Source: Streptomyces sp. MST-110588 (lineage in GTDB: Bacteria > Actinomycetota > Actinomycetes > Streptomycetales > Streptomycetaceae). Taken from it: DNA of 64,000 nucleotides. Of the stretch, positions 1-64,000 are shown piece by piece; positions within the stretch are counted from its first letter, which is position 1; every line of letters begins with the position of its first letter. The notes beneath the pieces are model-generated. The model was not told the origin of the DNA and did no database searches. It was given only the letters and a program-made list of their open reading frames with translations. The stretch covers positions 1,911,001 to 1,975,000 of the forward strand of contig NZ_CP074380.1 of assembly GCF_022695595.1 (NCBI RefSeq), read 5' to 3'. The translations under genes were made by a program, and so were the position numbers.

Positions 1-1326
1 GGTCCAGAAGGTGTCCGGGTCCGGGGTGGCGCGCTGCCAGTCCAGCAGGCGCGAGAGCCAGCCCGGCCGGGTGGGGTCGGCGCGCTCACCGTCCGGTGCA
101 CGCTCACCGTCCGGTGCGCGCTCGCCGTCCGGTGTGTCCGCGCCGTCCGTAGGGGCGTACGGATTGCCCAGCGCGACGACCCCGGCTTCGGCGACCCGGT
201 GCATCTGGTGCGTACGGATCAGCGTCTCGGCGATCTCCCCGTGCTCGCCGGTGACCGCGGTGTGCAGGGACTGGTAGAGGTTGAACTTGGGCGTGGCGAT
301 GAAGTCCTTGAACTCCGAGACCACCGGCGTGAAGCAGGTGTGCAGCTCGCCGAGGACCGCGTAGCAGTCGGCGTCCTCCGTGACGAGCACCAGCAGCCGC
401 CCCAGGTCCGCGCCGGTCACCTTGCCGCGCCCCAGGCGCACCCGGTGGACGGAGACCAAGTGCCGCGGCCGGATGAGCACTTCGGCGTCGATGTCGGCCT
501 CGTGCAGGACGGCGCGCACCCGCTCGGCGATGGCGGCGAGCGGGTCGGGGCGCCCGGCGTGCTCCAGTACGAGCAGCCGCGTGGCCTCGTACTCCTGGGG
601 GTGCAGGATCGCGAAGACCAGGTCCTCCAGTTCGGACTTCAGGGCCTGGACGCCCAGCCGCTCCGCCAGCGGGATGAGCACGTCGCGGGTCACCTTGGCG
701 ATCCGGGCCTGTTTTTCGGGGCGCATCACGCCGAGGGTGCGCATGTTGTGCAGCCGGTCGGCGAGCTTGATGGACATCACGCGTACGTCATTGCCGGTGG
801 CGACCAGCATTTTGCGGAAGGTCTCCGGTTCCGCGGCGGCACCGTAGTCGACCTTCTCCAGCTTGGTCACGCCGTCGACCAGGTAGCAGACCTCCGCGCC
901 GAACTCCGCGCGCACCTGGTCCAGCGTCACTTCCGTGTCCTCGACGGTGTCGTGGAGCAGGGAGGCGGTCAACGTCGTGGTCTCGGCGCCCAGTTGGGCC
1001 AGGATGAGCGTAACGGCCAGCGGGTGGGTGATGTACGGCTCGCCGCTCTTACGGGTCTGGCCGCGGTGGGAGGACTCGGCCAGGGCGTACGCCTTGCTGA
1101 GGATGTCCAGGTCGGCGTCGGGGTGGTGGGTGCGGTGGACCTTGGCGACGTGCTCCAGGGCGTCCGGCAGTCCGGTGCGCGGGGCGGGGCCGAGCAGCGC
1201 GGCCCGTCCGATGCGGCGCAGCCCGCGCAGCTCCAGACGGGGGCGGGCCCGCTTGCGGCTCGGGGCTCCCGGGCCGGACTCGGGGGGCGCATCGGGGTTA
1301 TCAGGGTCTGTGGCCTCTGCGCTCAT
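1..1326 (-). CDS. rshA: RelA/SpoT-homologue RshA, (p)ppGpp hydrolase/synthetase (C-terminus outside window)
   Basis: The 442 visible codons begin at an ATG preceded by GGAGG; the C-terminal part lies beyond base 1. Residues 80-235 form an HD hydrolase domain: the ITHPLA stretch near 99-104, the metal-binding HDTVED at 125-130 and LADRLHNMRT at 188-197 are all present, so (p)ppGpp breakdown looks intact. Residues 285-385 match the synthetase domain, with YQSLHT at 351-356 and a relic of the ExQIRT motif at 367-372, but the strand that normally reads D-L-x-x-I-R-I is DLGRLLVLV, without the arginine. A three-fold APDGER repeat follows the synthetase domain, then the WLSRLLDWQ segment usual for the family. 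The place next to dapF matches the second Streptomyces RSH protein rather than the main RelA, which sits elsewhere. Confidence 0.85.
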   Translation of the reverse strand, partial: MSAEATDPDNPDAPPESGPGAPSRKRARPRLELRGLRRIGRAALLGPAPRTGLPDALEHVAKVHRTHHPDADLDILSKAYALAESSHRGQTRKSGEPYITHPLAVTLILAQLGAETTTLTASLLHDTVEDTEVTLDQVRAEFGAEVCYLVDGVTKLEKVDYGAAAEPETFRKMLVATGNDVRVMSIKLADRLHNMRTLGVMRPEKQARIAKVTRDVLIPLAERLGVQALKSELEDLVFAILHPQEYEATRLLVLEHAGRPDPLAAIAERVRAVLHEADIDAEVLIRPRHLVSVHRVRLGRGKVTGADLGRLLVLVTEDADCYAVLGELHTCFTPVVSEFKDFIATPKFNLYQSLHTAVTGEHGEIAETLIRTHQMHRVAEAGVVALGNPYAPTDGADTPDGERAPDGERAPDGERADPTRPGWLSRLLDWQRATPDPDTFWT

Positions 1327-1728
1327 GGGCACCTCCGGCGGCGTCGACCGGCGGCCGGGCGTTCTTCAGTCCGTCGCCCGGGCCGGTGCTTGATGCTACC
1401 GAGCCCATCACGCACCGCTGTCCGGCTCTCGCCCAGCGTGAACCGGATCACCCATTCGAGGGAAGCTCAGGGCGCGTCTCACACGTCGTCCGGAGTGGCG
1501 GTGAGCGCCCTGGAGTGCCCTGGTGTGGCCCGGAACGGTCAGGAGCCGTCCGGTGGAGTCGTCCGGTGGAGTTCTCCGGCCGGCGTTCCTCTGCGGACGC
1601 GCGCGCCGCCACGTACGTACGCGGCCGTGGTCCGTACGTCCGGCGCTGTACGTCCGGCGTCGTACGTGGTGCCGTGCGGCCGTCCCCGCGCCCGGGTCAC
1701 GCGCGAGGACGGCTGCCCGGCACCGGGT
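1327..1728. other. Intergenic region between dapF and rshA
   Basis: About 400 bases lie between the end of dapF and the start of rshA, both on the minus strand, so the region should hold the dapF transcript end and the rshA promoter. It is very GC-rich and contains several scattered CGTACG/GTACGT palindromes around 1610-1670. I see no convincing coding frame, clear hairpin with T-tract or recognisable promoter. Confidence 0.5.
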
Positions 1729-2604
1729 TCAGCCCAGGGCCGTGACCAGCCAGGCGGGGTCGACGGTGCCCTCGGCGACGATGACGGCGGGGCCGGTCAT
1801 CTCGACGGTCCCGTCGGGCAGCTCGGTGATCGCCAGGCTGCCGCCCAGGACGTCGACGGTGTACGTGACGGGGCTGCCGGTCACCGAAGGGTCCGCGCCG
1901 TCGCGGCGGGCGGCGGCCACGGCCACGGCGCAGGCGCCCGTCCCGCAGGACCGGGTCTCCCCGGCTCCGCGCTCGTGCACCCGCATCGCCACGTGGCGCG
2001 GGCCGCGGTCGGCCACGAACTCGATGTTCACGCCGTCCGGGTAGACCGGGGCGGGGGCGAAGGCCGGGGCGTCCTTCAGGTCTCCGGCGTGGGCCAGGTC
2101 CTCGACGAAGGCCACGGCGTGCGGGTTGCCCATGTTGACGTTACGGGCCGGCCAGTGGCGGCCGTCCACGGTGACCGTGACCGTCTCCTCGGGGAGCACC
2201 GCCTTGCCCATGGACACCGTCACCTCGCCGCTCCCGGCGACGCGCACGGTGCGCACGCCGGAGCGGGTGGCGATCGCCACCTCGCCCGGCTCGACCAGCC
2301 CGGCGTGCAGGAGGTAGCGCGCGAAGACGCGGACACCGTTGCCGCACATCTCCGCGATCGAGCCGTCGCCGTTGCGGTAGTCCATGAACCACTCGGCCTC
2401 GTCGGCCATGGGGCGCGCTTCGGGGTGCGCCGCGGCCCGTACGACGCGCAGCAGGCCGTCGCCGCCGATACCGGCCCGGCGGTCACAGATCCGCGCGACC
2501 GCCGCCGCGGGCAGCTCCCGGCGGCCTTCGGGGTCCGGGAGGATGACGAAGTCGTTCTCGGTGCCGTGCCCCTTGGCGAAGGCGACGCTGTGCTCGGTGC
2601 TCAT
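1729..2604 (-). CDS. dapF: Diaminopimelate epimerase
   Basis: Converts LL- to meso-diaminopimelate for lysine and peptidoglycan synthesis, in the cytoplasm. The protein has 291 residues, usual for the family. Both catalytic cysteines are in their conserved settings: Cys87 in MCGNGVR and Cys220 in SCGTGACAVA. GTENDFV near residues 14-20 and NMGNPHAV near 157-164 are also typical. The start chosen gives MSTEHSVAFAKGHGTEND, where homology begins; only a weak GCGGGG precedes it. Streptomyces peptidoglycan uses LL-DAP, so the meso form is mainly for lysine; this is general knowledge of the genus. Confidence 0.96.
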   Translation of the reverse strand: MSTEHSVAFAKGHGTENDFVILPDPEGRRELPAAAVARICDRRAGIGGDGLLRVVRAAAHPEARPMADEAEWFMDYRNGDGSIAEMCGNGVRVFARYLLHAGLVEPGEVAIATRSGVRTVRVAGSGEVTVSMGKAVLPEETVTVTVDGRHWPARNVNMGNPHAVAFVEDLAHAGDLKDAPAFAPAPVYPDGVNIEFVADRGPRHVAMRVHERGAGETRSCGTGACAVAVAAARRDGADPSVTGSPVTYTVDVLGGSLAITELPDGTVEMTGPAVIVAEGTVDPAWLVTALG

Positions 2605-2633
2605 CCCCGCATCGTACGGGGGCGCCGCGGCCC

Positions 2634-3254
2634 TCAGCGCAGCCGGGCCACGCGCCAGATGGCCAGCGCGGCCGGGACCGCCACCACGGCGACGTAGGCC
2701 AGCACCACGCGCCATTCCGGGCGGCGGCCGGAGCCGCGGGCGGGCAGGCCGGGCCAGGGGTAGCCGACCCGGCGGGCGGCCATCATGCCCCAGCCGGCGG
2801 CGCAGCAGGACAGCAGCAGTCCGAGCATGGCGATCATCGCGCCGCCGTCGCCGCCGAACTCGAAGGCGAGGGGGAAGGCGAACATCAGCGACCCGACGGC
2901 GGCCAGCCCCACGATGGGGGCGAGCTGCCACAGGCGCAGCCGGCGGGGCGGGCGCAGTTCACGGAAGGACTCGCCGCCCTTGGGGACGTCCGGGTCCTGG
3001 GCGTCGGGGCCGTCCGAGCCGTCCAGGGCGTCCCGGTCACCGGGCTCGCCGAGCCCGTCCGCGCCGTTGACGCCCTCCGTCCCGCCCGTGCCGTCCAGCC
3101 CGTCGAGGTCCGCGAGGGCAGCCGGTTCCTCCAGCGTGCCCGGTTCGTCCCGGGGGCCCGGAGGGCCGGGGCTGTCCGGTGCCGTGGGCGGGGCGTCGCC
3201 GCGGGCCCCGTCCGGTTTTTGTGGTCTGTTGCGAGGGCCGGCCTCCATCGCCAC
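2634..3254 (-). CDS. Hypothetical membrane protein with disordered N-terminus
   Basis: Codes for about 206 residues. The first ~105 are low-complexity, rich in Pro, Gly, Asp and repeated DGLDG-like pieces, and probably disordered in the cytoplasm. The remainder has three hydrophobic stretches (beginning LAPIVGLAAVGSLMFAF, then MIAMLGLLLSCCAAGWGMM, then VLAYVAVVAVPAALAIW), so it is an integral membrane protein. The start is either GTG 3254 or the in-frame ATG 3248; the GGGAGG upstream sits better for the ATG (about 10 nt). It lies just upstream of dapF on the same strand. No function recognised. Confidence 0.7.
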   Translation of the reverse strand: MAMEAGPRNRPQKPDGARGDAPPTAPDSPGPPGPRDEPGTLEEPAALADLDGLDGTGGTEGVNGADGLGEPGDRDALDGSDGPDAQDPDVPKGGESFRELRPPRRLRLWQLAPIVGLAAVGSLMFAFPLAFEFGGDGGAMIAMLGLLLSCCAAGWGMMAARRVGYPWPGLPARGSGRRPEWRVVLAYVAVVAVPAALAIWRVARLR

Positions 3255-3356
3255 GCGCCCTCCCCATTCACGACTTCACGCATCGATCGAAGGTCGATGA
3301 TGACACGCTCCCAGGGGCCCGGATGACGGGCGGGGCGTCCCGATGCCATGACGTGA

Positions 3357-4295
3357 TCAGGCTGTGACCGGTCGTTCGAGCAACGCCAGGGCCAGACCGG
3401 TGAGTTCCTCGCGCCGGTCGGCGGCACCGCTGAGCCAGTGGACCCGTGGGTCCCGGCGGAACCAGGAGTCCTGACGGCGCGCGAAGCGCTTGGTGGCGCG
3501 TACGGTTTCCTCGCGCGCCTCCTGCTCCGTGCACTCGCCCGCCAACTGCGCCAGCACCTGCTGGTACCCGAGCGCGCGGGAGGCCGTGCGCCCCTCGCGC
3601 AGTCCCGCGCCCTCCAGGCGCCGTACCTCCTCGACGAGTCCTTCGTCCCACATCCGGTCCACCCGCGCGGCTATCCGCCCGTCCAGCTCGGGGCGCTCGA
3701 CGTCGACCCCGATCTGGAGTGTGTCGTAGAACGCCTCGTGACCCGGGAGGTTGGCGGTGAAGGGGCGGCCGGTGATCTCGATGACCTCCAGGGCCCGTAC
3801 GATGCGGCGGCCGTTGCCGGGCAGGATGGCGCGGGCGGCCTCGGGGTCGGCGGCGGCCAGCCGGGCGTGCAGCGCGCCGCTGCCCAGCTCCGCCAGCTCC
3901 TCCTCCAGCCGGGCCCGTACCTCCGGGTCGGTGCCGGGGAAGTCCAGGGCGTCGATGGCGGCGCGTACGTACAGGCCGGAGCCGCCCACCAGGACCGGGG
4001 TGCGGCCGGCGGCGAGCAGCCGGTCGATCTCGGCGCGGGCCAGCCGCTGGTACTCGGCGACGCTGGCCGCCTCGGTGACGTCCCAGACGTCCAGCAGGTG
4101 GTGCGGCACATTCCGGCGCTCGGCCACCGTCAGCTTGGCGGTACCGATGTCCATGCCCCGGTAGAGCTGCATGGAGTCGGCGTTGACGACCTCGCCGCCC
4201 AGGTGCCGGGCGAGCGCGACGCCCAGATCGGACTTTCCGGCCGCGGTGGGGCCGACGACGGCGATGACCCGGGGTACGGGAACTGCGGTGTTCAC
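3357..4295 (-). CDS. miaA: tRNA dimethylallyltransferase
   Basis: Transfers dimethylallyl from DMAPP to N6 of A37 in tRNAs reading UNN codons, the first step towards the ms2i6A made with MiaB, which is also in this window. The 312-residue length is normal. The P-loop GPTAAGKS is at residues 15-22, followed by [27 protein letters not shown] and [10 protein letters not shown], all family motifs. The start is GTG with only a weak purine-rich site upstream. In Streptomyces this gene also matters for translation of the rare UUA codon by the bldA tRNA; that is family knowledge, not visible here. Confidence 0.96.
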
Positions 4296-4477
4296 CTCGT
4301 CAGTCTCGCAAACCTCGGGGCTTCATCTCGAATGAGCGACGTAACGGTCGGCCTTCGGGTTCGTTGCCTGTTGCGAGGTTCCGACAGCCGGTTCACGGGC
4401 CGGTGCCCGCGGGCGGCGCAATGGGACGCTCCGCGCAGCGCGGGATTTCGCCCACACGAGTAAGGTCTGGAGTAGAT

Positions 4478-4756
4478 ATGGGCGTGTTTTCACGGTTTCG
4501 CCGCCGTAAGGACGAGGCGTCGACAGAAGAGGCGGCTGCCGCGGCGGTGACGGCGGAGTCTCAGGCCCAGGGGGCCGGCGAAGAGGCCGCGGATTCCACT
4601 TCGGGGGACGACGGCGCCGAGGAGGCCGAGGGGGAGGCCACGGGCGCGCGGACGGACGAGGGCGACACCGCGGCGGCCGAGGGCGTCGAGATCCCCAAGC
4701 AGCAGTCCGCCGAGGCGGCAGCCGACAGTGAGGCGGGCGAGGGCGCCCGCCAGTGA
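4478..4756 (+). CDS. Small acidic, Ala/Glu-rich hypothetical protein
   Basis: A 92-residue protein starting at ATG with the basic amphipathic N-terminus MGVFSRFRRRKDEA, followed by about 75 residues almost wholly of Ala, Glu, Asp, Gly and Ser. The purine-rich TCTGGAGTAG just upstream is a plausible ribosome site. Composition suggests an intrinsically disordered protein with a short basic, perhaps membrane- or RNA-touching, head. It is divergent from miaA. The strict G/C third-position pattern supports real coding. No function recognised. Confidence 0.65.
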   Translation: MGVFSRFRRRKDEASTEEAAAAAVTAESQAQGAGEEAADSTSGDDGAEEAEGEATGARTDEGDTAAAEGVEIPKQQSAEAAADSEAGEGARQ

Positions 4757-5018
4757 CGGGGTGAGCGGACGGGCGGCGCGGTGGTCACGGCGGCGCGGGC
4801 CCCGTCCCGGAATCCGTACGGGAAACGGCCGGGGAGCACACGCTCCGCGGCCGTTTCCGTGTCCACGAACGCCGGCTCGCCGGCCTGACGGTCTGACGGC
4901 CCGGTGACTGGGTGGCCGGCGGCCGGACGGCTTGACGGCCGGCGGCTGAACGGCTGGTGAGTCGGTGGCGCGCCGTCCCGGTGGTTCGGAGGGCCGGAGG
5001 GCCGGTGGGCCGGAGGCT

Positions 5019-5756
5019 CTACGACCAGGCCGCGACGAAGTAGCCCACCCCGTACGGCGCTTCCTCGCGCAGCAGTTCACCGCTCAGGCCCGCTCCCCGG
5101 GCGGCCCCGGCCAGTACGTGCCAGCAGGCCCGGCCGGACGCCTTGAGCGCGGCGGCCAGCTCCTCGTCCAGTGCGCTCAGCGCCGCCACGTCGGCGGTTC
5201 CCAGCGCGCGGGCCGCCTCGGCGTCGAACGCCTCGGCCCGCTCGTCGAAGTAGCCCGGCGCCTTGACCGAACGGCAGGCGCTGCCGTCCCCCATGACCAG
5301 CAGCGCCACCCGCCCGGCCGACGCGGCGATCTCCTGCCCGGCCTGGAGGCAGCGGTCCCGCTCCAGGGTCTCTGCGACCCCCAGCCCCTCCACGGGGGCG
5401 TCGGCCCAGTCCGTACGGCCCAGCAGCCAGGCGCCGACGGCCAGCGACGGCGGCAGCGACCGGCCGGCGGACGGGTCGGAGGGGGCCGGGGCGGCGGAGG
5501 GGACCGACGGGCCCAGCCGGACCTCCAGGTCCACGCCGAAGCCGCGGAAGGATCCGACGGCCCCCTGCGGGTACGGGCCCCGGCCGTCCTGCCCGGCCGG
5601 GCCGAGCACGACGAGCCGGTCGGGCCGGGCCGCGGCGAGCACACCGACGGCGTCCAGGCACGCGGCCCGCAGACCGTCCAGTTCGGGCGCGGCACCCGAG
5701 GCGACCTCGGGCACCAGAAGGGGCGGGCAGGGGCAGACTGCGGCGGCTACGAGCAT
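5019..5756 (-). CDS. Class III extradiol dioxygenase-like (LigB superfamily) protein
   Basis: A 245-residue protein whose start MLVAAAVCPCPPLLVPEVA is typical of the small LigB-like proteins found beside miaB in actinobacteria. The alternating core (RPDRLVVLGPAG, VALLVMGDGSACR and the terminal APYGVGYFVAAWS) supports the fold. The two histidines that bind iron in true LigB enzymes are not obvious, so catalytic activity is uncertain. No strong ribosome site precedes ATG 5756. The gene follows miaB on the same strand, with a strong hairpin between them. Confidence 0.75.
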   Translation of the reverse strand: MLVAAAVCPCPPLLVPEVASGAAPELDGLRAACLDAVGVLAAARPDRLVVLGPAGQDGRGPYPQGAVGSFRGFGVDLEVRLGPSVPSAAPAPSDPSAGRSLPPSLAVGAWLLGRTDWADAPVEGLGVAETLERDRCLQAGQEIAASAGRVALLVMGDGSACRSVKAPGYFDERAEAFDAEAARALGTADVAALSALDEELAAALKASGRACWHVLAGAARGAGLSGELLREEAPYGVGYFVAAWS

Positions 5757-5859
5757 GTCTGGCAGCGTAGCCGCCCGCCCCGCGCCCGGCCGCGCCCGAC
5801 TGCCGGCTCGTACGGACCGGCCCGCCGCCCGTGACGACCGGAACAGCGCACAACGGCCC

Positions 5860-5974
5860 GGAACAGCGTTACAGAAACGCCCGATGAGACCGCAGAAACG
5901 CGGTAACGGCGTTACAGAGGGCAGCAGGGCAGCACGGCAGGTCAGCGCGGCAGGCACCTCCGTAACAGCGTTAC
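5860..5974. repeat. Cluster of GTAACNGCGTTAC palindromes upstream of the LigB-like gene
   Basis: Two perfect 13-base palindromes, GTAACGGCGTTAC at 5903-5915 and GTAACAGCGTTAC at 5962-5974, and one near copy, GGAACAGCGTTAC at 5860-5872, lie between miaB and the LigB-like gene. A half-matching CGGAACAGCGCAC is near 5839-5851. The second copy is the core of a longer hairpin. The arrangement could be an operator array for the gene starting at 5756 or a repeat-derived terminator region; the sequence alone does not decide. Confidence 0.5.
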
Positions 5975-5984
5975 GGAGGTGCCT
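5952..5984 (-). terminator. Hairpin downstream of miaB
   Basis: A perfect 15-bp inverted repeat (AGGCACCTCCGTAAC and its complement, 3-base loop AGC) begins about 30 bases past the restored miaB stop. There is no T-run, which is common for Streptomyces terminators. It includes one copy of the GTAACNGCGTTAC palindrome. Confidence 0.65.
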
Positions 5985-6014
5985 CACCCAGGCGTATCCC
6001 TGGAGCCGGAGCCC

Positions 6015-7545
6015 TTACGCGTCGCAGCCGCAGCCCGGCGCGGCAGCCGCGAGCGGCGCCGGGGCCGGCGCGCCGATCTTCGGCAGGCCCAGCATCACGC
6101 CGGCCGGCTTCTGCACCGGGGCGGCGTTGCGCTTCTCCCAGGCGTCGCCCGCCCGCGTACGGCGTACGGCCTTGGCGGGCCCCTCGGCGAGCAGGTGGTG
6201 GGGGGGCGTAGGTGACCTCGACGGTCACCACGTCACCCGGCCGGACCGGCTCCTGCGGGCGGGTGAAGTGCACGAGGCGGTTGTCGGGCGCACGCCCGGA
6301 CAGACGGTGGGTGGCGTCGTCCTTGCGACCCTCGCCTTCGGCGACCAGCACCTCCAGGGTGCGGCCGACCTGCTTCTTGTTCTCCTCCCAGGAGATCTCC
6401 TCCTGGAGGGCGACCAGCCGCTCGTAGCGCTCCTGGACGACGGCCTTGGGGATCTGGCCGTCCATCTCGGCGGCCGGGGTCCCGGGCCGCTTGGAGTACT
6501 GGAAGGTGAACGCCTGCGCGAAGCGGGACTCCCGGACGACGTGCAGGGTCTGCTCGAAGTCCTCGTCCGTCTCACCGGGGAAGCCGACGATGATGTCGGT
6601 GGAGATGGCGGCGTCCGGCATGGCGGCGCGCACCTTCTCGATGATGCCGAGGTAACGCTCCTGCCGGTAGGAGCGGCGCATGGCCTTCAGGACCGTGTCG
6701 GAACCGGACTGGAGCGGCATGTGCAACTGCGGCATGACGTTGGGGGTCTCGGCCATCGCCGCGATGACGTCGTCGGTGAAGTCGCGCGGGTGCGGCGAGG
6801 TGAAGCGGACCCGCTCCAGGCCCTCGATCTTCCCGCAGGCCCGCAGCAGCTTGCTGAAAGCCTCGCGGTCGCCGATGTCCGAGCCGTAGGCGTTGACGTT
6901 CTGGCCGAGCAGGGTGATCTCGCTGACGCCCTCGGCGACCAGGGCCTCCACCTCGGCGAGGATGTCGCCGGGCCGGCGGTCCTTCTCCTTGCCGCGCAGC
7001 GCCGGGACGATGCAGAAGGTGCAGGTGTTGTTGCAGCCCACCGAGATGGAGACCCAGGCCGCATACGCGCTCTCGCGGCGGGTGGGCAGCGTCGAGGGGA
7101 ACGCCTCCAGCGATTCGGCGATCTCGACCTGCGCCTCCTCCTGGATACGGGCCCGCTCCAGAAGCACCGGCAGCTTGCCGATGTTGTGGGTGCCGAAGAC
7201 CACGTCGACCCAGGGGGCCTTCTTGACGATGGTGTCGCGGTCCTTCTGGGCCAGGCAGCCGCCCACGGCGATCTGCATGCCCGGCCGCTGCGCCTTCTTG
7301 GGCGCGAGCTGGCCGAGGTTGCCGTACAGGCGGTTGTCCGCGTTCTCCCGTACCGCGCACGTGTTGAAGACGACGACGTCGGCACCGTCGGCGTCCTTGG
7401 GCGCGCGTACGTATCCGGCGTCCTCCAGGAGGCCCGAGAGCCGCTCGGAGTCGTGGACGTTCATCTGGCACCCGTAGGTGCGAATCTCGTAGCTTCTGGT
7501 TGCGCCCACTTCGTCCACTGCTCCGGTCCGGTCCCTGCTCGTCAT
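6015..7545 (-). CDS. miaB: tRNA-2-methylthio-N6-dimethylallyladenosine synthase, frameshifted near the 3' end
   Basis: Radical-SAM methylthiotransferase acting on i6A37 made by MiaA. The order is UPF0004 domain ([13 protein letters not shown], then [11 protein letters not shown] and VGGCLAQKD supplying three cluster cysteines), radical-SAM domain ([19 protein letters not shown], the CxxxCxxC motif) and TRAM domain. After VTVEVTYAP the frame breaks at a run of seven G (6200-6206, plus strand). Dropping one base restores a normal actinobacterial C-terminus, including [15 protein letters not shown] and a terminal PGCGCDA, with stop at 6015 and about 509 residues in all. As written, the frame runs past into an unlike Arg-rich tail. 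The start at 7545 gives [14 protein letters not shown] abuts it closely, so a start a few codons downstream is possible. Confidence 0.9.
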
Positions 7546-7724
7546 CCCTCCAGGGTAAGGGGGGCCGGGGGAAGCCCGTGCAGGCGCGGTACGGCGCAGC
7601 CGGTCCGGTACGCCGCGCCGCAGCCGTCCCGGCCGGGCGGCGGGCACGGCAGCCGGGAGCCGTGCCCGGGTCGTGATGCGGCGGGCCCTCCCCTTCCCGG
7701 GGCCGGGCTGGCAGGATCTCCGCC

Positions 7725-8720
7725 ATGCTCACAGCACTCCCCCGCATCGGCAGGCGCCGGGCGCTGCAGGCGGTCGCGGGCCTGGCCGGGCTCGGCCTGC
7801 TGCTGTGGTGGCTGCTGCCGCTGGGCGGCCCGCCCTCCCCCAGCGGCCGGGTGACACTGGCCACCGGCGTCCCGACCGGGGTGTACGCCCGGTACGGCGA
7901 GCTGCTGCGGCAGGACCTGCGCGAGGACCTGCCGGACCTGGACGTACGGCTGACCCGCAGCGAAGGCTCGGTCGACAACCTGCGGCAGCTCACCTCGGGC
8001 CGGGCGCAGTTCGCGATCGCGACGGCCGACGCGGTGGCCGAGTACCGGCGCAAAGGAGAGCGCGGCGCGCAGCGGCTGCGGGCCTGCGCGCGGCTGTACG
8101 ACGACTACATCCAGCTCGTGGTGCCCGAGGACTCGCCGGTCCACTCGGCCAAGGGCCTGGCGCGGCTGCGGGTGGGGGTGGGCGCGGACGGCTCCGGCGT
8201 CCAGCTCATCACCCGGCGGCTGATGGAGGCTGCCGGGCTGGACTTCAAGCGGGACATCACGGCGGTACGGGTCGGGATCGACCGGATGCCGGGGATGCTG
8301 GAGCGCAAGGAGCTGGACGCCTTCGTGTGGTCCGGCGGGCTGCCGACCAGCGCGGTACAGCAGCTCGCGCGCCGGACGCCCGTACGGCTCGTCCAGCTCG
8401 CGGACCTGATCCAGCCGCTGCACAAACAGGGGGAGCGCAGCCGGTACTTCCGGGCGGCCGTCATGCCGGCCGACGCCTATCCGCAGGTCCAGCACGGTCA
8501 GGCGGTCAAGACCATCGCGGTCGCGAACCTTCTGGTGACCATGGATGGGGAGGACGCCGGGCTGACGGAGGGCATCACCCGTACGGTGATCAAGAGCCGG
8601 GACTGGATCGGGCGGGAGGTGCACGCGGCGCAGAAGGTGGATCTGCGGACGGCGGTCTTCACCGATCCGCTGCCGTTGCACGAGGGTGCGCGCCGCTATT
8701 ACCAGTCGGAGAAGCCCTGA
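7725..8720 (+). CDS. TAXI-family TRAP transporter solute-binding lipoprotein-like protein
   Basis: A 331-residue exported protein: twin-Arg-like basic start, hydrophobic segment at residues 14-32, then a periplasmic-binding fold. [35 protein letters not shown] and [17 protein letters not shown] are hallmarks of the TAXI (TRAP-associated extracytoplasmic immunogenic) family. No TRAP membrane subunits are nearby, so it may serve as a sensor or feed a transporter encoded elsewhere. Divergent from miaB; a GC-rich hairpin follows the stop. Confidence 0.85.
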
Positions 8721-8721
8721 T

Positions 8722-8757
8722 CCGGGCCGGTACGGGCCGATGCCGGTACCGGCCCGG
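8722..8757 (+). terminator. Hairpin after the TAXI-protein gene
   Basis: Perfect 12-bp inverted repeat (CCGGGCCGGTAC and complement, 12-base loop) starting two bases after the stop codon. It may also end the convergent helicase transcript. No T-tract. Confidence 0.65.
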
Positions 8758-8862
8758 GAACAACCGGGTCAGGCCACTCCAGGCCAGGTACTCCCAGACA
8801 CGGACGCATTGCCCAGAGTCCGGACACAGTCACATATAGACGTCACATACCGACGTACGCAC

Positions 8863-10377
8863 TCAGACGCGCGGCGCCCGCGTCGAGCGGCGGGCGGGCC
8901 GCCCGCCCCCGCTGCGTCCGCCGGCGCCCGTACCACGGCCACCGCCGCCGCCCGTACCGCCGCGACCGCCACCGCTCACCGCGCCACGACCGCCGCCGGT
9001 GCCGTTGCCGCCGCCCGTGGCGGCGGCGCCCCCACGACCCCGCCGCGACCGGCGACGCCCGCCGCCGGAGGAGGCGGCGGACGAGGACGCCGACGCGCCC
9101 TGCCCCTGCGGCGTCGGCGCCGTGAGGACCACCGGCACGCCGGACGGGGCCTGGGCACCGGTGATCCTTATGAGTTCGCCGTCGCCGGGGCGCACCCGCG
9201 CCGTCCCCGGCGTGATCTTCGCCCGGGCCATCAGCCGGTTCATGTCCCGGCGCTGCTCGGGGGTGACGAGGGTGACGACCGTGCCGGACTCGCCGGCCCG
9301 CGCGGTCCGCCCGCCGCGGTGCAGATAGTCCTTGGCCTCGGTCGGCGGGTCGACGTTCACCACCAGGTCGAGCCCGTCGATGTGGATGCCGCGGGCCGCG
9401 ACGTTGGTGGCGATCAGCGCGGTCGCGTGGCCCGTACGGAACTGCTCCAGGGTGCGGGTGCGCTGCGGCTGGGACTTGCCGCCGTGCAGCGCCGCGGCCC
9501 GTACGCCCTGGGCCAGCAGGTGCTTGGTGAGCCGGTCGGCGCCGCGCTTGGTGTCCACGAACATGATCACGCGGCCGTCGCGGGCGGCGATCTCGGTGGC
9601 GGTGGCCCGCTTGTCGGTGGCCTCCACGTACAGGACGTGGTGGTCCATGGTGGTGACGGTCGCGGCCGAGGGGTCCACGGAGTGGGTCACCGGGTCGGTC
9701 AGGAAGCGGCGCACCAGCTTGTCGACATTACGGTCCAGCGTCGCGGAGAACAGCATCCGCTGGCCGTTCGGGTCGACCTTCTCCATCAGGCGGGTGACCT
9801 GCGGCAGGAAGCCCATGTCGGTCATCTGGTCGGCCTCGTCCAGGACGGTGATCGCGACCTGGTCGAGCGCGCAGGCGCGGCGGTCCAGCAGGTCGGCGAG
9901 CCGGCCGGGGGTGGCGACCAGGATCTCGGCGCCCTTGCGCAGCGCCTCGACCTGGCGGGTGATGGAGGTGCCGCCGACGACGGTGGCGGTGCGCAGGTCC
10001 AGCGCGCGGGCGTACGGCGTGAGCGCGTCGGTGACCTGGGTGGCCAGTTCGCGGGTGGGGACCAGCACCATCGCCAGCGGGCACTTGCTCTGCGCGCGGC
10101 GCCCCGCCGTACGGCTGAGCATCGCCAGCCCGAAGGCCAGTGTCTTGCCGGAGCCGGTCCGGCCGCGGCCCAGCACGTCGCGGCCCGCGAGCGTGGCGGG
10201 CAGGGTGGCGGCCTGGATGGGGAACGGCTCGGTGACGCCCTGCTCCCGCAGCGCGGTCAGGAGGGCCGGTGCCAGCGGCAGCTCGTCGAAGGTGGTGGCG
10301 GGCCCGGTCCGGGGGGACGGCTGCCGTGCGGACTGCTGTGGGACGGCGCTCGGTCGCGATGCGGTCGCTCGTGTCAC
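8863..10377 (-). CDS. DEAD-box ATP-dependent RNA helicase with Gly/Arg-rich tail
   Basis: About 504 residues. Conserved motifs in order: the Q-motif region FDELPLAPALLTAL, motif I GRTGSGKT, Ia PTRELATQV, Ib TPGRLADLL, II VLDEADQM, III SATLD, then the second RecA domain with FVDTKRGADRL, ATNVAARGIHIDGLDLVVN and motif VI HRGGRTARAG. The last ~120 residues are Gly/Arg/Ala-rich (RGG-like) and likely bind RNA. The start GTG 10377 was chosen because AGAAGGG stands 6 nt upstream; a longer reading frame extends upstream but is repetitive and lacks a site. It is next to a cold-shock gene, consistent with a shared role in unfolding mRNA in the cold. Confidence 0.92.
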   Translation of the reverse strand: MTRATASRPSAVPQQSARQPSPRTGPATTFDELPLAPALLTALREQGVTEPFPIQAATLPATLAGRDVLGRGRTGSGKTLAFGLAMLSRTAGRRAQSKCPLAMVLVPTRELATQVTDALTPYARALDLRTATVVGGTSITRQVEALRKGAEILVATPGRLADLLDRRACALDQVAITVLDEADQMTDMGFLPQVTRLMEKVDPNGQRMLFSATLDRNVDKLVRRFLTDPVTHSVDPSAATVTTMDHHVLYVEATDKRATATEIAARDGRVIMFVDTKRGADRLTKHLLAQGVRAAALHGGKSQPQRTRTLEQFRTGHATALIATNVAARGIHIDGLDLVVNVDPPTEAKDYLHRGGRTARAGESGTVVTLVTPEQRRDMNRLMARAKITPGTARVRPGDGELIRITGAQAPSGVPVVLTAPTPQGQGASASSSAASSGGGRRRSRRGRGGAAATGGGNGTGGGRGAVSGGGRGGTGGGGGRGTGAGGRSGGGRPARRSTRAPRV

Positions 10378-10716
10378 TGAAGACCCTTCTGCGGAGGGAG
10401 AGGCGGGGTGGTGCCGGGGCGGGGTGCGGTGCGGCGCGCGGGTGCCGCCGGGGCACCGGTGCCGTACGCCGTACGGATCTTCCCGGAGATCCAGGGGTCT
10501 TCCTGGAGGCCGTACGGATACGGACGGGGCCCGCACCGGACGGCCGGTGCGGGCCCGCTCCGCGCGAGAGCCTGGTGGACACGCGGTCCAAGGGAACCAT
10601 GCGGTCCAAGGGAACCATGTGGCCCGAGGGGACCGTGCGGTCCCAGGGAACCACGCGGCCCGGTCGGACCGGACGGCCCGATCAGAGCGCGCGGCTCATC
10701 AGAGCGCGAGGTCGGA

Positions 10717-10920
10717 TCAGATCGCGCGGATGTTCTCCGCCTGCGGACCCTTGGGGCCCTGCGTGACGTCGAACTCGACCTTCTGGCCTTCGAGCAGCTC
10801 ACGGAAGCCCTGGGCCTGGATGTTGGAGTAGTGGGCGAAGACGTCGGAGCCGCCGCCGTCCTGCTCGATGAAGCCGAAGCCCTTTTCCGCGTTGAACCAC
10901 TTCACGGTGCCGGTAGCCAT
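10717..10920 (-). CDS. Cold-shock domain protein (CspA family)
   Basis: A 67-residue single cold-shock domain beginning [18 protein letters not shown], with RNP1 (KGFGFI, 13-18) and RNP2 (VFAHY, 27-31), full length for the family. Binds single-stranded nucleic acid as an RNA chaperone. AAGGAG lies 6 nt before the ATG. The ~180-base gap to gluK upstream leaves room for the structured 5' leader usual for csp mRNAs. Confidence 0.95.
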
Positions 10921-11024
10921 GTTTTTCTCCTTCATGGGGCAATACGGAGACCGCACCGTGCGGCCTCCACGTCGCCGAGATGATCGCCCCACACCGGAGG
11001 TCTGACGTCCGGAAAAACACGGAA

Positions 11025-11050
11025 CGCCCGGGGCTACCAGCCTCCGGGCG
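11025..11050 (-). terminator. Hairpin downstream of gluK
   Basis: CGCCCGG at 11025-11031 pairs with CCGGGCG at 11044-11050, with extra G-C pairing inside, about 55 bases after the gluK stop. It may end the gluRK transcript or lie in the cold-shock 5' leader; both are on the minus strand. Confidence 0.4.
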
Positions 11051-11104
11051 CACACAACGTTCATGGGTACCACAACTGCAACTCCTCCAACGTAACACAC
11101 GACC

Positions 11105-12523
11105 TCACGGCGCGGTACGGGGGACGGTCACGGTCACCCGCAGCCCGTGGGGGCGGTGCGGCGCGAAGGACAGGCGGGCCCCGCCGGGGGCGAGCAGCGC
11201 CCTGGAGATCGACAGGCCCAGGCCCGAGCCGGAGACGTTCTGGTGGCGTCCGCTGCGCCAGAAGCGGTCGCCCACGCGCGTCAGCTCCTCGTCGGTCAGG
11301 CCGGGGCCGTGGTCGGTGACGGTGACGGTGACGGTGTCCCCGTCGGCGGCGGCGACGACCGTGACCCGCTCTCCGCGCGGGGTGAACTTCAGGGCGTTGT
11401 CTACGACGGCGTCCAGGGCGCTGGAGAGGGCGACCGGGTCGGCCCAGCCGGTGACGGCGCCGTGACCCTCGTACGCCAGGCGCACCCCCTTGTCGTCGGC
11501 CAGCGGACGCCAGGCGTCGACGCGCTCGGCGGCCAGCGCCGCGACATCGGTGAGCTCCAGGTCGCCGGCGGCGTGTTCGGCCAGCGCCAGATCCAGGAGG
11601 TCGTCCAGGACACGTGCCAGCCGCTTGCCCTCCGTACGGACCGAGGCGACCTCCTCGTTGCCCTCGGGGAGTTCCAGGGCGAGCAGTTCGATACGCAGCA
11701 GCAGGGCGGCCAGCGGGTTGCGGAGCTGGTGGGAGGCGTCGGCCACGAAGGCGCGCTGCTGTTCCAGGACGTCCTCGACGTGGTCGGCCATCTCGTTGAA
11801 GGAGCGGGCCAGACGGCGCAGTTCGGGCGGCCCGGAGGCGGCGGCGACCCGGGACTTCATGCGGCCGGTGGCGATGTCGTGGCTGGCGGCGTCCAGGACG
11901 CGTACGGGACGCAGCACCCATCCGGTGAGGCGGAAGGCGGCGGCGACGGCGACGAGCACGGCGGCGCACTCGCCCGCGCCGATCAGCAGCCAGCCATGGA
12001 GGATGCGGGCACGCATCTGTCCGGTGGGTGAGTCGGTGACCACGACGGCGACCACGTCACCGTCCCGGATGACGGGCGAGGCCACCGCGATCCGGCCGTC
12101 CTGGGAACCGTCGCCCCAGGGCCACACCTGGCGGGGGTCGTGGCTGCGGCGGCCGGCGAGGGCTTCCTTGAACGCCTGCTCGCCCTCGCCCGCCTTGGGG
12201 ACGCCCCAGCCCGTGGGGGCCGCGGCCATGGGGGTGCGGTCGCGGAAGAAGACGCCGGCGCGGATGCCGTACAGGTCGTGGTAGCGCCGGAGTTCGGCGC
12301 TGAGGGTGGCGTGCCGCTCGTCCTCGTCGGGCGTCTTGTCGTCGGCGTCGGGGCGCGCGGTGACGTACTGCGCCAGGGAGGCGAAGCGCGCCGCGTCGTC
12401 GATCCGGTCGACGACGACCCGCTGCTGCTCGACGCCGGCGGTGATCACGGCGAGCGGGATGCCGAGCGCGAGCAGCACGGCGGCCATCAGAGCGAGCAGG
12501 AGCGGGAGGAGTCGGGCGCGCAC
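11105..12523 (-). CDS. gluK: Sensor histidine kinase GluK
   Basis: Membrane sensor of 472 residues: TM1 about 5-28, an extracytoplasmic region to about 145, TM2 about 152-172, HAMP, then HisKA with the phospho-His in [13 protein letters not shown]-box [11 protein letters not shown]1 [10 protein letters not shown] and G2 [13 protein letters not shown]. It starts with GTG 16 bases after the gluR stop, so the two are one operon. The position divergent from gluABCD matches the GluR-GluK pair reported in S. coelicolor as a glutamate-sensing system controlling that importer; that name rests on synteny. Confidence 0.88.
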
Positions 12524-12539
12524 GGGTTTGCGAAAGCCT

Positions 12540-13289
12540 TCAGGAGGCCGGGGCGGCGGGCGGCGGCCCGCCCGGCGCCACGGACGCCGGTCCGCCCGGC
12601 AGGGCGAGCCGGTAGCCGACGCCGCGCACCGTCTCTATGAGAGCGGGCATCCTCAGCTTGGCGCGCAGCGAGGCGACGTGGACCTCCAGTGTGCGTCCCG
12701 TACCCTCCCAACTGGTCCGCCACACCTCGCTGATGATCTGTTCCCGGCGGAAGACGACGCCCGGGCGCTGGGCGAGGAGGGCGAGCAGGTCGAACTCCTT
12801 GCGGGTGAGGGGGACGGCGGTGCCCTCCACGCAGACCCGGCGGGTGGCCGTCTCGACGGTGACGGCGCCCAGGCGCAGGGTCTCCTCGGTGGTCTCGTCC
12901 TCGGTGGTCTCGCCGGGACCGGCCGTCGTACGGCGGCTGACGGCGTGGATGCGGGCGAGCAACTCCCCGGTGTCGTACGGCTTGACGACGTAGTCGTCGG
13001 CCCCGAGGTTGAGGCCGTGGATGCGCGAGCGTACGTCCGCGCGGGCGGTGACCATGATGACGGGGGTGGTGCTGATCTTGCGGATGCGTCCGCAGACCTC
13101 GAAGCCGTCCTGGTCGGGCAGGCCCAGGTCGAGCAGGACGACACCGAAGGGCGCCGCGTGGTCGGGGAGCAGGGCGGTCAGGGCCTCTTCGCCGTTGCGG
13201 GCGTGGGTGACGTCGAAGCCGTGCCGGGCCAGCACCGCGGACAGGGCCGCGGCGACATGGTCGTCGTCCTCCACGAGCAGCAGTCTCAT
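12540..13289 (-). CDS. gluR: OmpR/PhoB-type response regulator GluR
   Basis: 249 residues. The receiver domain (1-115) has the acidic pair EDDD near 7-10, phospho-Asp in VVLLDLGLPDQDGF, the conserved Thr in IMVTARAD and Lys in VVKPYD. A winged-helix DNA-binding domain (about 135-235) shows LTRKEFDLLALLAQRPG and LEVHVASLRAKL. A Gly/Pro/Ala-rich tail ends it. ATG 13289 has a very strong AAGGAGGAGG site. First gene of gluRK, divergent from gluA across a 329-base region where it is expected to bind. Confidence 0.9.
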   Translation of the reverse strand: MRLLLVEDDDHVAAALSAVLARHGFDVTHARNGEEALTALLPDHAAPFGVVLLDLGLPDQDGFEVCGRIRKISTTPVIMVTARADVRSRIHGLNLGADDYVVKPYDTGELLARIHAVSRRTTAGPGETTEDETTEETLRLGAVTVETATRRVCVEGTAVPLTRKEFDLLALLAQRPGVVFRREQIISEVWRTSWEGTGRTLEVHVASLRAKLRMPALIETVRGVGYRLALPGGPASVAPGGPPPAAPAS

Positions 13290-13438
13290 CGGCCCTCCTC
13301 CTTGGGTGTGCTGGATGCGCCCGGGTACGTACGGGGGTACGGGCGCCCGGGCGTGCGGTGGCCCGTGCGGCGGCGGCCGTGCGCGCGAGCGGCCACAGGG
13401 CATCTACCGCGATCGGGGGCACGCGCGTCAAGAGCCGG

Positions 13439-13470
13439 CCGGCGGATAGCGGCTTCCGTTATCCAGCCGG
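13439..13470. promoter_or_regulatory. Long inverted repeat in the gluR-gluA divergent intergenic region
   Basis: Left arm CCGGCGGATAGCGG (13439-13452) and right arm CCGTTATCCAGCCGG (13456-13470) are near-complementary, with one mismatch, one extra base and a 3-base loop. Both neighbours are transcribed away from it, so a terminator role makes little sense; an operator or a leader-RNA element for gluR is more likely. It is about 85 bases upstream of the predicted gluA -10. The rest of 13290-13618 shows only GC-rich DNA and GGGTAC repeats near 13322-13341. Confidence 0.5.
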
Positions 13471-13555
13471 TACCCCGGCCGCACCCCCCGCGCCCTGTTC
13501 ACGCAGAGTGTCCGTTTGCGGCCGGATCGTTATGCTCAAGTTCCCCTCAGATCTG

Positions 13556-13585
13556 ATGACGTTGATCGCAGGGCGTCACTAGGGT
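13556..13585 (+). promoter_or_regulatory. Predicted gluA promoter
   Basis: A -35-like ATGACG (13556-13561) and -10-like TAGGGT (13580-13585) are 18 bases apart, matching the Streptomyces housekeeping pattern TTGACN/TAGRRT in the core bases. Start of transcription would be near 13592, giving a short leader with GAGGAGG ahead of gluA. Confidence 0.5.
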
Positions 13586-13618
13586 CCTCCCAACCGAGGA
13601 GGACGGAGCTACCCGCCG

Positions 13619-14404
13619 ATGAGCGAAGTATCGGTGACCAAGAAGGCCGGGGGTCCCGCGCCGGCAGGCGACCCGCTGGTCGTGCTGGACAACGTCAACA
13701 AGCACTTCGGCGCGCTGCACGTGCTCCAGGACATCGACCTGACGATCCGGCGCGGCGAGGTCGTCGTGGTGATCGGCCCTTCCGGGTCCGGCAAGTCGAC
13801 GCTGTGCCGAACGATCAACCGCCTGGAGACCGTGGACTCCGGACGCATCACCATCGACGGCAAGCCCCTGCCACAGGAGGGCCGCGAACTGGCGCGGCTC
13901 CGTGCCGACGTCGGCATGGTCTTCCAGTCCTTCAACCTCTTCGCGCACAAGACCGTGCTCGAAAACGTGATGCTGGGGCAGCTCAAGGTCCGTAGGACGG
14001 AGCGGCGGGCGGCCGAGGTCAAGGCCCGCAAGCTGCTGGACCGGGTGGGTGTCGGCGCGCAGGCGGGCAAGTACCCCGCGCAGCTCTCCGGCGGCCAGCA
14101 GCAGCGCGTGGCGATCGCCCGCGCGCTGGCCATGGGCCCCAAGGTGATGCTCTTCGACGAGCCGACCTCCGCGCTGGACCCCGAGATGATCAACGAGGTG
14201 CTGGAGGTCATGCAGCAGCTCGCCCAGGACGGCATGACGATGGTCGTGGTCACCCACGAGATGGGGTTCGCGCGCTCCGCGGCCAACCGCGTCGTCTTCA
14301 TGGCGGACGGCCGGATCGTCGAGGAGGCCGAGCCGGACCAGTTCTTCAACAACCCGCGCAGCGACCGGGCCAAGGACTTCTTGTCCAAGATCCTCCACCA
14401 CTGA
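13619..14404 (+). CDS. gluA: Glutamate ABC transporter, ATP-binding protein
   Basis: ATPase of a polar amino acid importer, 261 residues. Walker [10 protein letters not shown] at 53-61, Q-loop MVFQSFNLF, signature [15 protein letters not shown], Walker [13 protein letters not shown] and switch histidine in [10 protein letters not shown] are all present. It works on the inner face of the membrane with GluC and GluD. First gene of the gluABCD operon, 56 bases before gluB. Expected to be induced through GluR-GluK when glutamate is present. Confidence 0.95.
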
Positions 14405-14459
14405 GCCCGCGGTGGGCCACCATGATTGCCAACACTTGCTGAATCGAGGGAAGTTCGAC

Positions 14460-15368
14460 ATGAGGATGCGTAAGACGGCCGCGGCGGGCGCGGTGGCGAT
14501 CGCGCTGGCGGCGACGGCGACGGCGTGCGGCGGCGAGTCGGGTACGCCGGGCGACAAGTCCGCGGGAGCCAAGGTCTTCACGGGTACGTACCCGGTCGCC
14601 AGCGGCGTCAAGCTGGACTCTCCCACGCTCAAGAGGGCGCAGGAGCGCAAGAAGCTGGTCATCGGCGCCAAGGCGGACCAGCCGTTCCTCGGCTTCCAGA
14701 ACACCGACGGCAAGCGCACCGGCTTCGACATCGAGATCGCGAAGATGATCGCCGCCGACCTGGGCTTCGCGGAGAACCAGATCGAGTTCCAGACGGTCGA
14801 CTCCAACGTCCGTGAGACCTCGATCTCCAAGGGCCAGGTCGACTTCTTCGTCGGTACGTACACCATCAACGAGGAGCGCAAGAAGCAGGTCGGCTTCGCG
14901 GGCCCGTACTACACCGCCGGCGCGGACCTCCTGGTGCGCAAGGACGAGACGACCATCACCGGCCCGACGTCCCTCAAGGGCAAGAAGGTCTGCTCCATCG
15001 TCGGCTCCACGCCGCTCCAGGAGATCAAGAAGCCGAAGTACGGCGCGGTCACCACCGAGCTGGCCAAGTACTCGCAGTGCGTCACGCAGTTGATCGACAA
15101 GCAGGTGGACGCGGTCACCACCGACGACGCGATCCTCAAGGGGTACGCGGCGGAGCGCCCGAAGAAGCTCAAGGTCCTGGACAAGCCGTTCACCAAGGAG
15201 CCCTACGGCGTCGGCCTGAACAAGGACGACAAGGCGCTGCGCCTGGCGATCACCGAGGCGATCGAGAAGCACATCAAGAACGGTGACTACAAGAAGGCGT
15301 ACGAGGGCACGCTCGGCAAGTCCGGCTCGGCGTACGTCGCGCCGCAGACGCCGCTGCCGCGCGACTGA
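14460..15368 (+). CDS. gluB: Glutamate-binding lipoprotein of the ABC importer
   Basis: 302-residue solute-binding protein. The first 22 residues are a lipoprotein signal with the lipidated Cys23 in ATATACGG. The SBP_bac_3 fold is clear from KKLVIGAKADQPFLGFQ, TGFDIEIAKMIAADLG, VDFFVGTYTINEERKKQ and KGKKVCSIVGSTPLQ. The start was set at ATG 14460 (GAGGGAAG upstream) because the signal peptide begins there; an upstream GTG at 14412 would spoil it. Delivers glutamate to GluC-GluD outside the membrane. Confidence 0.94.
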   Translation: MRMRKTAAAGAVAIALAATATACGGESGTPGDKSAGAKVFTGTYPVASGVKLDSPTLKRAQERKKLVIGAKADQPFLGFQNTDGKRTGFDIEIAKMIAADLGFAENQIEFQTVDSNVRETSISKGQVDFFVGTYTINEERKKQVGFAGPYYTAGADLLVRKDETTITGPTSLKGKKVCSIVGSTPLQEIKKPKYGAVTTELAKYSQCVTQLIDKQVDAVTTDDAILKGYAAERPKKLKVLDKPFTKEPYGVGLNKDDKALRLAITEAIEKHIKNGDYKKAYEGTLGKSGSAYVAPQTPLPRD

Positions 15369-15424
15369 CGGCGCTGTGCGCCCGGGTGCCGTCGTGGCGG
15401 TCCGGGCGCCGAGACGGCCCGGTG

Positions 15425-15560
15425 CCGCGCTTCCGGGGGCGGTGTCCTTAACCGCCGCGCTCCCGGGGACGGTGCCCCTGCCCGCCGCGCTTCCGGGGCG
15501 GTGTCCCTGACCGCCGCGCTTCCGGGGCGGTGTCCCTGACTGTCACGCTTCCGGGGGCCG
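15425..15560. repeat. Tandem ~30-bp repeats between gluB and gluC
   Basis: Four and a half copies of a 29-30 bp unit start at 15425, 15455, 15485, 15514 and 15543. Each opens with CCGCGCTTCCGGGG or a close variant and continues CGGTGTCCCTGACCG. Periods are 30, 30, 29 and 29. It lies within the 362-base gap that splits the binding-protein gene from the permease genes. Confidence 0.85.
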
Positions 15561-15629
15561 CGCTCCGGAGGCCGTACGCCACGGTGCCACGCTCCCGCCC
15601 CGCCCGAACGCCGCCGGCCGCGCGCCGGG

Positions 15630-15671
15630 GTGCGCCCCGTACGCCCGCCGTGGCGGGAGTGCGGGGCGCAC
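15630..15671 (+). terminator. 20-bp hairpin between gluB and gluC (attenuator or mRNA stabiliser)
   Basis: GTGCGCCCCGTACGCCCGCC (15630-15649) and 15652-15671 pair at 18 of 20 positions with almost no loop, in the middle of the glu operon. No T-run follows. It probably ends part of the transcript after gluB, or protects the gluAB 3' end so that more binding protein than permease is made, as seen in other importer operons. Confidence 0.65.
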
Positions 15672-15730
15672 TGCCTGCCGACCGTCCGCCGCTGATCCGC
15701 CGCTGACCTGACCGCTACCGCGGAGAACCC

Positions 15731-16378
15731 ATGAACGTACTCCTCGATCATCTCCCCGAGTTCCGCGAAGGGTTCCTGGGAACCCTGTCGATCACCGCGG
15801 CCAGCGCGGCACTCGCCCTCGTCCTGGGCGTCCTCATCGCCGGCTTCCGGGTCTCGCCCGTCCCCCCGCTGCGCGCCTTCGGGACGGCCTGGGTGACGCT
15901 GCTGCGCAACACGCCGCTGACCCTGCTGTTCCTGGTCGCCTTCTTCGTGGTCCCGCAGATCCTCTTCCCCGGTACGAGCTCGTTCGTGCTGGCCACCCTG
16001 GCGCTGGGCCTGTACACGTCCTCCTTCATCTGCGAGACCGTGCGCTCGGGCATCAACACCGTGGCGCTGGGCCAGGCGGAGGCGGCGCGCAGCCTGGGCA
16101 TGACGTTCTTCCAGACCCTGCGCCTGGTCATCCTGCCGCAGGCCACCCGGAGCGTGATCCCGCCGATGAGCAGCATCTTCATCGCACTCACCAAGAACTC
16201 GGCCATTGCGGGCGCGTTCAGCAACGACGAGCTGTTCAAAGTCTCCAAAGGGCTCAGCGACGAGGGCTTCCCGATCGCCTGGATCTTCCTGTGGATCGCC
16301 CTCGCCTACTTGATCATCACCTTCGCCATCAGCGGCCTGTTCCGGCTGCTGGAGCGTCGCCTGGAGGTGGCCCGATGA
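15731..16378 (+). CDS. gluC: Glutamate ABC transporter permease
   Basis: 215-residue inner-membrane permease of the His/Glu/Gln/Arg/opine family with about five hydrophobic segments. The coupling loop that contacts GluA shows as ALGQAEAARSLGMTFFQTLR, followed by VILPQATRSVIPP. CGGAGAACCC precedes the ATG. Its stop overlaps the gluD start (ATGA), so the two permeases are translationally coupled and likely form a heterodimer. Confidence 0.94.
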   Translation: MNVLLDHLPEFREGFLGTLSITAASAALALVLGVLIAGFRVSPVPPLRAFGTAWVTLLRNTPLTLLFLVAFFVVPQILFPGTSSFVLATLALGLYTSSFICETVRSGINTVALGQAEAARSLGMTFFQTLRLVILPQATRSVIPPMSSIFIALTKNSAIAGAFSNDELFKVSKGLSDEGFPIAWIFLWIALAYLIITFAISGLFRLLERRLEVAR

Positions 16379-17310
16379 CCAGCAGTGTTCTCTACGACGC
16401 GCCCGGCCCCAAGGCCCGGACCCGCAACATCATCTACTCCGTCATCGGCGGGCTGGCGCTGATCGCGCTGCTCGTCTTCGTCGTGCTGCGGCTACAGGCC
16501 AAGGGTCAGTTCGAGCCGGAGATGTGGAACATCTTCAACTACGCGGGTGTGCAGAACAGCATCCGCGACGGCCTGCTGACCACGCTCCAGGTCTTCGCGG
16601 TGGCCGCGGTGCTCTCCCTGGTGCTCGGCGTGCTGCTGGCCGTCGCCCGGCTCTCGGACCACAAGCCGGTGCGCTGGCTGGCCACCGCCTTCATCGAGGT
16701 CTTCCGCGCCGTCCCCCTGCTGATCACCATCTACGCCCTGTGGGTGCTCTTCCTGTCCTACAAGACCGAGCTGGGCCTCACCGGCGACGCCACACAGTTC
16801 TGGGCGCTGGTGATCGGCCTGACCGTCTACAACGGCTCGGTGCAGGCCGAGGTGCTGCGGGCGGGCATCCTCTCGGTCCCCAAGGGGCAGTCCGAGGCGG
16901 CGTACGCGCTGGGCATGCGCAAGACGCAGGTCATGACGACGGTGCTGGTGCCGCAGGCCGTACGGGCCATGCTGCCCACGATCATCAGCCAGTTGGTGGT
17001 GACCCTCAAGGACACCTCGCTCGGCTATGTCATCACCTATCAGGAGCTGCTGTACGCGATCCAGCAGATGGCGGCCACCATCGTCGTCAACGACAACAAT
17101 CCGTACGTGCCGATGATCATCGTCGGCGGTGCGATCTACGTGGCGGTCTGTCTGCTGCTGACCACTCTGGCCAACTGGATCGAGCGGCGCGGGCGGCGGG
17201 CCAAGACCGGTATCGCGGTGGCGACCGCCGGGGAGCCGGTCGCGGCGACGGACGCGCTGGACGCGATCGACGGCGCCACCACGGAGGAGCCGGTCCGCAC
17301 GGCCAAGTGA
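16375..17310 (+). CDS. gluD: Glutamate ABC transporter permease
   Basis: 311 residues, partner of GluC. It has an N-terminal TM near residues 22-40 and the permease core, with EAA loop SVPKGQSEAAYALGMRKTQ and VLVPQAVRAMLPTIISQLV. The acidic C-terminal tail (from about 285) extends beyond the usual fold. The start ATG 16375 overlaps the gluC stop. A perfect hairpin lies about 210 bases past the stop. Confidence 0.94.
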   Translation: MTSSVLYDAPGPKARTRNIIYSVIGGLALIALLVFVVLRLQAKGQFEPEMWNIFNYAGVQNSIRDGLLTTLQVFAVAAVLSLVLGVLLAVARLSDHKPVRWLATAFIEVFRAVPLLITIYALWVLFLSYKTELGLTGDATQFWALVIGLTVYNGSVQAEVLRAGILSVPKGQSEAAYALGMRKTQVMTTVLVPQAVRAMLPTIISQLVVTLKDTSLGYVITYQELLYAIQQMAATIVVNDNNPYVPMIIVGGAIYVAVCLLLTTLANWIERRGRRAKTGIAVATAGEPVAATDALDAIDGATTEEPVRTAK

Positions 17311-17321
17311 CGGCACGGGGG

Positions 17322-17517
17322 GCCGGCAGCCGTCGGATGTGACGGCGCAGGAGCCCGGCTGCCGTCGGACGCGGGTAGGGAAGCCGGCTGCCGTCGGACG
17401 CGGCAGGGAAGCCGGCTGCTCCTCGGACGCGGTGGCGTGCGGCATCGTGTGCGACGGCGTGAACCGTCGCTTGAGACGGCGTGAACCGTCGGGTGACCGT
17501 CGGGTGACCGTCGGGTG
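17322..17517. repeat. Direct repeats downstream of gluD
   Basis: Copies of a 28-31 bp unit with core GCCGGCTGCCGTCGGACGCG start near 17322 (degenerate), 17353, 17383 and 17411. They are followed by two copies of GACGGCGTGAACCGTC (itself able to fold) and three head-to-tail copies of ACCGTCGGGTG (17485-17517). The run ends at the terminator hairpin. No gene seen here. Confidence 0.75.
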
Positions 17518-17545
17518 GAGGCAGTGGCGCGGGCGCCACTGCCTC
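17518..17545 (+). terminator. Terminator of gluABCD
   Basis: Perfect 13-bp inverted repeat, GAGGCAGTGGCGC with its complement and a two-base loop. It is about 210 bases downstream of gluD and 117 bases upstream of the next gene. No T-tract. Confidence 0.75.
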
Positions 17546-17661
17546 TGTCACTTGACGCGGACGCCCGCAGTGGGTTGCATACGCTGTGTGATCGCGCACC
17601 GGGCTCCAACTGCCAGTTTCCGCACATCCCGTAAGCAGCACCGGGGTCGGGGAGCCGTGCT

Positions 17662-19698
17662 GTGGATCCGGTGATCGTGGTCGGGGCCGGGCCGGTCGGC
17701 CTCGCGCTGGCCCTCGCGCTCGCCCGGCACGAGGTGCGCTGCGTGGTCCTGGACGAGGCGCCGGCCGGATCCGGTGACGTACGCCCCGCCCGTACGGCCG
17801 TACTGAGCCCCGAGACGGCCGGATTCCTGGACCGGCTGGGCTGCCGGGACACCCTGGAGGCGGCCGGGACGCGCTGGGCGGCCTGGCGTACGGTCCACCG
17901 CCGCCGGCTCGTGGAGCGGGTGGAGTTCGACGGCGAGCAGCCCTCCCCCCTCCATGTGCCGCAGCACGCCTTGGTCCACGCGCTGCGGGCCGCGCTGGCC
18001 CGGGAGTACCTGGTGCGCGTCGTCCCCGGCAGCCGGCTGGACGCCCTGGAGCAGGACGAGCACGGCGTCCGCGCCCATACGCGCGGCGCCGACGCCCGCT
18101 GGTGGCAGGGCAGTTACCTGGTCGGCTGCGACGGTCCGCGGTCCACGGTCCGCAAGCTGCTGGAGATCCGCTTCCCGGGCCGTACGGCCGTCGAACGGCA
18201 TGCCGTCGCCGCGCTGCGCACGGAACTGCCGTGGCCGGGCGAGGCGTTGGCGCACCGGGCGGCGCCGCGGTACGGCGGGGGCGGGGCGGGCCGTATGGAC
18301 GGCGGTGGTCGTATCGGCGCTGGTCGAATGGGCGGTGCGGGTGGTGAGGTCAGTGCCCGGCCGCTCCCGGACGGGGTGTGGCGGCTGGACTGGCTGCTGC
18401 CGCCGGGACGGGACCTGGTCACGCCGGATGCGCTGGTCGCCCGGATCCACGAGACCCTGGGGGGCTGGGCGGCGGAAGCCGGGGCGGGCGGTGCGGCGTG
18501 GGCCGTGAGCGACGCGGGAGAAGCGGCGGGCGCGGCGGCGGGACCGGCGCACGCACGGGCCGTACGGGACGGGCGCGACGAACGGAATGAGAGAGGTCAG
18601 CGGGGCGTAGGGGACGAGCGAAACGTACGGGACGGTCGGGCCGTACGGGACGGGCGAGGTGAGCCGGAAGGGCGGGGTGAGCCGGACGTCCCGGCGTACG
18701 AACTCCTGGACACCGGCGTGCACACCGTCCACCACCGCCTGGCACGGCGCTGGCGGCGCGGCCGGGCGTTCCTGGCCGGGGACGCCGCGCATCTGCTCGG
18801 CGCACTGGGCACACAAGGGCTGGAAGAAGGGCTGCGGGACGCCGAGAACCTGGCCTGGAAACTGGGTCTGGCCTGGCACCACGGCGCCTCGGAAGTGCTG
18901 CTGGACAGTTACCAGACCGAGCGGCGGAGCGCCGTGGCGACCCGGCTGCGCGCCGCCGACCAGGCGCTCGCTCTGCTGCGCGGCGGCGAGAGGGGGCGCT
19001 GGCGGGCCGTACTGCCGGGCGTCGCCCGCGGGCACACGGCCCTGCTGACGGACGGGCATCTGGGGCGCGGCTCACTGGGCGCGCCCCCCACGTACACCCG
19101 TACGCCGCTCGCGCCGGACGCCGACGCGCTCCCCGGCGAAATCCCGTTGGAGACCGTACCCGGCGCGCCGGTCCTGGACGTGCCGGTGACGGCGCCGGAC
19201 GGGACGGTGGTCGGGCTGCGCGAGCGTCTGGGGCGCGGGCTGCTGGTGGTGCTGGTCGCCCCCGGGACGGGCGTGTGGGAGCGACGGCACTGGCTGTCGG
19301 CGGGGCTGATGCCGCTGCTGTCCGACGCGGTCAGCGCCCTGCCGATGGCGGCGGAGGTGCTGGTGGCGGAGGAGTACCCGGGCGCCGCGGCACACACGGT
19401 CCTGGTCGTACGGCCCGACGGGTACCTGGTGGCGGCACTGGCGGGGGTGCGGCCCGACGAGCTGACCGCGTGCGCCGAGGCGGTACGGGGCGGCTCGGCT
19501 GAGCGGACGGTGACCTCAGGGCGGGTGGCGGGTGAAGCGGACGGTGCACGGCGGACGCACGCCCCGGCGGCAGACACCCCGGGGAACAGCCCGCTCTCAA
19601 AAGAAGATTCGGACGACAAGCCGACGGACGGCCCGGGAGCTGCGGAAACGGAGATTTCCGAGGACCGGTCCGGCCATCCGGCGGTTGACCCTGCGTGA
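17662..19698 (+). CDS. FAD-dependent aromatic-type monooxygenase with repetitive insertion
   Basis: 678 residues starting at GTG (GGGGAG upstream). The N-terminal Rossmann motif VVGAGPVGLALALALARHE binds FAD; the DG motif is VGCDGPRSTV; the GD motif is FLAGDAAHLLGALGTQGLEEG, so it belongs to the group A (PHBH/MhpA-like) hydroxylases using NAD(P)H and O2. The C-terminal ~170 residues resemble the thioredoxin-like domain of phenol/pentachlorophenol hydroxylases. Two low-complexity inserts interrupt it: a Gly/Arg/Met stretch (about 210-232) and a VRDGR-type repeat (about 295-335), probably disordered loops. The acidic tail overlaps the promoter of the cysteine leader unit downstream. A TTGACG at 17552 could belong to its own promoter. 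Substrate unknown. Confidence 0.85.
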   Translation: MDPVIVVGAGPVGLALALALARHEVRCVVLDEAPAGSGDVRPARTAVLSPETAGFLDRLGCRDTLEAAGTRWAAWRTVHRRRLVERVEFDGEQPSPLHVPQHALVHALRAALAREYLVRVVPGSRLDALEQDEHGVRAHTRGADARWWQGSYLVGCDGPRSTVRKLLEIRFPGRTAVERHAVAALRTELPWPGEALAHRAAPRYGGGGAGRMDGGGRIGAGRMGGAGGEVSARPLPDGVWRLDWLLPPGRDLVTPDALVARIHETLGGWAAEAGAGGAAWAVSDAGEAAGAAAGPAHARAVRDGRDERNERGQRGVGDERNVRDGRAVRDGRGEPEGRGEPDVPAYELLDTGVHTVHHRLARRWRRGRAFLAGDAAHLLGALGTQGLEEGLRDAENLAWKLGLAWHHGASEVLLDSYQTERRSAVATRLRAADQALALLRGGERGRWRAVLPGVARGHTALLTDGHLGRGSLGAPPTYTRTPLAPDADALPGEIPLETVPGAPVLDVPVTAPDGTVVGLRERLGRGLLVVLVAPGTGVWERRHWLSAGLMPLLSDAVSALPMAAEVLVAEEYPGAAAHTVLVVRPDGYLVAALAGVRPDELTACAEAVRGGSAERTVTSGRVAGEADGARRTHAPAADTPGNSPLSKEDSDDKPTDGPGAAETEISEDRSGHPAVDPA

Positions 19699-19714
19699 AC
19701 CACCGTGCTTGACT
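19685..19714 (+). promoter_or_regulatory. Predicted promoter for a leaderless cysteine leader peptide
   Basis: TTGACC (19685-19690) and TTGACT (19709-19714) are 18 bases apart. A start of transcription 7-8 bases further falls on or next to the GTG at 19722, so the leader peptide mRNA would have no 5' untranslated region. The -35 lies inside the end of the monooxygenase gene. The -10 is a weak match. Confidence 0.45.
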
Positions 19715-19721
19715 CCGCAAC

Positions 19722-19808
19722 GTGACGGTCAACGGCTCGCATCTGTGGCGGAGGGTCCATCTGGACCTGGTCCGCTACGCGGGCTGCGTATGTCCTCCGT
19801 CCTGCTGA
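19722..19808 (+). CDS. Cysteine-rich leader peptide (candidate cysteine-responsive attenuator)
   Basis: An open frame of 28 codons from GTG: it begins MTVNGSHLWRRVHLDLVR, continues YAG and ends with CVCPPSC before TGA, so three of the last seven residues are cysteine. The middle (RRVHLDLVRYAG) matches the actinobacterial 'putative leader peptide' pattern found ahead of sulfur genes. It ends 88 bases before cysteine dioxygenase. Ribosome stalling at the Cys codons when Cys-tRNA is short would alter folding of the RNA downstream; in mycobacteria, polycysteine leaderless short frames are known to act this way. No ribosome site precedes the GTG, consistent with leaderless translation. Confidence 0.75.
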   Translation: MTVNGSHLWRRVHLDLVRYAGCVCPPSC

Positions 19809-19828
19809 TCCGCTTCTTTCTTCCCTCG

Positions 19829-19867
19829 CGCGGCCCCGGGCGTCCTCGATCGTTCCCGGCTGCCGCG
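19829..19867 (+). promoter_or_regulatory. Candidate attenuator hairpin between the leader peptide and cysteine dioxygenase
   Basis: CGCGGC (19829-19834) pairs with GCCGCG (19862-19867), and the inner CCGGG with CCCGG, making an interrupted GC-rich stem around CGTCCTCGATCGTT. The loop piece CGATCG can instead pair with a downstream CGCGATC near 19873-19880. Such competing pairings are what an attenuator needs, but I could not fold the RNA. Confidence 0.4.
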
Positions 19868-19896
19868 TCTCTTCGCGATCATTCAGGACGGTTTCC

Positions 19897-20439
19897 GTGC
19901 CCGACGTACGTACTTCGGCGCGCCCACGCGCCACCGGGGCCGACAACGGCCCCAGCTCCTGCGATCTCCTGGACTTCGTCCGCCGTACCGCCGCGGACGC
20001 ACCGCTGATCGCCGCGCTGCCCCTGGACCCCGAAGGCCGCACCTGGATCCGGCTGGACGGCCCCGGCGGCAGCGAGGCATGGCTGATCGGCTGGCCGCCC
20101 GGCACGGGCACCGGCTGGCACGACCACGGCGGCTCGCGCGGCGCGTTCGCGACGGCGGCCGGCGAACTGACCGAACAGTCGCTCGCGGCCCAACTGCCCA
20201 CCGAGGGCTGGAAAACCCTCGAACTGGCCGACGGCGTGGACCGTGAACGCACACTGCGCGACGGCCGGGGCCGCGCCTTCGGTCCGCACCACGTCCACCA
20301 GGTCCTCAACCTCTCCCCCGACACCCACGCCGTTTCTGTACACGCCTACCACCCGCCGCTGCCACTGATGCGGCGCTACAGCCGCAGCGGGCCGGTCCTG
20401 CGCCTGGAAGAAGTGGAACTCCCACAGGAATGGCAATGA
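19897..20439 (+). CDS. Cysteine dioxygenase family protein
   Basis: 180-residue cupin that adds O2 to the cysteine thiol to give cysteine sulfinate. The iron ligands appear as H-D-H in TGWHDHGGSRGAFA and as the later histidine in FGPHHVHQVLN; WIRLDGPGGSEAWLIGW is typical of bacterial CDO. GTG start with AGGACGG upstream. Overlaps the rhodanese gene by four bases (ATGA), so the two are co-translated. The cysteine-rich leader upstream suggests the pair is regulated by cysteine supply. Confidence 0.88.
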   Translation: MPDVRTSARPRATGADNGPSSCDLLDFVRRTAADAPLIAALPLDPEGRTWIRLDGPGGSEAWLIGWPPGTGTGWHDHGGSRGAFATAAGELTEQSLAAQLPTEGWKTLELADGVDRERTLRDGRGRAFGPHHVHQVLNLSPDTHAVSVHAYHPPLPLMRRYSRSGPVLRLEEVELPQEWQ

Positions 20440-20897
20440 ACGATCACGACCACGATCACGACCACCCGAACACATCGATGCATATCCGCACAGACAGGCC
20501 CACGGCCGCCCCCTCCGAGGCCAGCGCCATCGACACGCTGCTGGAGCGCGCTCGCCGCGAGCTGGACCGGGTGGGGCCGCGGGAAGCCGCCGCTCTCCAG
20601 GAGAGCGGCGGGCTGCTGGTGGACATCCGGTACGCGGCGCTGCGCGAGCGGGACGGCACCATCCCCGGCGCCCTGATCGTCGAACGCAACGAACTGGAAT
20701 GGCGCCTGGACCCCACCAGCGAGCACCGTGCCCCCGAGGCCACCGGTCACGATCTGCCGGTCGTGGTGGTATGCGACGAGGGGTACGCCTCCAGTCTGGC
20801 AGCCGTCTCACTACGTCGCCTGGGCCTCCACCAGGCCACCGACCTGACCGGCGGCTTCCAGGCATGGCGCGCAGCAGGCCTCCCCACCCACAACTGA
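20436..20897 (+). CDS. Rhodanese-like sulfurtransferase
   Basis: 153 residues with one rhodanese domain: LVDIRYAALRERDGTIPGAL, then the active-site loop VVVCDEGYASSLAA carrying the catalytic Cys, and LTGGFQAWRAAGLPT at the end. The start ATG 20436 fits AGGA at 7 nt; ATG 20430 is an alternative. The N-terminus is an alternating His/Asp run (DHDHDHDH), a probable metal-binding tail. Co-operonic with cysteine dioxygenase; together they handle cysteine oxidation and sulfane-sulfur transfer. Confidence 0.85.
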   Translation: MNDHDHDHDHPNTSMHIRTDRPTAAPSEASAIDTLLERARRELDRVGPREAAALQESGGLLVDIRYAALRERDGTIPGALIVERNELEWRLDPTSEHRAPEATGHDLPVVVVCDEGYASSLAAVSLRRLGLHQATDLTGGFQAWRAAGLPTHN

Positions 20898-20997
20898 CCC
20901 ACCCGACCACCCGCCGACACCAGCGGGATGTCTCACGAAGCGACGTATCGAGCGGCTGCGGTGGGTTGGTTGGTGGGTGGGCGGGTTTGGCGGTGAC

Positions 20998-21366
20998 TTA
21001 GTCGTACTCGATCCGCCGCCGGGTAATGCTGGTCCTTATGCCGGAGGCGCAGGTGATGGCTGAGAGGCCGGCGTGGGCCTTCAGACCACAGGCATCGGCG
21101 AAGCATCCATGATCGTCCCCAACCTCGGCGAGCACCCGGGCGCCGAGCTGGACGCCGAGGCCAGGGGAACTGAGTACTCCCTCAGCGTCCAGATGCTGAG
21201 GGAACGCCTCTTCCACCGCCTGGGCGAGGTCGTCGGCGGCGGCACAGGCCACCTCCGGCTGGATGAGCAGGACGAGTACCTGCCGTCCGATCGCGCCCTC
21301 GGCCAGCAGCGGCCGGTGGGCCCACTTCGCGGTGAAGACCTCACGCAACCGGTCGGCCTCGACGGC
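20998..21366 (-). pseudogene. IS110-family transposase remnant (C-terminal part)
   Basis: The minus-strand frame contains ADRLREVFTAKW, then DLAQAVEEAFPQHLDAE, SSPGLGVQLGARVLAEVGDD and FADACGLKAHAGLSAIT, the conserved C-terminal Transposase_20 region of IS110/IS116/IS902 elements. The N-terminal DEDD catalytic domain is missing and the frame ends early at RRRIEYD. No second end or target repeat is visible, so it is a decayed relic. It sits between the rhodanese gene and the ABC permease and marks a past insertion point. Confidence 0.75.
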
Positions 21367-21541
21367 GATACCGCGCCACCGGTCACACCCCGGCGGAGCC
21401 CGCCCGGCACTCACCGCCTGCCGGTCACGGCCTCCCCTGTTACTGCCCGGTTCGGCGCTCGTCACCCGCCGGTCACGGCCTCTCCCGCTGCTGCTGGGCG
21501 GGTATGGCGTCTTCTCCGGTGCCGGCCGCGCAGGCTGGCGG

Positions 21542-24142
21542 TTACTGCTTGGCGGTGGCCACCGTCACGGGCCGGGGTATCAGGGCCATTCGGCCCGATA
21601 GGGCTGTCGCCGCCAGGGCCAGTAGTCCGGCCGCGCCGATCACCATGGCGTACACCGGCGGCAGTACGGCGGGAGCCGCTGTGCCCGTCATGCCTGTGCT
21701 GAACGCGGTCAGTACGGCCAGGGACATTCCGCTGCCCAGCACCACCGCCAGCAGCACCACGCTCAGCGCCTCCAGCCGCAGCATGCGCAGCACCTGGCGG
21801 CGCGTGGCCCCGGTCAGCCGGAGCATCGCGAACTCCCGTGCGCGCTCGGAGGTCGATATCGCCAGGGTGTTGACGGCGGCGATGGCGGTGAAGGCCACGA
21901 TCAGGCCCATGGCGAGGTAGTTGACCCCGGCCTGTGCGTGCTGCCGGCCGTCCTGCCGTACCTCCGCCTCGCCGGGCGCCAGTAGCCGTACGCCGGGGAA
22001 GGCCCGTATCGCGGTCTCCAGCCGGGAGCGGTCGGCGCCGCCCGTGACGAGCACGGTCGAGGCGAGCGGGTTGTCGACATGTTGGGCGAGCAGGTCGTGT
22101 GGCAGGGTCAGGTCGCCGAAGCCGAGCCCCTTGGCGTACACGGCCACCACACGGACCGTGGTGGGGGTGCCGTCGCCGAGCGTCAGCTTCAGTTCGCCGC
22201 CGGGGCGCAGGCCGAGGCTGTCGGCGGCGGTCCGGCTGACGGCGACGCGGTTGCCGCCGAAGCTCGCGAGCGAGCCCTGGACCACCTGCGGGTCCCACGT
22301 GCGGGCCAGACCGCGCTCGGTGACGCCTTGGGCCGTGAGCTTCTCCAGATCGGCCGTCCGTACCGTAGTGCGCACGATCTCGGTGACGGCGGTGACGCCG
22401 GGGGTCCGGCGTACGGCCTCGGCCGCGGCGGCGGGGACTCCGGGCCCCTCGGCGGCCAGGACCCAGTCGGCGCGGGTGCCCTCCCGGGCCTGGTCCTGTG
22501 CGGCCTCGGCCAGGGTCGGCTGGGCGAACAGCACCGTACAGGCCATGCCGACCAGGAGGGTGAGGGGTGTGACGGCACCGGCCACCCGCCCGGAGTTGCC
22601 CCGCAGGTTGGCGATGGCGAGCCGGCCGCCGGGGCGGGCCGGCCGCAGTGGACCGGCCAACAGGGCCGCCGTGGCCCGTACGAGCAGCGGCCCGAGCAGG
22701 GCGACCGCGCACGCCAGGACGATGACGGCCAGATAGGTCACCGGCGTCGAGGCCGCCTCGGTGTTCAGCGCGCCGACAACCACGGTCAGGCCGGCGCCGG
22801 CGGCCAGGAACAGGATTCCGGCCACGACACGGGCCGGGGCGAGCCGGGGGCGTTCGACCGCGGCTTCGTCCAGTGCCTCGGCGGGGCGGATACGGGAGAT
22901 CCGGCGGGCGGACACCCGGGCGGCGGCCCAGGCGCCGAGGAGGGTGGCGGCGAGGGCAGCGAGCACCGGGAAGACGCTGACGGCGGGCCGGAGCGTGGCG
23001 GGGATGACGCCCATGCCGGCGAAACGGCCGAGCAGCCACGTCCCGAGCGGCAGTCCGGCGAGTGCGCCGAGGGTGCCCGCGACGCCGCCGAGGAGCAGGG
23101 CCTCGCGGCTGATGAGCCGGCGGATCTGCCGGGGTGTGGCGGCGATCGCCCGGAGCAGGGCGAGCTCGCGGTGGCGCTGCTGGAGGGAGAGGGCGAAGGT
23201 TCCGACGACGACCAGGACGGCGATGGACAGGGCCGTGCCGCCGATGGCGCCGCCCATGCTGACGAGTTGCGTACGGGCCTTGGCGGCGTCGGGGAATTCG
23301 GCGGTGCCGCGGTCCTCGCCGGCGTGCACCCTGGCGGTGCTGCCGGTCAGCGCGCGCTCCACCTCCCGTCGCAGCGTTTCCGTGCCGGTGCCCGGCCCGG
23401 GGCGGATGCCGATGGCGCTGATCAGGCCGGGGCGGGCGGAGAGCCGCGCGGCCTCGGCGGTGGAGAAGAAGAGGCTGGTCTGGTGGCCGAGGCCGGCGCC
23501 GGAGGGCGCGGCGACACCGGTGACGCGGTAGGTGCGCGGGGCCTGGGTGGCCTGGACGGTCACCCGGTCACCGGGCCGGAGCCGGGTGCGGTCCGCCAGT
23601 TCACGGTCGATGACGAGGTCACCTGCCGCGGTGGGCGCATGCCCTTGGACGAGGCGGAAAGGCGTGAGCGCGGCCGACCGCCAGGCATGGCCGTACGACG
23701 CCCTGCCGCCCTCCTGCCCGTTCCCCGCCGGGCCGCCGGCATCCGGACCGCTGCTCATGATCCGGGCCGGGAAGGTCACCTCCGGCACCGCCTCGGCGAC
23801 GCCGCGCACCGCCGCGATCTTCTCCACGACGTCCTCGGGCAGCCATGCGCGCTCGGCGAGCGGTTTGGCCTTGTGCTTCACCTTGGCCGTGCCGTCGTCC
23901 TTGTAGCGGACCGTGGTCCGGTGGGCGTTCTGGTCGGCGGTGACGATCAACGGCGATGCCGCGTACCGCTCGGTGACGATGGCGCCCCGCAGCCCGGTTT
24001 CCAGCAGGACACCGCAGGCGGTGACGAGCGCGGCGGCGCACAGGAGGGCGACGAAGGCGCCGATGAATCCGCCTTTGCGGCCCCGTAGGCTCAGCATCGC
24101 GTAACGCAGCATCATGCGTACACCGTGTCGCACATGCCCCAT
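21542..24142 (-). CDS. Large FtsX/MacB-type ABC transporter permease
   Basis: About 866 residues. An N-terminal TM (SLRGRKGGFIGAFVALLCAAALVTACGV begins near residue 20) is followed by a large extracytoplasmic domain. An FtsX core comes next (MGGAIGGTALSIAVLVVVGTF, QRHRELALLRAIAATPRQIRRL), then more TMs, a second extracytoplasmic domain and a second FtsX core (NYLAMGLIVAFTAIAAVNTLA, REFAMLRLTGATRRQVLRML). This duplicated layout is usual for Streptomyces lipoprotein/antimicrobial exporters. The start ATG 24142 has GGAG 8 nt upstream; ATG 24115 is an alternative. The ATPase normally encoded just upstream is absent; recX is there instead. Confidence 0.85.
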   Translation of the reverse strand: MGHVRHGVRMMLRYAMLSLRGRKGGFIGAFVALLCAAALVTACGVLLETGLRGAIVTERYAASPLIVTADQNAHRTTVRYKDDGTAKVKHKAKPLAERAWLPEDVVEKIAAVRGVAEAVPEVTFPARIMSSGPDAGGPAGNGQEGGRASYGHAWRSAALTPFRLVQGHAPTAAGDLVIDRELADRTRLRPGDRVTVQATQAPRTYRVTGVAAPSGAGLGHQTSLFFSTAEAARLSARPGLISAIGIRPGPGTGTETLRREVERALTGSTARVHAGEDRGTAEFPDAAKARTQLVSMGGAIGGTALSIAVLVVVGTFALSLQQRHRELALLRAIAATPRQIRRLISREALLLGGVAGTLGALAGLPLGTWLLGRFAGMGVIPATLRPAVSVFPVLAALAATLLGAWAAARVSARRISRIRPAEALDEAAVERPRLAPARVVAGILFLAAGAGLTVVVGALNTEAASTPVTYLAVIVLACAVALLGPLLVRATAALLAGPLRPARPGGRLAIANLRGNSGRVAGAVTPLTLLVGMACTVLFAQPTLAEAAQDQAREGTRADWVLAAEGPGVPAAAAEAVRRTPGVTAVTEIVRTTVRTADLEKLTAQGVTERGLARTWDPQVVQGSLASFGGNRVAVSRTAADSLGLRPGGELKLTLGDGTPTTVRVVAVYAKGLGFGDLTLPHDLLAQHVDNPLASTVLVTGGADRSRLETAIRAFPGVRLLAPGEAEVRQDGRQHAQAGVNYLAMGLIVAFTAIAAVNTLAISTSERAREFAMLRLTGATRRQVLRMLRLEALSVVLLAVVLGSGMSLAVLTAFSTGMTGTAAPAVLPPVYAMVIGAAGLLALAATALSGRMALIPRPVTVATAKQ

Positions 24143-24272
24143 CCGCGGCACTCCGGCCGACCCGCGTCTTCCTGGTGGGGTTAACCCCCGCCCCCACCGC
24201 TGCCGCGCCCCACGTTCCACGTCTCCCCCGCTCCCCGACTCCATCGACCCATCGGCGCACCGGTCTCGTGGG

Positions 24273-24920
24273 TCATATCTCGGGGAAGTGGTGCTCCAGG
24301 AGCTCCGGGTCCTCTCCCTCTTCCTCCAGTGCCTGCCGCACCACCCGCAGCGCCAGTCCCGGCGCGTACCCCTTGCGCGCCAGCATCCCGGCGAGCCGGC
24401 GCAGCCGCTTCTCCCGGTCCAGCCCTCGCGTCGAACGCATTTTGCGGGCGACCAGCTCGCGGGCGGTGCGTTCCTCCTGTTCGGAGTCGAGCTGCTCGAC
24501 GGCCGTCTCCACGATCGAGGCGTCCACGCCCTTGGTCCGCAGCTCGCTGGCGAGCGCGCGGCGCGCCAGGCCCCGGCCGTGGTGGCGGGACTCGACCCAG
24601 GCGTCGGCGAACGCCGCGTCGTCGATCAGCCCGACCTCCTCGAAGCGGGAGAGCACCTCTTCGGCGGTCTCCTCGGGGATGCCCCGCTTGCGCAGGGCGT
24701 CCCCGAGCTGTTTGCGCGTACGCGGTGACCCGGTGAGCAGGCGCAGACAGATCGCCCGCGCCTGCTCCTCGGGCGTACGCGGTGGTTCCGCCTCGGCCCT
24801 CGACGAGCCGGAACCACCGCCGTCCGCACGGTCCTGGCGCCGGGCAGGGTGGTGCACGCCGGCCCCGGCGCCACCGCCGGTGCCGGGATCGCTGCCGGGC
24901 CACTCCGTTCGCCGCGTCAT
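24273..24920 (-). CDS. recX: RecA regulator RecX
   Basis: 215 residues: a disordered Gly/Ala-rich N-terminus of ~45, then RecX helical repeats with RAICLRLLTGSPRTRKQLGDAL, GLIDDAAFADAWVESR and GLARRALASELRTKG. It curbs RecA filament growth. The start is six bases past the recA stop (AAGGG upstream), so recA-recX is one operon and both should be SOS-induced. Confidence 0.93.
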   Translation of the reverse strand: MTRRTEWPGSDPGTGGGAGAGVHHPARRQDRADGGGSGSSRAEAEPPRTPEEQARAICLRLLTGSPRTRKQLGDALRKRGIPEETAEEVLSRFEEVGLIDDAAFADAWVESRHHGRGLARRALASELRTKGVDASIVETAVEQLDSEQEERTARELVARKMRSTRGLDREKRLRRLAGMLARKGYAPGLALRVVRQALEEEGEDPELLEHHFPEI

Positions 24921-24926
24921 GACGGA

Positions 24927-26051
<1,125 letters not shown>

Positions 26052-26140
26052 GGGTTCCACCCGATTTGCTTGAGTCGATCGCTTCACGTCCACGACGCTA
26101 ACGCCTGCCACTGACAATGCGCCCGGACCCGGTCCCGACC

Positions 26141-26149
26141 TGTGGATAA
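26141..26149. promoter_or_regulatory. Perfect DnaA-box consensus in the recA 5' region
   Basis: TGTGGATAA is the exact complement of the TTATCCACA DnaA box. It falls in the recA leader between the SOS box and the start codon. A single box does not make an origin; Streptomyces oriC boxes more often read TTGTCCACA. Confidence 0.3.
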
Positions 26150-26223
26150 CTCACCGGGCGCCCCCCGCTCCCACCTCGGCCACGGACCGCCCCACGAGCC
26201 GTCACACCGGCCAGAACTCCCAT

Positions 26224-26251
26224 AAGAATAGATGTTCGATTTTGCTGTCAA
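26224..26251 (-). promoter_or_regulatory. recA promoter with LexA (SOS) box
   Basis: On the minus strand, TTGACA (26246-26251) is a perfect -35. Seventeen bases on comes a TTCTTA -10-like stretch. Between and overlapping them is TCGAACATCTATTCTT (26224-26239), a good match to the actinobacterial LexA box TCGAAC-N4-GTTCGA. LexA bound here would block RNA polymerase. The resulting 5' leader is about 165 bases. Confidence 0.8.
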
Positions 26252-26450
26252 GCGCATCACATACTCCGCCGGCGCCGGTCATCCGGCTCGGAAGCAGGCG
26301 CTCGCCGACCTGCCGTCACGGCCGGAGTGGGCGTGTGACGCAGATATCACCGGGTGCGCCGGGGAAGTGATCGCCACGGCGCAAGAAGAGGTGGCCAGGG
26401 CAGTGGGGCGGCAGGAAACCGGGCGCCGTCATCATTGCTACGGTCACCGG

Positions 26451-27002
26451 ATGTCGGAATGGCCGACGGGCGGTGTACGCGCTCGGATACGGGAGATGGC
26501 GACACGGGACCCGGGGCGGGAGCGTTTCGGGGCGGACACGCACCGGTACGGGCTGGCGCCCGCGCTGCCGGAGGCACAGATCAGGGCGTTCGAGGCCGCG
26601 CACGGCATCGTCCTGCCGGCGCAGTACCGTTCCTTCGTCGCGCGGGTGGGCGACGGTCCCGCCGGTCCCGGTCATGGGCTGATGCCGCTGACCGCTCCCC
26701 GCCCGGAGGCCGGCGACGAGTGGGCCGTGGATGACGAGTGGAACCAGGACCGGCTGCCGGGACGGCTCGCCGCACCGTTTCCTCTCGCCGCGCCTCTGCC
26801 CGGCAGGATCGACGCCCGGACCGACGAGCTGACCCGGGGCACGCTCATGCTGGCCGAAGAGGGGTGCGGCACTTTCATCCGGCTGATCCTGAATGGCCCG
26901 CACGCTGGTGAAATCTGGCGGATCGATCCGGTCTGGAGTGGCTTCGTCCCGGCGAGCCCCGGTTTTCGCGCCTGGTACACCGAGTGGCTCCAGCGCCCGT
27001 GA
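26451..27002 (+). CDS. SMI1/KNR4 (SUKH) family protein
   Basis: 183 residues. LPEAQIRAFEAAHGIVLPAQYRSFVARVG is the opening of a SUKH domain, followed by the acidic/aromatic DEWAVDDEWNQDR and LAEEGCGTFIRLILNG, ending EIWRIDP. SUKH proteins are often immunity proteins against secreted toxins, but no toxin is adjacent, so an orphan role is equally likely. The start at MSEWPTGG was chosen as homology begins soon after; the open frame continues upstream into the recA promoter, which cannot be coding. Confidence 0.75.
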   Translation: MSEWPTGGVRARIREMATRDPGRERFGADTHRYGLAPALPEAQIRAFEAAHGIVLPAQYRSFVARVGDGPAGPGHGLMPLTAPRPEAGDEWAVDDEWNQDRLPGRLAAPFPLAAPLPGRIDARTDELTRGTLMLAEEGCGTFIRLILNGPHAGEIWRIDPVWSGFVPASPGFRAWYTEWLQRP

Positions 27003-27128
27003 ATACGCCCCGACACCGGCGCACGCGCCGCGCCTGACCATCGCATCGGTCCACCGCGTCGGACCGCCGGCTCCGGCCGCCGGGCCCGACGGCCGCCCGG
27101 GGCGATGCGTTCCTTGGCCCGCCTCGGG

Positions 27129-27482
27129 TCAGGTCCTGGCCCAGCTCGGCATCTCGGCCCTCGAATCGACCCACGCCAGAACCTGCCCGATGACCGCGTC
27201 GAGCTCGTCCTTGGACCTGGGACGGTGATCCGCCGCCCAGACCACCCCGGTCAGGTCGTCGATCCCCATGAGATGACACCTGCCGCTCCTGTAGACGGCC
27301 GTGGTCACCCATCGGCTTCCCGCTTCGATGGTCACCCTCGCATCGGCGGTGGGCTTGCGTCCCGGACGATCAGGAGGTCCATCAGCAGGGCGGAGCCGCA
27401 GCACCACCCTGATACCGCGCGCCAGGCACCCGGCCTCGTTCTCCGCGAACCACGCCTGAAGCCACTGTGGCAACTCATCCAT
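27129..27482 (-). CDS. Hypothetical protein
   Basis: 117 residues starting MDELPQWLQAWFAENEAG after a purine run AGGGGGGA. It contains an alpha/beta segment with several Trp (VTTAVYRSGRCHLMGIDDL, VVWAADHRP) and ends in DAVIGQVLAWVDSRAE. No TM or signal peptide. Convergent with the SUKH gene. No family recognised. Confidence 0.55.
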   Translation of the reverse strand: MDELPQWLQAWFAENEAGCLARGIRVVLRLRPADGPPDRPGRKPTADARVTIEAGSRWVTTAVYRSGRCHLMGIDDLTGVVWAADHRPRSKDELDAVIGQVLAWVDSRAEMPSWART

Positions 27483-27643
27483 ATCGTCCCCCCTCGCTCG
27501 CCACTCGCCACTCGGCAAACAGCACCAGGATGCCCCGGGAAGCGGCGGCCGGGGCCGGACCGGAATCGTCGTGAAGCCGCTGAGGAAAGAAGTAACCCGA
27601 ACCCATTCGGCGTCCCCGGCTGTTCGACGTCCGCGCACCGGCC

Positions 27644-27712
27644 GGCCGCCTCCACCGGTCGCCTGTCTCCACCGGCCGTCTCCACCGCCCGTCTCCACCG
27701 GCCGCCTCCGCC
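27644..27712. repeat. 13-bp minisatellite
   Basis: Five adjacent units of the pattern GGCCGTCTCCACC (27644, 27657, 27674, 27687, 27700), the second with four extra bases, in the gap just after the SDR gene. No evident role. Confidence 0.7.
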
Positions 27713-27739
27713 GGTCCGGCGTTCCCGGCGGGCCCGGTT

Positions 27740-28561
27740 TCAGTGGACGGAGAATCCGCCGTCGACGAAGATCGACTGGCCGGTGACGTAGGCGGCGGCG
27801 CGGCTCGCCAGGAAGACCGCCGCGCCCGCGAAGTCCTCGGTCACACCGTTGCGGCCGGTCAGCGTGCGCGCGGCCAGCGCCGCCACCCTTTCGGGGTCGG
27901 CGGACAACCGGGTGTTGAGCGGCGTCATCACGAACCCCGGCACCAGCGTGTTGCAGGTGACGCCGTACGGCGACCACGCCTCGGCCTGGGAGCGGGCCAG
28001 CGACTCCAGCGCCCCCTTGGAGACTCCGTAGGCGCCGCTCTGGACGAACGCCCGATGGGCCTGCTGGGAAGTGATGTGGATGATCCGCCCGAAACCGCGT
28101 TCCGCCATGCCGGGCCCGAACCGCTGCCCCAGCAGAAAGGGCGCTTCCAGGTTGACCGCCATCGTGGTGTCCCAGACGTCCTCGCCCAGCTCACTCATCG
28201 GGGGCCGCAGATTGACCCCGGCGCAGTTGACGAGGATGTCGGGCTCCCCGAACGTGCCGGCCGCCTCCTCCGCCGCCGTACGCACGGCCTCACGCGTTCC
28301 CAGGTCGGCGCTCACCCAGGCCGCCCGGCAGCCGTCCGCCGTCAGTTCACCGACCGTCGCCTCCAGTTCGGCCTGCCTGCGCGCGACGATCACCACACTC
28401 GCCCCGGCGCGCGCCAGGGCTCCGGCTACGGCCCGGCCTATGCCGGAACTGCCACCGGTCACCACGGCGGTCCGGCCGTCCAGGGAGAACAGCTCGGAGA
28501 GGTACGCCTGTGAAGCCGAATTCGTCGGATTCGTCGAGTTCGCGGACACGCTGGAGGTCAT
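27740..28561 (-). CDS. Short-chain dehydrogenase/reductase
   Basis: 273-residue classical SDR. TGGSSGIGRAVAGALARAG is the TGxxxGxG cofactor motif; the NAG motif is NCAGVN; the catalytic Tyr-Lys is in YGVSKGAL with Ser in HITSQQ; the C-terminus VTGQSIFVDGGFSVH is typical. Arg after ARR suggests NADP(H). It may resemble gluconate-type or 3-oxoacyl reductases; the substrate cannot be told from sequence. ATG 28561; 44 bases upstream of it lies the end of the AI-2E-type gene. Confidence 0.88.
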   Translation of the reverse strand: MTSSVSANSTNPTNSASQAYLSELFSLDGRTAVVTGGSSGIGRAVAGALARAGASVVIVARRQAELEATVGELTADGCRAAWVSADLGTREAVRTAAEEAAGTFGEPDILVNCAGVNLRPPMSELGEDVWDTTMAVNLEAPFLLGQRFGPGMAERGFGRIIHITSQQAHRAFVQSGAYGVSKGALESLARSQAEAWSPYGVTCNTLVPGFVMTPLNTRLSADPERVAALAARTLTGRNGVTEDFAGAAVFLASRAAAYVTGQSIFVDGGFSVH

Positions 28562-28605
28562 GATCGAACTCTAGGCGGCACCGTCGCCCGTGTCACCGGA
28601 CCGGC

Positions 28606-30000
28606 TCACCCGCGGCCGTTGCCTCCCTCACCACCGTCTCTTCCCTTACCCCCGTCGCTTCCCTTGCTCCCGTCCCTTCCCTCGCTCCCGTCACCGGCAG
28701 CGTCCGTCTCCTCCTGCGTCCGCTCGTCCAGCGGTGCGGAGGGCGAGCGTTCCCCCAGCGAGCGCCGTACGCGCGCGAGCGCCCGGGCCCCGCGCCTGGG
28801 CCGGCCGCGCCCATGCACCCGCGGGTCGTCCGTGACCTCGTACCGCTTGACGTACGCGCCCAGGAACGCCTGCAGCGTCGCGGTCGCCGGGATCGCGATC
28901 AGCGCGCCGACCGCGCCCATCAGCGCCGTGCCCGCGATGACCGAGCCGAAGGCGACGGCCGGGTGGATGTCCACGGTCTTGGCGGTGATGCGCGGCTGGA
29001 GCAGGTAGTTTTCGAACTGCTGATAGATCACCACGAAGCCGAAGACCCACAGCGCGTACCAGGGATTGACGGTGAAGGCGATCAGGATCGGCAGCGCGCC
29101 CGCCAGGTACGTACCGATGGTCGGGATGAACTGCGAGACCAGGCCGACCCACATGCCGAGCGCCGGCGCGTACGGGACGCCGAGGATCTCCAGCAGGATG
29201 TAGTGCGCGATGCCGGAGATGAGAGCCATCAGACCGCGTGAGTACAGATACCCGCCGGTTTTGGCGACCGCGATCTCCCAGGCGCGCAGCACCTCCGCCT
29301 GGCGGGACGGCGGCAGTACGGAGCACAGCGCGCGCCGCAGCCGGGGCCCGTCGGCAGCGAAGTAGAACGAGAACAGCGCCACCGTCAGCAGGTTGAACAG
29401 GCTGCCCAGAACGGTTGCCGAGACGGCCAGGACGTTGTTGGCGCTGTCCTGCACGTATTTCTGCAGCCAGTCCGACTTGAGCAGGTTGTTCTGGATCTCG
29501 ACCCGCGACAGATGGGTGTGGAAGGTGGCGTTCATCCAACTGATCACGGAGTCCAGGTACTGCGGGAACTCCTCGACCATCCTGGCGATCTGTCCGGCCA
29601 GCATGGACCCCAGGAGCGCGAAGAAGCCCGCGGTCCCGATCAGGATGCCGAAGAACACCACGCCGGTGGCCAGTCCGCGCCGCATGCCGCGCGCCGCCAT
29701 CCAGTCGACGGCCGGCTCGACGGCCAGCGCCAGGAAGAACGCGATCAGGATGTTCAGCAGCAGGGAGATGAGCTGGTGGAAGGCCCAGCTCCCCAGTTGG
29801 AAGCAGGCCACGAGCGCGAGCGCCAGCACCATGGCGCGGGGCAGCCAGCGCGGCATCCGCGCGGAACGCGGGTCGTCGGGGCGGTTGTCGCCGGAACGGC
29901 CGTCATCGGAACGGCTGTCGTCAGGGCTGCTGTCGTCAGGGCGGTTGTCGTCGGGACCGGTGATCTTCGGAGTCGCGGGCACGGGCCAAGTGTCGCGCAC
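28606..30000 (-). CDS. AI-2E family transporter (PF01594-type membrane protein)
   Basis: 464 residues. An Asp-rich disordered N-terminus (repeated RPDDSSPDDSR-like units) precedes 7-8 TM segments (MVLALALVACFQLGSWAF, LATGVVFFGILIGTAGFFALL and onward). The signature pore region is VSQFIPTIGTYLAGALPILIAF with YQQFENYLLQPRI. A cytoplasmic tail full of Gly/Asp/Lys repeats (GKGRDGGEGG-like) ends it. Family members export small molecules or act as Na+/H+ antiporters. The start is GTG 30000 with only a weak site. SDR follows downstream. Confidence 0.85.
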   Translation of the reverse strand: MRDTWPVPATPKITGPDDNRPDDSSPDDSRSDDGRSGDNRPDDPRSARMPRWLPRAMVLALALVACFQLGSWAFHQLISLLLNILIAFFLALAVEPAVDWMAARGMRRGLATGVVFFGILIGTAGFFALLGSMLAGQIARMVEEFPQYLDSVISWMNATFHTHLSRVEIQNNLLKSDWLQKYVQDSANNVLAVSATVLGSLFNLLTVALFSFYFAADGPRLRRALCSVLPPSRQAEVLRAWEIAVAKTGGYLYSRGLMALISGIAHYILLEILGVPYAPALGMWVGLVSQFIPTIGTYLAGALPILIAFTVNPWYALWVFGFVVIYQQFENYLLQPRITAKTVDIHPAVAFGSVIAGTALMGAVGALIAIPATATLQAFLGAYVKRYEVTDDPRVHGRGRPRRGARALARVRRSLGERSPSAPLDERTQEETDAAGDGSEGRDGSKGSDGGKGRDGGEGGNGRG

Positions 30001-30031
30001 AGGTACGACAGTCCCCGCCCTGCCCCGCGCG

Positions 30032-30226
30032 TCAGCGCTTCTCGTACGGGATGTCCATCGCCGAGCAGACCGCGCGCCACACGTCCTTCGCGCTCCACCC
30101 CGCCTCCAGCGCCTGATGGACGGTACGCCCGCCGAGCTCGGACATCACGTGATCACGCGCGAAGGAATCGGCGTAGGCCGCGCCGAAATGATCCGCCATC
30201 TTCTCCCAGAAGATCGTCAACCGCAT
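30032..30226 (-). CDS. DUF3046 family protein
   Basis: 64 residues: MRLTIFWEKMADHFGAAYAD, then HVMSELGGRTVHQALEAG and VWRAVCSAMDIPYEKR. This small conserved actinobacterial protein is commonly found near recA-recX. Function unknown. It lies 31 bases upstream of the AI-2E-type gene on the same strand. Confidence 0.88.
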   Translation of the reverse strand: MRLTIFWEKMADHFGAAYADSFARDHVMSELGGRTVHQALEAGWSAKDVWRAVCSAMDIPYEKR

Positions 30227-30491
30227 GCGTCCCGCTCCGTATCGGCTCGACCGGCTCCGCCGGCTCCGTCAGCTCCGACCTGTAGGTCTGTCCTGTCAGT
30301 CTGACCTGTAAGTTTCCCTTACGCCTGGTCCGCCCGCCGCATCAGGAGCGGCGGACCGCCGAGAACCCGAGTGGGAGGAACGGTTCCGTGCGCACCCATG
30401 TCCAGGGCGACGCGCCCCCGGCCGGCACACAGCCCCACGCTCACGCCATACCCACACCGATACCGGTACGGATACCGATGCCGATACCTCT

Positions 30492-30866
30492 GTGGTAGCC
30501 GTGCCGCCGGTCGTGCTGTCAGTCGTGCTGCCGGGCACCGGGCTGCTGGTGCTCCTGGGCCTGTGGGCGGTGCGGACCGTACGCGGGCGGGAGGAGCGGG
30601 CCCGGCTCGTCGAGGATCTGCGCCGCAGCCGCGAACAGGTGGCCCGGCTCTCCCATGAGGCCGGCCTCGCCGCGGAGCGGGAACGGCGGGCCAGGGAAGT
30701 CCACGCCGCTTTGGCGCAGGGTCTGACCGATGTCATAGGGCTGGTGGAGGCCGCTCGGTCCAGGGCTGACCGCTCCCCGGCCACGGCCCGTACCCATCTG
30801 TCGCTGGCCGGGCGGACGGCCGAAGCCTCTCTGGAGAAGGCCCGCGGTCTCGCGCCACCGGATTAG
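30492..30866 (+). CDS. Truncated NarL-type sensor kinase: DHp domain only
   Basis: 124 residues from GTG. One TM (VLSVVLPGTGLLVLLGLWAV) and a coiled coil lead into ERERRAREVHAALAQGLTDV, the HisKA_3 phospho-acceptor motif with its His in place, then RADRSPATARTHLSLAGRTAEASL. A normal kinase would continue with an HATPase domain; here the frame stops, and I found no continuation in other frames. Either a remnant or a small dimerisation/phosphotransfer protein. Upstream DNA (30425-30490) is a run of CGATACC-like repeats. Confidence 0.6.
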   Translation: MVAVPPVVLSVVLPGTGLLVLLGLWAVRTVRGREERARLVEDLRRSREQVARLSHEAGLAAERERRAREVHAALAQGLTDVIGLVEAARSRADRSPATARTHLSLAGRTAEASLEKARGLAPPD

Positions 30867-30986
30867 GAGCCGGGACGGAACGCGAAGAACCTCGGCCACG
30901 GCCCTGCCCGCCCCGCGGTGTGCACGGGGCGGACAGGGCCGGCCAGGTCACCGCCGGCCCGGTCAGGCCGTCAGTGGACCGTCCGG

Positions 30987-31283
30987 TCAGCCCATGTTGT
31001 TCTCGGCGTCGATGAACTGCTGGATACGGCGCTGGAGCGCGTCCGCCTGGGCGCGGGTGCGCTTGGCACCCGCGTGGTTGCCCGCACGGTCCTGCCGGTC
31101 GGCGCGGGCGCGCAGCTCGGCGACCTGCTTCTGCATCTCGCGGATGTCGACGGTGACGGCGCCGCCGCGGGCCGCCATCACGGCCTGGCCGGCCGTCGGG
31201 GCCGCGTGGGCGGGCAGAGCCGTGAACAGAACGCCTCCGGCCATCGCTGCGGTCACGGCGAGGGTGGAAATGCGTCGACGCAT
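30987..31283 (-). CDS. Small secreted protein with coiled-coil
   Basis: 98 residues. Sec signal peptide MRRRISTLAVTAAMAGGVLF followed by the ALPAHA-A cleavage site. The mature part is a charged helical stretch (REMQKQVAELRARADRQDR, RTRAQADALQRRIQQF). AAGGAG 5 nt before the ATG is an ideal ribosome site. Function unknown. Confidence 0.75.
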   Translation of the reverse strand: MRRRISTLAVTAAMAGGVLFTALPAHAAPTAGQAVMAARGGAVTVDIREMQKQVAELRARADRQDRAGNHAGAKRTRAQADALQRRIQQFIDAENNMG

Positions 31284-31512
31284 GAGTCTCCTTCAAAGTG
31301 CTGCTCGCCCGCCCCCGTTGGGAGGGGCGAATACCAGCCAGTAACCCTATACGACCCTGACGATCACCCAATTCGCTCCCAACGCCCCGGTTCATTCCCG
31401 GCATTCGCCTCTCATAGGGGCCGTCAACCGATGCGTCCGGTACCCCGCTCCTGAGAGTGCAGCCGTACGGGAGGCGCTGCCCCGTCGCGCGTTCCGGCCC
31501 TACCTTCGGTCC

Positions 31513-32433
31513 ATGGCTGAAAATGGAGCATCATCGCCCGCGCAGGCCCGTGCCGAGCGCTTCATCTGGCTCACCGCCCGTGTGCTCGAACAGCGCCGCT
31601 TCGAGTACCACTTCCTGGACGGCGGGGCGGACGCGGTCGAGACCGCGCTGGCCGCGTACCTCAACGAGGACGGCGGGTACGGCCATGCCCTGGAACCCGA
31701 CCTGCGCGGCCCGGTCAGCCAGCCGCTCCACACCGCACACGCGCTGACCGTCCTGGACCTCATCGGGCGCTGCGGCCCCCGGCAGGTGGAGCGGATCTGC
31801 CGCTACCTGACCCGGATCTCCACTCCCGACGGCGCGCTGCCGGCCGTCCACCCCTCCCTGCGCGGTTACCCGGCGGCGCCCTGGGTCGCGGTGACCGACG
31901 AGCCTCCGAGCGCTCTGCTGGCCACGGGTCCGGTGGTGGGCGTGCTGCACCGCAACGAGGTGTGGCACGCCTGGCTGTTCCGGGCCACCGACTTCTGCTG
32001 GCAGGCGGTGGAGGGCCTGGAGAAGACCCATCCGTACGAGGTCCAGGCGGCGCTCGCCTTCCTGGACGGCGCACCGGACCGCCCGCGCGCCGCCGCGGCG
32101 GCCCAGCGCCTGGGGGAACTCGTACGGGAACAGCACCTGGTCCTTCTGGAACCCGGGCGGGCGGGGCGGAGCCCGGTGGCCGAGGGGTACGCGCCCGGGG
32201 AGCACCACTTCGCGTACGACTACGCGCCGACGCCCGGTTCGCCGGCCCGCCGCTGGTTCACCGACGCGGAGATGGACCGGGCGCTGGACCATCTCGCCTC
32301 CCTCCAGGGGGAGGACGGCGGGTGGCCGGTCAACTGCCGCGCGTGGGCGCCGGGTACGACCCTGGAAGGGCGACCGATGGCGACGCTCGAGGCGCTGCTG
32401 ACGCTGCGCTCGTACGGCCGGCTGGCCGTCTGA
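31513..32433 (+). CDS. Prenyltransferase/squalene-oxidase-repeat-like (alpha-alpha toroid) protein
   Basis: 306 residues. Repeats of the toroid type are visible: YLNEDGGYGHALEPDL, THPYEVQAALAFLDG and SLQGEDGGWPVNCRAW, with spaced aromatic and GG motifs as in terpene cyclases and protein prenyltransferase beta subunits. It lacks an obvious DxDD or DxxD catalytic cluster, so a structural or binding role is possible. Starts at ATG 31513. Confidence 0.65.
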   Translation: MAENGASSPAQARAERFIWLTARVLEQRRFEYHFLDGGADAVETALAAYLNEDGGYGHALEPDLRGPVSQPLHTAHALTVLDLIGRCGPRQVERICRYLTRISTPDGALPAVHPSLRGYPAAPWVAVTDEPPSALLATGPVVGVLHRNEVWHAWLFRATDFCWQAVEGLEKTHPYEVQAALAFLDGAPDRPRAAAAAQRLGELVREQHLVLLEPGRAGRSPVAEGYAPGEHHFAYDYAPTPGSPARRWFTDAEMDRALDHLASLQGEDGGWPVNCRAWAPGTTLEGRPMATLEALLTLRSYGRLAV

Positions 32434-32453
32434 TGATGAGCCACCCGGACAAT

Positions 32454-32489
32454 CCGGACCGGGACCCGGACCGGGACCCGGACCGGGAC
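32454..32489. repeat. 12-bp tandem repeat
   Basis: Three perfect copies of CCGGACCGGGAC lie in the gap between the toroid protein gene and azlD, which converge here. No function apparent. Confidence 0.75.
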
Positions 32490-32558
32490 CGGAACACCGG
32501 AACCGACGCCCTTACTGGTGCGGGCGGGGATGCCCGTACTGGTGCGGGTGCCGACGGA

Positions 32559-32867
32559 TCAGCCGCCCAGGGCCCGTACGCCCGCGGTGACGAGCACGGC
32601 CACGGCGATCACGACGAGGAACGGCGCGCGCAGTACGAGAGCGACGACGGCGGCGCCGACGCCCGCGGCCCTGGCGTCGAGCAGGAGGTGGTGGCCGTCG
32701 CTGAAGGTCTGCTGTGCGGTGAGCGCCGCCAGGAGCGCCACCGGCAGCAGCGCCGCCAGCCGCTTGACCAGCGGACGTTCCAGGACGCCCGCGGGCACGA
32801 GCAGGCCCAGGTATTTGAACAGGTAGCAGCCGGCGGCGGTGGCGCCGATGGCGATCCAGACGCTCAT
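32559..32867 (-). CDS. azlD: AzlD-type branched-chain amino acid export subunit
   Basis: 102-residue membrane protein with about four TMs, starting MSVWIAIGATAAGCYLFKYL and containing VKRLAALLPVALLAALTAQQ, both AzlD hallmarks. It partners the larger AzlC to export branched-chain amino acids or analogues. Its ATG overlaps the azlC stop (ATGA), showing coupled translation. Confidence 0.9.
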   Translation of the reverse strand: MSVWIAIGATAAGCYLFKYLGLLVPAGVLERPLVKRLAALLPVALLAALTAQQTFSDGHHLLLDARAAGVGAAVVALVLRAPFLVVIAVAVLVTAGVRALGG

Positions 32868-33814
32868 CGCGCCTCCCCCTTCGGTGTCGCGGTACGGTCG
32901 CGCGGGGCGCGGCTCTCAGGAACGCGGGCCGGCCCGCTCGCCGCCGTACGGCCCCGGACGAAGAGGACGGCGGGGGCGGCGAGCGCGGCGACGAGCACCG
33001 GTACCCCCGCGGGCAGCACCGGGAGCGTGCCCACAAGGAGCACGACCGCCAGGCCCGCGACGGCTCTCTCGGCGGTGCCGCGCAGCATCGGGGCGAGCAG
33101 CGCCAGAAAGACGGCGGGGCCCGCCGCGTCCAGCCCCCAGGCGTCGGTGTCGCCGAGGGCCTGCGCCCCCATGGCACCGATGAGGGTGGTGAGGTTCCAC
33201 AGGACGTACAGGGTCAGGCCGGTGGCCGTGAACCCCAGACGGGCGCTGCGCCGGTCGGGCTGGGCGACGGTGACGGCCGTGGTCTCGTCGATGACCCAGT
33301 GGGCGACGAACGGCTTGACCGCCGCCCGGTAGCCCAGGAGGCCGGACAGGCGCAGCCCGTAGAAGGCGTTGCGGGCGCCCAGGAAAAACGCTCCTGCGGC
33401 GGCCGTGAACGGGTTGCCGCCCGCGGCCAGCGCGCCGACGAGCGCGAACTGCGAGGCGCCGGTGAAGACGAGCAGGCTCAGCGCGCAGCTCTGGAGGAGG
33501 GTCAGCCCGGCGCCCGCCGCGGTCACCCCGAAGGCGAAGCCCGAGAGGCCGACGGCGATGCCGACGCCGAGCGCGTCTCTGATGACGGCCGCGTCCGCCT
33601 TGGCCCCGGGCGGCGCGGCGGGTACGGCTTCGGACGCCGCCCGGGTGTCCGGCACAACGGATGCGATGGATGTGACGGATGTTCCGGACACGACGGCTGT
33701 TTCCGGCACGTCGGATGCGGCAGGTGCTCCGGGCGCGCCGGTGCCGGACGACGCGGCAGGAGCGGCGTGCGCCCCGGACGGCGCGTCGATGGGTCTCTCT
33801 GTGTGTTCTGGCAC
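32864..33814 (-). CDS. azlC: AzlC family amino acid exporter
   Basis: 316 residues from GTG 33814. The first ~75 are low-complexity Ala/Pro/Val/Thr. The AzlC core begins VIRDALGVGIAVGLSGFAFG; it contains the signature VFTGASQFALVGALAAGGNP, FFLGARNAFYGLRLSGLL and HWVIDETTAV. The GTG has no strong ribosome site, so the true start could be further in. Followed by azlD and preceded by an AraC regulator on the same strand, likely its controller. Confidence 0.88.
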   Translation of the reverse strand: MPEHTERPIDAPSGAHAAPAASSGTGAPGAPAASDVPETAVVSGTSVTSIASVVPDTRAASEAVPAAPPGAKADAAVIRDALGVGIAVGLSGFAFGVTAAGAGLTLLQSCALSLLVFTGASQFALVGALAAGGNPFTAAAGAFFLGARNAFYGLRLSGLLGYRAAVKPFVAHWVIDETTAVTVAQPDRRSARLGFTATGLTLYVLWNLTTLIGAMGAQALGDTDAWGLDAAGPAVFLALLAPMLRGTAERAVAGLAVVLLVGTLPVLPAGVPVLVAALAAPAVLFVRGRTAASGPARVPESRAPRDRTATPKGEAR

Positions 33815-34098
33815 GCCCCGGACGTTAGGAGCCGCCGTGCCCGCCCGTCTTGTACGTTCTTGCGCGGCGCCCCGCCCCACCCCTACTCACCGCTGACCAG
33901 CGGCACCTCACCGGCTCGTCAAGGCGGACGAGTCCATGGGGCGTTGTGGCCATCGGCGATCGAAGGCGGTGAGCCGGCGTGTGACCGCCTGCCGGGTCCA
34001 ACGCGTCGCGCATCGTCTGGCAGTCGTCGGCCTTGGCTCCGGTGAGCGCGAGCCGCACTCGCCCCGGTCGGCGAGGGCGGAACCCTGGGCGGTTTCCT

Positions 34099-35076
34099 CT
34101 ACCGCGCCCGTTCGCGGCGGTACGCGCCGGGCGGTACGCCGACGATCCGGGTGAAATGCCGGTTCAGGTGCGGCTGATCGGTGAATCCCACGGCGACGGC
34201 GGCCTCGGCGGGCATCGTCCCGGCTTCCAGGAGGTGGCGCGCGCGGCGCACCCGGGCGTCGGTGAGCCAGGTGTGCGGCGGCATTCCGTACGTCTCCTTG
34301 AAGGCGCGCAGCAGCGCGAAGGGACTGGTCCGCAGTTCGTGCGCCAGCCCTTCGAGGCCGGGCGGGTCGGCCATCCGCTCCTCCAGGAGCGCCTTGGCCC
34401 GCGCGGCGGTCCGGGCACCCGCCGTACGGGGCGTACGGGCCGGGAGCGGGCCGCCGTGACGGCGCAGCAGGCGGGCGAGGACGATCCGCAGCACGCTGTC
34501 GGCGGCGAGCGCGTCGCCCTCTTCGGCGGCCCGGTGCACCGCGTTGACCAGATGGGCCGCGCCCGGGTCGTCGGCCGTGGTCTCGGTGAATCCGGCCGTG
34601 CCGCGCAGGGTGCTCGTCTCGGCGGCGACATCGGCGACGAGCTGCGCGGACGGGTAGAGCGTGGAGTACGTCCAGCCTTCCGGTACGCCCGCGCGGGCGG
34701 TGTGCGGCACCTCCGGGTTGATCATGATGACGCTCCCGTGACCCGCCTGTACGACGCCGTGCGGGAGTCCCACCTCCTCGACGCCGGAGGTGACCGCGCA
34801 GACCACGTAGCCGTCGTGGGAGTGGCGGGGGAAGGAGTGGCGGACGTAGTGGGCGCGCAGCAGGTCAAGGCCGGGCAGTTGGGCGTGGCGCCAGTGCCGC
34901 GCCCACTCGCGCGGCGCGTGCCCGGCCCCAGCTCCGGCCCCGGCTTCGGCTCCGGCTCGTGCGCCCGCTCCCGCCTCCGGCCCGGCCGGGAGCCAGGTGT
35001 CCGGCACGGTCATGCGGTCTGCCCTGTTCGCCCGCTGCGCTCTCCGTATGCTCTGCACCATCTGTGTCCCGTGCAT
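34099..35076 (-). CDS. AraC family transcriptional regulator
   Basis: 325 residues. Start ATG 35076 has GAGGAG in front. After an Ala/Gly-rich spacer (AGAGARAGAEAGAGAG) comes a cupin sensing domain (HYVRHSFPRHSHDGYVVCAV, GSVIMINPEVPHTA) and a C-terminal double HTH (LAHELRTSPFALLRAFKETY, AVGFTDQPHLNRHFTRIVGV). Regulators of this layout next to azlCD control the exporter in response to an effector bound by the cupin. The 284-base gap before azlC contains no gene I can support. Confidence 0.88.
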   Translation of the reverse strand: MHGTQMVQSIRRAQRANRADRMTVPDTWLPAGPEAGAGARAGAEAGAGAGAGHAPREWARHWRHAQLPGLDLLRAHYVRHSFPRHSHDGYVVCAVTSGVEEVGLPHGVVQAGHGSVIMINPEVPHTARAGVPEGWTYSTLYPSAQLVADVAAETSTLRGTAGFTETTADDPGAAHLVNAVHRAAEEGDALAADSVLRIVLARLLRRHGGPLPARTPRTAGARTAARAKALLEERMADPPGLEGLAHELRTSPFALLRAFKETYGMPPHTWLTDARVRRARHLLEAGTMPAEAAVAVGFTDQPHLNRHFTRIVGVPPGAYRRERAR

Positions 35077-35206
35077 GCTCCTCGCCTCCTCACCCCCTCG
35101 CGTCACCGCCCCTCCCGGCTCATTGTGCTCCGCCCTCCCCACCGCTGACCTGCGCGTCCGCCCTGTGGACGGCTGACTGTCAGTGGTCCGGTGCACGATA
35201 GGGAAC

Positions 35207-38200
35207 ATGGCTAGGACAGCGCTGGACTCGTTCTCCCCCGCCACCCGGGACTGGTTCACGGGCGCCTTCCGCGCGCCCACCGCCGCCCAGGAGGGTGCCT
35301 GGCGGGCGATCGGCGAGGGCTCCGACGTCCTGGTCGTCGCGCCGACGGGTTCCGGCAAGACCCTGGCCGCCTTCCTCGCCTCCCTGGACCGTCTCGCCGC
35401 CACTCCTCCGCCCGCCGACGCCAAGAAGCGCTGCCGGGTGCTGTACATCTCGCCCCTGAAAGCGCTCGCGGTCGACGTCGAGCGCAATCTGCGCAGCCCG
35501 CTGACGGGCATCCGCCAGGAGTCCGTACGTCTGGGTCTGCCCGAGCCCGACATCCGGGTGGGCATCCGGTCCGGTGACACCCCGGCCGCCGAGCGCCGGT
35601 CGATCGCCAACCGCCCGCCGGACATCCTGATCACGACCCCGAATCGCTGTTCCTGATGCTGACGTCCTCGGCCCGTGAGGCGCTGACGGGCGTGGAGACG
35701 GTGATCCTCGACGAGGTGCACGCGGTCGCCGGTACCAAGCGCGGCGCGCATCTGGCGCTCTCCCTGGAGCGGCTGGACGCCCTTCTGGAGCGGCCGGCGC
35801 GCCGTATCGGCCTGTCGGCGACCGTGCGCCCGGTGGAGGAGGTCGCCCGCTATCTGTCCCCCCAGCGGCGGGTGGAGATCGTCCAGCCGCCCTCCGGCAA
35901 GGAGTTCGACCTGTCCGTGGTCGTCCCGGTCGAGGACCTCGGGGAGCTGGGCGGCTCCCCCGTCCAGGAGGGCGCCACCGGCGAGAAGCCCTCCATCTGG
36001 CCGCATGTCGAGGAGAGGATCGCCGACCTGGTCCAGGCGCACCGCTCCACGATCGTCTTCGCCAACTCCCGCCGCCTCGCCGAGCGCCTGTGCAACCGCC
36101 TGAATGAGATCGCCTACGAACGGGCCACGGGCGAGGCACTGCCGGAGGACCACTCCCCGCCGAGCTGATGGCCGAGTCGGGGGCGGCCAGGGGCGCGCCC
36201 GCGCTGCTGGCCCGCGCCCACCACGGCTCGGTCTCCAAGGAACAGCGCGCCCAGGTGGAGGAGGACCTCAAGGCGGGCCGGCTGCCGGCCGTGGTGGCCA
36301 CCTCCAGTCTGGAGCTGGGCATCGACATGGGCGCGGTGGACCTGGTCGTCCAGGTGGAGTCGCCGCCGTCGGTGGCCTCCGGCCTCCAGCGGGTGGGGCG
36401 TGCGGGCCATCAGGTCGGCGCGGTCTCCCGGGGCGTGGTCTTCCCCAAGTACCGTGGCGACCTGGTCCAGGCCGCCGTGGTGACCGAGCGGATGCGGGCC
36501 GGCGCCATCGAGTCGCTGCGCATCCCCGCCAATCCGCTGGACGTGCTCGCCCAGCAGCTCGTGGCCATGACGGCGATGGACACCTGGGACGTGGGGGAAC
36601 TGCTGGCCCTGGTCCGCCGCGCCGCCTCCTTCGCCACGCTGCCCGAGTCGGCGTTCACGGCCGTCCTGGACATGCTCGCCGGCCGCTACCCGTCCGACGC
36701 CTTCGCCGAGCTGCGGCCCCGCGTCGTATGGGACCGCGTCGCGCAGACGGTCACCGGCCGCCCGGGGGCGCAGCGGCTGGCCGTCACCTCCGGCGGCACG
36801 ATCCCCGACCGCGGCCTGTTCGGGGTCTTCCTCGCGGGCGCCGACCCCAAGAAAGGCGGCGGGCGCGTCGGGGAGCTGGACGAGGAGATGGTCTACGAGT
36901 CACGGGTCGGTGACGTCTTCACACTCGGTACGACGTCCTGGCGCATCGAGGACATCACCCGCGACCGGGTGCTGGTCTCCCCCGCCCCCGGAGTTCCCGG
37001 CCGGCTGCCCTTCTGGAAGGGCGACCAGCTCGGCCGCCCGCTGGAACTGGGCCGCGCGCTGGGCGCGTTCCTCCGTGAGATCGGATCACTGGCCCCCGAG
37101 GCGGCCCGAGAGCGGCTGGCCGCCGCCGGCCTGGACGACTGGGCCGTCGGCAACGTCCTGGGCTATCTGGACGAGCAGCGGCAGGCGTGCGGCCATGTGC
37201 CGGACGACCGCACGATCGTCGTCGAGCGCTTCCGGGACGAGCTCGGTGACTGGCGGGTCGTGGTGCACTCCCCCTTCGGCGCGCAGGTGCACGCCCCCTG
37301 GGCGCTCGCCCTGGGCGCCCGTCTCTCCGAGCGCTACGGCATGGACGCCCAGGTCATGCACGCCGACGACGGCATCGTGCTGCGGCTGCCCGACGCCGAC
37401 CTGATGGGCCTGGACCTCCTGGACACCGACCCGGCCGGGCCGGTCGGCTCCGGCGCGGCCGGCCGGGGCACCGAGTACGACCCCGAGCAGTCCCCGGTCG
37501 GCGCGGCCGACGTCGTCTTCGACAAGGGCGAGGTGGACCAGCTCGTCACCGACCAGGTGGGCGGCTCCGCGCTGTTCGCCTCCCGGTTCCGCGAGTGCGC
37601 GGCGCGCGCCCTGCTCCTGCCGCGCCGCTCACCGGGCAAGCGCACACCGCTGTGGCAGCAGCGCCAGCGGGCCTCCCAGCTCCTCCAGGTGGCCGGTGAG
37701 TTCGGCTCGTTCCCGATCATCCTGGAGGCCGTACGCGAATGCCTCCAGGACGTCTTCGACGTGCCGGGGCTGGCCGAGCTGATGGGAGACATCGAGGCAC
37801 GCCGGGTCCGCCTGCTCGAGGTCACCACTCCCGAGCCCTCCCCCTTCGCCCGCTCGCTCCTGTTCGGTTATGTCGCACAGTTCCTGTACGAGGGCGACTC
37901 CCCGCTCGCCGAGCGCCGGGCCGCCGCGCTGTCCCTGGACTCCCGCCTCCTGGCGGAGCTGCTGGGCCAGGCCGAACTGCGCGAGCTGCTGGACGCGGAC
38001 GTGCTGGCCGAGCTGGAGCGCGAACTCCAGTGGCGCACGGACGACCGCCGGGTCAAGGACGCCGAGGGCGTGGCCGACGCGCTGCGCGTCCTGGGGCCGC
38101 TGACCGACGCGGAGCTGGCCGAGCGCGGCGCGGAGCCGGGATGGGCCCAGGACCTGTCGGTGGCCCGGCGCGCCATCAGGGTCCGCATCGCGGGGCAGGA

Positions 38201-40001
38201 CCACTGGGCCGCCGTCGAGGACGCCGGCCGGCTGCGGGACGCCCTGGGCACCGCCCTGCCCGTAGGCGTCCCGGAATCCTTCACCGAACCCGTCAAGGAC
38301 CCCTTGGGCGACCTGCTCTCCCGCTACGCCCGTACGCACGGCCCGTTCACCTCCGAGCAGGCCGCGGCCCGCTTCGGCCTCGGCACGGCCGTCACGGACG
38401 GCGCCCTGCACCGCCTCGCCGCGGCCGGCCGGGTCGTACCGGGCGAATTCCGCCCACCCGTCGCCCACCACCCTTCACCGGAAGCGCTGCACGCCGCGCC
38501 TTCCCCTGGAACCGGCCAGGAGTGGTGCGACGCCCAGGTCCTGCGCCGGCTGCGCCGCCGTTCGCTGGCCGCCCTGCGCGAGGAGCTGGAGCCGGTACCA
38601 CCCACCGCCCTGGCCGCGTTCCTGCCCCAGTGGCAGCACCTGGGCACGCACAGCCTGCGCGGCATCGACGGACTCCTGCGGGCCATCGAGCAGTTGCAGG
38701 GCGCCGCGGTGCCCGCCTCCGCCCTGGAAAAACTCGTCCTGCCCTCCCGCGTCACCGACTACACCCCCGCCCTGCTGGATGAACTGACCGCCACCGGAGA
38801 GGTGTTGTGGGCCGGCGCGGGCGCCCTGCCCGGCAAGGACGGCTGGATCTCCCTGCACCTGGCCGACTCAGCGCCGCTGCTCCTGCCGCCCCCGTACCCG
38901 CTCGAACCGACCGCGCTGCACGAATCCGTCCTGAGCGCCCTGGCCCCCGGCTACGGACTCTTCTTCCGCCAGATCGCCGACCAGGTACGGGCCACCACCC
39001 ACCCCGAGTGCACCGACCCCCAACTGGCCGACGCGCTGTGGGAGCTGGCCTGGTCCGGCCGCCTCACCAACGACACCCTCGCCCCGCTGCGCGCCCTCCT
39101 CGGCTCGGGGCGCACCGCCGGGTCCACCGCGCACCGTGCCAAGCGCCCGGTGCCGCGCGGCCGTTATGGAAACGCCGGGGTGGGGTTCACGGCCGGCGCC
39201 CTCACCGGCGGCTCCGGGCGCATGAGCCGGCCCGCTTCCCGGTCCGGCCCGCCGACCGTGGCCGGCCGCTGGTCCCTGCTTCCCGGTCCCGAGCCGGAGG
39301 CGACCCGCCGCGCCCACGCCCTGGCCCGTACGCTCCTGGACCGGCACGGGGTCGTCACCCGTGGCGCGGTCACCGCCGAGGGCGTCGAGGGCGGCTTCTC
39401 CGCCGCCTACCGTGTCCTGTCCGTGTTCGAGGAGACCGGGCAGGCCCGGCGCGGCTATGTCGTGGAGGGCCTGGGCGCCGCCCAGTTCGCGATGGAGGGC
39501 GCGGTCGACCGGCTGCGCGCGGTCGCCGCCCGGCGGGAGCGCACCACCGAGGAGCCCATGCCTCAAGTCTCCGCGCCCTGGCAGGAGGAGCGCCGCCGGA
39601 CCGCGCCCGCGCGGGCGTTCGTACTGGCCGCCGCCGATCCGGCGAACGCCTACGGTGCCGCACTGCCCTGGCCGGAGCCGCCCGACGGCTCCACCCACAA
39701 GCCGGGCCGCAAGGCCGGCTCCCTGGTCGTCCTGGTGGACGGCGAGCTGATCCTCTACATGGAGCGCGGCGGCAAGACCCTGCTGGCCTGGCAGCTTCCC
39801 CGGGACGCCGGGGAGGCGACGGCCGGCAGCCGGCTGGGCCCGGCTCTGGAAGCGCTGACCGCCGCGGCCCGCGCGGGCGCCCTGGGCACGGTCACCGTCG
39901 AGCGCGTGAACGGCGTGGCGGCCCTGACCTCTCCCCTGGCCCCTGCCCTGGAAGCTGCGGGCTTCCACGCCACCCCGCGCGGTCTGCGCCTGAGACCGTG
40001 A
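35207..40001 (+). CDS. lhr: Lhr family ATP-dependent helicase, with two apparent frameshifts
   Basis: A superfamily 2 DNA helicase of about 1598 residues once two one-base gaps are bridged. Frame 1 carries the Q region and motif I VVAPTGSGKTLAAF and stops after ILITTP. Adding one base near 35641 (CCCCG, expected CCG GAA TCG) continues into LFLMLTSSAREAL with the DEVH box (ILDEVHAV) and SATVRPVEE. A second base is missing in the C-run 36155-36158; restoring it joins DHSPAEL to MAESGAARGAPALLARAHHG. From there come LELGIDMGAVDLVVQ, QRVGRAGHQ, and the long Lhr C-terminal domains. ATG 35207 has AGGGAAC. Expected role: 3'-5' translocase in DNA repair. nei follows, giving a repair pair. Confidence 0.88.
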
Positions 40002-40073
40002 GGGCGCGCCCGGCGGCCTCGTACGCGGACCGTGTCCGTACGCGCCACCACCTACCGGCGGCATCATGGGCGT

Positions 40074-40901
40074 ATGCCCGAAGGTGACACGATCTGGCGC
40101 GCGGCGCGGCAGCTCCACGAGGCGCTGGCCGGCAAGACGCTGACGCGCAGTGACCTGCGCGTCCCCCGGCTCGCCACCGTGGACCTGACCGGCCGTACCG
40201 TCCTGGAGGTGGTCTCCCGCGGCAAGCATCTGCTCACCCGCGTCGAGGGGGGCCTGAGCCTCCACTCCCATCTGCGCATGGACGGCGCGTGGAAGATCTA
40301 CGCCCCCGGCGAGCGCTGGCGCGGCGGACCCGCCCATCAGGTCCGGGCGGTGCTGGGCACCGCGGACCGCACCGCCGTCGGTTACCGCCTCCCCGTCCTG
40401 GAACTGCTGCGCACCGCGGACGAGTCCCGGGCCGTCGGCCATCTCGGCCCGGACCTGCTCGGCCCCGGCTGGGACCCGGAAGAGGCCCTGCGGCGGCTGC
40501 TCCGCGACCCCGGCCGTCCGCTCGGCGAAGCCCTGCTGGACCAGCGCAATCTGGCCGGCATCGGCAACATCTACAAATGCGAGCTGTGTTTCCTGCTCCG
40601 TGCCTCCCCCTGGCTTCCCGTAGGCCGCCTCACCGCTCCCGAGCGAACCGTCGCGCTCGCCAAGAAGCTCCTGGAGGCCAACAAGGACCGCCCCTACCGC
40701 GTCACCACCTCCAGCGCCCGCCAGGACCGCCGCCTGTGGGTCTACGGCCGCGCCGGACGGCCCTGTCTGCGCTGCGGCACCGCCGTCCGTACCGCTGACC
40801 AGGGACCCGCCGCCCAAGAGCGGGTCACTTTCTGGTGCCCGGCCTGTCAGCCGGAGGAGACCTCGGACCTCACCCCCGGCGCCGGAAGCCGGCCCCGCTG
40901 A
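40074..40901 (+). CDS. nei: Fpg/Nei family DNA glycosylase (endonuclease VIII type)
   Basis: 275 residues. Pro2-Glu3 (MPEGDTIWRAA) is the catalytic N-terminus; the H2TH region has LLDQRNLAGIGNIYKCELCF, and the C-terminal zinc finger has CLRCGT and CPAC. Removes oxidised pyrimidines and nicks the strand. The start is fixed by the required Pro2. Follows lhr by 72 bases. The EGDTIW start is that of Nei rather than Fpg. Confidence 0.94.
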   Translation: MPEGDTIWRAARQLHEALAGKTLTRSDLRVPRLATVDLTGRTVLEVVSRGKHLLTRVEGGLSLHSHLRMDGAWKIYAPGERWRGGPAHQVRAVLGTADRTAVGYRLPVLELLRTADESRAVGHLGPDLLGPGWDPEEALRRLLRDPGRPLGEALLDQRNLAGIGNIYKCELCFLLRASPWLPVGRLTAPERTVALAKKLLEANKDRPYRVTTSSARQDRRLWVYGRAGRPCLRCGTAVRTADQGPAAQERVTFWCPACQPEETSDLTPGAGSRPR

Positions 40902-41363
40902 ACCACCCCGTACGCCTGCTCGCGCGCCCATTCGTACGCCCGCTCGCGCGCCCGCGCGGCCTCCTGCCATGCCCTTCCCACGGAACGCAGTGGACGGGCA
41001 ACAGGCTCAGCCCCCAGCCGCCCGCCGCCACGGCTCCCTCCACCGCCCCGGACGTCTGCGGCCACAGCGCCAGCCGCAGCACGGCCCACCACCACATCCC
41101 CCGACGGCCGCCGCCACCCCCACCCACGCCCACCGCCACCGGCCTCGCTCGCCCCGTCTGCGCCGCCCGGCCCGTGCCGTGCGCAGCATCGCTTCGTACG
41201 CCTTGCCGCCCCTCACCCGCACGGCGGCGCATATGGCGGACACGGCCGACGCCAGGAACGCCATGGGCGCAAAGGACGCCGACGACGCCACGAAGACGGC
41301 CACAAGCCGGGAGCCCGATATCCGCGCCGCCGAGGTACGGGCCGAGATGTCCTGCCGTGCCAT
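40847..41363 (-). CDS. Hypothetical membrane-associated protein, probably frameshifted
   Basis: ATG 41363 follows an excellent GGAGGAGG site. The first frame gives MARQDISARTSAARISGSRL, a hydrophobic stretch VAVFVASSASFAPMAFLASAVSA and GGKAYEAMLRTARAG, then turns Arg-rich. High-G/C third positions move to a second frame (WWWAVLRLALWPQTS, GLSLLPVHCVPWEG) and then a third (WQEAARARERAYEWAREQAY, stop at 40847). Two one-base indels would make one protein of about 170 residues. The first frame alone ends at 41007. The 3' end would overlap nei convergently. No family recognised. Confidence 0.4.
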
Positions 41364-41602
41364 GGCTGCCTCCTCCGGCCGACGCTAGACGGACGCATCC
41401 GCCCCTGGGAGGGCGCACCGGGGCACTACCGGCGCGAACACAGCGACGAAAACACGCCCGGAGGTCCCGCCCCGGCCTCTTTGGCAGTCTGACCCGGCTC
41501 CGCGTCCACCGCATCCAGGCCGTACGCAGGCCACCGCACCGCCGCACGGCACATCGCCACCGGCCGCGCGCCGGCGCATCCCGCGCACGGCACCACGAAA
41601 GG

Positions 41603-41640
41603 CGCCCCCGGGCCCGCGCTCACGCACGCACCCGGGGGCG
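41603..41640 (-). terminator. Terminator-like hairpin downstream of dps
   Basis: CGCCCCCGGG (41603-41612) and CCCGGGGGCG (41631-41640) form a perfect 10-bp stem with an 18-base loop, about 80 bases after the dps stop. Between it and dps are three CTCCCCTGGTGAT-like direct repeats (41663-41702). The rest of 41364-41602 shows nothing I can name. Confidence 0.55.
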
Positions 41641-41717
41641 GCCCACTTCCCGTGGCAACACTTCCCCTGGTGATACTCCCCTGCGTCACTCCCCTGGTGA
41701 TCCGCCCGGGTCACCGC

Positions 41718-42188
41718 TCAGGCGGTCTCGGCCTGGAACATCCAGTGGTGCTTCTCCAGGTCGGCGGTCAGTCCGATCAGGATGTCCTGCGTGACCGGGT
41801 CCGGCTCGTCCGTGACCTTGATGCGCTCCCGCATCCGCTCGATGACGGCTCCGAGCGCCCGTACGAGGGTCTGTACGGCGTCGGCGTCCTTGATCCAGCC
41901 GTCCTGCACCGTGCCGATCCCACTGGTCTTGGCGACCGTCTCCGCGCGCCCGTCCGGTGTCACGCCTATGGCCGACGCGCGCTCCGCGACCGTGTCGGCA
42001 TGCTGCCGGGCGGTGTCCACGACATCGTCGAGCTGGAGATGTACGGACCGGAAGCGCGGCCCGTAGACGTTCCAGTGGACCTGCTTCGCCACGAGCGAGA
42101 GGTCCACGAGGTCGACGAGGGCTCCCTGGAGAGCGTCACCGACGGTCTTGCGGTCGTCGTCGGACAGCGTGCTCTTGACCACAGACAT
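41718..42188 (-). CDS. dps: Dps family ferritin-like DNA-protecting protein
   Basis: 156 residues, full length for Dps. The ferroxidase region is AKQVHWNVYGPRFRSVHLQLD with the helix-2 D/E residues in VVDTARQHADTVAERASAIG. KHHWMFQAETA closes it. Dodecamers store iron and coat DNA under oxidative and osmotic stress. AAAGGAG precedes the ATG. A match to the SigB promoter consensus lies about 90 bases upstream. Confidence 0.93.
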   Translation of the reverse strand: MSVVKSTLSDDDRKTVGDALQGALVDLVDLSLVAKQVHWNVYGPRFRSVHLQLDDVVDTARQHADTVAERASAIGVTPDGRAETVAKTSGIGTVQDGWIKDADAVQTLVRALGAVIERMRERIKVTDEPDPVTQDILIGLTADLEKHHWMFQAETA

Positions 42189-42277
42189 CCATTCACTCCT
42201 TTTCGGGCGAAATGTTCCGATTCGCCCATCCTACAAACTCTTGGCCTTGTCTGATGGCCCTGTCTGATGAGAGGCGG

Positions 42278-42302
42278 GTACCCAGGAAGAACACCGGAAT
42301 GC
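42278..42302 (-). promoter_or_regulatory. SigB-type promoter upstream of dps
   Basis: On the minus strand GCAT (42299-42302), 15 bases, then GGGTAC (42278-42283) fits the Streptomyces SigB consensus GNNT-N14-16-GGGTAY exactly. Transcription would begin near 42270 and give an ~80-base leader. Dps proteins of the genus are known general stress proteins, which supports the match. Confidence 0.55.
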
Positions 42303-42344
42303 CCGAAGTCCCGCCCGGCGCTCAAGGCCGGACGGGACTTCGGG
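42302..42344 (-). terminator. Strong hairpin downstream of clgR
   Basis: CCCGAAGTCCCG plus CCGGC (42302-42319) pairs with GCCGG plus CGGGACTTCGGG (42327-42344): 17 pairs with one mismatch and a 7-base loop. It is about 255 bases after the clgR stop and just upstream of the dps promoter, so it would insulate dps from clgR read-through. The DNA between it and clgR has no gene I can support. Confidence 0.7.
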
Positions 42345-42600
42345 TTCGGGACTTCTGCTTCGACTTCTTGGTCGGTTCTTCGCGGCCCGGCGAGAGCCAC
42401 GGACAGCAGGAGTGAGGAAGTGAGGCGAGGAGAGAAGCACGCCTGTACGGATGCGGGCGCGCGACCGTACACGTAGGTGCACAGCTATGAGCCGTACAGG
42501 CAAGCACAAGCACAGGTGCGGGGCGACCCGAAGTGCCCAAAGTATGAGCGCCGGGAGTACGTGCGCCACCGGGCCGCCGCGCGGCGTACGTACGCGCAGG

Positions 42601-42984
42601 TCAGGCCGCGACGACGTCCACGGCCTCCGCCGGAGCCTTGATCGTCACACGGTCCTCCGGCATTCCCGTCAGAGAAGCGACCGACACCGCGTTGAACTTC
42701 GGTCGCACCGGAGCCGGCACCGGCTCGTTCGCAGCCGCGGACCGGGCCAGCTCCGCGAGCGCCAGCTCGTCGCTGACCTCCCGCATGAGCTCGGACATCC
42801 GCACGTCCAGCGCGTCACAGATCGCGGAGAGCAGTTCGGAGGACGCCTCCTTCTGCCCCCGCTCCACCTCGGACAAATAACCGAGCGACACCCGGGCGGA
42901 GGAGGAGACCTCGCGCAGGGTGCGGCCCTGGCGCTGACGCTGTCGTCGCAGCACGTCACCCAGCAGGCGACGAAGCAGGATCAT
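42601..42984 (-). CDS. clgR: ClgR-type XRE transcriptional regulator
   Basis: 127 residues. The helix-turn-helix is in [20 protein letters not shown] followed by [15 protein letters not shown]; the C-terminal part ends in VDVVAA. Sequence and its place after rimO-pgsA-cinA match ClgR, the activator of clp protease genes in actinobacteria. The terminal Ala-Ala resembles ClpP1P2 degrons, and ClgR of Streptomyces is known to be a Clp substrate. GGAGGGAG precedes the ATG. The start is 109 bases after the cinA stop. Confidence 0.88.
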
Positions 42985-43093
42985 CGCTGGCTCCCTCCTC
43001 GGACCTCGGATCCGGATCCTTCTCGCCCCACCGTACCGCCTCGGGCCTCGGCCGTGCGGGGCACAAGTTCGTGTTCACTCAGGGCTGTAAACA

Positions 43094-43660
43094 TCAATTC
43101 CCCCCGTGTTGTTCCGTATCCTTTGCCGGCGCATTTCCCGTCAGTTCGCTCAACAGCAGTTCGATGACCGCCCCGACGCTGGACCGGCGGATCCGGTGAC
43201 GGTCACCGTCCAGTGTCAGCCGTCGTACGCTTCCCGCACCGTCCGGCCCCTCGGCCGCGACGAAGACGGTGCCCACAGGCTGTCCGTCCTGGGGGTCCGG
43301 GCCGGCAACCCCTGTAGTGGCGATACCCCAGTCCGCGCCCAGCACACGCCGGACGCCGGTCGCCATCTGCCGCGCGACGTCGGCGTGCACGGCCCCGTGC
43401 GCGGCCAGCAGCGCCGCGTCCACGCCCAGCAGCTCGTGCTTGAGTTCGGTCGCGTACGCCGTGACCGATCCCCTGAAGACCCTGGAGGCCCCGGGTACGG
43501 CGGTCAGCTCGCCCGCGACCAGCCCGCCTGTCAGCGACTCGGCCACCGCCAGGCTCTGCCCGCGCGCCACCAGCGAGGCCAGTACCTCACCCGCCGTGGA
43601 GCCACCGCCCACCACGGGATCACCGCTGCATGCCGAGCCGGGCACGGAGCCACCGTTCAC
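43094..43660 (-). CDS. cinA: CinA C-terminal domain protein (NMN amidohydrolase type)
   Basis: 188 residues with only the C-terminal (PncC-like) domain: LAVAESLTGGLVAGELTAVPG, VTAYATELKHELLGV and TTGVAGPDPQDGQPVGTVFVA. Likely turns nicotinamide mononucleotide into nicotinate mononucleotide in pyridine-nucleotide salvage. The N-terminal MoCF-like domain of full CinA is absent, as usual in actinobacteria. The GTG start overlaps the pgsA stop (GTGA). Confidence 0.9.
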   Translation of the reverse strand: MNGGSVPGSACSGDPVVGGGSTAGEVLASLVARGQSLAVAESLTGGLVAGELTAVPGASRVFRGSVTAYATELKHELLGVDAALLAAHGAVHADVARQMATGVRRVLGADWGIATTGVAGPDPQDGQPVGTVFVAAEGPDGAGSVRRLTLDGDRHRIRRSSVGAVIELLLSELTGNAPAKDTEQHGGN

Positions 43661-44415
43661 CGGCCCGGGCCCCGCTCGCCCCGCTGCGACTCCCGCCCGG
43701 GCCGCCGCTCCGCCGCAAGCCGCTCACCTTCGAGCCGCTCATCTTCGAGCCGCTCACCTTCGAGCCGCTGGCCTCCCAGCCGCTCCCGCTCCAGCTCGCG
43801 CTCCCTGGCCAGCCCGGCCCGCCGCAGCACGATCGCCTGCCGTACGTAATCCAGCCCGGTCACCACGGTCAGCACCACGGCCACCGCCATCACCCACCAC
43901 CGGAACGTCGCCAGCGCGCCGTTCAGCGCGAGGACGTACATCCCCACCGCCGTGCCCTGGGCCAGCGTCTTGGCCTTGCCACCGCGGCTGGCCGGAATGA
44001 CACCGTGCTTGATCACCCAGAAGCGCATCAGTGTGATGCCCAGCTCCCGGAAGAGGATCAGGCCGGTCACCCACCACGGCAGATCGTCGAGCACCGACAG
44101 GCAGATCAGCGCCGAACCCATGATCGCCTTGTCCGCGATCGGATCGGCGATCTTCCCGAAGTCCGTGACCAGGTTGTACTGGCGGGCCAGGTGGCCGTCG
44201 AACACATCGGTGATCATGGCGATGGCGAAGGCCGCCCAGGCGAAGGACCGCCAGGCCGGGTCGTAGCCGTCGCCGTGCATCAGCAGCAGGACGAAGGCCG
44301 GTACGAGCAGCAGCCGCACCATCGTCAGGACGTTGGCGATGTTCCACAGCCCGGCCTGCCGGACGGCCGACGCCGGACGCGGCCCACCGGTCGCCGAAGC
44401 CGGGACTCCGCTCAT
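43657..44415 (-). CDS. pgsA: CDP-diacylglycerol-glycerol-3-phosphate 3-phosphatidyltransferase
   Basis: 252-residue membrane enzyme of phosphatidylglycerol synthesis. The CDP-alcohol phosphotransferase motif is intact: [20 protein letters not shown] with DPIADK after it. Several TMs flank it. The last ~50 residues are a charged Arg/Glu/Leu repeat ([17 protein letters not shown]), likely a cytoplasmic helix. GAGGAGGCGG precedes the ATG; the start overlaps the rimO stop. Confidence 0.92.
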
Positions 44416-45926
44416 CTGCCCGCCTCCTCGGAACACGGCGCGCCGTCCACGGACAGCACCTCGGCGACGAGATCCACACCCTCGCTCGCCACGACCTTCG
44501 CCTCGACCATACGGCCCGGAGCGAGCTCCAGGCCGGTCCGCACCAGCGTGACGCCGTCGGTCTCCGGCGCCTGGTGCGCGGCCCGCCCCACGACGCCGTC
44601 CTCCTCGTCGATCCGGTCGACCAGTACGTGGACGGTCTCGCCCAGCCGCTCCTCGGCGCGCTGTGCGGTCAGCTCCTCGGCCAGCCGGGTCAGCCGCGCC
44701 AGCCGCTCGGCGACCACCTCCGGGTCGAGCTTGTGCTCGTACCCGGCGGCTTCGGTGCCGTCCTCGTCGGAGTAGCCGAAGACGCCGATGGCGTCCAGCC
44801 GGGCGTGGCTGATGAAGCGTTCCAGCTCGGCGAAGTCCGCCTCGCTCTCGCCGGGGAAGCCGACGATGAAGTTGGAGCGGGCTCCGGCCTGCGGCGCCTT
44901 CGCCCGGATCTGCGCCAGCAGGTCCAAGAAGCGGTCGGTGTCCCCGAAGCGGCGCATCGCGCGCAGCACGTCCGGGGCGGAGTGCTGGAAGGAGAGGTCG
45001 AAGTACGGCGCGACCTTGTCCGTCCCGGTCAGTACGTCGATCAGCCCCGGCCGCATCTCGGCGGGCTGGAGGTAGCTGACCCGGATCCGCTCGATGCCGT
45101 CCACGGCCGCCAGCTCCGGCAGCAGCGTCTCCAGCAGGCGGATGTCGCCCAGGTCCTTGCCGTAGGAGGTGTTGTTCTCGGAGACCAGCATGATCTCCTT
45201 GACGCCCTGCTCGGCCAGCCAGCGGGTCTCACCCAGGACGTCGGAGGGCCGCCGCGAGATGAAGGAGCCGCGGAAGGAGGGGATGGCGCAGAAGGAGCAG
45301 CGCCGGTCGCAGCCGGAGGCCAGCTTCACCGAGGCCACCGGGCTGCTGCCCAGCCGGCGGCGCAGCGGCGCCCGCGGCCCGGAGGCGGGGGCGATGCCCT
45401 CCGGCAGGTCCTCGGGGGCGTCGGCCGGCTCCTGCGCGGCGCCGGCCGAAGCGCCCTGGGCATGGCCGGGCAGCGCCACTCCGGCCGTGCCCTGCCGCTC
45501 GGCCGGGCTGATCGGCAGCAGCTTGCGGCGGTCGCGGGGGGTGTGCGAGGCGTGGATGCCGCCGTTGAGGATGGTCTGCAGGCGGTCGGAGATGTCGCTG
45601 TAGTCGTCGAAGCCCAGCACGCCGTCGGCCTCGGGCAGCGCCTCGGCCAGCTCCTTGCCGTACCGCTCGGCCATGCAGCCCACGGCCACCACGGCCTGGG
45701 TGCGGCCGTGGTCCTTCAGATCGTTGGCTTCCAGCAGGGCATCGACGGAGTCCTTCTTTGCGGCCTCGACGAACCCGCAGGTGTTGACGACGGCGACATC
45801 GGCATCGGCGGCGTCCTCGACGAGCTCCCAGCCGTCCGCTGCCAGGCGGCCTGCGAGCTCCTCCGAGTCCACCTCGTTACGGGCGCAGCCAAGAGTGACA
45901 AGGGCGACGGTACGGCGTTCGGGCAT
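44412..45926 (-). CDS. rimO: Ribosomal protein S12 (Asp) methylthiotransferase
   Basis: 504 residues, a MiaB relative that modifies the conserved Asp of ribosomal protein S12. [31 protein letters not shown] and [13 protein letters not shown] give the N-terminal cluster cysteines; [19 protein letters not shown] is the radical-SAM CxxxCxxC; a TRAM-like end follows. A Gly/Pro/Ala insertion at about 140-195 is larger than in E. coli Rim[10 protein letters not shown] and the neighbours pgsA-cinA separate it from MiaB. Confidence 0.95.
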
Positions 45927-46177
45927 AGGGCTCAGCCTACTTCGTCCCGGCGGCGGTCATCGCTGCCAGGGTTCCCACCGCCGTGCACTCCGTGCACACG
46001 CCCGTATACAGCGTGATACAGCCGCCTACAGCCAAGGACGCACAGTCCCTCGTACGGGGGCGGATACGCGGGCAGATACGCGCAGCGACGCACGTCCGTC
46101 CGTTTCCGTATCCCTGTCCCGTATTCCGTACGGGAACGACGTACCCCTGCCGGAGGACGTGCGGCGCGGGGCTACTC

Positions 46178-46990
46178 TCAGCCCGCCTGGGGGTCGCCCG
46201 GCGTGTAGCTCAGCCGCTCCACGGATCCCTTGTCGCCGACCTGCTTGACCTCCTTGCCGTTGACGTAGAGCTGCACCACCCCGGCGTTGCCCAGGACCAG
46301 GTCGATCCGCTTCTTGTCGGTGAAGGTCCTGGACTGGCCCTGCCGCAGCAGGCCGTCCTCCAGCAGCCTGCCGTTGGCGTCCTTGGCGGAGATCCAGCTC
46401 TGCCCGTCCCGTGCGGTGATCTTGATGGTGACCTTGTCCTTCGGCAGCCCCGCGATGGCGCTGTCCGACGGCTCGGGCCGGGGCCTGGTGGGCTTGGCCG
46501 GCTTGTCGGCCGGGGCCTTGGTCACCGGCTCGCTGGCGCCGCCGGTCGCGTCCCGGCCGGCGACCGGGGTGCCGCTCTTGCCGCCGCCGCTGAAGAGCGT
46601 GAAGCCCACGAAGCCGACGACGGCGACGATCGCCGCCACCATCGCGGCCGTCCAGTTCGGCCGGCGCCGCTCCGGCCGGATGCGCTCCGCCTCGAAGAGC
46701 GGTGCGGCGGGGGTCGGCGCGGGCCGGCCGCCGTGCTCCTCGTCGTACTGGGCGATCAGCGGGGCCTCGTCCAGGCCCACGGCGCGCGCGAGCGTACGGA
46801 TGTGTCCCCGGGCGTACACGTCGCCGCCGCAGCGCGAGTAGTCGTCCTGTTCGATCGCATGCACGATCGGGATGCGCACCCGTGTCGTCGTACTGACCTC
46901 GTCGACGGTCAGTCCCGCGTCGATACGGGCCTGCTGGAGGGCGCGACCGACGGAGGGACGGTCGTCTTCGGGAGAGTTGCCGATGGACAC
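46178..46990 (-). CDS. RodZ-like helix-turn-helix membrane protein (DUF4115)
   Basis: About 270 residues. The N-terminal XRE-type HTH (VGRALQQARIDAGLTVDEVS, IPIVHAIEQDDYSRCGGDVY, ARGHIRTLARAVGLDEAPLI) is cytoplasmic. One TM (AAMVAAIVAVVGFVGFTLF) and a Pro/Lys/Thr linker follow, then a DUF4115 beta domain (VTIKITARDGQSWISAKD, VVQLYVNGKEV). Related to RodZ, which ties MreB to the wall machinery. The start GTG 46990 has AAAGG 8 nt ahead; GTG 47017 is an alternative. Confidence 0.85.
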   Translation of the reverse strand: MSIGNSPEDDRPSVGRALQQARIDAGLTVDEVSTTTRVRIPIVHAIEQDDYSRCGGDVYARGHIRTLARAVGLDEAPLIAQYDEEHGGRPAPTPAAPLFEAERIRPERRRPNWTAAMVAAIVAVVGFVGFTLFSGGGKSGTPVAGRDATGGASEPVTKAPADKPAKPTRPRPEPSDSAIAGLPKDKVTIKITARDGQSWISAKDANGRLLEDGLLRQGQSRTFTDKKRIDLVLGNAGVVQLYVNGKEVKQVGDKGSVERLSYTPGDPQAG

Positions 46991-47371
46991 GGGGGCGCCT
47001 TTCGAGCGTGTAGCCACCTGCTGGAGGTTCAGTCTAGGGGTGGAACGAAAGGGTCGGGCAAGCGGGAAGGCGGACTTTGTACGCCATCAGAAGGCCATCG
47101 GACACCACCGCCCGGCCACCTGGCCGGACCTGATGACGCGGCACCGCCCCTTCACCTCTCTCAACTTGACGTATCGACAGGAGAAACGGTTGCTTGGGAA
47201 TCTCATATGAGTGATCCGCCGAGGGGACGGGGAGCGCGGCCGGGGCTCCGGCGGACCGGAGGTCCCGTCGACTCCATGAGGAGGCCGTGCAACCGGCCCT
47301 TCAGGGGGCCTCGGAAAGCCCTTCAGGGAGCCGTACAGGCCCCTTGGGAGGTCCTTCCTTGAGAGGCCCTC
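46991..47371. other. Intergenic region between ftsK and the rodZ-like gene
   Basis: About 380 bases, read in the minus direction from ftsK. It has two CCCTTCAGGG copies (47298-47330 area), and CTTGAGAG/CTCTCAAG (47358-47376) forms a hairpin over the ftsK stop, a possible terminator. A less GC-rich patch near 47160-47210 may carry the rodZ-like promoter. No gene seen. Confidence 0.45.
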
Positions 47372-50273
47372 TCAAGACGCCTCCCCACGGATCACGGCCA
47401 GCACTCCATCCAATTCCTCCGGCTTGACCAGCACGTCGCGCGCCTTGGAGCCCTCGCTCGGCCCGACGATGCCGCGCGACTCCATCAGGTCCATCAGCCG
47501 TCCGGCCTTGGCGAAGCCCACCCGCAGCTTGCGCTGGAGCATGGAGGTGGACCCGAACTGGGTGGAGACCACCAGCTCGGCGGCCTGGCACAGCAGGTCC
47601 AGGTCGTCGCCGATGTCCTCGTCGATCTCCTTCTTCCTGGCCGTGCCGACCGTGACGTCCTCGCGGAAGACCGGGGCCATCTGGTCCTTGCAGTGCTGGA
47701 CGACGGCCTGGACCTCCTCCTCCCGCACGAACGCGCCCTGCATACGGACCGGCTTGTTCGCGCCCATCGGCAGGAAGAGGCTGTCGCCCTTGCCGATGAG
47801 CTTCTCGGCGCCCGGCTGGTCCAGGATGACCCGGCTGTCGGCGAGCGAGGAGGTCGCGAACGCCAGCCGCGAGGGCACGTTCGCCTTGATCAGGCCCGTG
47901 ACGACGTCCACGGACGGGCGCTGGGTGGCGAGCACCAGGTGGATGCCGGCGGCCCGCGCGAGCTGGGTGATGCGGACGATGGAGTCCTCCACGTCCCGCG
48001 GCGCCACCATCATCAGGTCCGCCAGCTCGTCCACGATGACCAGCAGGTACGGGTACGGCGACAGCTCCCGTCCGCTGCCCTCGGGCGGCTTGACCTTGCC
48101 GCTCTTGACTGCCGCGTTGAAGTCGTCGATGTGCCGGAAGCCGTACGCCGCCAGGTCGTCGTAGCGCAGGTCCATCTCCCGTACGACCCACTGGAGGGCC
48201 TCGGCGGCCCGCTTGGGGTTGGTGATGATGGGCGTGATCAGGTGCGGGATGCCCTCATAGGCCGTCAGCTCCACCCGCTTGGGGTCCACCAGCACCATCC
48301 GTACCTCGTCCGGTGTGGCGCGCGCCATGACGGAGGTGATCAGGCAGTTGATGCAGGAGGACTTTCCGGAGCCGGTGGCGCCGGCGACGAGGATGTGCGG
48401 CATCGTCGCCAGGTTCGCCGAGACGTATCCGCCCTCGACGTCCTTGCCGAGCCCGACCAGCATCGGGTGGTCGTCCCCCCGCGTGGGCCGAGCGCAGCAC
48501 GTCGCCGAGGTTGACCATCTCGCGGTCGCTGTTGGGGATCTCGATGCCCACGGCGGACTTGCCGGGGATCGGGCTGATGATCCGTACGTCCGGGCTGGCC
48601 ACCGCGTAGGCGATGTTCTTGGCCAGCGCGGTGATCTTCTCGACCTTGACCGCGGGGCCCAGTTCGACCTCGTAGCGGGTGACGGTCGGGCCGCGGGTGA
48701 AGCCGGTGACGGCCGCGTCGACCTTGAACTCCTGGAAGACGGTGGTCAGCGACTCCACCACGGCGTCGTTGGCGGGGCTGCGGGTCTTGCCGGGGCCGCC
48801 GCGGGTGAGCAGGTCCAGCGAGGGCAGCGCGTAGGTGATGTCGTTGGACAGCAGGAGCTGCTCGGCCCGCGCGGGCAGCTCCTCGGCCGGCTCGGGCGGG
48901 GCCTTGGTGAAGTCCGGTACGGAGGACGTGCCGGCCGCTCCGCCCGGGGGCCGGCCCGCGCCGCGCCCCTTCTGCCGCGCCGGCGGTACCGACCCGGCGC
49001 CCGTACGGTCCGTGGCCTCGGTGGCCTCCGCGGCCCCGTCTGTCTCCGCCCGCTCCCCGGACACGCTGCTGCTCAGTCCGGCGACCAGCGGGGAGGGCTG
49101 GACGCCGTGCAGCACCGCGCCGTCCAGCGCCGCGGCGGCAGCGGCGGCCACGTCCACCGCGTCCATGGGCCGGTGCGCGGCGGGCTGTGCGGACCCGCGG
49201 CGCGGACGGCGGCGCTTGGCCGGGGCCTCCTCCAGGACCGCCGGCTCACCGTCGGGCGCCTGGGAGACCGCAAGGGCGGCGTCGGCGGCCTTCCGGGGGC
49301 GCCGCACGGGCTGCTCGCGCCACTCCTCGCCGTATCCGGCGTACTCGCCCCCCTCCACGGCCACCGGCTCGACCTCGTAGGTCTCCACCAGGCCGAGCCG
49401 GGCGCCGAGCAGCCGCAGCCGCTGCGGGATGGCGTTGACGGGGGTGGCGGTGACGACCAGCAGGCCGAAGACGGTGAGCAGCACCAGCAGGGCCACGGCC
49501 AGGGTCTGCCCGACGGTGAAGATCAGCGGCTTGGAGACGGCCCAGCCGAGGTAGCCGCCGGCATCCTGCACGGCCTCCACGCCGTCCCCGCGGCCCGGGG
49601 ACCCGCAGGCCATGGCGACCTGCCCGAGGACCCCGACGACCAGCGCGGACAGGCCGATGACGATCCGTCCGTTGGCCTCGGGCCGCTCCGGGTGACGGAT
49701 CAGGCGTACGGCGATGCCACCGAGCAGGACCGGTACGACGAGGTCCAGGCGGCCGAAGGCGCCGGTCACCAGCATCCGTACGAGGTCGCCGACCGGCCCG
49801 TCGAGGTTGGACCAGGTGCCGGCCGCGATGACCAGCGTCAGGCCGAGCAGGAACAGGGCCAGCCCGTCCTTGCGGTGCGCCGGGTCGAGGTTCTTCGCGC
49901 CCCGGCCCACCCCGCGGAACACCGCGCCGATGGCGTGCGCCAGACCGAGCCAGCAGGCCCGCACCAGGCGGTAGACGCCGCCGGTGGGGGACGGTGCCGG
50001 CTTGGGTGCCGGTTTCGCCGGTTTCTTGGCGGCGGCCTTTTTCGCCGGAGCCTTCTTCGCCGGGGACTTCTTCACCGGGGGCTGCCTCATCACCACGGCG
50101 TTCTTGGCGGACGCCGCCTTCCGGGCAGGCGCCTTCGCCGCTGCTTTCGCGGGCGCCTTGGCGGGCGCTTTCTTCGCGGCGGGCTTCCCGGCGGCGCTTC
50201 CGGGCTGTCCGGCGCGCTGCTTGGAGGGGCCCGCCGTGCTCTGGGAACCCTTGCCGGACGTACGTGAGGCCAT
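47372..50273 (-). CDS. ftsK: DNA translocase FtsK, with an apparent frameshift
   Basis: About 966 residues when one base is removed. A Lys/Ala/Pro-rich N-terminus ([19 protein letters not shown]) precedes four TMs and a linker, then the motor. The first frame reaches [20 protein letters not shown] and then derails at a six-base C-run (48475-48480, plus strand). With five bases it continues [18 protein letters not shown], Walker [16 protein letters not shown], Walker [12 protein letters not shown] and the gamma domain [20 protein letters not shown]. Pumps chromosome arms out of closing sporulation septa. No strong ribosome site is seen at ATG 50273. Confidence 0.92.
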
Positions 50274-50409
50274 GGCGACGAGATTACAGCCGACGGCCGG
50301 AGGTGACACGAGTGCTCGGACCTTCACCCATTCGTGTCGCCCGTACGGCTGCTGAGGCAGCGTCAGCGTACGGACGGGCGGTGCGGGCGGGCCGACGCGG
50401 GCGTACGGG

Positions 50410-51069
50410 TCAGGCGGCGCCGTTGTCCGTGCCCGGCTCCAGGGCGTCCAGCGCCCGGCGCAGACCGGTCAGCTTGCGCTCCAGATGCGCCGCCGTCGCG
50501 ATGGCGGCGGCGTCCGCGGACTCGTCCAGTTGCTTGGACAGCGCCTCGGCCTGCTCCTCGACCGCCGCGAGCCGGGCGGAGAGCTCGGCCAGCAGCCCCG
50601 CCGACTCGCTGGTCTCGCCCGCACCGGCCCGTCCGCTCTCCAACTGGAGCCGCAGCAGCGCCGCCTGCTCCCGGAGCTGGCAGTTCTTCATGTACAGCTC
50701 GACGAATACCGAGACCTTGGCCCGCAGCACCCACGGGTCGAACGGCTTGGAGATGTAGTCCACCGCACCGGCCGCGTAACCGCGGAAGGTGTGGTGCGGG
50801 CCGTGGTTGATCGCGGTGAGGAAGATGATCGGGATGTCCCGCGTCCGCTCGCGGCGCTTGATGTGCGCAGCCGTCTCGAACCCGTCCATACCCGGCATCT
50901 GCACATCGAGCAGGATCACCGCGAAATCGTCCGTGAGCAGTGCTTTGAGCGCTTCCTCCCCGGACGATGCCCGTACCAGTGTCTGATCGAGCGCGGAGAG
51001 GATCGCCTCCAGCGCCAGCAGATTCTCCGGCCGGTCATCGACCAGGAGGATCTTGGCCTTCTGCACCAT
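50410..51069 (-). CDS. osaB: Response regulator OsaB (receiver plus coiled-coil)
   Basis: 219 residues. Receiver domain at 5-125: LLVDDRPENLLALEAIL, phospho-Asp in AVILLDVQMPGMDGFE, LTAINH and SKPFDPW. In place of a DNA-binding domain there is a long coiled coil (NCQLREQAALLRLQLES, LSARLAAVEEQAEALSKQL). GAGGAGGA precedes the ATG. This layout and its place after osaA match OsaB of S. coelicolor, needed for osmotic-stress development; output is presumably by protein contact. Confidence 0.9.
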   Translation of the reverse strand: MVQKAKILLVDDRPENLLALEAILSALDQTLVRASSGEEALKALLTDDFAVILLDVQMPGMDGFETAAHIKRRERTRDIPIIFLTAINHGPHHTFRGYAAGAVDYISKPFDPWVLRAKVSVFVELYMKNCQLREQAALLRLQLESGRAGAGETSESAGLLAELSARLAAVEEQAEALSKQLDESADAAAIATAAHLERKLTGLRRALDALEPGTDNGAA

Positions 51070-51321
51070 GGCCCGTCCTCCTCGCCCCGGCAATGAACCG
51101 GACGCCGCCCCAGGGGACGGCTCCGTCATGCCGCCCGTCCTTGTGCCGGTCATGGTAGCCGCACCCCGCCTGTCGCCACACCCTGTCACCGCGATGTCAC
51201 TGTGCACGTAGCACAAACGCAGTGGGAGACCAGAAGGTTCCCCGAATACCGCTCTCCCACACGTCCTCGGCCACCCTGAGTCAGCATGCGGGACCGGCCG
51301 CCCGGCCCGCGGAAACCTCCG

Positions 51322-54300
51322 TCACTGCCTCCGCATCCATTGCTCCATCACCCCGAGCAGGTGATCGGTGTCCACCGGCTTGGTCACGTAGTCCGAGGCG
51401 CCGGCGTCGATGCTCTTCTCCCGGTCGCCCTTCATCGCCTTCGCGGTGAGGGCGATGATGGGCAGTCCGGCGAACTGCGGCATGCGGCGGATGGCGGCCG
51501 TGGTCGCGTAGCCGTCCATCTCCGGCATCATGATGTCCATCAGGACCAGTACGACGTCGTCGTGCTGCTCCAGCACCTCGATGCCCTCCCGGCCGTTCTC
51601 CGCGTACAGCACCGACAGCCCGTGCTGCTCCAGGACGCTGGTGAGCGCGAAGACGTTACGGATGTCGTCGTCGACGATCAGCACCTTCTCGCCGTGGAAG
51701 CCGCCCTCGAAACCGGAGGAGACCAGGTCCTGGCCGTTGCCCATCCAGGACGGCTCCTCGGCGGACGCCTGCGGCGGCGCGGGGGGCGCGGACGGCTCCG
51801 GGGCGGGCGCGGGCCGGGGGGAGAGCTCCGGCCGTCGTCCGGCGCCCGGAATCCCGCGCCGGCGGCGCCGGTTGAAGCCGCTCGCCCCGCCGGCCGTCGG
51901 CCCCTCGCCGCCGCGGTCCTCGGTGCCCCCGGGCTCCGGCCCGGCCTCCGTCTCGCGTGCCTCGGCGTCCATCGCCAGGCCCCGGCCACCAGTTGCGGAT
52001 AGCCCTGCGGCGGCAGCCCGCCGGGGTTGTGCGGCAGGTAGAGCGTGAAGGTCGAGCCGCGGCCGGGCTCACTGGCGGCGTGGATCTCGCCGCCGAGCAG
52101 CCGCGCGATCTCCCGGCTGATGGACAGGCCCAGGCCCGTACCGCCGTACTTGCGGCTGGTCGTGCCGTCCGCCTGTTTGAACGCCTCGAAGATCACCCGC
52201 ATCTTGCTGGAGGCGATGCCGATGCCGGTGTCGGTCACCGAGAAGGCGATCATGTCGGCGTTCGGGTCGCGCAGCGCCCCGTGCTCCAGCAACTGCTCGC
52301 GGATGGCCTCGGGGACATCGGAGCCCGCCGGCCGGATGACCAGCTCCACGGCGCCGCTGTCGGTGAACTTCACCGCGTTGGACAGCAGGTTGCGCAGCAC
52401 CTGGAGCAGCCGCTGCTCGTCGGTGTGCAGCGTCGCGGGCAGCTCCGGGGAGACCCGTACGGAGAAGTCCAGGCCCTTTTCGATGGTCAGCGGCCGGAAG
52501 GTCGCCTCCACGTAGTCCACGAGCTGGACCAGCGCGATACGGGTCGGGCTGACGTCCATCTTGCCCGCCTCGACCTTGGACAGGTCCAGGATGTCGTTGA
52601 TCAGTTGGAGCAGGTCCGAGCCGGCGCCGTGGATCGTCTCGGCGAACTCCACCTGCTTGGGTGAGAGGTTCCCCTCGGCGTTGTCGGCGAGCAGCTTGGC
52701 CAGGATCAGCAGGGAGTTCAGCGGCGTCCGCAGCTCGTGCGACATGTTCGCCAGGAACTCCGACTTGTAGCGCATGGAGACCGCCAGTTGCTCGGCACGC
52801 TCCTCCAGGACCTGCCGTGCCTCCTCGATCTCGGTGTTCTTCACCTCGATGTCACGGTTCTGCTGACGCAGTTGCTCGGCCTTCTCCTCCAGCTCGGAGT
52901 TGGACAGCTCCAGCGCCCGCTGGCGGCTCTCCAGCTCACCCGAGCGCTCCTTGAGCTGCTCGGTCAGTTCCTGCGACTGCTTGAGCAGCACCTCGGTCTT
53001 GGTGTTGACCGAGATCGTGTTCACGCTCGTGGCGATCATCTCGGCGATCTGGTTGAGGAAGTCCTTCTGGATCTGGGTGAAGGGCTGGAAGGAGGCCAGC
53101 TCGATCACGCCGAGCACCTTGTCCTCGAAGAGCACCGGCAGCACGATCACGTTCGCCGGCGGCGCCTCCCCCAGACCGGAGGCGATCTTCAGATAGCCGG
53201 AGGGCACGTTCTCCACCAGGATCGTGCGCTTCTCGGCCGCGGCCGTCCCGATGAGCGTCTCCCCCGGCCGGAAGGTCGTGGGCATGGCACCCATGGAGTA
53301 GCCGTACGAGCCCATCAGGCGCAGCTCGAAGACGTCCGGCTCGTCGCCGTCCGCGCCGATCTCCCGGCTGTCGTTGGGGTGCGCCGCCAGGAAGAACGCG
53401 CCGTGCTGCGCCGAGACGGCCGGGGACAGCTCGCTCATGATGAGCGTGGCCACGTCCTTGAGGTCCCGCCGTCCCTGCATCAGCCCGGAGATACGGGCCA
53501 GGTTGCCCTTGAGCCAGTCCTGCTCCTCGTTGGCCAGGGTGGTCTCGCGGAGGGTGGCGATCATCGTGTTGACGTTGTCCTGGAGCTCCAGGATCTCGCC
53601 CGCGGCGTCCACGTCGATGCGTACGTTGTGATCGCCGAGGGTCACCGCCGCGGCGACCGCGGCGATCGCCCGTACCTGGCGGGTCAGGTTGCCCGCCATC
53701 TCGTTCACCGATTCGGTCAGGTCCTTCCAGGTGCCGGCCACGCCGCGCACCTGCGCCTGGCCGCCGAGCTGCCCTTCCGTACCCACCTCCCGGGCCACCC
53801 GGGTGACCTGCTCGGCAAAGGAGGAGAGCTGGTCGACCATCGTGTTGATGGTGGTCTTCAGCGCGAGGATCTCACCCCGCGCGTCGATGTCGATCTTCTT
53901 GGTGAGGTCGCCCTTGGCGATGGCCGTGGTGACCATCGCGATGTTGCGGACCTGGCCGGTGAGGTTGTTGGCCATGGAGTTCACCGACTCGGTGAGGTCC
54001 TTCCACGTACCGGCGACACCGGGTACGCGGGCCTGGCCGCCCAGGATGCCGTCGGTGCCCACCTCGCGGGCCACCCGCGTGACCTCGTCCGCGAACGAGG
54101 AGAGCGTGGTGACCATCGTGTTGACCGTGTCGGCGAGCTGCGCGACCTCGCCGCGTGCCTCGACCGTGACCTTCTTGGTCAGATCACCGTTGGCGACCGC
54201 CGCCGAGACCTGGGAGATGTTGCGCACCTGGATGGTCAGGTTGTTGGCCATCAGGTTGACGTTGTCGCTGAGGTCCTTCCAGATGCCGGTCACCCCGGGG

Positions 54301-56837
54301 ACCCGGGCCTGGCCGCCGAGCTGGCCCTCCGTACCGACCTCGCGGGCCACCCGCGTGACCTGCTCGGCGAAGGAGGAGAGCTGGTCGACCATCGTGTTGA
54401 CGGTCGTGACCAGTTCGAGGATCTCGCCCTTGGCGTCGACGGTGATCTTCTTGGACAGGTCGCCGCGCGCCACCGCGGTCGTCACCTCGGCGATGTTGCG
54501 GACCTGGGAGGTCAGGTTGTTCGCCATGAAGTTGACGGACTGGGTGAGGTCCTTCCACGTACCGCTGACGCCCTGCACCTCCGCCTGGCCGCCGAGGATG
54601 CCCTCGGTGCCCACCTCGCGCGCGACCCGGGTGACCTGCTCGGCGAAGGAGGAGAGCTGGTCCACCATCGTGTTGAGGGTGTTCTTCAGCTCCAGGATCT
54701 CGCCGCGCGCGTCCACGTCGATCTTCTGCGACAGGTCACCGCGCGCCACCGCCGTGGCGACCTGCGCGATGTTACGGACCTGGGCGGTCAGGTTGCCCGC
54801 CATGCTGTTGACGGAGTCGGTCAGGTCGCGCCAGACACCCGCGACGCCCGGCACCTGCGCCTGGCCGCCGAGCCGGCCCTCCGTACCGACCTCGCGGGCC
54901 ACCCGGGTGACCTGGTCGGCGAAGGAGGAGAGCTGGTCGACCATCGTGTTGATGGTGTTCTTCAGCTCCAGGATCTCGCCGCGCGCGTCCACGTCGATCT
55001 TCTGCGACAGGTCACCGCGCGCCACCGCCGTCGTCACCTGGGCGATCTGCCGCACCTGAGAGGTGAGGTTGCCCGCCATGAAGTTGACGGAGTCGGTCAG
55101 CTCCTTCCACGTGCCGCTGACGCCGTCCACCCGCGCCTGGCCGCCGAGCCGGCCCTCCGTACCGACGTCCCGGGCCATCCGCGTGACCTGGTCGGCGAAG
55201 GAGGAGAGCTGGTCGACCATCGTGTTGACGGTGTTCTTGAGCTGGAGCATCTCGCCGGAGACGTCCACGGTGACCTTCTGCGACAGATCGCCGTTGGCGA
55301 CCGCCGTCGTCACCTGCGCGATGTTGCGCACCTGACCGGTGAGGTTGCGGAACGCGGTGTTGACGGAATCCGTGAGGTCCTTCCACGTCCCCGCCGCGCC
55401 CGGCACCGCCGCCTGGCCGCCCAGCTCACCCTCGACGCCGATCTCCCGTGCGACGCGCGTCACTTCGGCCCCGAAGGAGGAGAGCTGGTCGACCATCGTG
55501 TTGACGGTGTTCTTCAGCTCCAGCATCTCGCCGGCCACATCCACGGTGACCTTCTGCGACAGATCGCCGTTGGCGACCGCCGTCGTCACCTGCGCGATGT
55601 CCCGGACCTGCGCCGTCAGGTTGCGGAAGGCGGTGTTGACGGAGTCCGTGAGGTCCTTCCACGTGCCCGCCGCGCCCGGCACCTGCGCCTGGCCCCCGAG
55701 CTGCCCCTCGGCCCCGACCTCGTTCGCCACCCGCGTCACTTCGTCCGCGAACGTCCGCAGCGTCTCGGTCATCGTGTTGATGGTGTCCGCGAGCTGCGCG
55801 ACCTCGCCGCGTGCGCTGACCGTGACCTTCTGCGACAAATCACCACTGGCCACCGCCGTCGTCACCTGGGCGATCCCACGGACCTGCGCGGTGAGGTTCC
55901 CGGCCATCAGGTTGACCGAATCGGTCAGGTCCTTCCAGACGCCCGCGACGCCCGGCACCTGTGCCTGGCCGCCCAGCTCGCCCTCCGTACCGACCTCGCG
56001 GGCGACGCGGGTCACCTCGGAGGCGAAGGAGGAGAGCTGGTCCACCATCGTGTTGACGGTGTTCTTCAGCTCCAGCATCTCGCCTGCGACGTGAACCGTG
56101 ACCTTTCTGGACAGGTCACCCTTGGCGACCGCGGTGGTCACCAGAGCGATGTCCCGGACCTGAGCGGTCAGCCGGGACGCCATCGTGTTGACGGACTCCG
56201 TCAGGTCCTTCCAGGACCCGGACATCCCGCGCACCCGCGCCTGCCCGCCGAGCTTCCCCTGCGTGCCGACCTCGCTGGCGACCCGGGTCACCTCGTCCGT
56301 GAAGGCCGAGAGCTGGTCGACCAGCCCGTTGACCGTACGGCCCACCTTCAGGAACTCGCCGCGCAACGGATGCGCCGACGTCCCGTCCATGCCCCGGGAG
56401 CGCAGATCCATCCGCTGCTCCAGATCACCCTCGGCCACCGCCGAGAGCACCCGCCCCACCTCGGACACCGGCCGCACCAGATCGTCCACCAGGGCGTTGG
56501 AGGCATCGATGGCCGCCGCCCAGGAACCCTCGCAGGCGCCGACCTCCAGCCGCTCGGTGAGTTTCCCCTCACGTCCCACGACCCGGCGCACCCGCGCCAG
56601 CTCACCCGTCAGATGCAGATTGCGGTCCGCGACCTCGTTGAAAACAGCCGCGATCTCCGACATCACGCCGTCGCCGGAGACCGTCAGACGTTTACGGAAA
56701 TTCCCGTCACGCATCGATACGAGCGCGGTCATCAGCCGATTCAGCGCAGCCGTATCCACCTCGGTCGTCCCGTTGCTCCGGGAACGTCCGCCTTTCGCGC
56801 GCGTGCCAACGCCTCGCGCCGCTGCGCCAGACTCCAC
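51322..56837 (-). CDS. osaA: Giant hybrid histidine kinase OsaA with HAMP repeats, apparent frameshift before the receiver
   Basis: About 1838 residues. Start GTG 56837 has GGGAGGG 5 nt upstream. Order: a divergent HAMP-like unit; ten HAMP units of exactly 92 residues; a GAF domain (from about 1110: [15 protein letters not shown]); a coiled coil ([20 protein letters not shown]); HisKA with [19 protein letters not shown]; HATPase with [33 protein letters not shown] and [19 protein letters not shown]; a linker; and a receiver ([41 protein letters not shown]). The kinase frame is broken at a four-base C-run (51980-51983); one more base joins it to the receiver frame. No TM or signal, so cytoplasmic. 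Acts with OsaB in osmoadaptation; divergent from osaC. Confidence 0.9.
53598..56357 (-). repeat. Ten tandem 276-bp HAMP-encoding repeats within osaA
   Basis: From the codon for E in [15 protein letters not shown] (56357) to that of [12 protein letters not shown] (53597) is exactly 2760 bases, ten units of 92 codons without a single length change. Each unit carries [37 protein letters not shown] and VTTAVAxGDLSQK. DNA identity between neighbours is visibly high. Confidence 0.9.
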
Positions 56838-57096
56838 CGTGTCCCTCCCGCAGGGTCGACCGTTCTCACCGGGCCTTCTCTTTGAGCTTGCCCAGTGTTT
56901 CACCATGGCCCAACCAGGCCATAACAGTTCGGCAGCATCGCACACCGTCCCGCGCTCGTTCGGGGCGGAAAGACACGTGACCGGCATCCGCACGCGCGGC
57001 GAAGGTAAGTAACCTGGCATACGGCCGTCCACCGCCCGTGCCATACCGCACGGGCGCCGGACGCGCACCACAGGTATTCGGAGGGGCGCCGCGACC

Positions 57097-59775
57097 ATGG
57101 GGCAGCAGATCACCGACACACGTACGAGGAGACCAGTGATCACCGCGCGGGCCGCTGCCACCTTCGAGCCGGTGGGGCGCTCGGTCGCCGCCGCCCGCGC
57201 CTTCGTCCGCGACACCCTCCAGGGCTGGGGCCACTCCGACATCGTCGACGACGCCGTCGTCCTGACCAGCGAACTGGTCACCAACGCCGTCGTCCACGCA
57301 GGCACCGCCGCCGAGGTGCTGTGCCTGCGCACCGACAGCGGCGTACGCATCGAGGTCGGCGACCGCTACCCGGAGCGCGAGATCCCCCTCCAGAGCTCCG
57401 CCCACGCCGTCGCCCACCCCGACCGCGAGGGCGGGCGCGGTCTGCTGCTGTGCGGCGCGCTGGCCACCCGCTGGGGCGTGGAGTACACCGCCGCCCGCAA
57501 GCACGTCTGGTTCCAGCTCGACCTGCCCGACCGGCCCGCCGGCACCCGCTCGGCCGGCCCCGCCCTGCCCGTCGACGCCCTGCCGCTGGCCGACAGCCGG
57601 GTGCGCGTCGCCGTCATCCAGATCGACCGCGCCGGCGGCATCAGCTTCTGGAACGAGGACGCCGAGGAACTCTTCGCCTACTCCCCCGAACAGGTCATCG
57701 GCAAGCCGCTCACCGACTTCGCCGCCTGGCCACACACCCCCGGCACCAGCACCGGCATCGCCGAGGCCCTGCAGCTCTCCCGCTGGGAGGGCTCCTACGG
57801 CATAAGGGGCGCCGACGGCCGCGTCGTCCCCGTCTACGCCTCCCACCTGCGGGTCCGTGACACCGACGGCGAACCCTCGACGGTCTGCCTGCTGGTGCGG
57901 GACCACGAGCGCGCCGTCCTGCAGAGCCCCCAGCGCTCCTCCAGCACCGGCGCCGCCGCCCAGCGGCCCGAGGGCCGCGGCCCCACCGACCCCTTCGAGG
58001 TCTTCATCGGCTCGCCGGCCCCCGACGACCTCGACGGCCTCCTCCAGCGCACCGTCGAACGCGCCCGCGACATGCTCGACGGCGACGCCGCGTATCTGCT
58101 GCTGGCCACCGACGACGAGACGGAGCTGGAGGTACGGGCCTCCACCGGCCTGCCCTCCGCCCGCCAGCGCTTCGCCCGCGTCCCCGTCGAGGCGGGCTCC
58201 GGCCGCTACGGCTCCGCCCGTATGCCGGCCGTCCACGAGGACCTGACGGCCGTCCCCGGCGCCGTACCGCTGCTGACCGGCACCGGCATGCGCTCGGTCG
58301 TCACCGTGCCCCTGAAGGTCGAGGGCCGCCTCACCGGCTCCCTCGGCGTCGCCGCCGAGGCCCCCAGCCGCTACACCAACGAAGAGGCGCTGCGCCTGCA
58401 GTTCGCCGCCGACCGCATCGCCCTGGCCGTGGAACGGGCCCGGCTGACCGAGCTGGAACGGCTGCGCCGCGGCTCGCTGTCCTTCCTGGTCGAGGCGTCC
58501 GACCTGCTGGCCGGCACCCTCGACCGCGATCAGACGCTGGCGCTGATGGCACAGATGACCGTGCCCACCCTGGCCACCTGGTGCGCGGTCTACACCGTCG
58601 CCGACCAGGCGTCCGAACCCGAGCTGTCCTACGTACTCCACGAGGACGAGGACCGCATCGACGGTCTGAAGTCCCTCCTGATGAAGGTCGACCCGCCGGT
58701 CCCGGAGCCGACCCCCGGCGCCCGCGTGTGGACCGCGCCGACCGACGCCGCCCACGACGCGGCCCTGCGCACCTCGCTGCGCAGCCTGGGCCTGGGCAAC
58801 TCCGCCCGGCCCTCCACCGGCCCCGGCGCCTCCCTGGCCACCGCCTCGGCCGTGGGCGGCGAGACCGTCGTCCTGCCCCTGGTCGCCCGCAACCGCGTCA
58901 TCGGCATGCTCACCCTCGGCAAACCCAGCGAGGAGCACTTCCGCCAGGAGATCCTCGAACTCGCCGAGGACCTCTCCCGGCGGGCCGCCCTGGCCCTGGA
59001 CAACGCACGGCTGTACTCGGAGCGTACGGCCATCAGCCAGTCCCTCCAGCGCAGCCTGCTGCCGCCGGAGCTGCCCGAGGTGCCCGGCGTCGAGGTCGAG
59101 GTCATCTACCGCGCCGCCGGTGAGGGCAACGAGGTCGGCGGCGACTTCTACGACCTCTTCCCCATCCGCGACGGCGCGTACGGCTTCGCCATCGGTGACG
59201 TCTGCGGTACGGGCCCGGAGGCGGCGGCCGTCACGGGCCTGGCCCGGCACGCCCTGCGGCTGCTGGCCCGCGAGGGCTTCGGCGGCCCCGCCGTCCTGGA
59301 GCGGCTGAACGCCGCGATCCTGGACGAGGGCGCCCGCAGCCGCTTCCTGACGCTGCTGTACGGCGAGCTGTGGCCGCAGCGCGACGGCAGCGCCGTCCTG
59401 AAGGTCGTCTGCGCCGGCCATCCGCTGCCGCTGCGGCTGCGCCAGGACGGGACGGTCGAGCCGGCCGCCGAGCCGCAGCCGCTGCTGGGCGTCATGGAGG
59501 ATCTGGAGCTGTACGAGCAGACCGTCACGCTCGACCCGGGCGATGTCCTGCTGTGCGTCACCGACGGCGTCACCGAGCGCCGCGAGGGCACCCGCATGCT
59601 CGGTGACGACGGGCTGGCGGACGTACTGACGACGTGTACGGGCCTGACCGCCGGCGCCGTCGCCGCCCGCATCCTGCGCGCCGTGGAACGCTTCGCCGCC
59701 GAACCCGCGTCGGACGACATGGCCATCCTCGCGATGCGCGTCCCGGAAATCCCCGTGGAGCCCGCGGCCCGCTGA
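57097..59775 (+). CDS. osaC: OsaC multidomain regulator of SigB (anti-sigma kinase, PAS, GAF, PP2C)
   Basis: 892 residues. Order: RsbW-like ATPase (about 20-150; [31 protein letters not shown]); PAS (about 180-275; [20 protein letters not shown]); two GAF-type regions (about 300-450 and 460-630); and PP2C/SpoIIE phosphatase (about 650-885; [57 protein letters not shown]). OsaC of S. coelicolor binds SigB and is needed to switch the stress response off. Two starts are possible: ATG 57097 (GGAGGGG 11 nt upstream) and GTG 57136 (GAGGAG closer). Divergent from osaA across 259 bases where I see no clear SigB promoter. Confidence 0.92.
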
Positions 59776-59827
59776 GGCGGATCGCGGAGGCGTTCCCACG
59801 GGACAGCAGAAAACCGGCGGAAAAGCA

Positions 59828-59855
59828 GAAGGCCCCGCCAATGGCGGGGGCCTTC
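59828..59855. terminator. Hairpin between osaC and tRNA-Thr
   Basis: GAAGGCCCCGCC and GGCGGGGGCCTTC form a 12-bp stem with one bulged G around AAT. It stands 53 bases after osaC and just past the 3' end of the convergent tRNA, so it can stop transcription from both sides. Confidence 0.75.
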
Positions 59856-59862
59856 TCCTCGG

Positions 59863-59935
59863 AGCCCCAATACGGAATCGAACCGTAGACCTTCTCCTTA
59901 CCATGGAGACGCTCTGCCGACTGAGCTATTGGGGC
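59863..59935 (-). tRNA. tRNA-Thr (anticodon GGT)
   Basis: Minus strand. Acceptor GCCCCAA/TTGGGGC, D-arm GCTC-AGTCGGCAGA-GCG, anticodon stem TCTCC/GGAGA with loop ATGGTAA, so anticodon GGT reading ACC/ACU. T-arm TACGG-TTCGATT-CCGTA. The 3' CCA is not encoded; the discriminator base is T. Confidence 0.97.
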
Positions 59936-60009
59936 GAGCCAGCGGAATAGATCATACCCGAACACCAGCGTGGTTTTCACCGCCTCCCGGCCCACGTCCT
60001 CTCCCGGCT

Positions 60010-60693
60010 TCAAGCGGGCTGCAACAGACCCCCGAGCGCATTGCAGGCACCGGCCATCCGCTGGAGTTCACGCCGGGAGAGGTCCGGACGGACGGGGAGA
60101 GCGAGCGTCTCGTCGGCCGCGCGCTCGGTCTGCGGCAGACAGACGTCCCTGCGCAGGCCCGGCAGCCGGTAGACCGGCGCCGGTACGGGTATCCGGCAGT
60201 CCACGCCGCGCCCCCGCAGCGCCCGCGCGAACGCGTCACGGTCCGGACGGCCGTTGCCGGGCACCCGGACGACGTACTGCTCGTACGTGTGCTCCGCCAC
60301 GGCGGCCGGCGTCACGACCCCGGTCAGCCGGCTGTTGAGGTACTTCGCGTGCGCCCGGCGGCGCCGGGCCTGACCCTCGTCGGTCCGCTCCGCCCCGGGC
60401 TCTTCCTCGGCGACCACCAAGAGACCGTGCCGGCGTCCTATCTCGCGTATCCATCCCATGTCCGCCTTCCGCCCGAACCGGTGTACGGCGACGATCGCCG
60501 CGGTCCTGGGCGTCACGGCGTCGGCCACCGCCGCCGGATCCAGGCAGTAGCTGTCGGCGTCCACATCGGCGAAGACCGGCACCGCTCCGGTGCGGACCAC
60601 GGCTTCGGCGACCTCGGGATTGCCGTACGCCGGCACCACGACCTCGTCACCGCCACGCACACCGGCCGAGCTGAGCGTTTCGACTGTCCGCAT
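60010..60693 (-). CDS. Short DegT/DnrJ/EryC1/StrS-family protein lacking the PLP-lysine region
   Basis: About 227 residues from ATG 60693. GDEVVVPAYGNPEVAEAVVR and TGAVPVFADVDADSYCLDPA match the N-terminal half of sugar aminotransferases; TYEQYVVRVPGNGRPDRDAF and VDCRIPVPAPVYRLPG match the C-terminal domain. The ~100-residue middle that holds the Asp and the PLP-binding Lys is replaced by GLLVVAEEEPGAERTDEGQA. Family members are ~370 residues. It probably cannot do transamination; a binding or regulatory role is possible. No good ribosome site is seen. It lies alone between tRNA-Thr and the rRNA operon. Confidence 0.75.
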   Translation of the reverse strand: MRTVETLSSAGVRGGDEVVVPAYGNPEVAEAVVRTGAVPVFADVDADSYCLDPAAVADAVTPRTAAIVAVHRFGRKADMGWIREIGRRHGLLVVAEEEPGAERTDEGQARRRRAHAKYLNSRLTGVVTPAAVAEHTYEQYVVRVPGNGRPDRDAFARALRGRGVDCRIPVPAPVYRLPGLRRDVCLPQTERAADETLALPVRPDLSRRELQRMAGACNALGGLLQPA

Positions 60694-60754
60694 GAGGCGG
60701 ATCGTGACCACGTAAAGTGAACTCAAGGTTACGCTGCGCTCTGTTCCATCGGAA

Positions 60755-60801
60755 CAAAAAAGCTCCGGCCCCTGAACCACAAAGGTTCAGGGACCGGAGC
60801 T
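60755..60801 (-). terminator. rRNA operon terminator
   Basis: On the minus strand AGCTCCGGTCCCTGAACC pairs with GGTTCAGGGGCCGGAGCT (18-bp stem with a single G-T pair, short loop) and is followed by six T. It is the only textbook intrinsic terminator in the window, right after 5S. Confidence 0.93.
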
Positions 60802-60809
60802 GAATAATT

Positions 60810-60928
60810 GTTCGGCGGCGTCCTACTCTCCCACAGGGTCCCCCCTGCAGTACCATCGGCGCTGAAAGGCTTAGCTTCCGGGTTCGGAATGTAACCGGGC
60901 GTTTCCCTAACGCTATGACCACCGAAAC
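60810..60928 (-). rRNA. rrf: 5S ribosomal RNA
   Basis: About 119 bases. Minus strand begins GTTTCGGTGGTCATAGCGTT and ends ACGCCGCCGAAC; CCGAACCCGGAAGCTAAGCC and GGGAGAGTAGGAC are conserved 5S blocks. End positions may be off by one or two bases. About 75 bases separate it from 23S. Confidence 0.95.
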
Positions 60929-61002
60929 ACTATGAAGATGAACTCCAGCCAGCACAGGCGAGTTCGTTACTTCAGAACCTACACAGTGGACGCGAGCAAC
61001 TG

Positions 61003-64000
<2,998 letters not shown>

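Follow-up and report, generated by a model that had tools for sequence, protein, structure and literature searches.

The cysteine dioxygenase (CDO)-rhodanese operon of Streptomyces sp. MST-110588 is preceded by a short Cys-tailed leader frame, whose last codons are complementary to the Shine-Dalgarno (SD) sequence of the dioxygenase gene, and the whole probably constitutes a cysteine-responsive translational attenuator acting through SD sequestration. The complementarity between the leader tail CCGUCCUG (Pro-Ser-Cys codons) and the CDO SD-box CAGGACGG is a new observation. The following features were localized in the window, that is, the whole stretch of 64,000 nt that was analysed:

19685..19690, + strand: -35 element TTGACC (TTGA at 36 or 37 nt in 77/77 loci)
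19709..19714, + strand: -10-like element TTGACT (TTCACT or TGTACT in relatives; conserved block in the upstream rows)
19722..19808, + strand: putatively leaderless, Cys-tailed leader frame of 28 codons, NF042934 family (translation, profile match, conservation)
19746..19777, + strand: hairpin H1 within the leader, codons Trp to Tyr (folds; pairing across 72 sequences)
19785..19787, + strand: first invariant Cys codon TGC, core codon 14 (Cys in 57/57 distinct cores)
19791..19793, + strand: second invariant Cys codon UGU, core codon 16, the proposed sensor (TGT in 57/57 distinct cores)
19797..19804, + strand: H2 5' arm CCGTCCTG, complementary to the CDO SD (folds, pairing, permutation)
19806..19813, + strand: leader stop and upper H2 arm TGATCCGC (folds; pairs less constant than in the core)
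19875..19881, + strand: upper H2 3' arm GCGATCA (folds; pairs less constant than in the core)
19884..19891, + strand: H2 3' arm CAGGACGG, containing the CDO SD (GGACGG in 77/77 loci; pairs with the leader tail)
19897..20439, + strand: cysteine dioxygenase, CDO_I (PF05995, 146.9 bits, cut-off 23)
20430..20897, + strand: rhodanese-domain protein overlapping the end of CDO (PF00581, 54.1 bits)

The solved structures nearest to the CDO protein carry the title cysteine dioxygenase, and GGACGG stands ahead of its start in all 77 loci compared. The preliminary description of this DNA had proposed a 28-codon frame starting at GTG 19722. Translation of 19722-19808 indeed gives the peptide VTVNGSHLWRRVHLDLVRYAGCVCPPSC followed by a stop, and a leader is present in 76 of the 80 fetched Streptomyces dioxygenase loci as well as in the window, so the frame is real and conserved at the level of sequence. 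Among the four loci lacking it, three have less than 110 nt of upstream sequence and one (L028) is a relocated gene, which has 2.5 kb upstream, no leader and a different gene neighbourhood, its sole GGACGG being more than 1 kb before CDO. In the same family, a genome from one further genus (G328) has both a leader and CAGGACGG ahead of CDO. The window contains one frame with at least three Cys in the last eight codons, and 20 Markov-1 sequences contained 0.9 on average, thus a Cys-tailed frame alone is not rare, and it is the conservation (76/80 loci plus the window; TTGA 77/77) that lifts the leader above chance. That the leader is a chance ORF, conserved due to something else, is scarcely credible: such frames do arise by chance, roughly one in every 64 kb, but the codon-position pattern in the leader, the length changes that occur in-frame (3 nt, 6 nt) with the promoter distance kept and the profile match across the family all speak against it.

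The predicted -35/-10 pair with 18-bp spacing ahead of the GTG could be placed at TTGACC and TTGACT, which are separated by 18 nt, and the distance from TTGA to the leader start codon is fixed at 36-37 nt in 77/77 loci. A strict sigma-70 scan found no promoter, the -10 element having no A at position 2. From the position of the -10-like element we infer that the 5'-end of the transcript lies on the GTG or at most 1 nt away, and leaderless translation of the leader is a prediction with good in silico support.

The assignment to the actinobacterial sulfur-gene leaders was borne out by the NCBIfam profile NF042934, which the leader passes with 33.1 bits (cut-off 27), and by the genes that family leaders precede, namely those of sulfite reductase, cysteine-synthase-like, rhodanese, sulfatase and luciferase-like proteins. 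The claim that the Cys codons are kept in relatives held for core codons 14 (TGC in 45, TGT in 12 of the 57 distinct CDO cores) and 16, but not for the terminal Cys (core 20), which occurs in 49 and is absent from eight of the 57. The terminal Cys is mainly an RNA arm, its UG pairing with the CDO SD, and the UGU codon at 19791-19793 is likely the sensor. In the family, the last Cys codon of the motif is UGU in 114 of the 115 Streptomyces leaders read, compared with 10% UGU in the genes of the window; unlike at this final position, Cys at +4 is encoded by TGC in 40 and by TGT in three leaders. Within the RxHxDLxRx5C peptide, 85/85 non-CDO leaders keep Arg -2, Asp, Leu, Arg +5 and the last Cys, although the Arg +5 codon varies (CGC 41, CGT 15, AGG 15, CGG 12, CGA 2). 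The matched part contains a single Cys in 25 of these 85 leaders, and only two have Cys at the core-14 position. Since the family was gathered by a protein profile and parsed by the motif, the fixed letters are partly built in, but the codon choice is not. The fixed peptide together with UGU suggests a nascent-chain-assisted, codon-specific Cys sensor.

The RNA spanning 19722-19908 was more stable than its shuffled versions (z -3.2), only one of 200 shuffles being equally good. The hairpins announced for the gap are therefore present, but the interval 19808-19897 given for them omits half of the key helix, because the H2 5' arm, which comprises the codons for Pro and Ser and the greater part of that for the terminal Cys, sits in the leader frame. 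Pairing of the SD with the leader tail had a mean of 0.86 in 26 of 30 CDO loci (the other four were unscored), in contrast to 0.03 at cysO (28/29), 0.06 at sulfite reductase (8/8) and 0.09 at luciferase-like genes (4/12); locus L142 showed no tail pairing in this calculation. A perfect helix of at least 8 bp between the tail and the SD region arose in only 16 of 20,000 Markov-1 gaps. The own H2 arms paired at -20.06 kcal/mol versus -19.01 kcal/mol for swapped arms, which was matched by 0/5000 permutations with kinship ignored. Covariation in H2 was faint (two pairs with both sides changed, a value reached by 16/500 shuffles) and formal pair counting gave 95.7% paired cells versus 95.6% in shuffles, which is explained by the fact that the H2 arms barely vary. 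Unpaired cells numbered 5, 1, 6 and 4 of 72 at the core positions and up to 25/72 in the upper stem. H1 was paired in 98.9% of cells in the 72 sequences, with scant variation. No Rfam model matched 19600-20000 with E as high as 1 allowed; a T-box or a riboswitch was considered and set aside. The same region contains no terminator-like site, thus an intrinsic terminator of the trp-type attenuator was discarded, and translational coupling by overlap was also set aside since the leader stop lies 58-265 nt ahead of the CDO start across loci. Structures that could attenuate do fold in silico as had been predicted, but they would form an SD sequestor from the leader's own tail, so the control is most likely translational rather than based on termination.

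Masking the RNA with a ribosome at defined codons lowered the cost of opening the SD. The median over 72 loci was 12.7 kcal/mol without ribosome, 9.8 with the ribosome at core codon 14 and 6.0 at core 16 (14.4, 11.2 and 3.3 kcal/mol in the window), that is, the computed cost drops most with the ribosome at the second invariant Cys codon. In the window, placing the A site at codon 10 or 12 gave low costs as well (7.1 and 6.5, medians 10.2 and 9.9). The unpaired probability of the SD barely switched under the same masks (medians of 0.14 and 0.19 for codons 14 and 16) and exceeded 0.5 in no more than 6% of loci whatever the ribosome state, because the GC-rich RNA pairs the SD with alternative partners. 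In a simple exclusion model, 16/16 parameter sets gave a greater open time when Cys-tRNA was lowest than when it was fully supplied, and Cys 14 only capped this time at 0.66-0.83.

The attenuator that we consider probable would work as follows. Transcription would begin on the GTG of the leader frame, which would be read without an SD. When no ribosome is near the leader end, the tail would pair with the CDO SD (H2) and the dioxygenase-rhodanese operon would be poorly translated. A ribosome with its A site at UGU or further would cover the tail and free the SD, which a ribosome halted at the Cys two codons before would do far less. If the dwell at UGU is set by charged Cys-tRNA, expression would track cysteine supply. 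The leader, its fixed promoter distance, the invariant UGC/UGU codons and the complementary arms rest on sequence; we infer the translation of the leader, the stall and its sign. Given this mechanism, we lean slightly towards the opening of CDO by scarce Cys-tRNA, as the anatomy and the simple kinetic model imply; opening by abundant cysteine is less to be expected, and some other direction is quite unlikely. Mycobacterial leaders open when Cys-tRNA is scarce. The preliminary description had suggested that the direction may differ from these biosynthetic cases, but the computation favours the same sign and does not predict an inversion. Opening by scarcity is opposed by feather-grown Streptomyces, where, according to the part of PMC7181669 consulted, the mRNA of two CDO genes rose 50.2- and 8.3-fold.

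Sequestration could be combined with arrest of the nascent chain, RxHxDLxRx5 stalling the ribosome at UGU, a tentative possibility. The trigger could be low Cys-tRNA, to which such a ribosome would be hypersensitive, or cysteine itself, in which case CDO would open at abundant cysteine. TnaC is arrested in this manner in response to tryptophan. The peptide letters kept in 85/85 leaders while codons vary, the 25 leaders with a single Cys, which are few codons for classical attenuation, and the UGU rule at one position yet not at +4 are consistent with arrest, as is the CDO induction on feathers (PMC7181669, in part). Selection by profile and motif, which partly builds in the fixed letters, and H1, which likewise constrains these codons in the CDO group, weaken this argument. 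It is rather unlikely that abundant cysteine opens CDO without arrest, the ribosome waiting at UGC (codon 14) with H2 shut when cysteine is low, and ribosomes reaching the stop and opening H2 in passing when it is high. The greatest computed drop in opening cost falls between both Cys codons, Cys 14 is found in 57/57 CDO cores versus 2/85 non-CDO Streptomyces leaders, and CDO physiology points the same way; the exclusion model, however, gave the reverse sign in all 16 parameter sets, and C-x-C is present in many NF042933-type leaders of other genera too.

Transcriptional control, with Rho recruited by the untranslated gap or a terminator forming, is improbable. The stretch past the leader stop is pyrimidine-rich by eye and Rho has been proposed for mycobacterial cys leaders (PMC1262725, in the part available), but the lack of a terminator-like site and the conserved complementarity, which is aimed at the SD, argue against it.

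Across the class, the leaders might represent one nascent-chain-assisted cysteine sensor built of RxHxDLxRx5 and a single obligate UGU, polycysteine being a lineage addition and the downstream RNA setting the output; we hold this only tentatively. A classical attenuator reads a run of codons, whatever the peptide in nearly all cases, and UGU is read by wobble. If the proposal is true, RxHxDLxRx5 would position the ribosome so that UGU reports Cys-tRNA or cysteine, the Streptomyces CDO group would use the leader tail as sequestor, and a cysteine-destroying enzyme would be wired into the sulfur-supply regulon. A peptide and one synonymous codon fixed across many genomes and targets make nascent-chain help in amino-acid sensing directly testable in a host that is easy to handle. 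The presence of CDO under a leader kind common to sulfur genes would mean either that CDO serves in sulfur scavenging or that it responds to the common signal with inverted sign.

Leaderless polycysteine ORF attenuators of mycobacteria were reportedly described by Canestrari in 2020. They are cited in the consulted parts of PMC13236596 and PMC9094748, the former also giving a translation attenuation model in which a stalled ribosome unmasks the SD, and a Cys-clustered ORF ahead of cysA2 appears in the part seen of PMC4633059. As far as these excerpts go, the CDO leader resembles them as a putatively leaderless Cys-coding frame ahead of sulfur genes, but it has two fixed Cys codons and an optional third instead of a Cys run, and its downstream gene is catabolic. 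The accessible part of PMC1262725 describes cys leader peptides before cys/cbs in Mycobacterium, P. acnes and B. longum, with no conserved structure; like the CDO leader, they are short, with Cys codons near the stop and no conserved terminator. In the LEU element before leuA (same excerpt), the regulatory-codon run pairs with the downstream SD as a base stem, as predicted for the CDO leader tail, but this element has a pseudoknot and Leu codons, and mutation of the latter was reported to be without influence on regulation. The likeness to NF042934, annotated as cis_reg_atten 'putative leader peptide' and compared by name only, consists of the cut-off passed and the common motif; the SD-pairing tail was seen in the CDO group but in none of the three other scored groups. 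The Ms5788A leader (NF042933) shares the R-x-x-D-L-x-R...C-x-C pattern, but the CDO leader scores 18.6 bits on its profile, under the cut-off of 45. A literature search, mostly in open-access journals, found no description of the UGU rule or of any leader ahead of the cysteine dioxygenase gene in Streptomyces. A second dioxygenase paralogue has a separate, different polycysteine leader of its own.

The leader frame begins at GTG 19722, behind a gene with an FAD-binding domain whose end is at 19698. It is followed by genes for cysteine dioxygenase (CDO; PF05995, 146.9 bits) and a rhodanese-domain protein:

19722–19808, + strand, leader frame (stop 19806–19808), product VTVNGSHLWRRVHLDLVRYAGCVCPPSC
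19897–20439, + strand, CDO
20430–20897, + strand, rhodanese-domain gene

The nearest solved relatives of this dioxygenase, 8qfl–8qfr, are titled cysteine dioxygenase; they may be thiol dioxygenases with a different substrate. The peptide had been likened to the actinobacterial sulfur-gene leaders in the preliminary description, and the NCBIfam search supported this, as it matched the putative leader peptide family NF042934 at 33.1 bits (cut-off 27), while the Ms5788A model was not matched (18.6 bits vs. 45). Since chance yields about one Cys-tailed short frame in this much sequence (one in the window, a mean of 0.9 in 20 Markov-1 controls), the case for the leader rests on conservation.

Conservation was examined in the best 80 of at least 555 dioxygenase relatives found by protein search in the genome collection, all titled Streptomyces. 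The motif WRR[VI][HY]x[DE][LM] occurred within a short frame at most 900 nt upstream in 76/80 loci and in the window, and the tails as printed were RYxxCxCxPxx or near it. Three loci scored without leader (L039, L057, and L079) include just 24, 104, and 28 nt of upstream DNA. In L028, the leader was absent from the 2.5 kb upstream segment examined and the sole GGACGG lies >1 kb ahead of the dioxygenase, which lies in a different gene context, after what was read as a binding-protein gene. The start codon, assigned by rule as ATG or GTG 8–10 codons ahead of Trp, was GTG in 67 and ATG in 10 of the 77 loci. TTGA was found 36 or 37 nt ahead of it in 77/77, even though 8, 9, or 10 codons precede the Trp, and such constancy is what a transcript beginning on the start codon would be expected to show. 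The leaderless start proposed from a −35/−10 pair was supported by the spacing, but not by a strict sigma-70 scan, which found no promoter. The 77 leader cores collapse to 57 distinct DNA sequences, all having Cys at core codons 14 (19785–19787 in the window) and 16 (19791–19793). Codon 16, the proposed sensor, is TGT in 57/57, and codon 14 is TGC in 45 and TGT in 12, while the terminal residue is Cys in 49/57 and Arg, Val, Ser, or Phe in the remainder. The Cys tail therefore consists of two constant Cys codons and a drifting one, so the expected conservation of the Cys codons in relatives held for codons 14 and 16 but only partly for the last. Sequence comparison shows the CDO leader, its constant distance from the predicted promoter and the constant Cys codons. 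The exact core pattern was present in 7/61 genomes of the family (2/17 genera), and the sole match beyond Streptomyces (G328, L284) comprises the leader, then CAGGACGG and the dioxygenase. A looser motif scan of 25 loci with more distant dioxygenases (L259–L283) gave three matches (L270, L275, and L279), lying on the opposite strand or >600 nt ahead of the gene.

NF042934 matches were detected in 41/41 Streptomyces genomes searched. Reading 115 of them (5 from the genome holding the window and 110 from others; 110 distinct sequences) identified 30 CDO leaders, including that of the window. All 115 contain [HA]xDLxRx5C, a motif favoured by both the profile search and the parser, and the final Cys, whose codon was not selected for, is TGT in 114/115 (84/85 non-CDO and 30/30 CDO leaders). 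The Cys codons in 29 frames of the window are TGC 72 times and TGT 8 times, the Cys at +4 in non-CDO leaders is TGC in 40 and TGT in 3, and the invariant Arg at +5 is encoded by five different codons. In broader searches, NF042934 at E 1e-4 matched only 7/149 genomes across the phylum, while its relative NF042933, the Ms5788A family, matched 103/148 genomes of the class, 22 above its cut-off. These searches provided 56 loci, of which 53 were parsed, giving 37 new cores (some from Streptomyces), and TGT stood at the final Cys in 35/37, other genera included. L219 has a stop codon precisely at the UGU place. L237, the other exception, was parsed in the wrong frame and TGT is visible in its sequence. 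Genes downstream of the other members in the window's own genome encode ThiS and PALP (cysO-cysM-like), sulfite/nitrite reductase, a rhodanese protein with two stretches, and a symporter, whose leader scores below the cut-off. Those of ten representatives elsewhere were classified by Pfam as PALP, two luciferase-like monooxygenases, sulfatase, sulfite reductase, NMT1-type, two family-5 binding proteins, and symporter, with one lacking a match. The sulfatase gene at L089 is preceded by an NF042934 leader.

The RNA between the leader and dioxygenase starts folds better than shuffles (z −3.2), and two elements recur. Hairpins had previously been proposed for the gap ahead of the dioxygenase; the 5′ arm of the H2 core lies inside the leader frame (19797–19804):

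19746–19777, H1, hairpin among conserved leader codons
19797–19813 with 19875–19891, H2, leader tail and stop (CCGUCCUGcUGAUCcGC) paired with GCGAUCAyUCAGGACGG, which contains the dioxygenase Shine–Dalgarno (SD)

GGACGG precedes the dioxygenase in 77/77 loci, and the dioxygenase start (picked by script, in frame in 75/77) is 58–265 nt (median 77) past the leader stop. Perfect matches of ≥8 bp between tail and SD region arose in 16/20,000 Markov-1 gaps. Own arms paired at −20.06 kcal/mol compared with −19.01 kcal/mol for arms swapped between loci (0/5000 permutations; 106 CDO loci, 98 distinct arm pairs, kinship not removed). SD-tail pairing averaged 0.86 in 26/30 CDO loci (four failed the SD pattern), with three of the 26 (L142, L151, and L155) pairing weakly or elsewhere, compared with 0.03 in cysO (28/29), 0.06 in sulfite reductase (8/8), and 0.09 in luciferase-like loci (4/12); among the groups scored, it is particular to CDO. 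Sequestration of the CDO SD by the leader tail is well indicated. Pairs were counted in 72 sequences, as five of the 77 were dropped for long or misread gaps. Paired cells amounted to 95.7% vs. 95.6% in shuffles and fell to ≤50.2% when the partner was shifted by 1–3 columns. At the eight positions of the H2 core, 0 to 6 of the 72 sequences were unpaired, and up to 25/72 in the upper stem. Two pairs change on both sides (as high in 16/500 shuffles) and the covariation score was equalled by 28/500. Covariation support for the helices is therefore faint at best.

The cost of freeing AGGACGG was calculated in the 72 loci with a ribosome footprint masked from −15 to +12 nt relative to the first A-site base. 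The median was 12.7 kcal/mol without ribosome and 10.2, 9.9, 9.8, 7.1, 6.0, and 5.5 kcal/mol with codons 10, 12, 14, 15, 16, and the stop in the A site, respectively, the main fall occurring between the two invariant Cys codons. The window itself gave 14.4 kcal/mol without ribosome, 7.1, 6.5, 11.2, 6.2, and 3.3 kcal/mol at codons 10, 12, 14, 15, and 16, and 5.5 kcal/mol at the stop, so that here the cost is lowered at codons 10 and 12 as well. The unpaired probability of the SD disagrees with the opening cost because the GC-rich RNA finds other partners: its median was 0.14 at codon 14 and 0.19–0.22 from codon 16 to the stop (0.12, then 0.18–0.23 with the downstream RNA alone), exceeding 0.5 in ≤6% of loci. 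Release of the SD by a ribosome at UGU, as modelled, is less well indicated than sequestration.

The direction of control was addressed by a small exclusion model that allows ribosomes to queue. Cys-tRNA limits codons 14, 16, and 20 in this model, and the site is counted as open whenever an A site lies anywhere from codon 15 to the stop. In 16/16 parameter sets, the lowest Cys-tRNA level gave a longer open time than full supply did, and the Cys at codon 14 limits the open time to 0.66–0.83 rather than 0.99–1.0. Mycobacterial cysteine leaders have the same sign, being more open at low Cys-tRNA, so the model did not bear out the suspicion that this system might be controlled differently, whereas physiology and the feather induction in Streptomyces sp. 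SCUT-3 stand against opening by Cys-tRNA scarcity. Two dioxygenase mRNAs of this strain rose 50.2- and 8.3-fold in feather medium (PMC7181669) and a late rise of dioxygenase genes was described in a second feather degrader (PMC12763843); in the passages cited, the paralogue-to-leader match is not stated, and the medium differs from the control beyond cysteine. The mechanism is of an already known kind, for which we infer stalling, a Cys response and its direction; the literature search found no account of three features, namely the tail acting as sequestor (CDO group), the strict use of UGU, and the fixed peptide.

The window's own genome also encodes a second dioxygenase, 38% identical:

near 4982.4–4983.2 kb of G000:C1 (L291), reverse strand, second dioxygenase with Cys-tailed leader frame MPAMPALRLTRAYGSLCAAQARCRCSSC

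This frame had no NCBIfam match. A Cys-tailed frame was found ahead of the second dioxygenase in 24 of the 27 loci where the dioxygenase motif could be located (of 30 Streptomyces loci, that genome included), while the same filter run on the reverse strand gave 0/27. The tails (L291, L295–L324) are, for example, RCRCSSC, and often RCSCCCCSSC-like. Therefore, both Streptomyces dioxygenases seem to be under Cys-coding leaders, which differ in kind. In many loci, GCTCC[AG]GCTG recurs past the stop of the second-paralogue frame.
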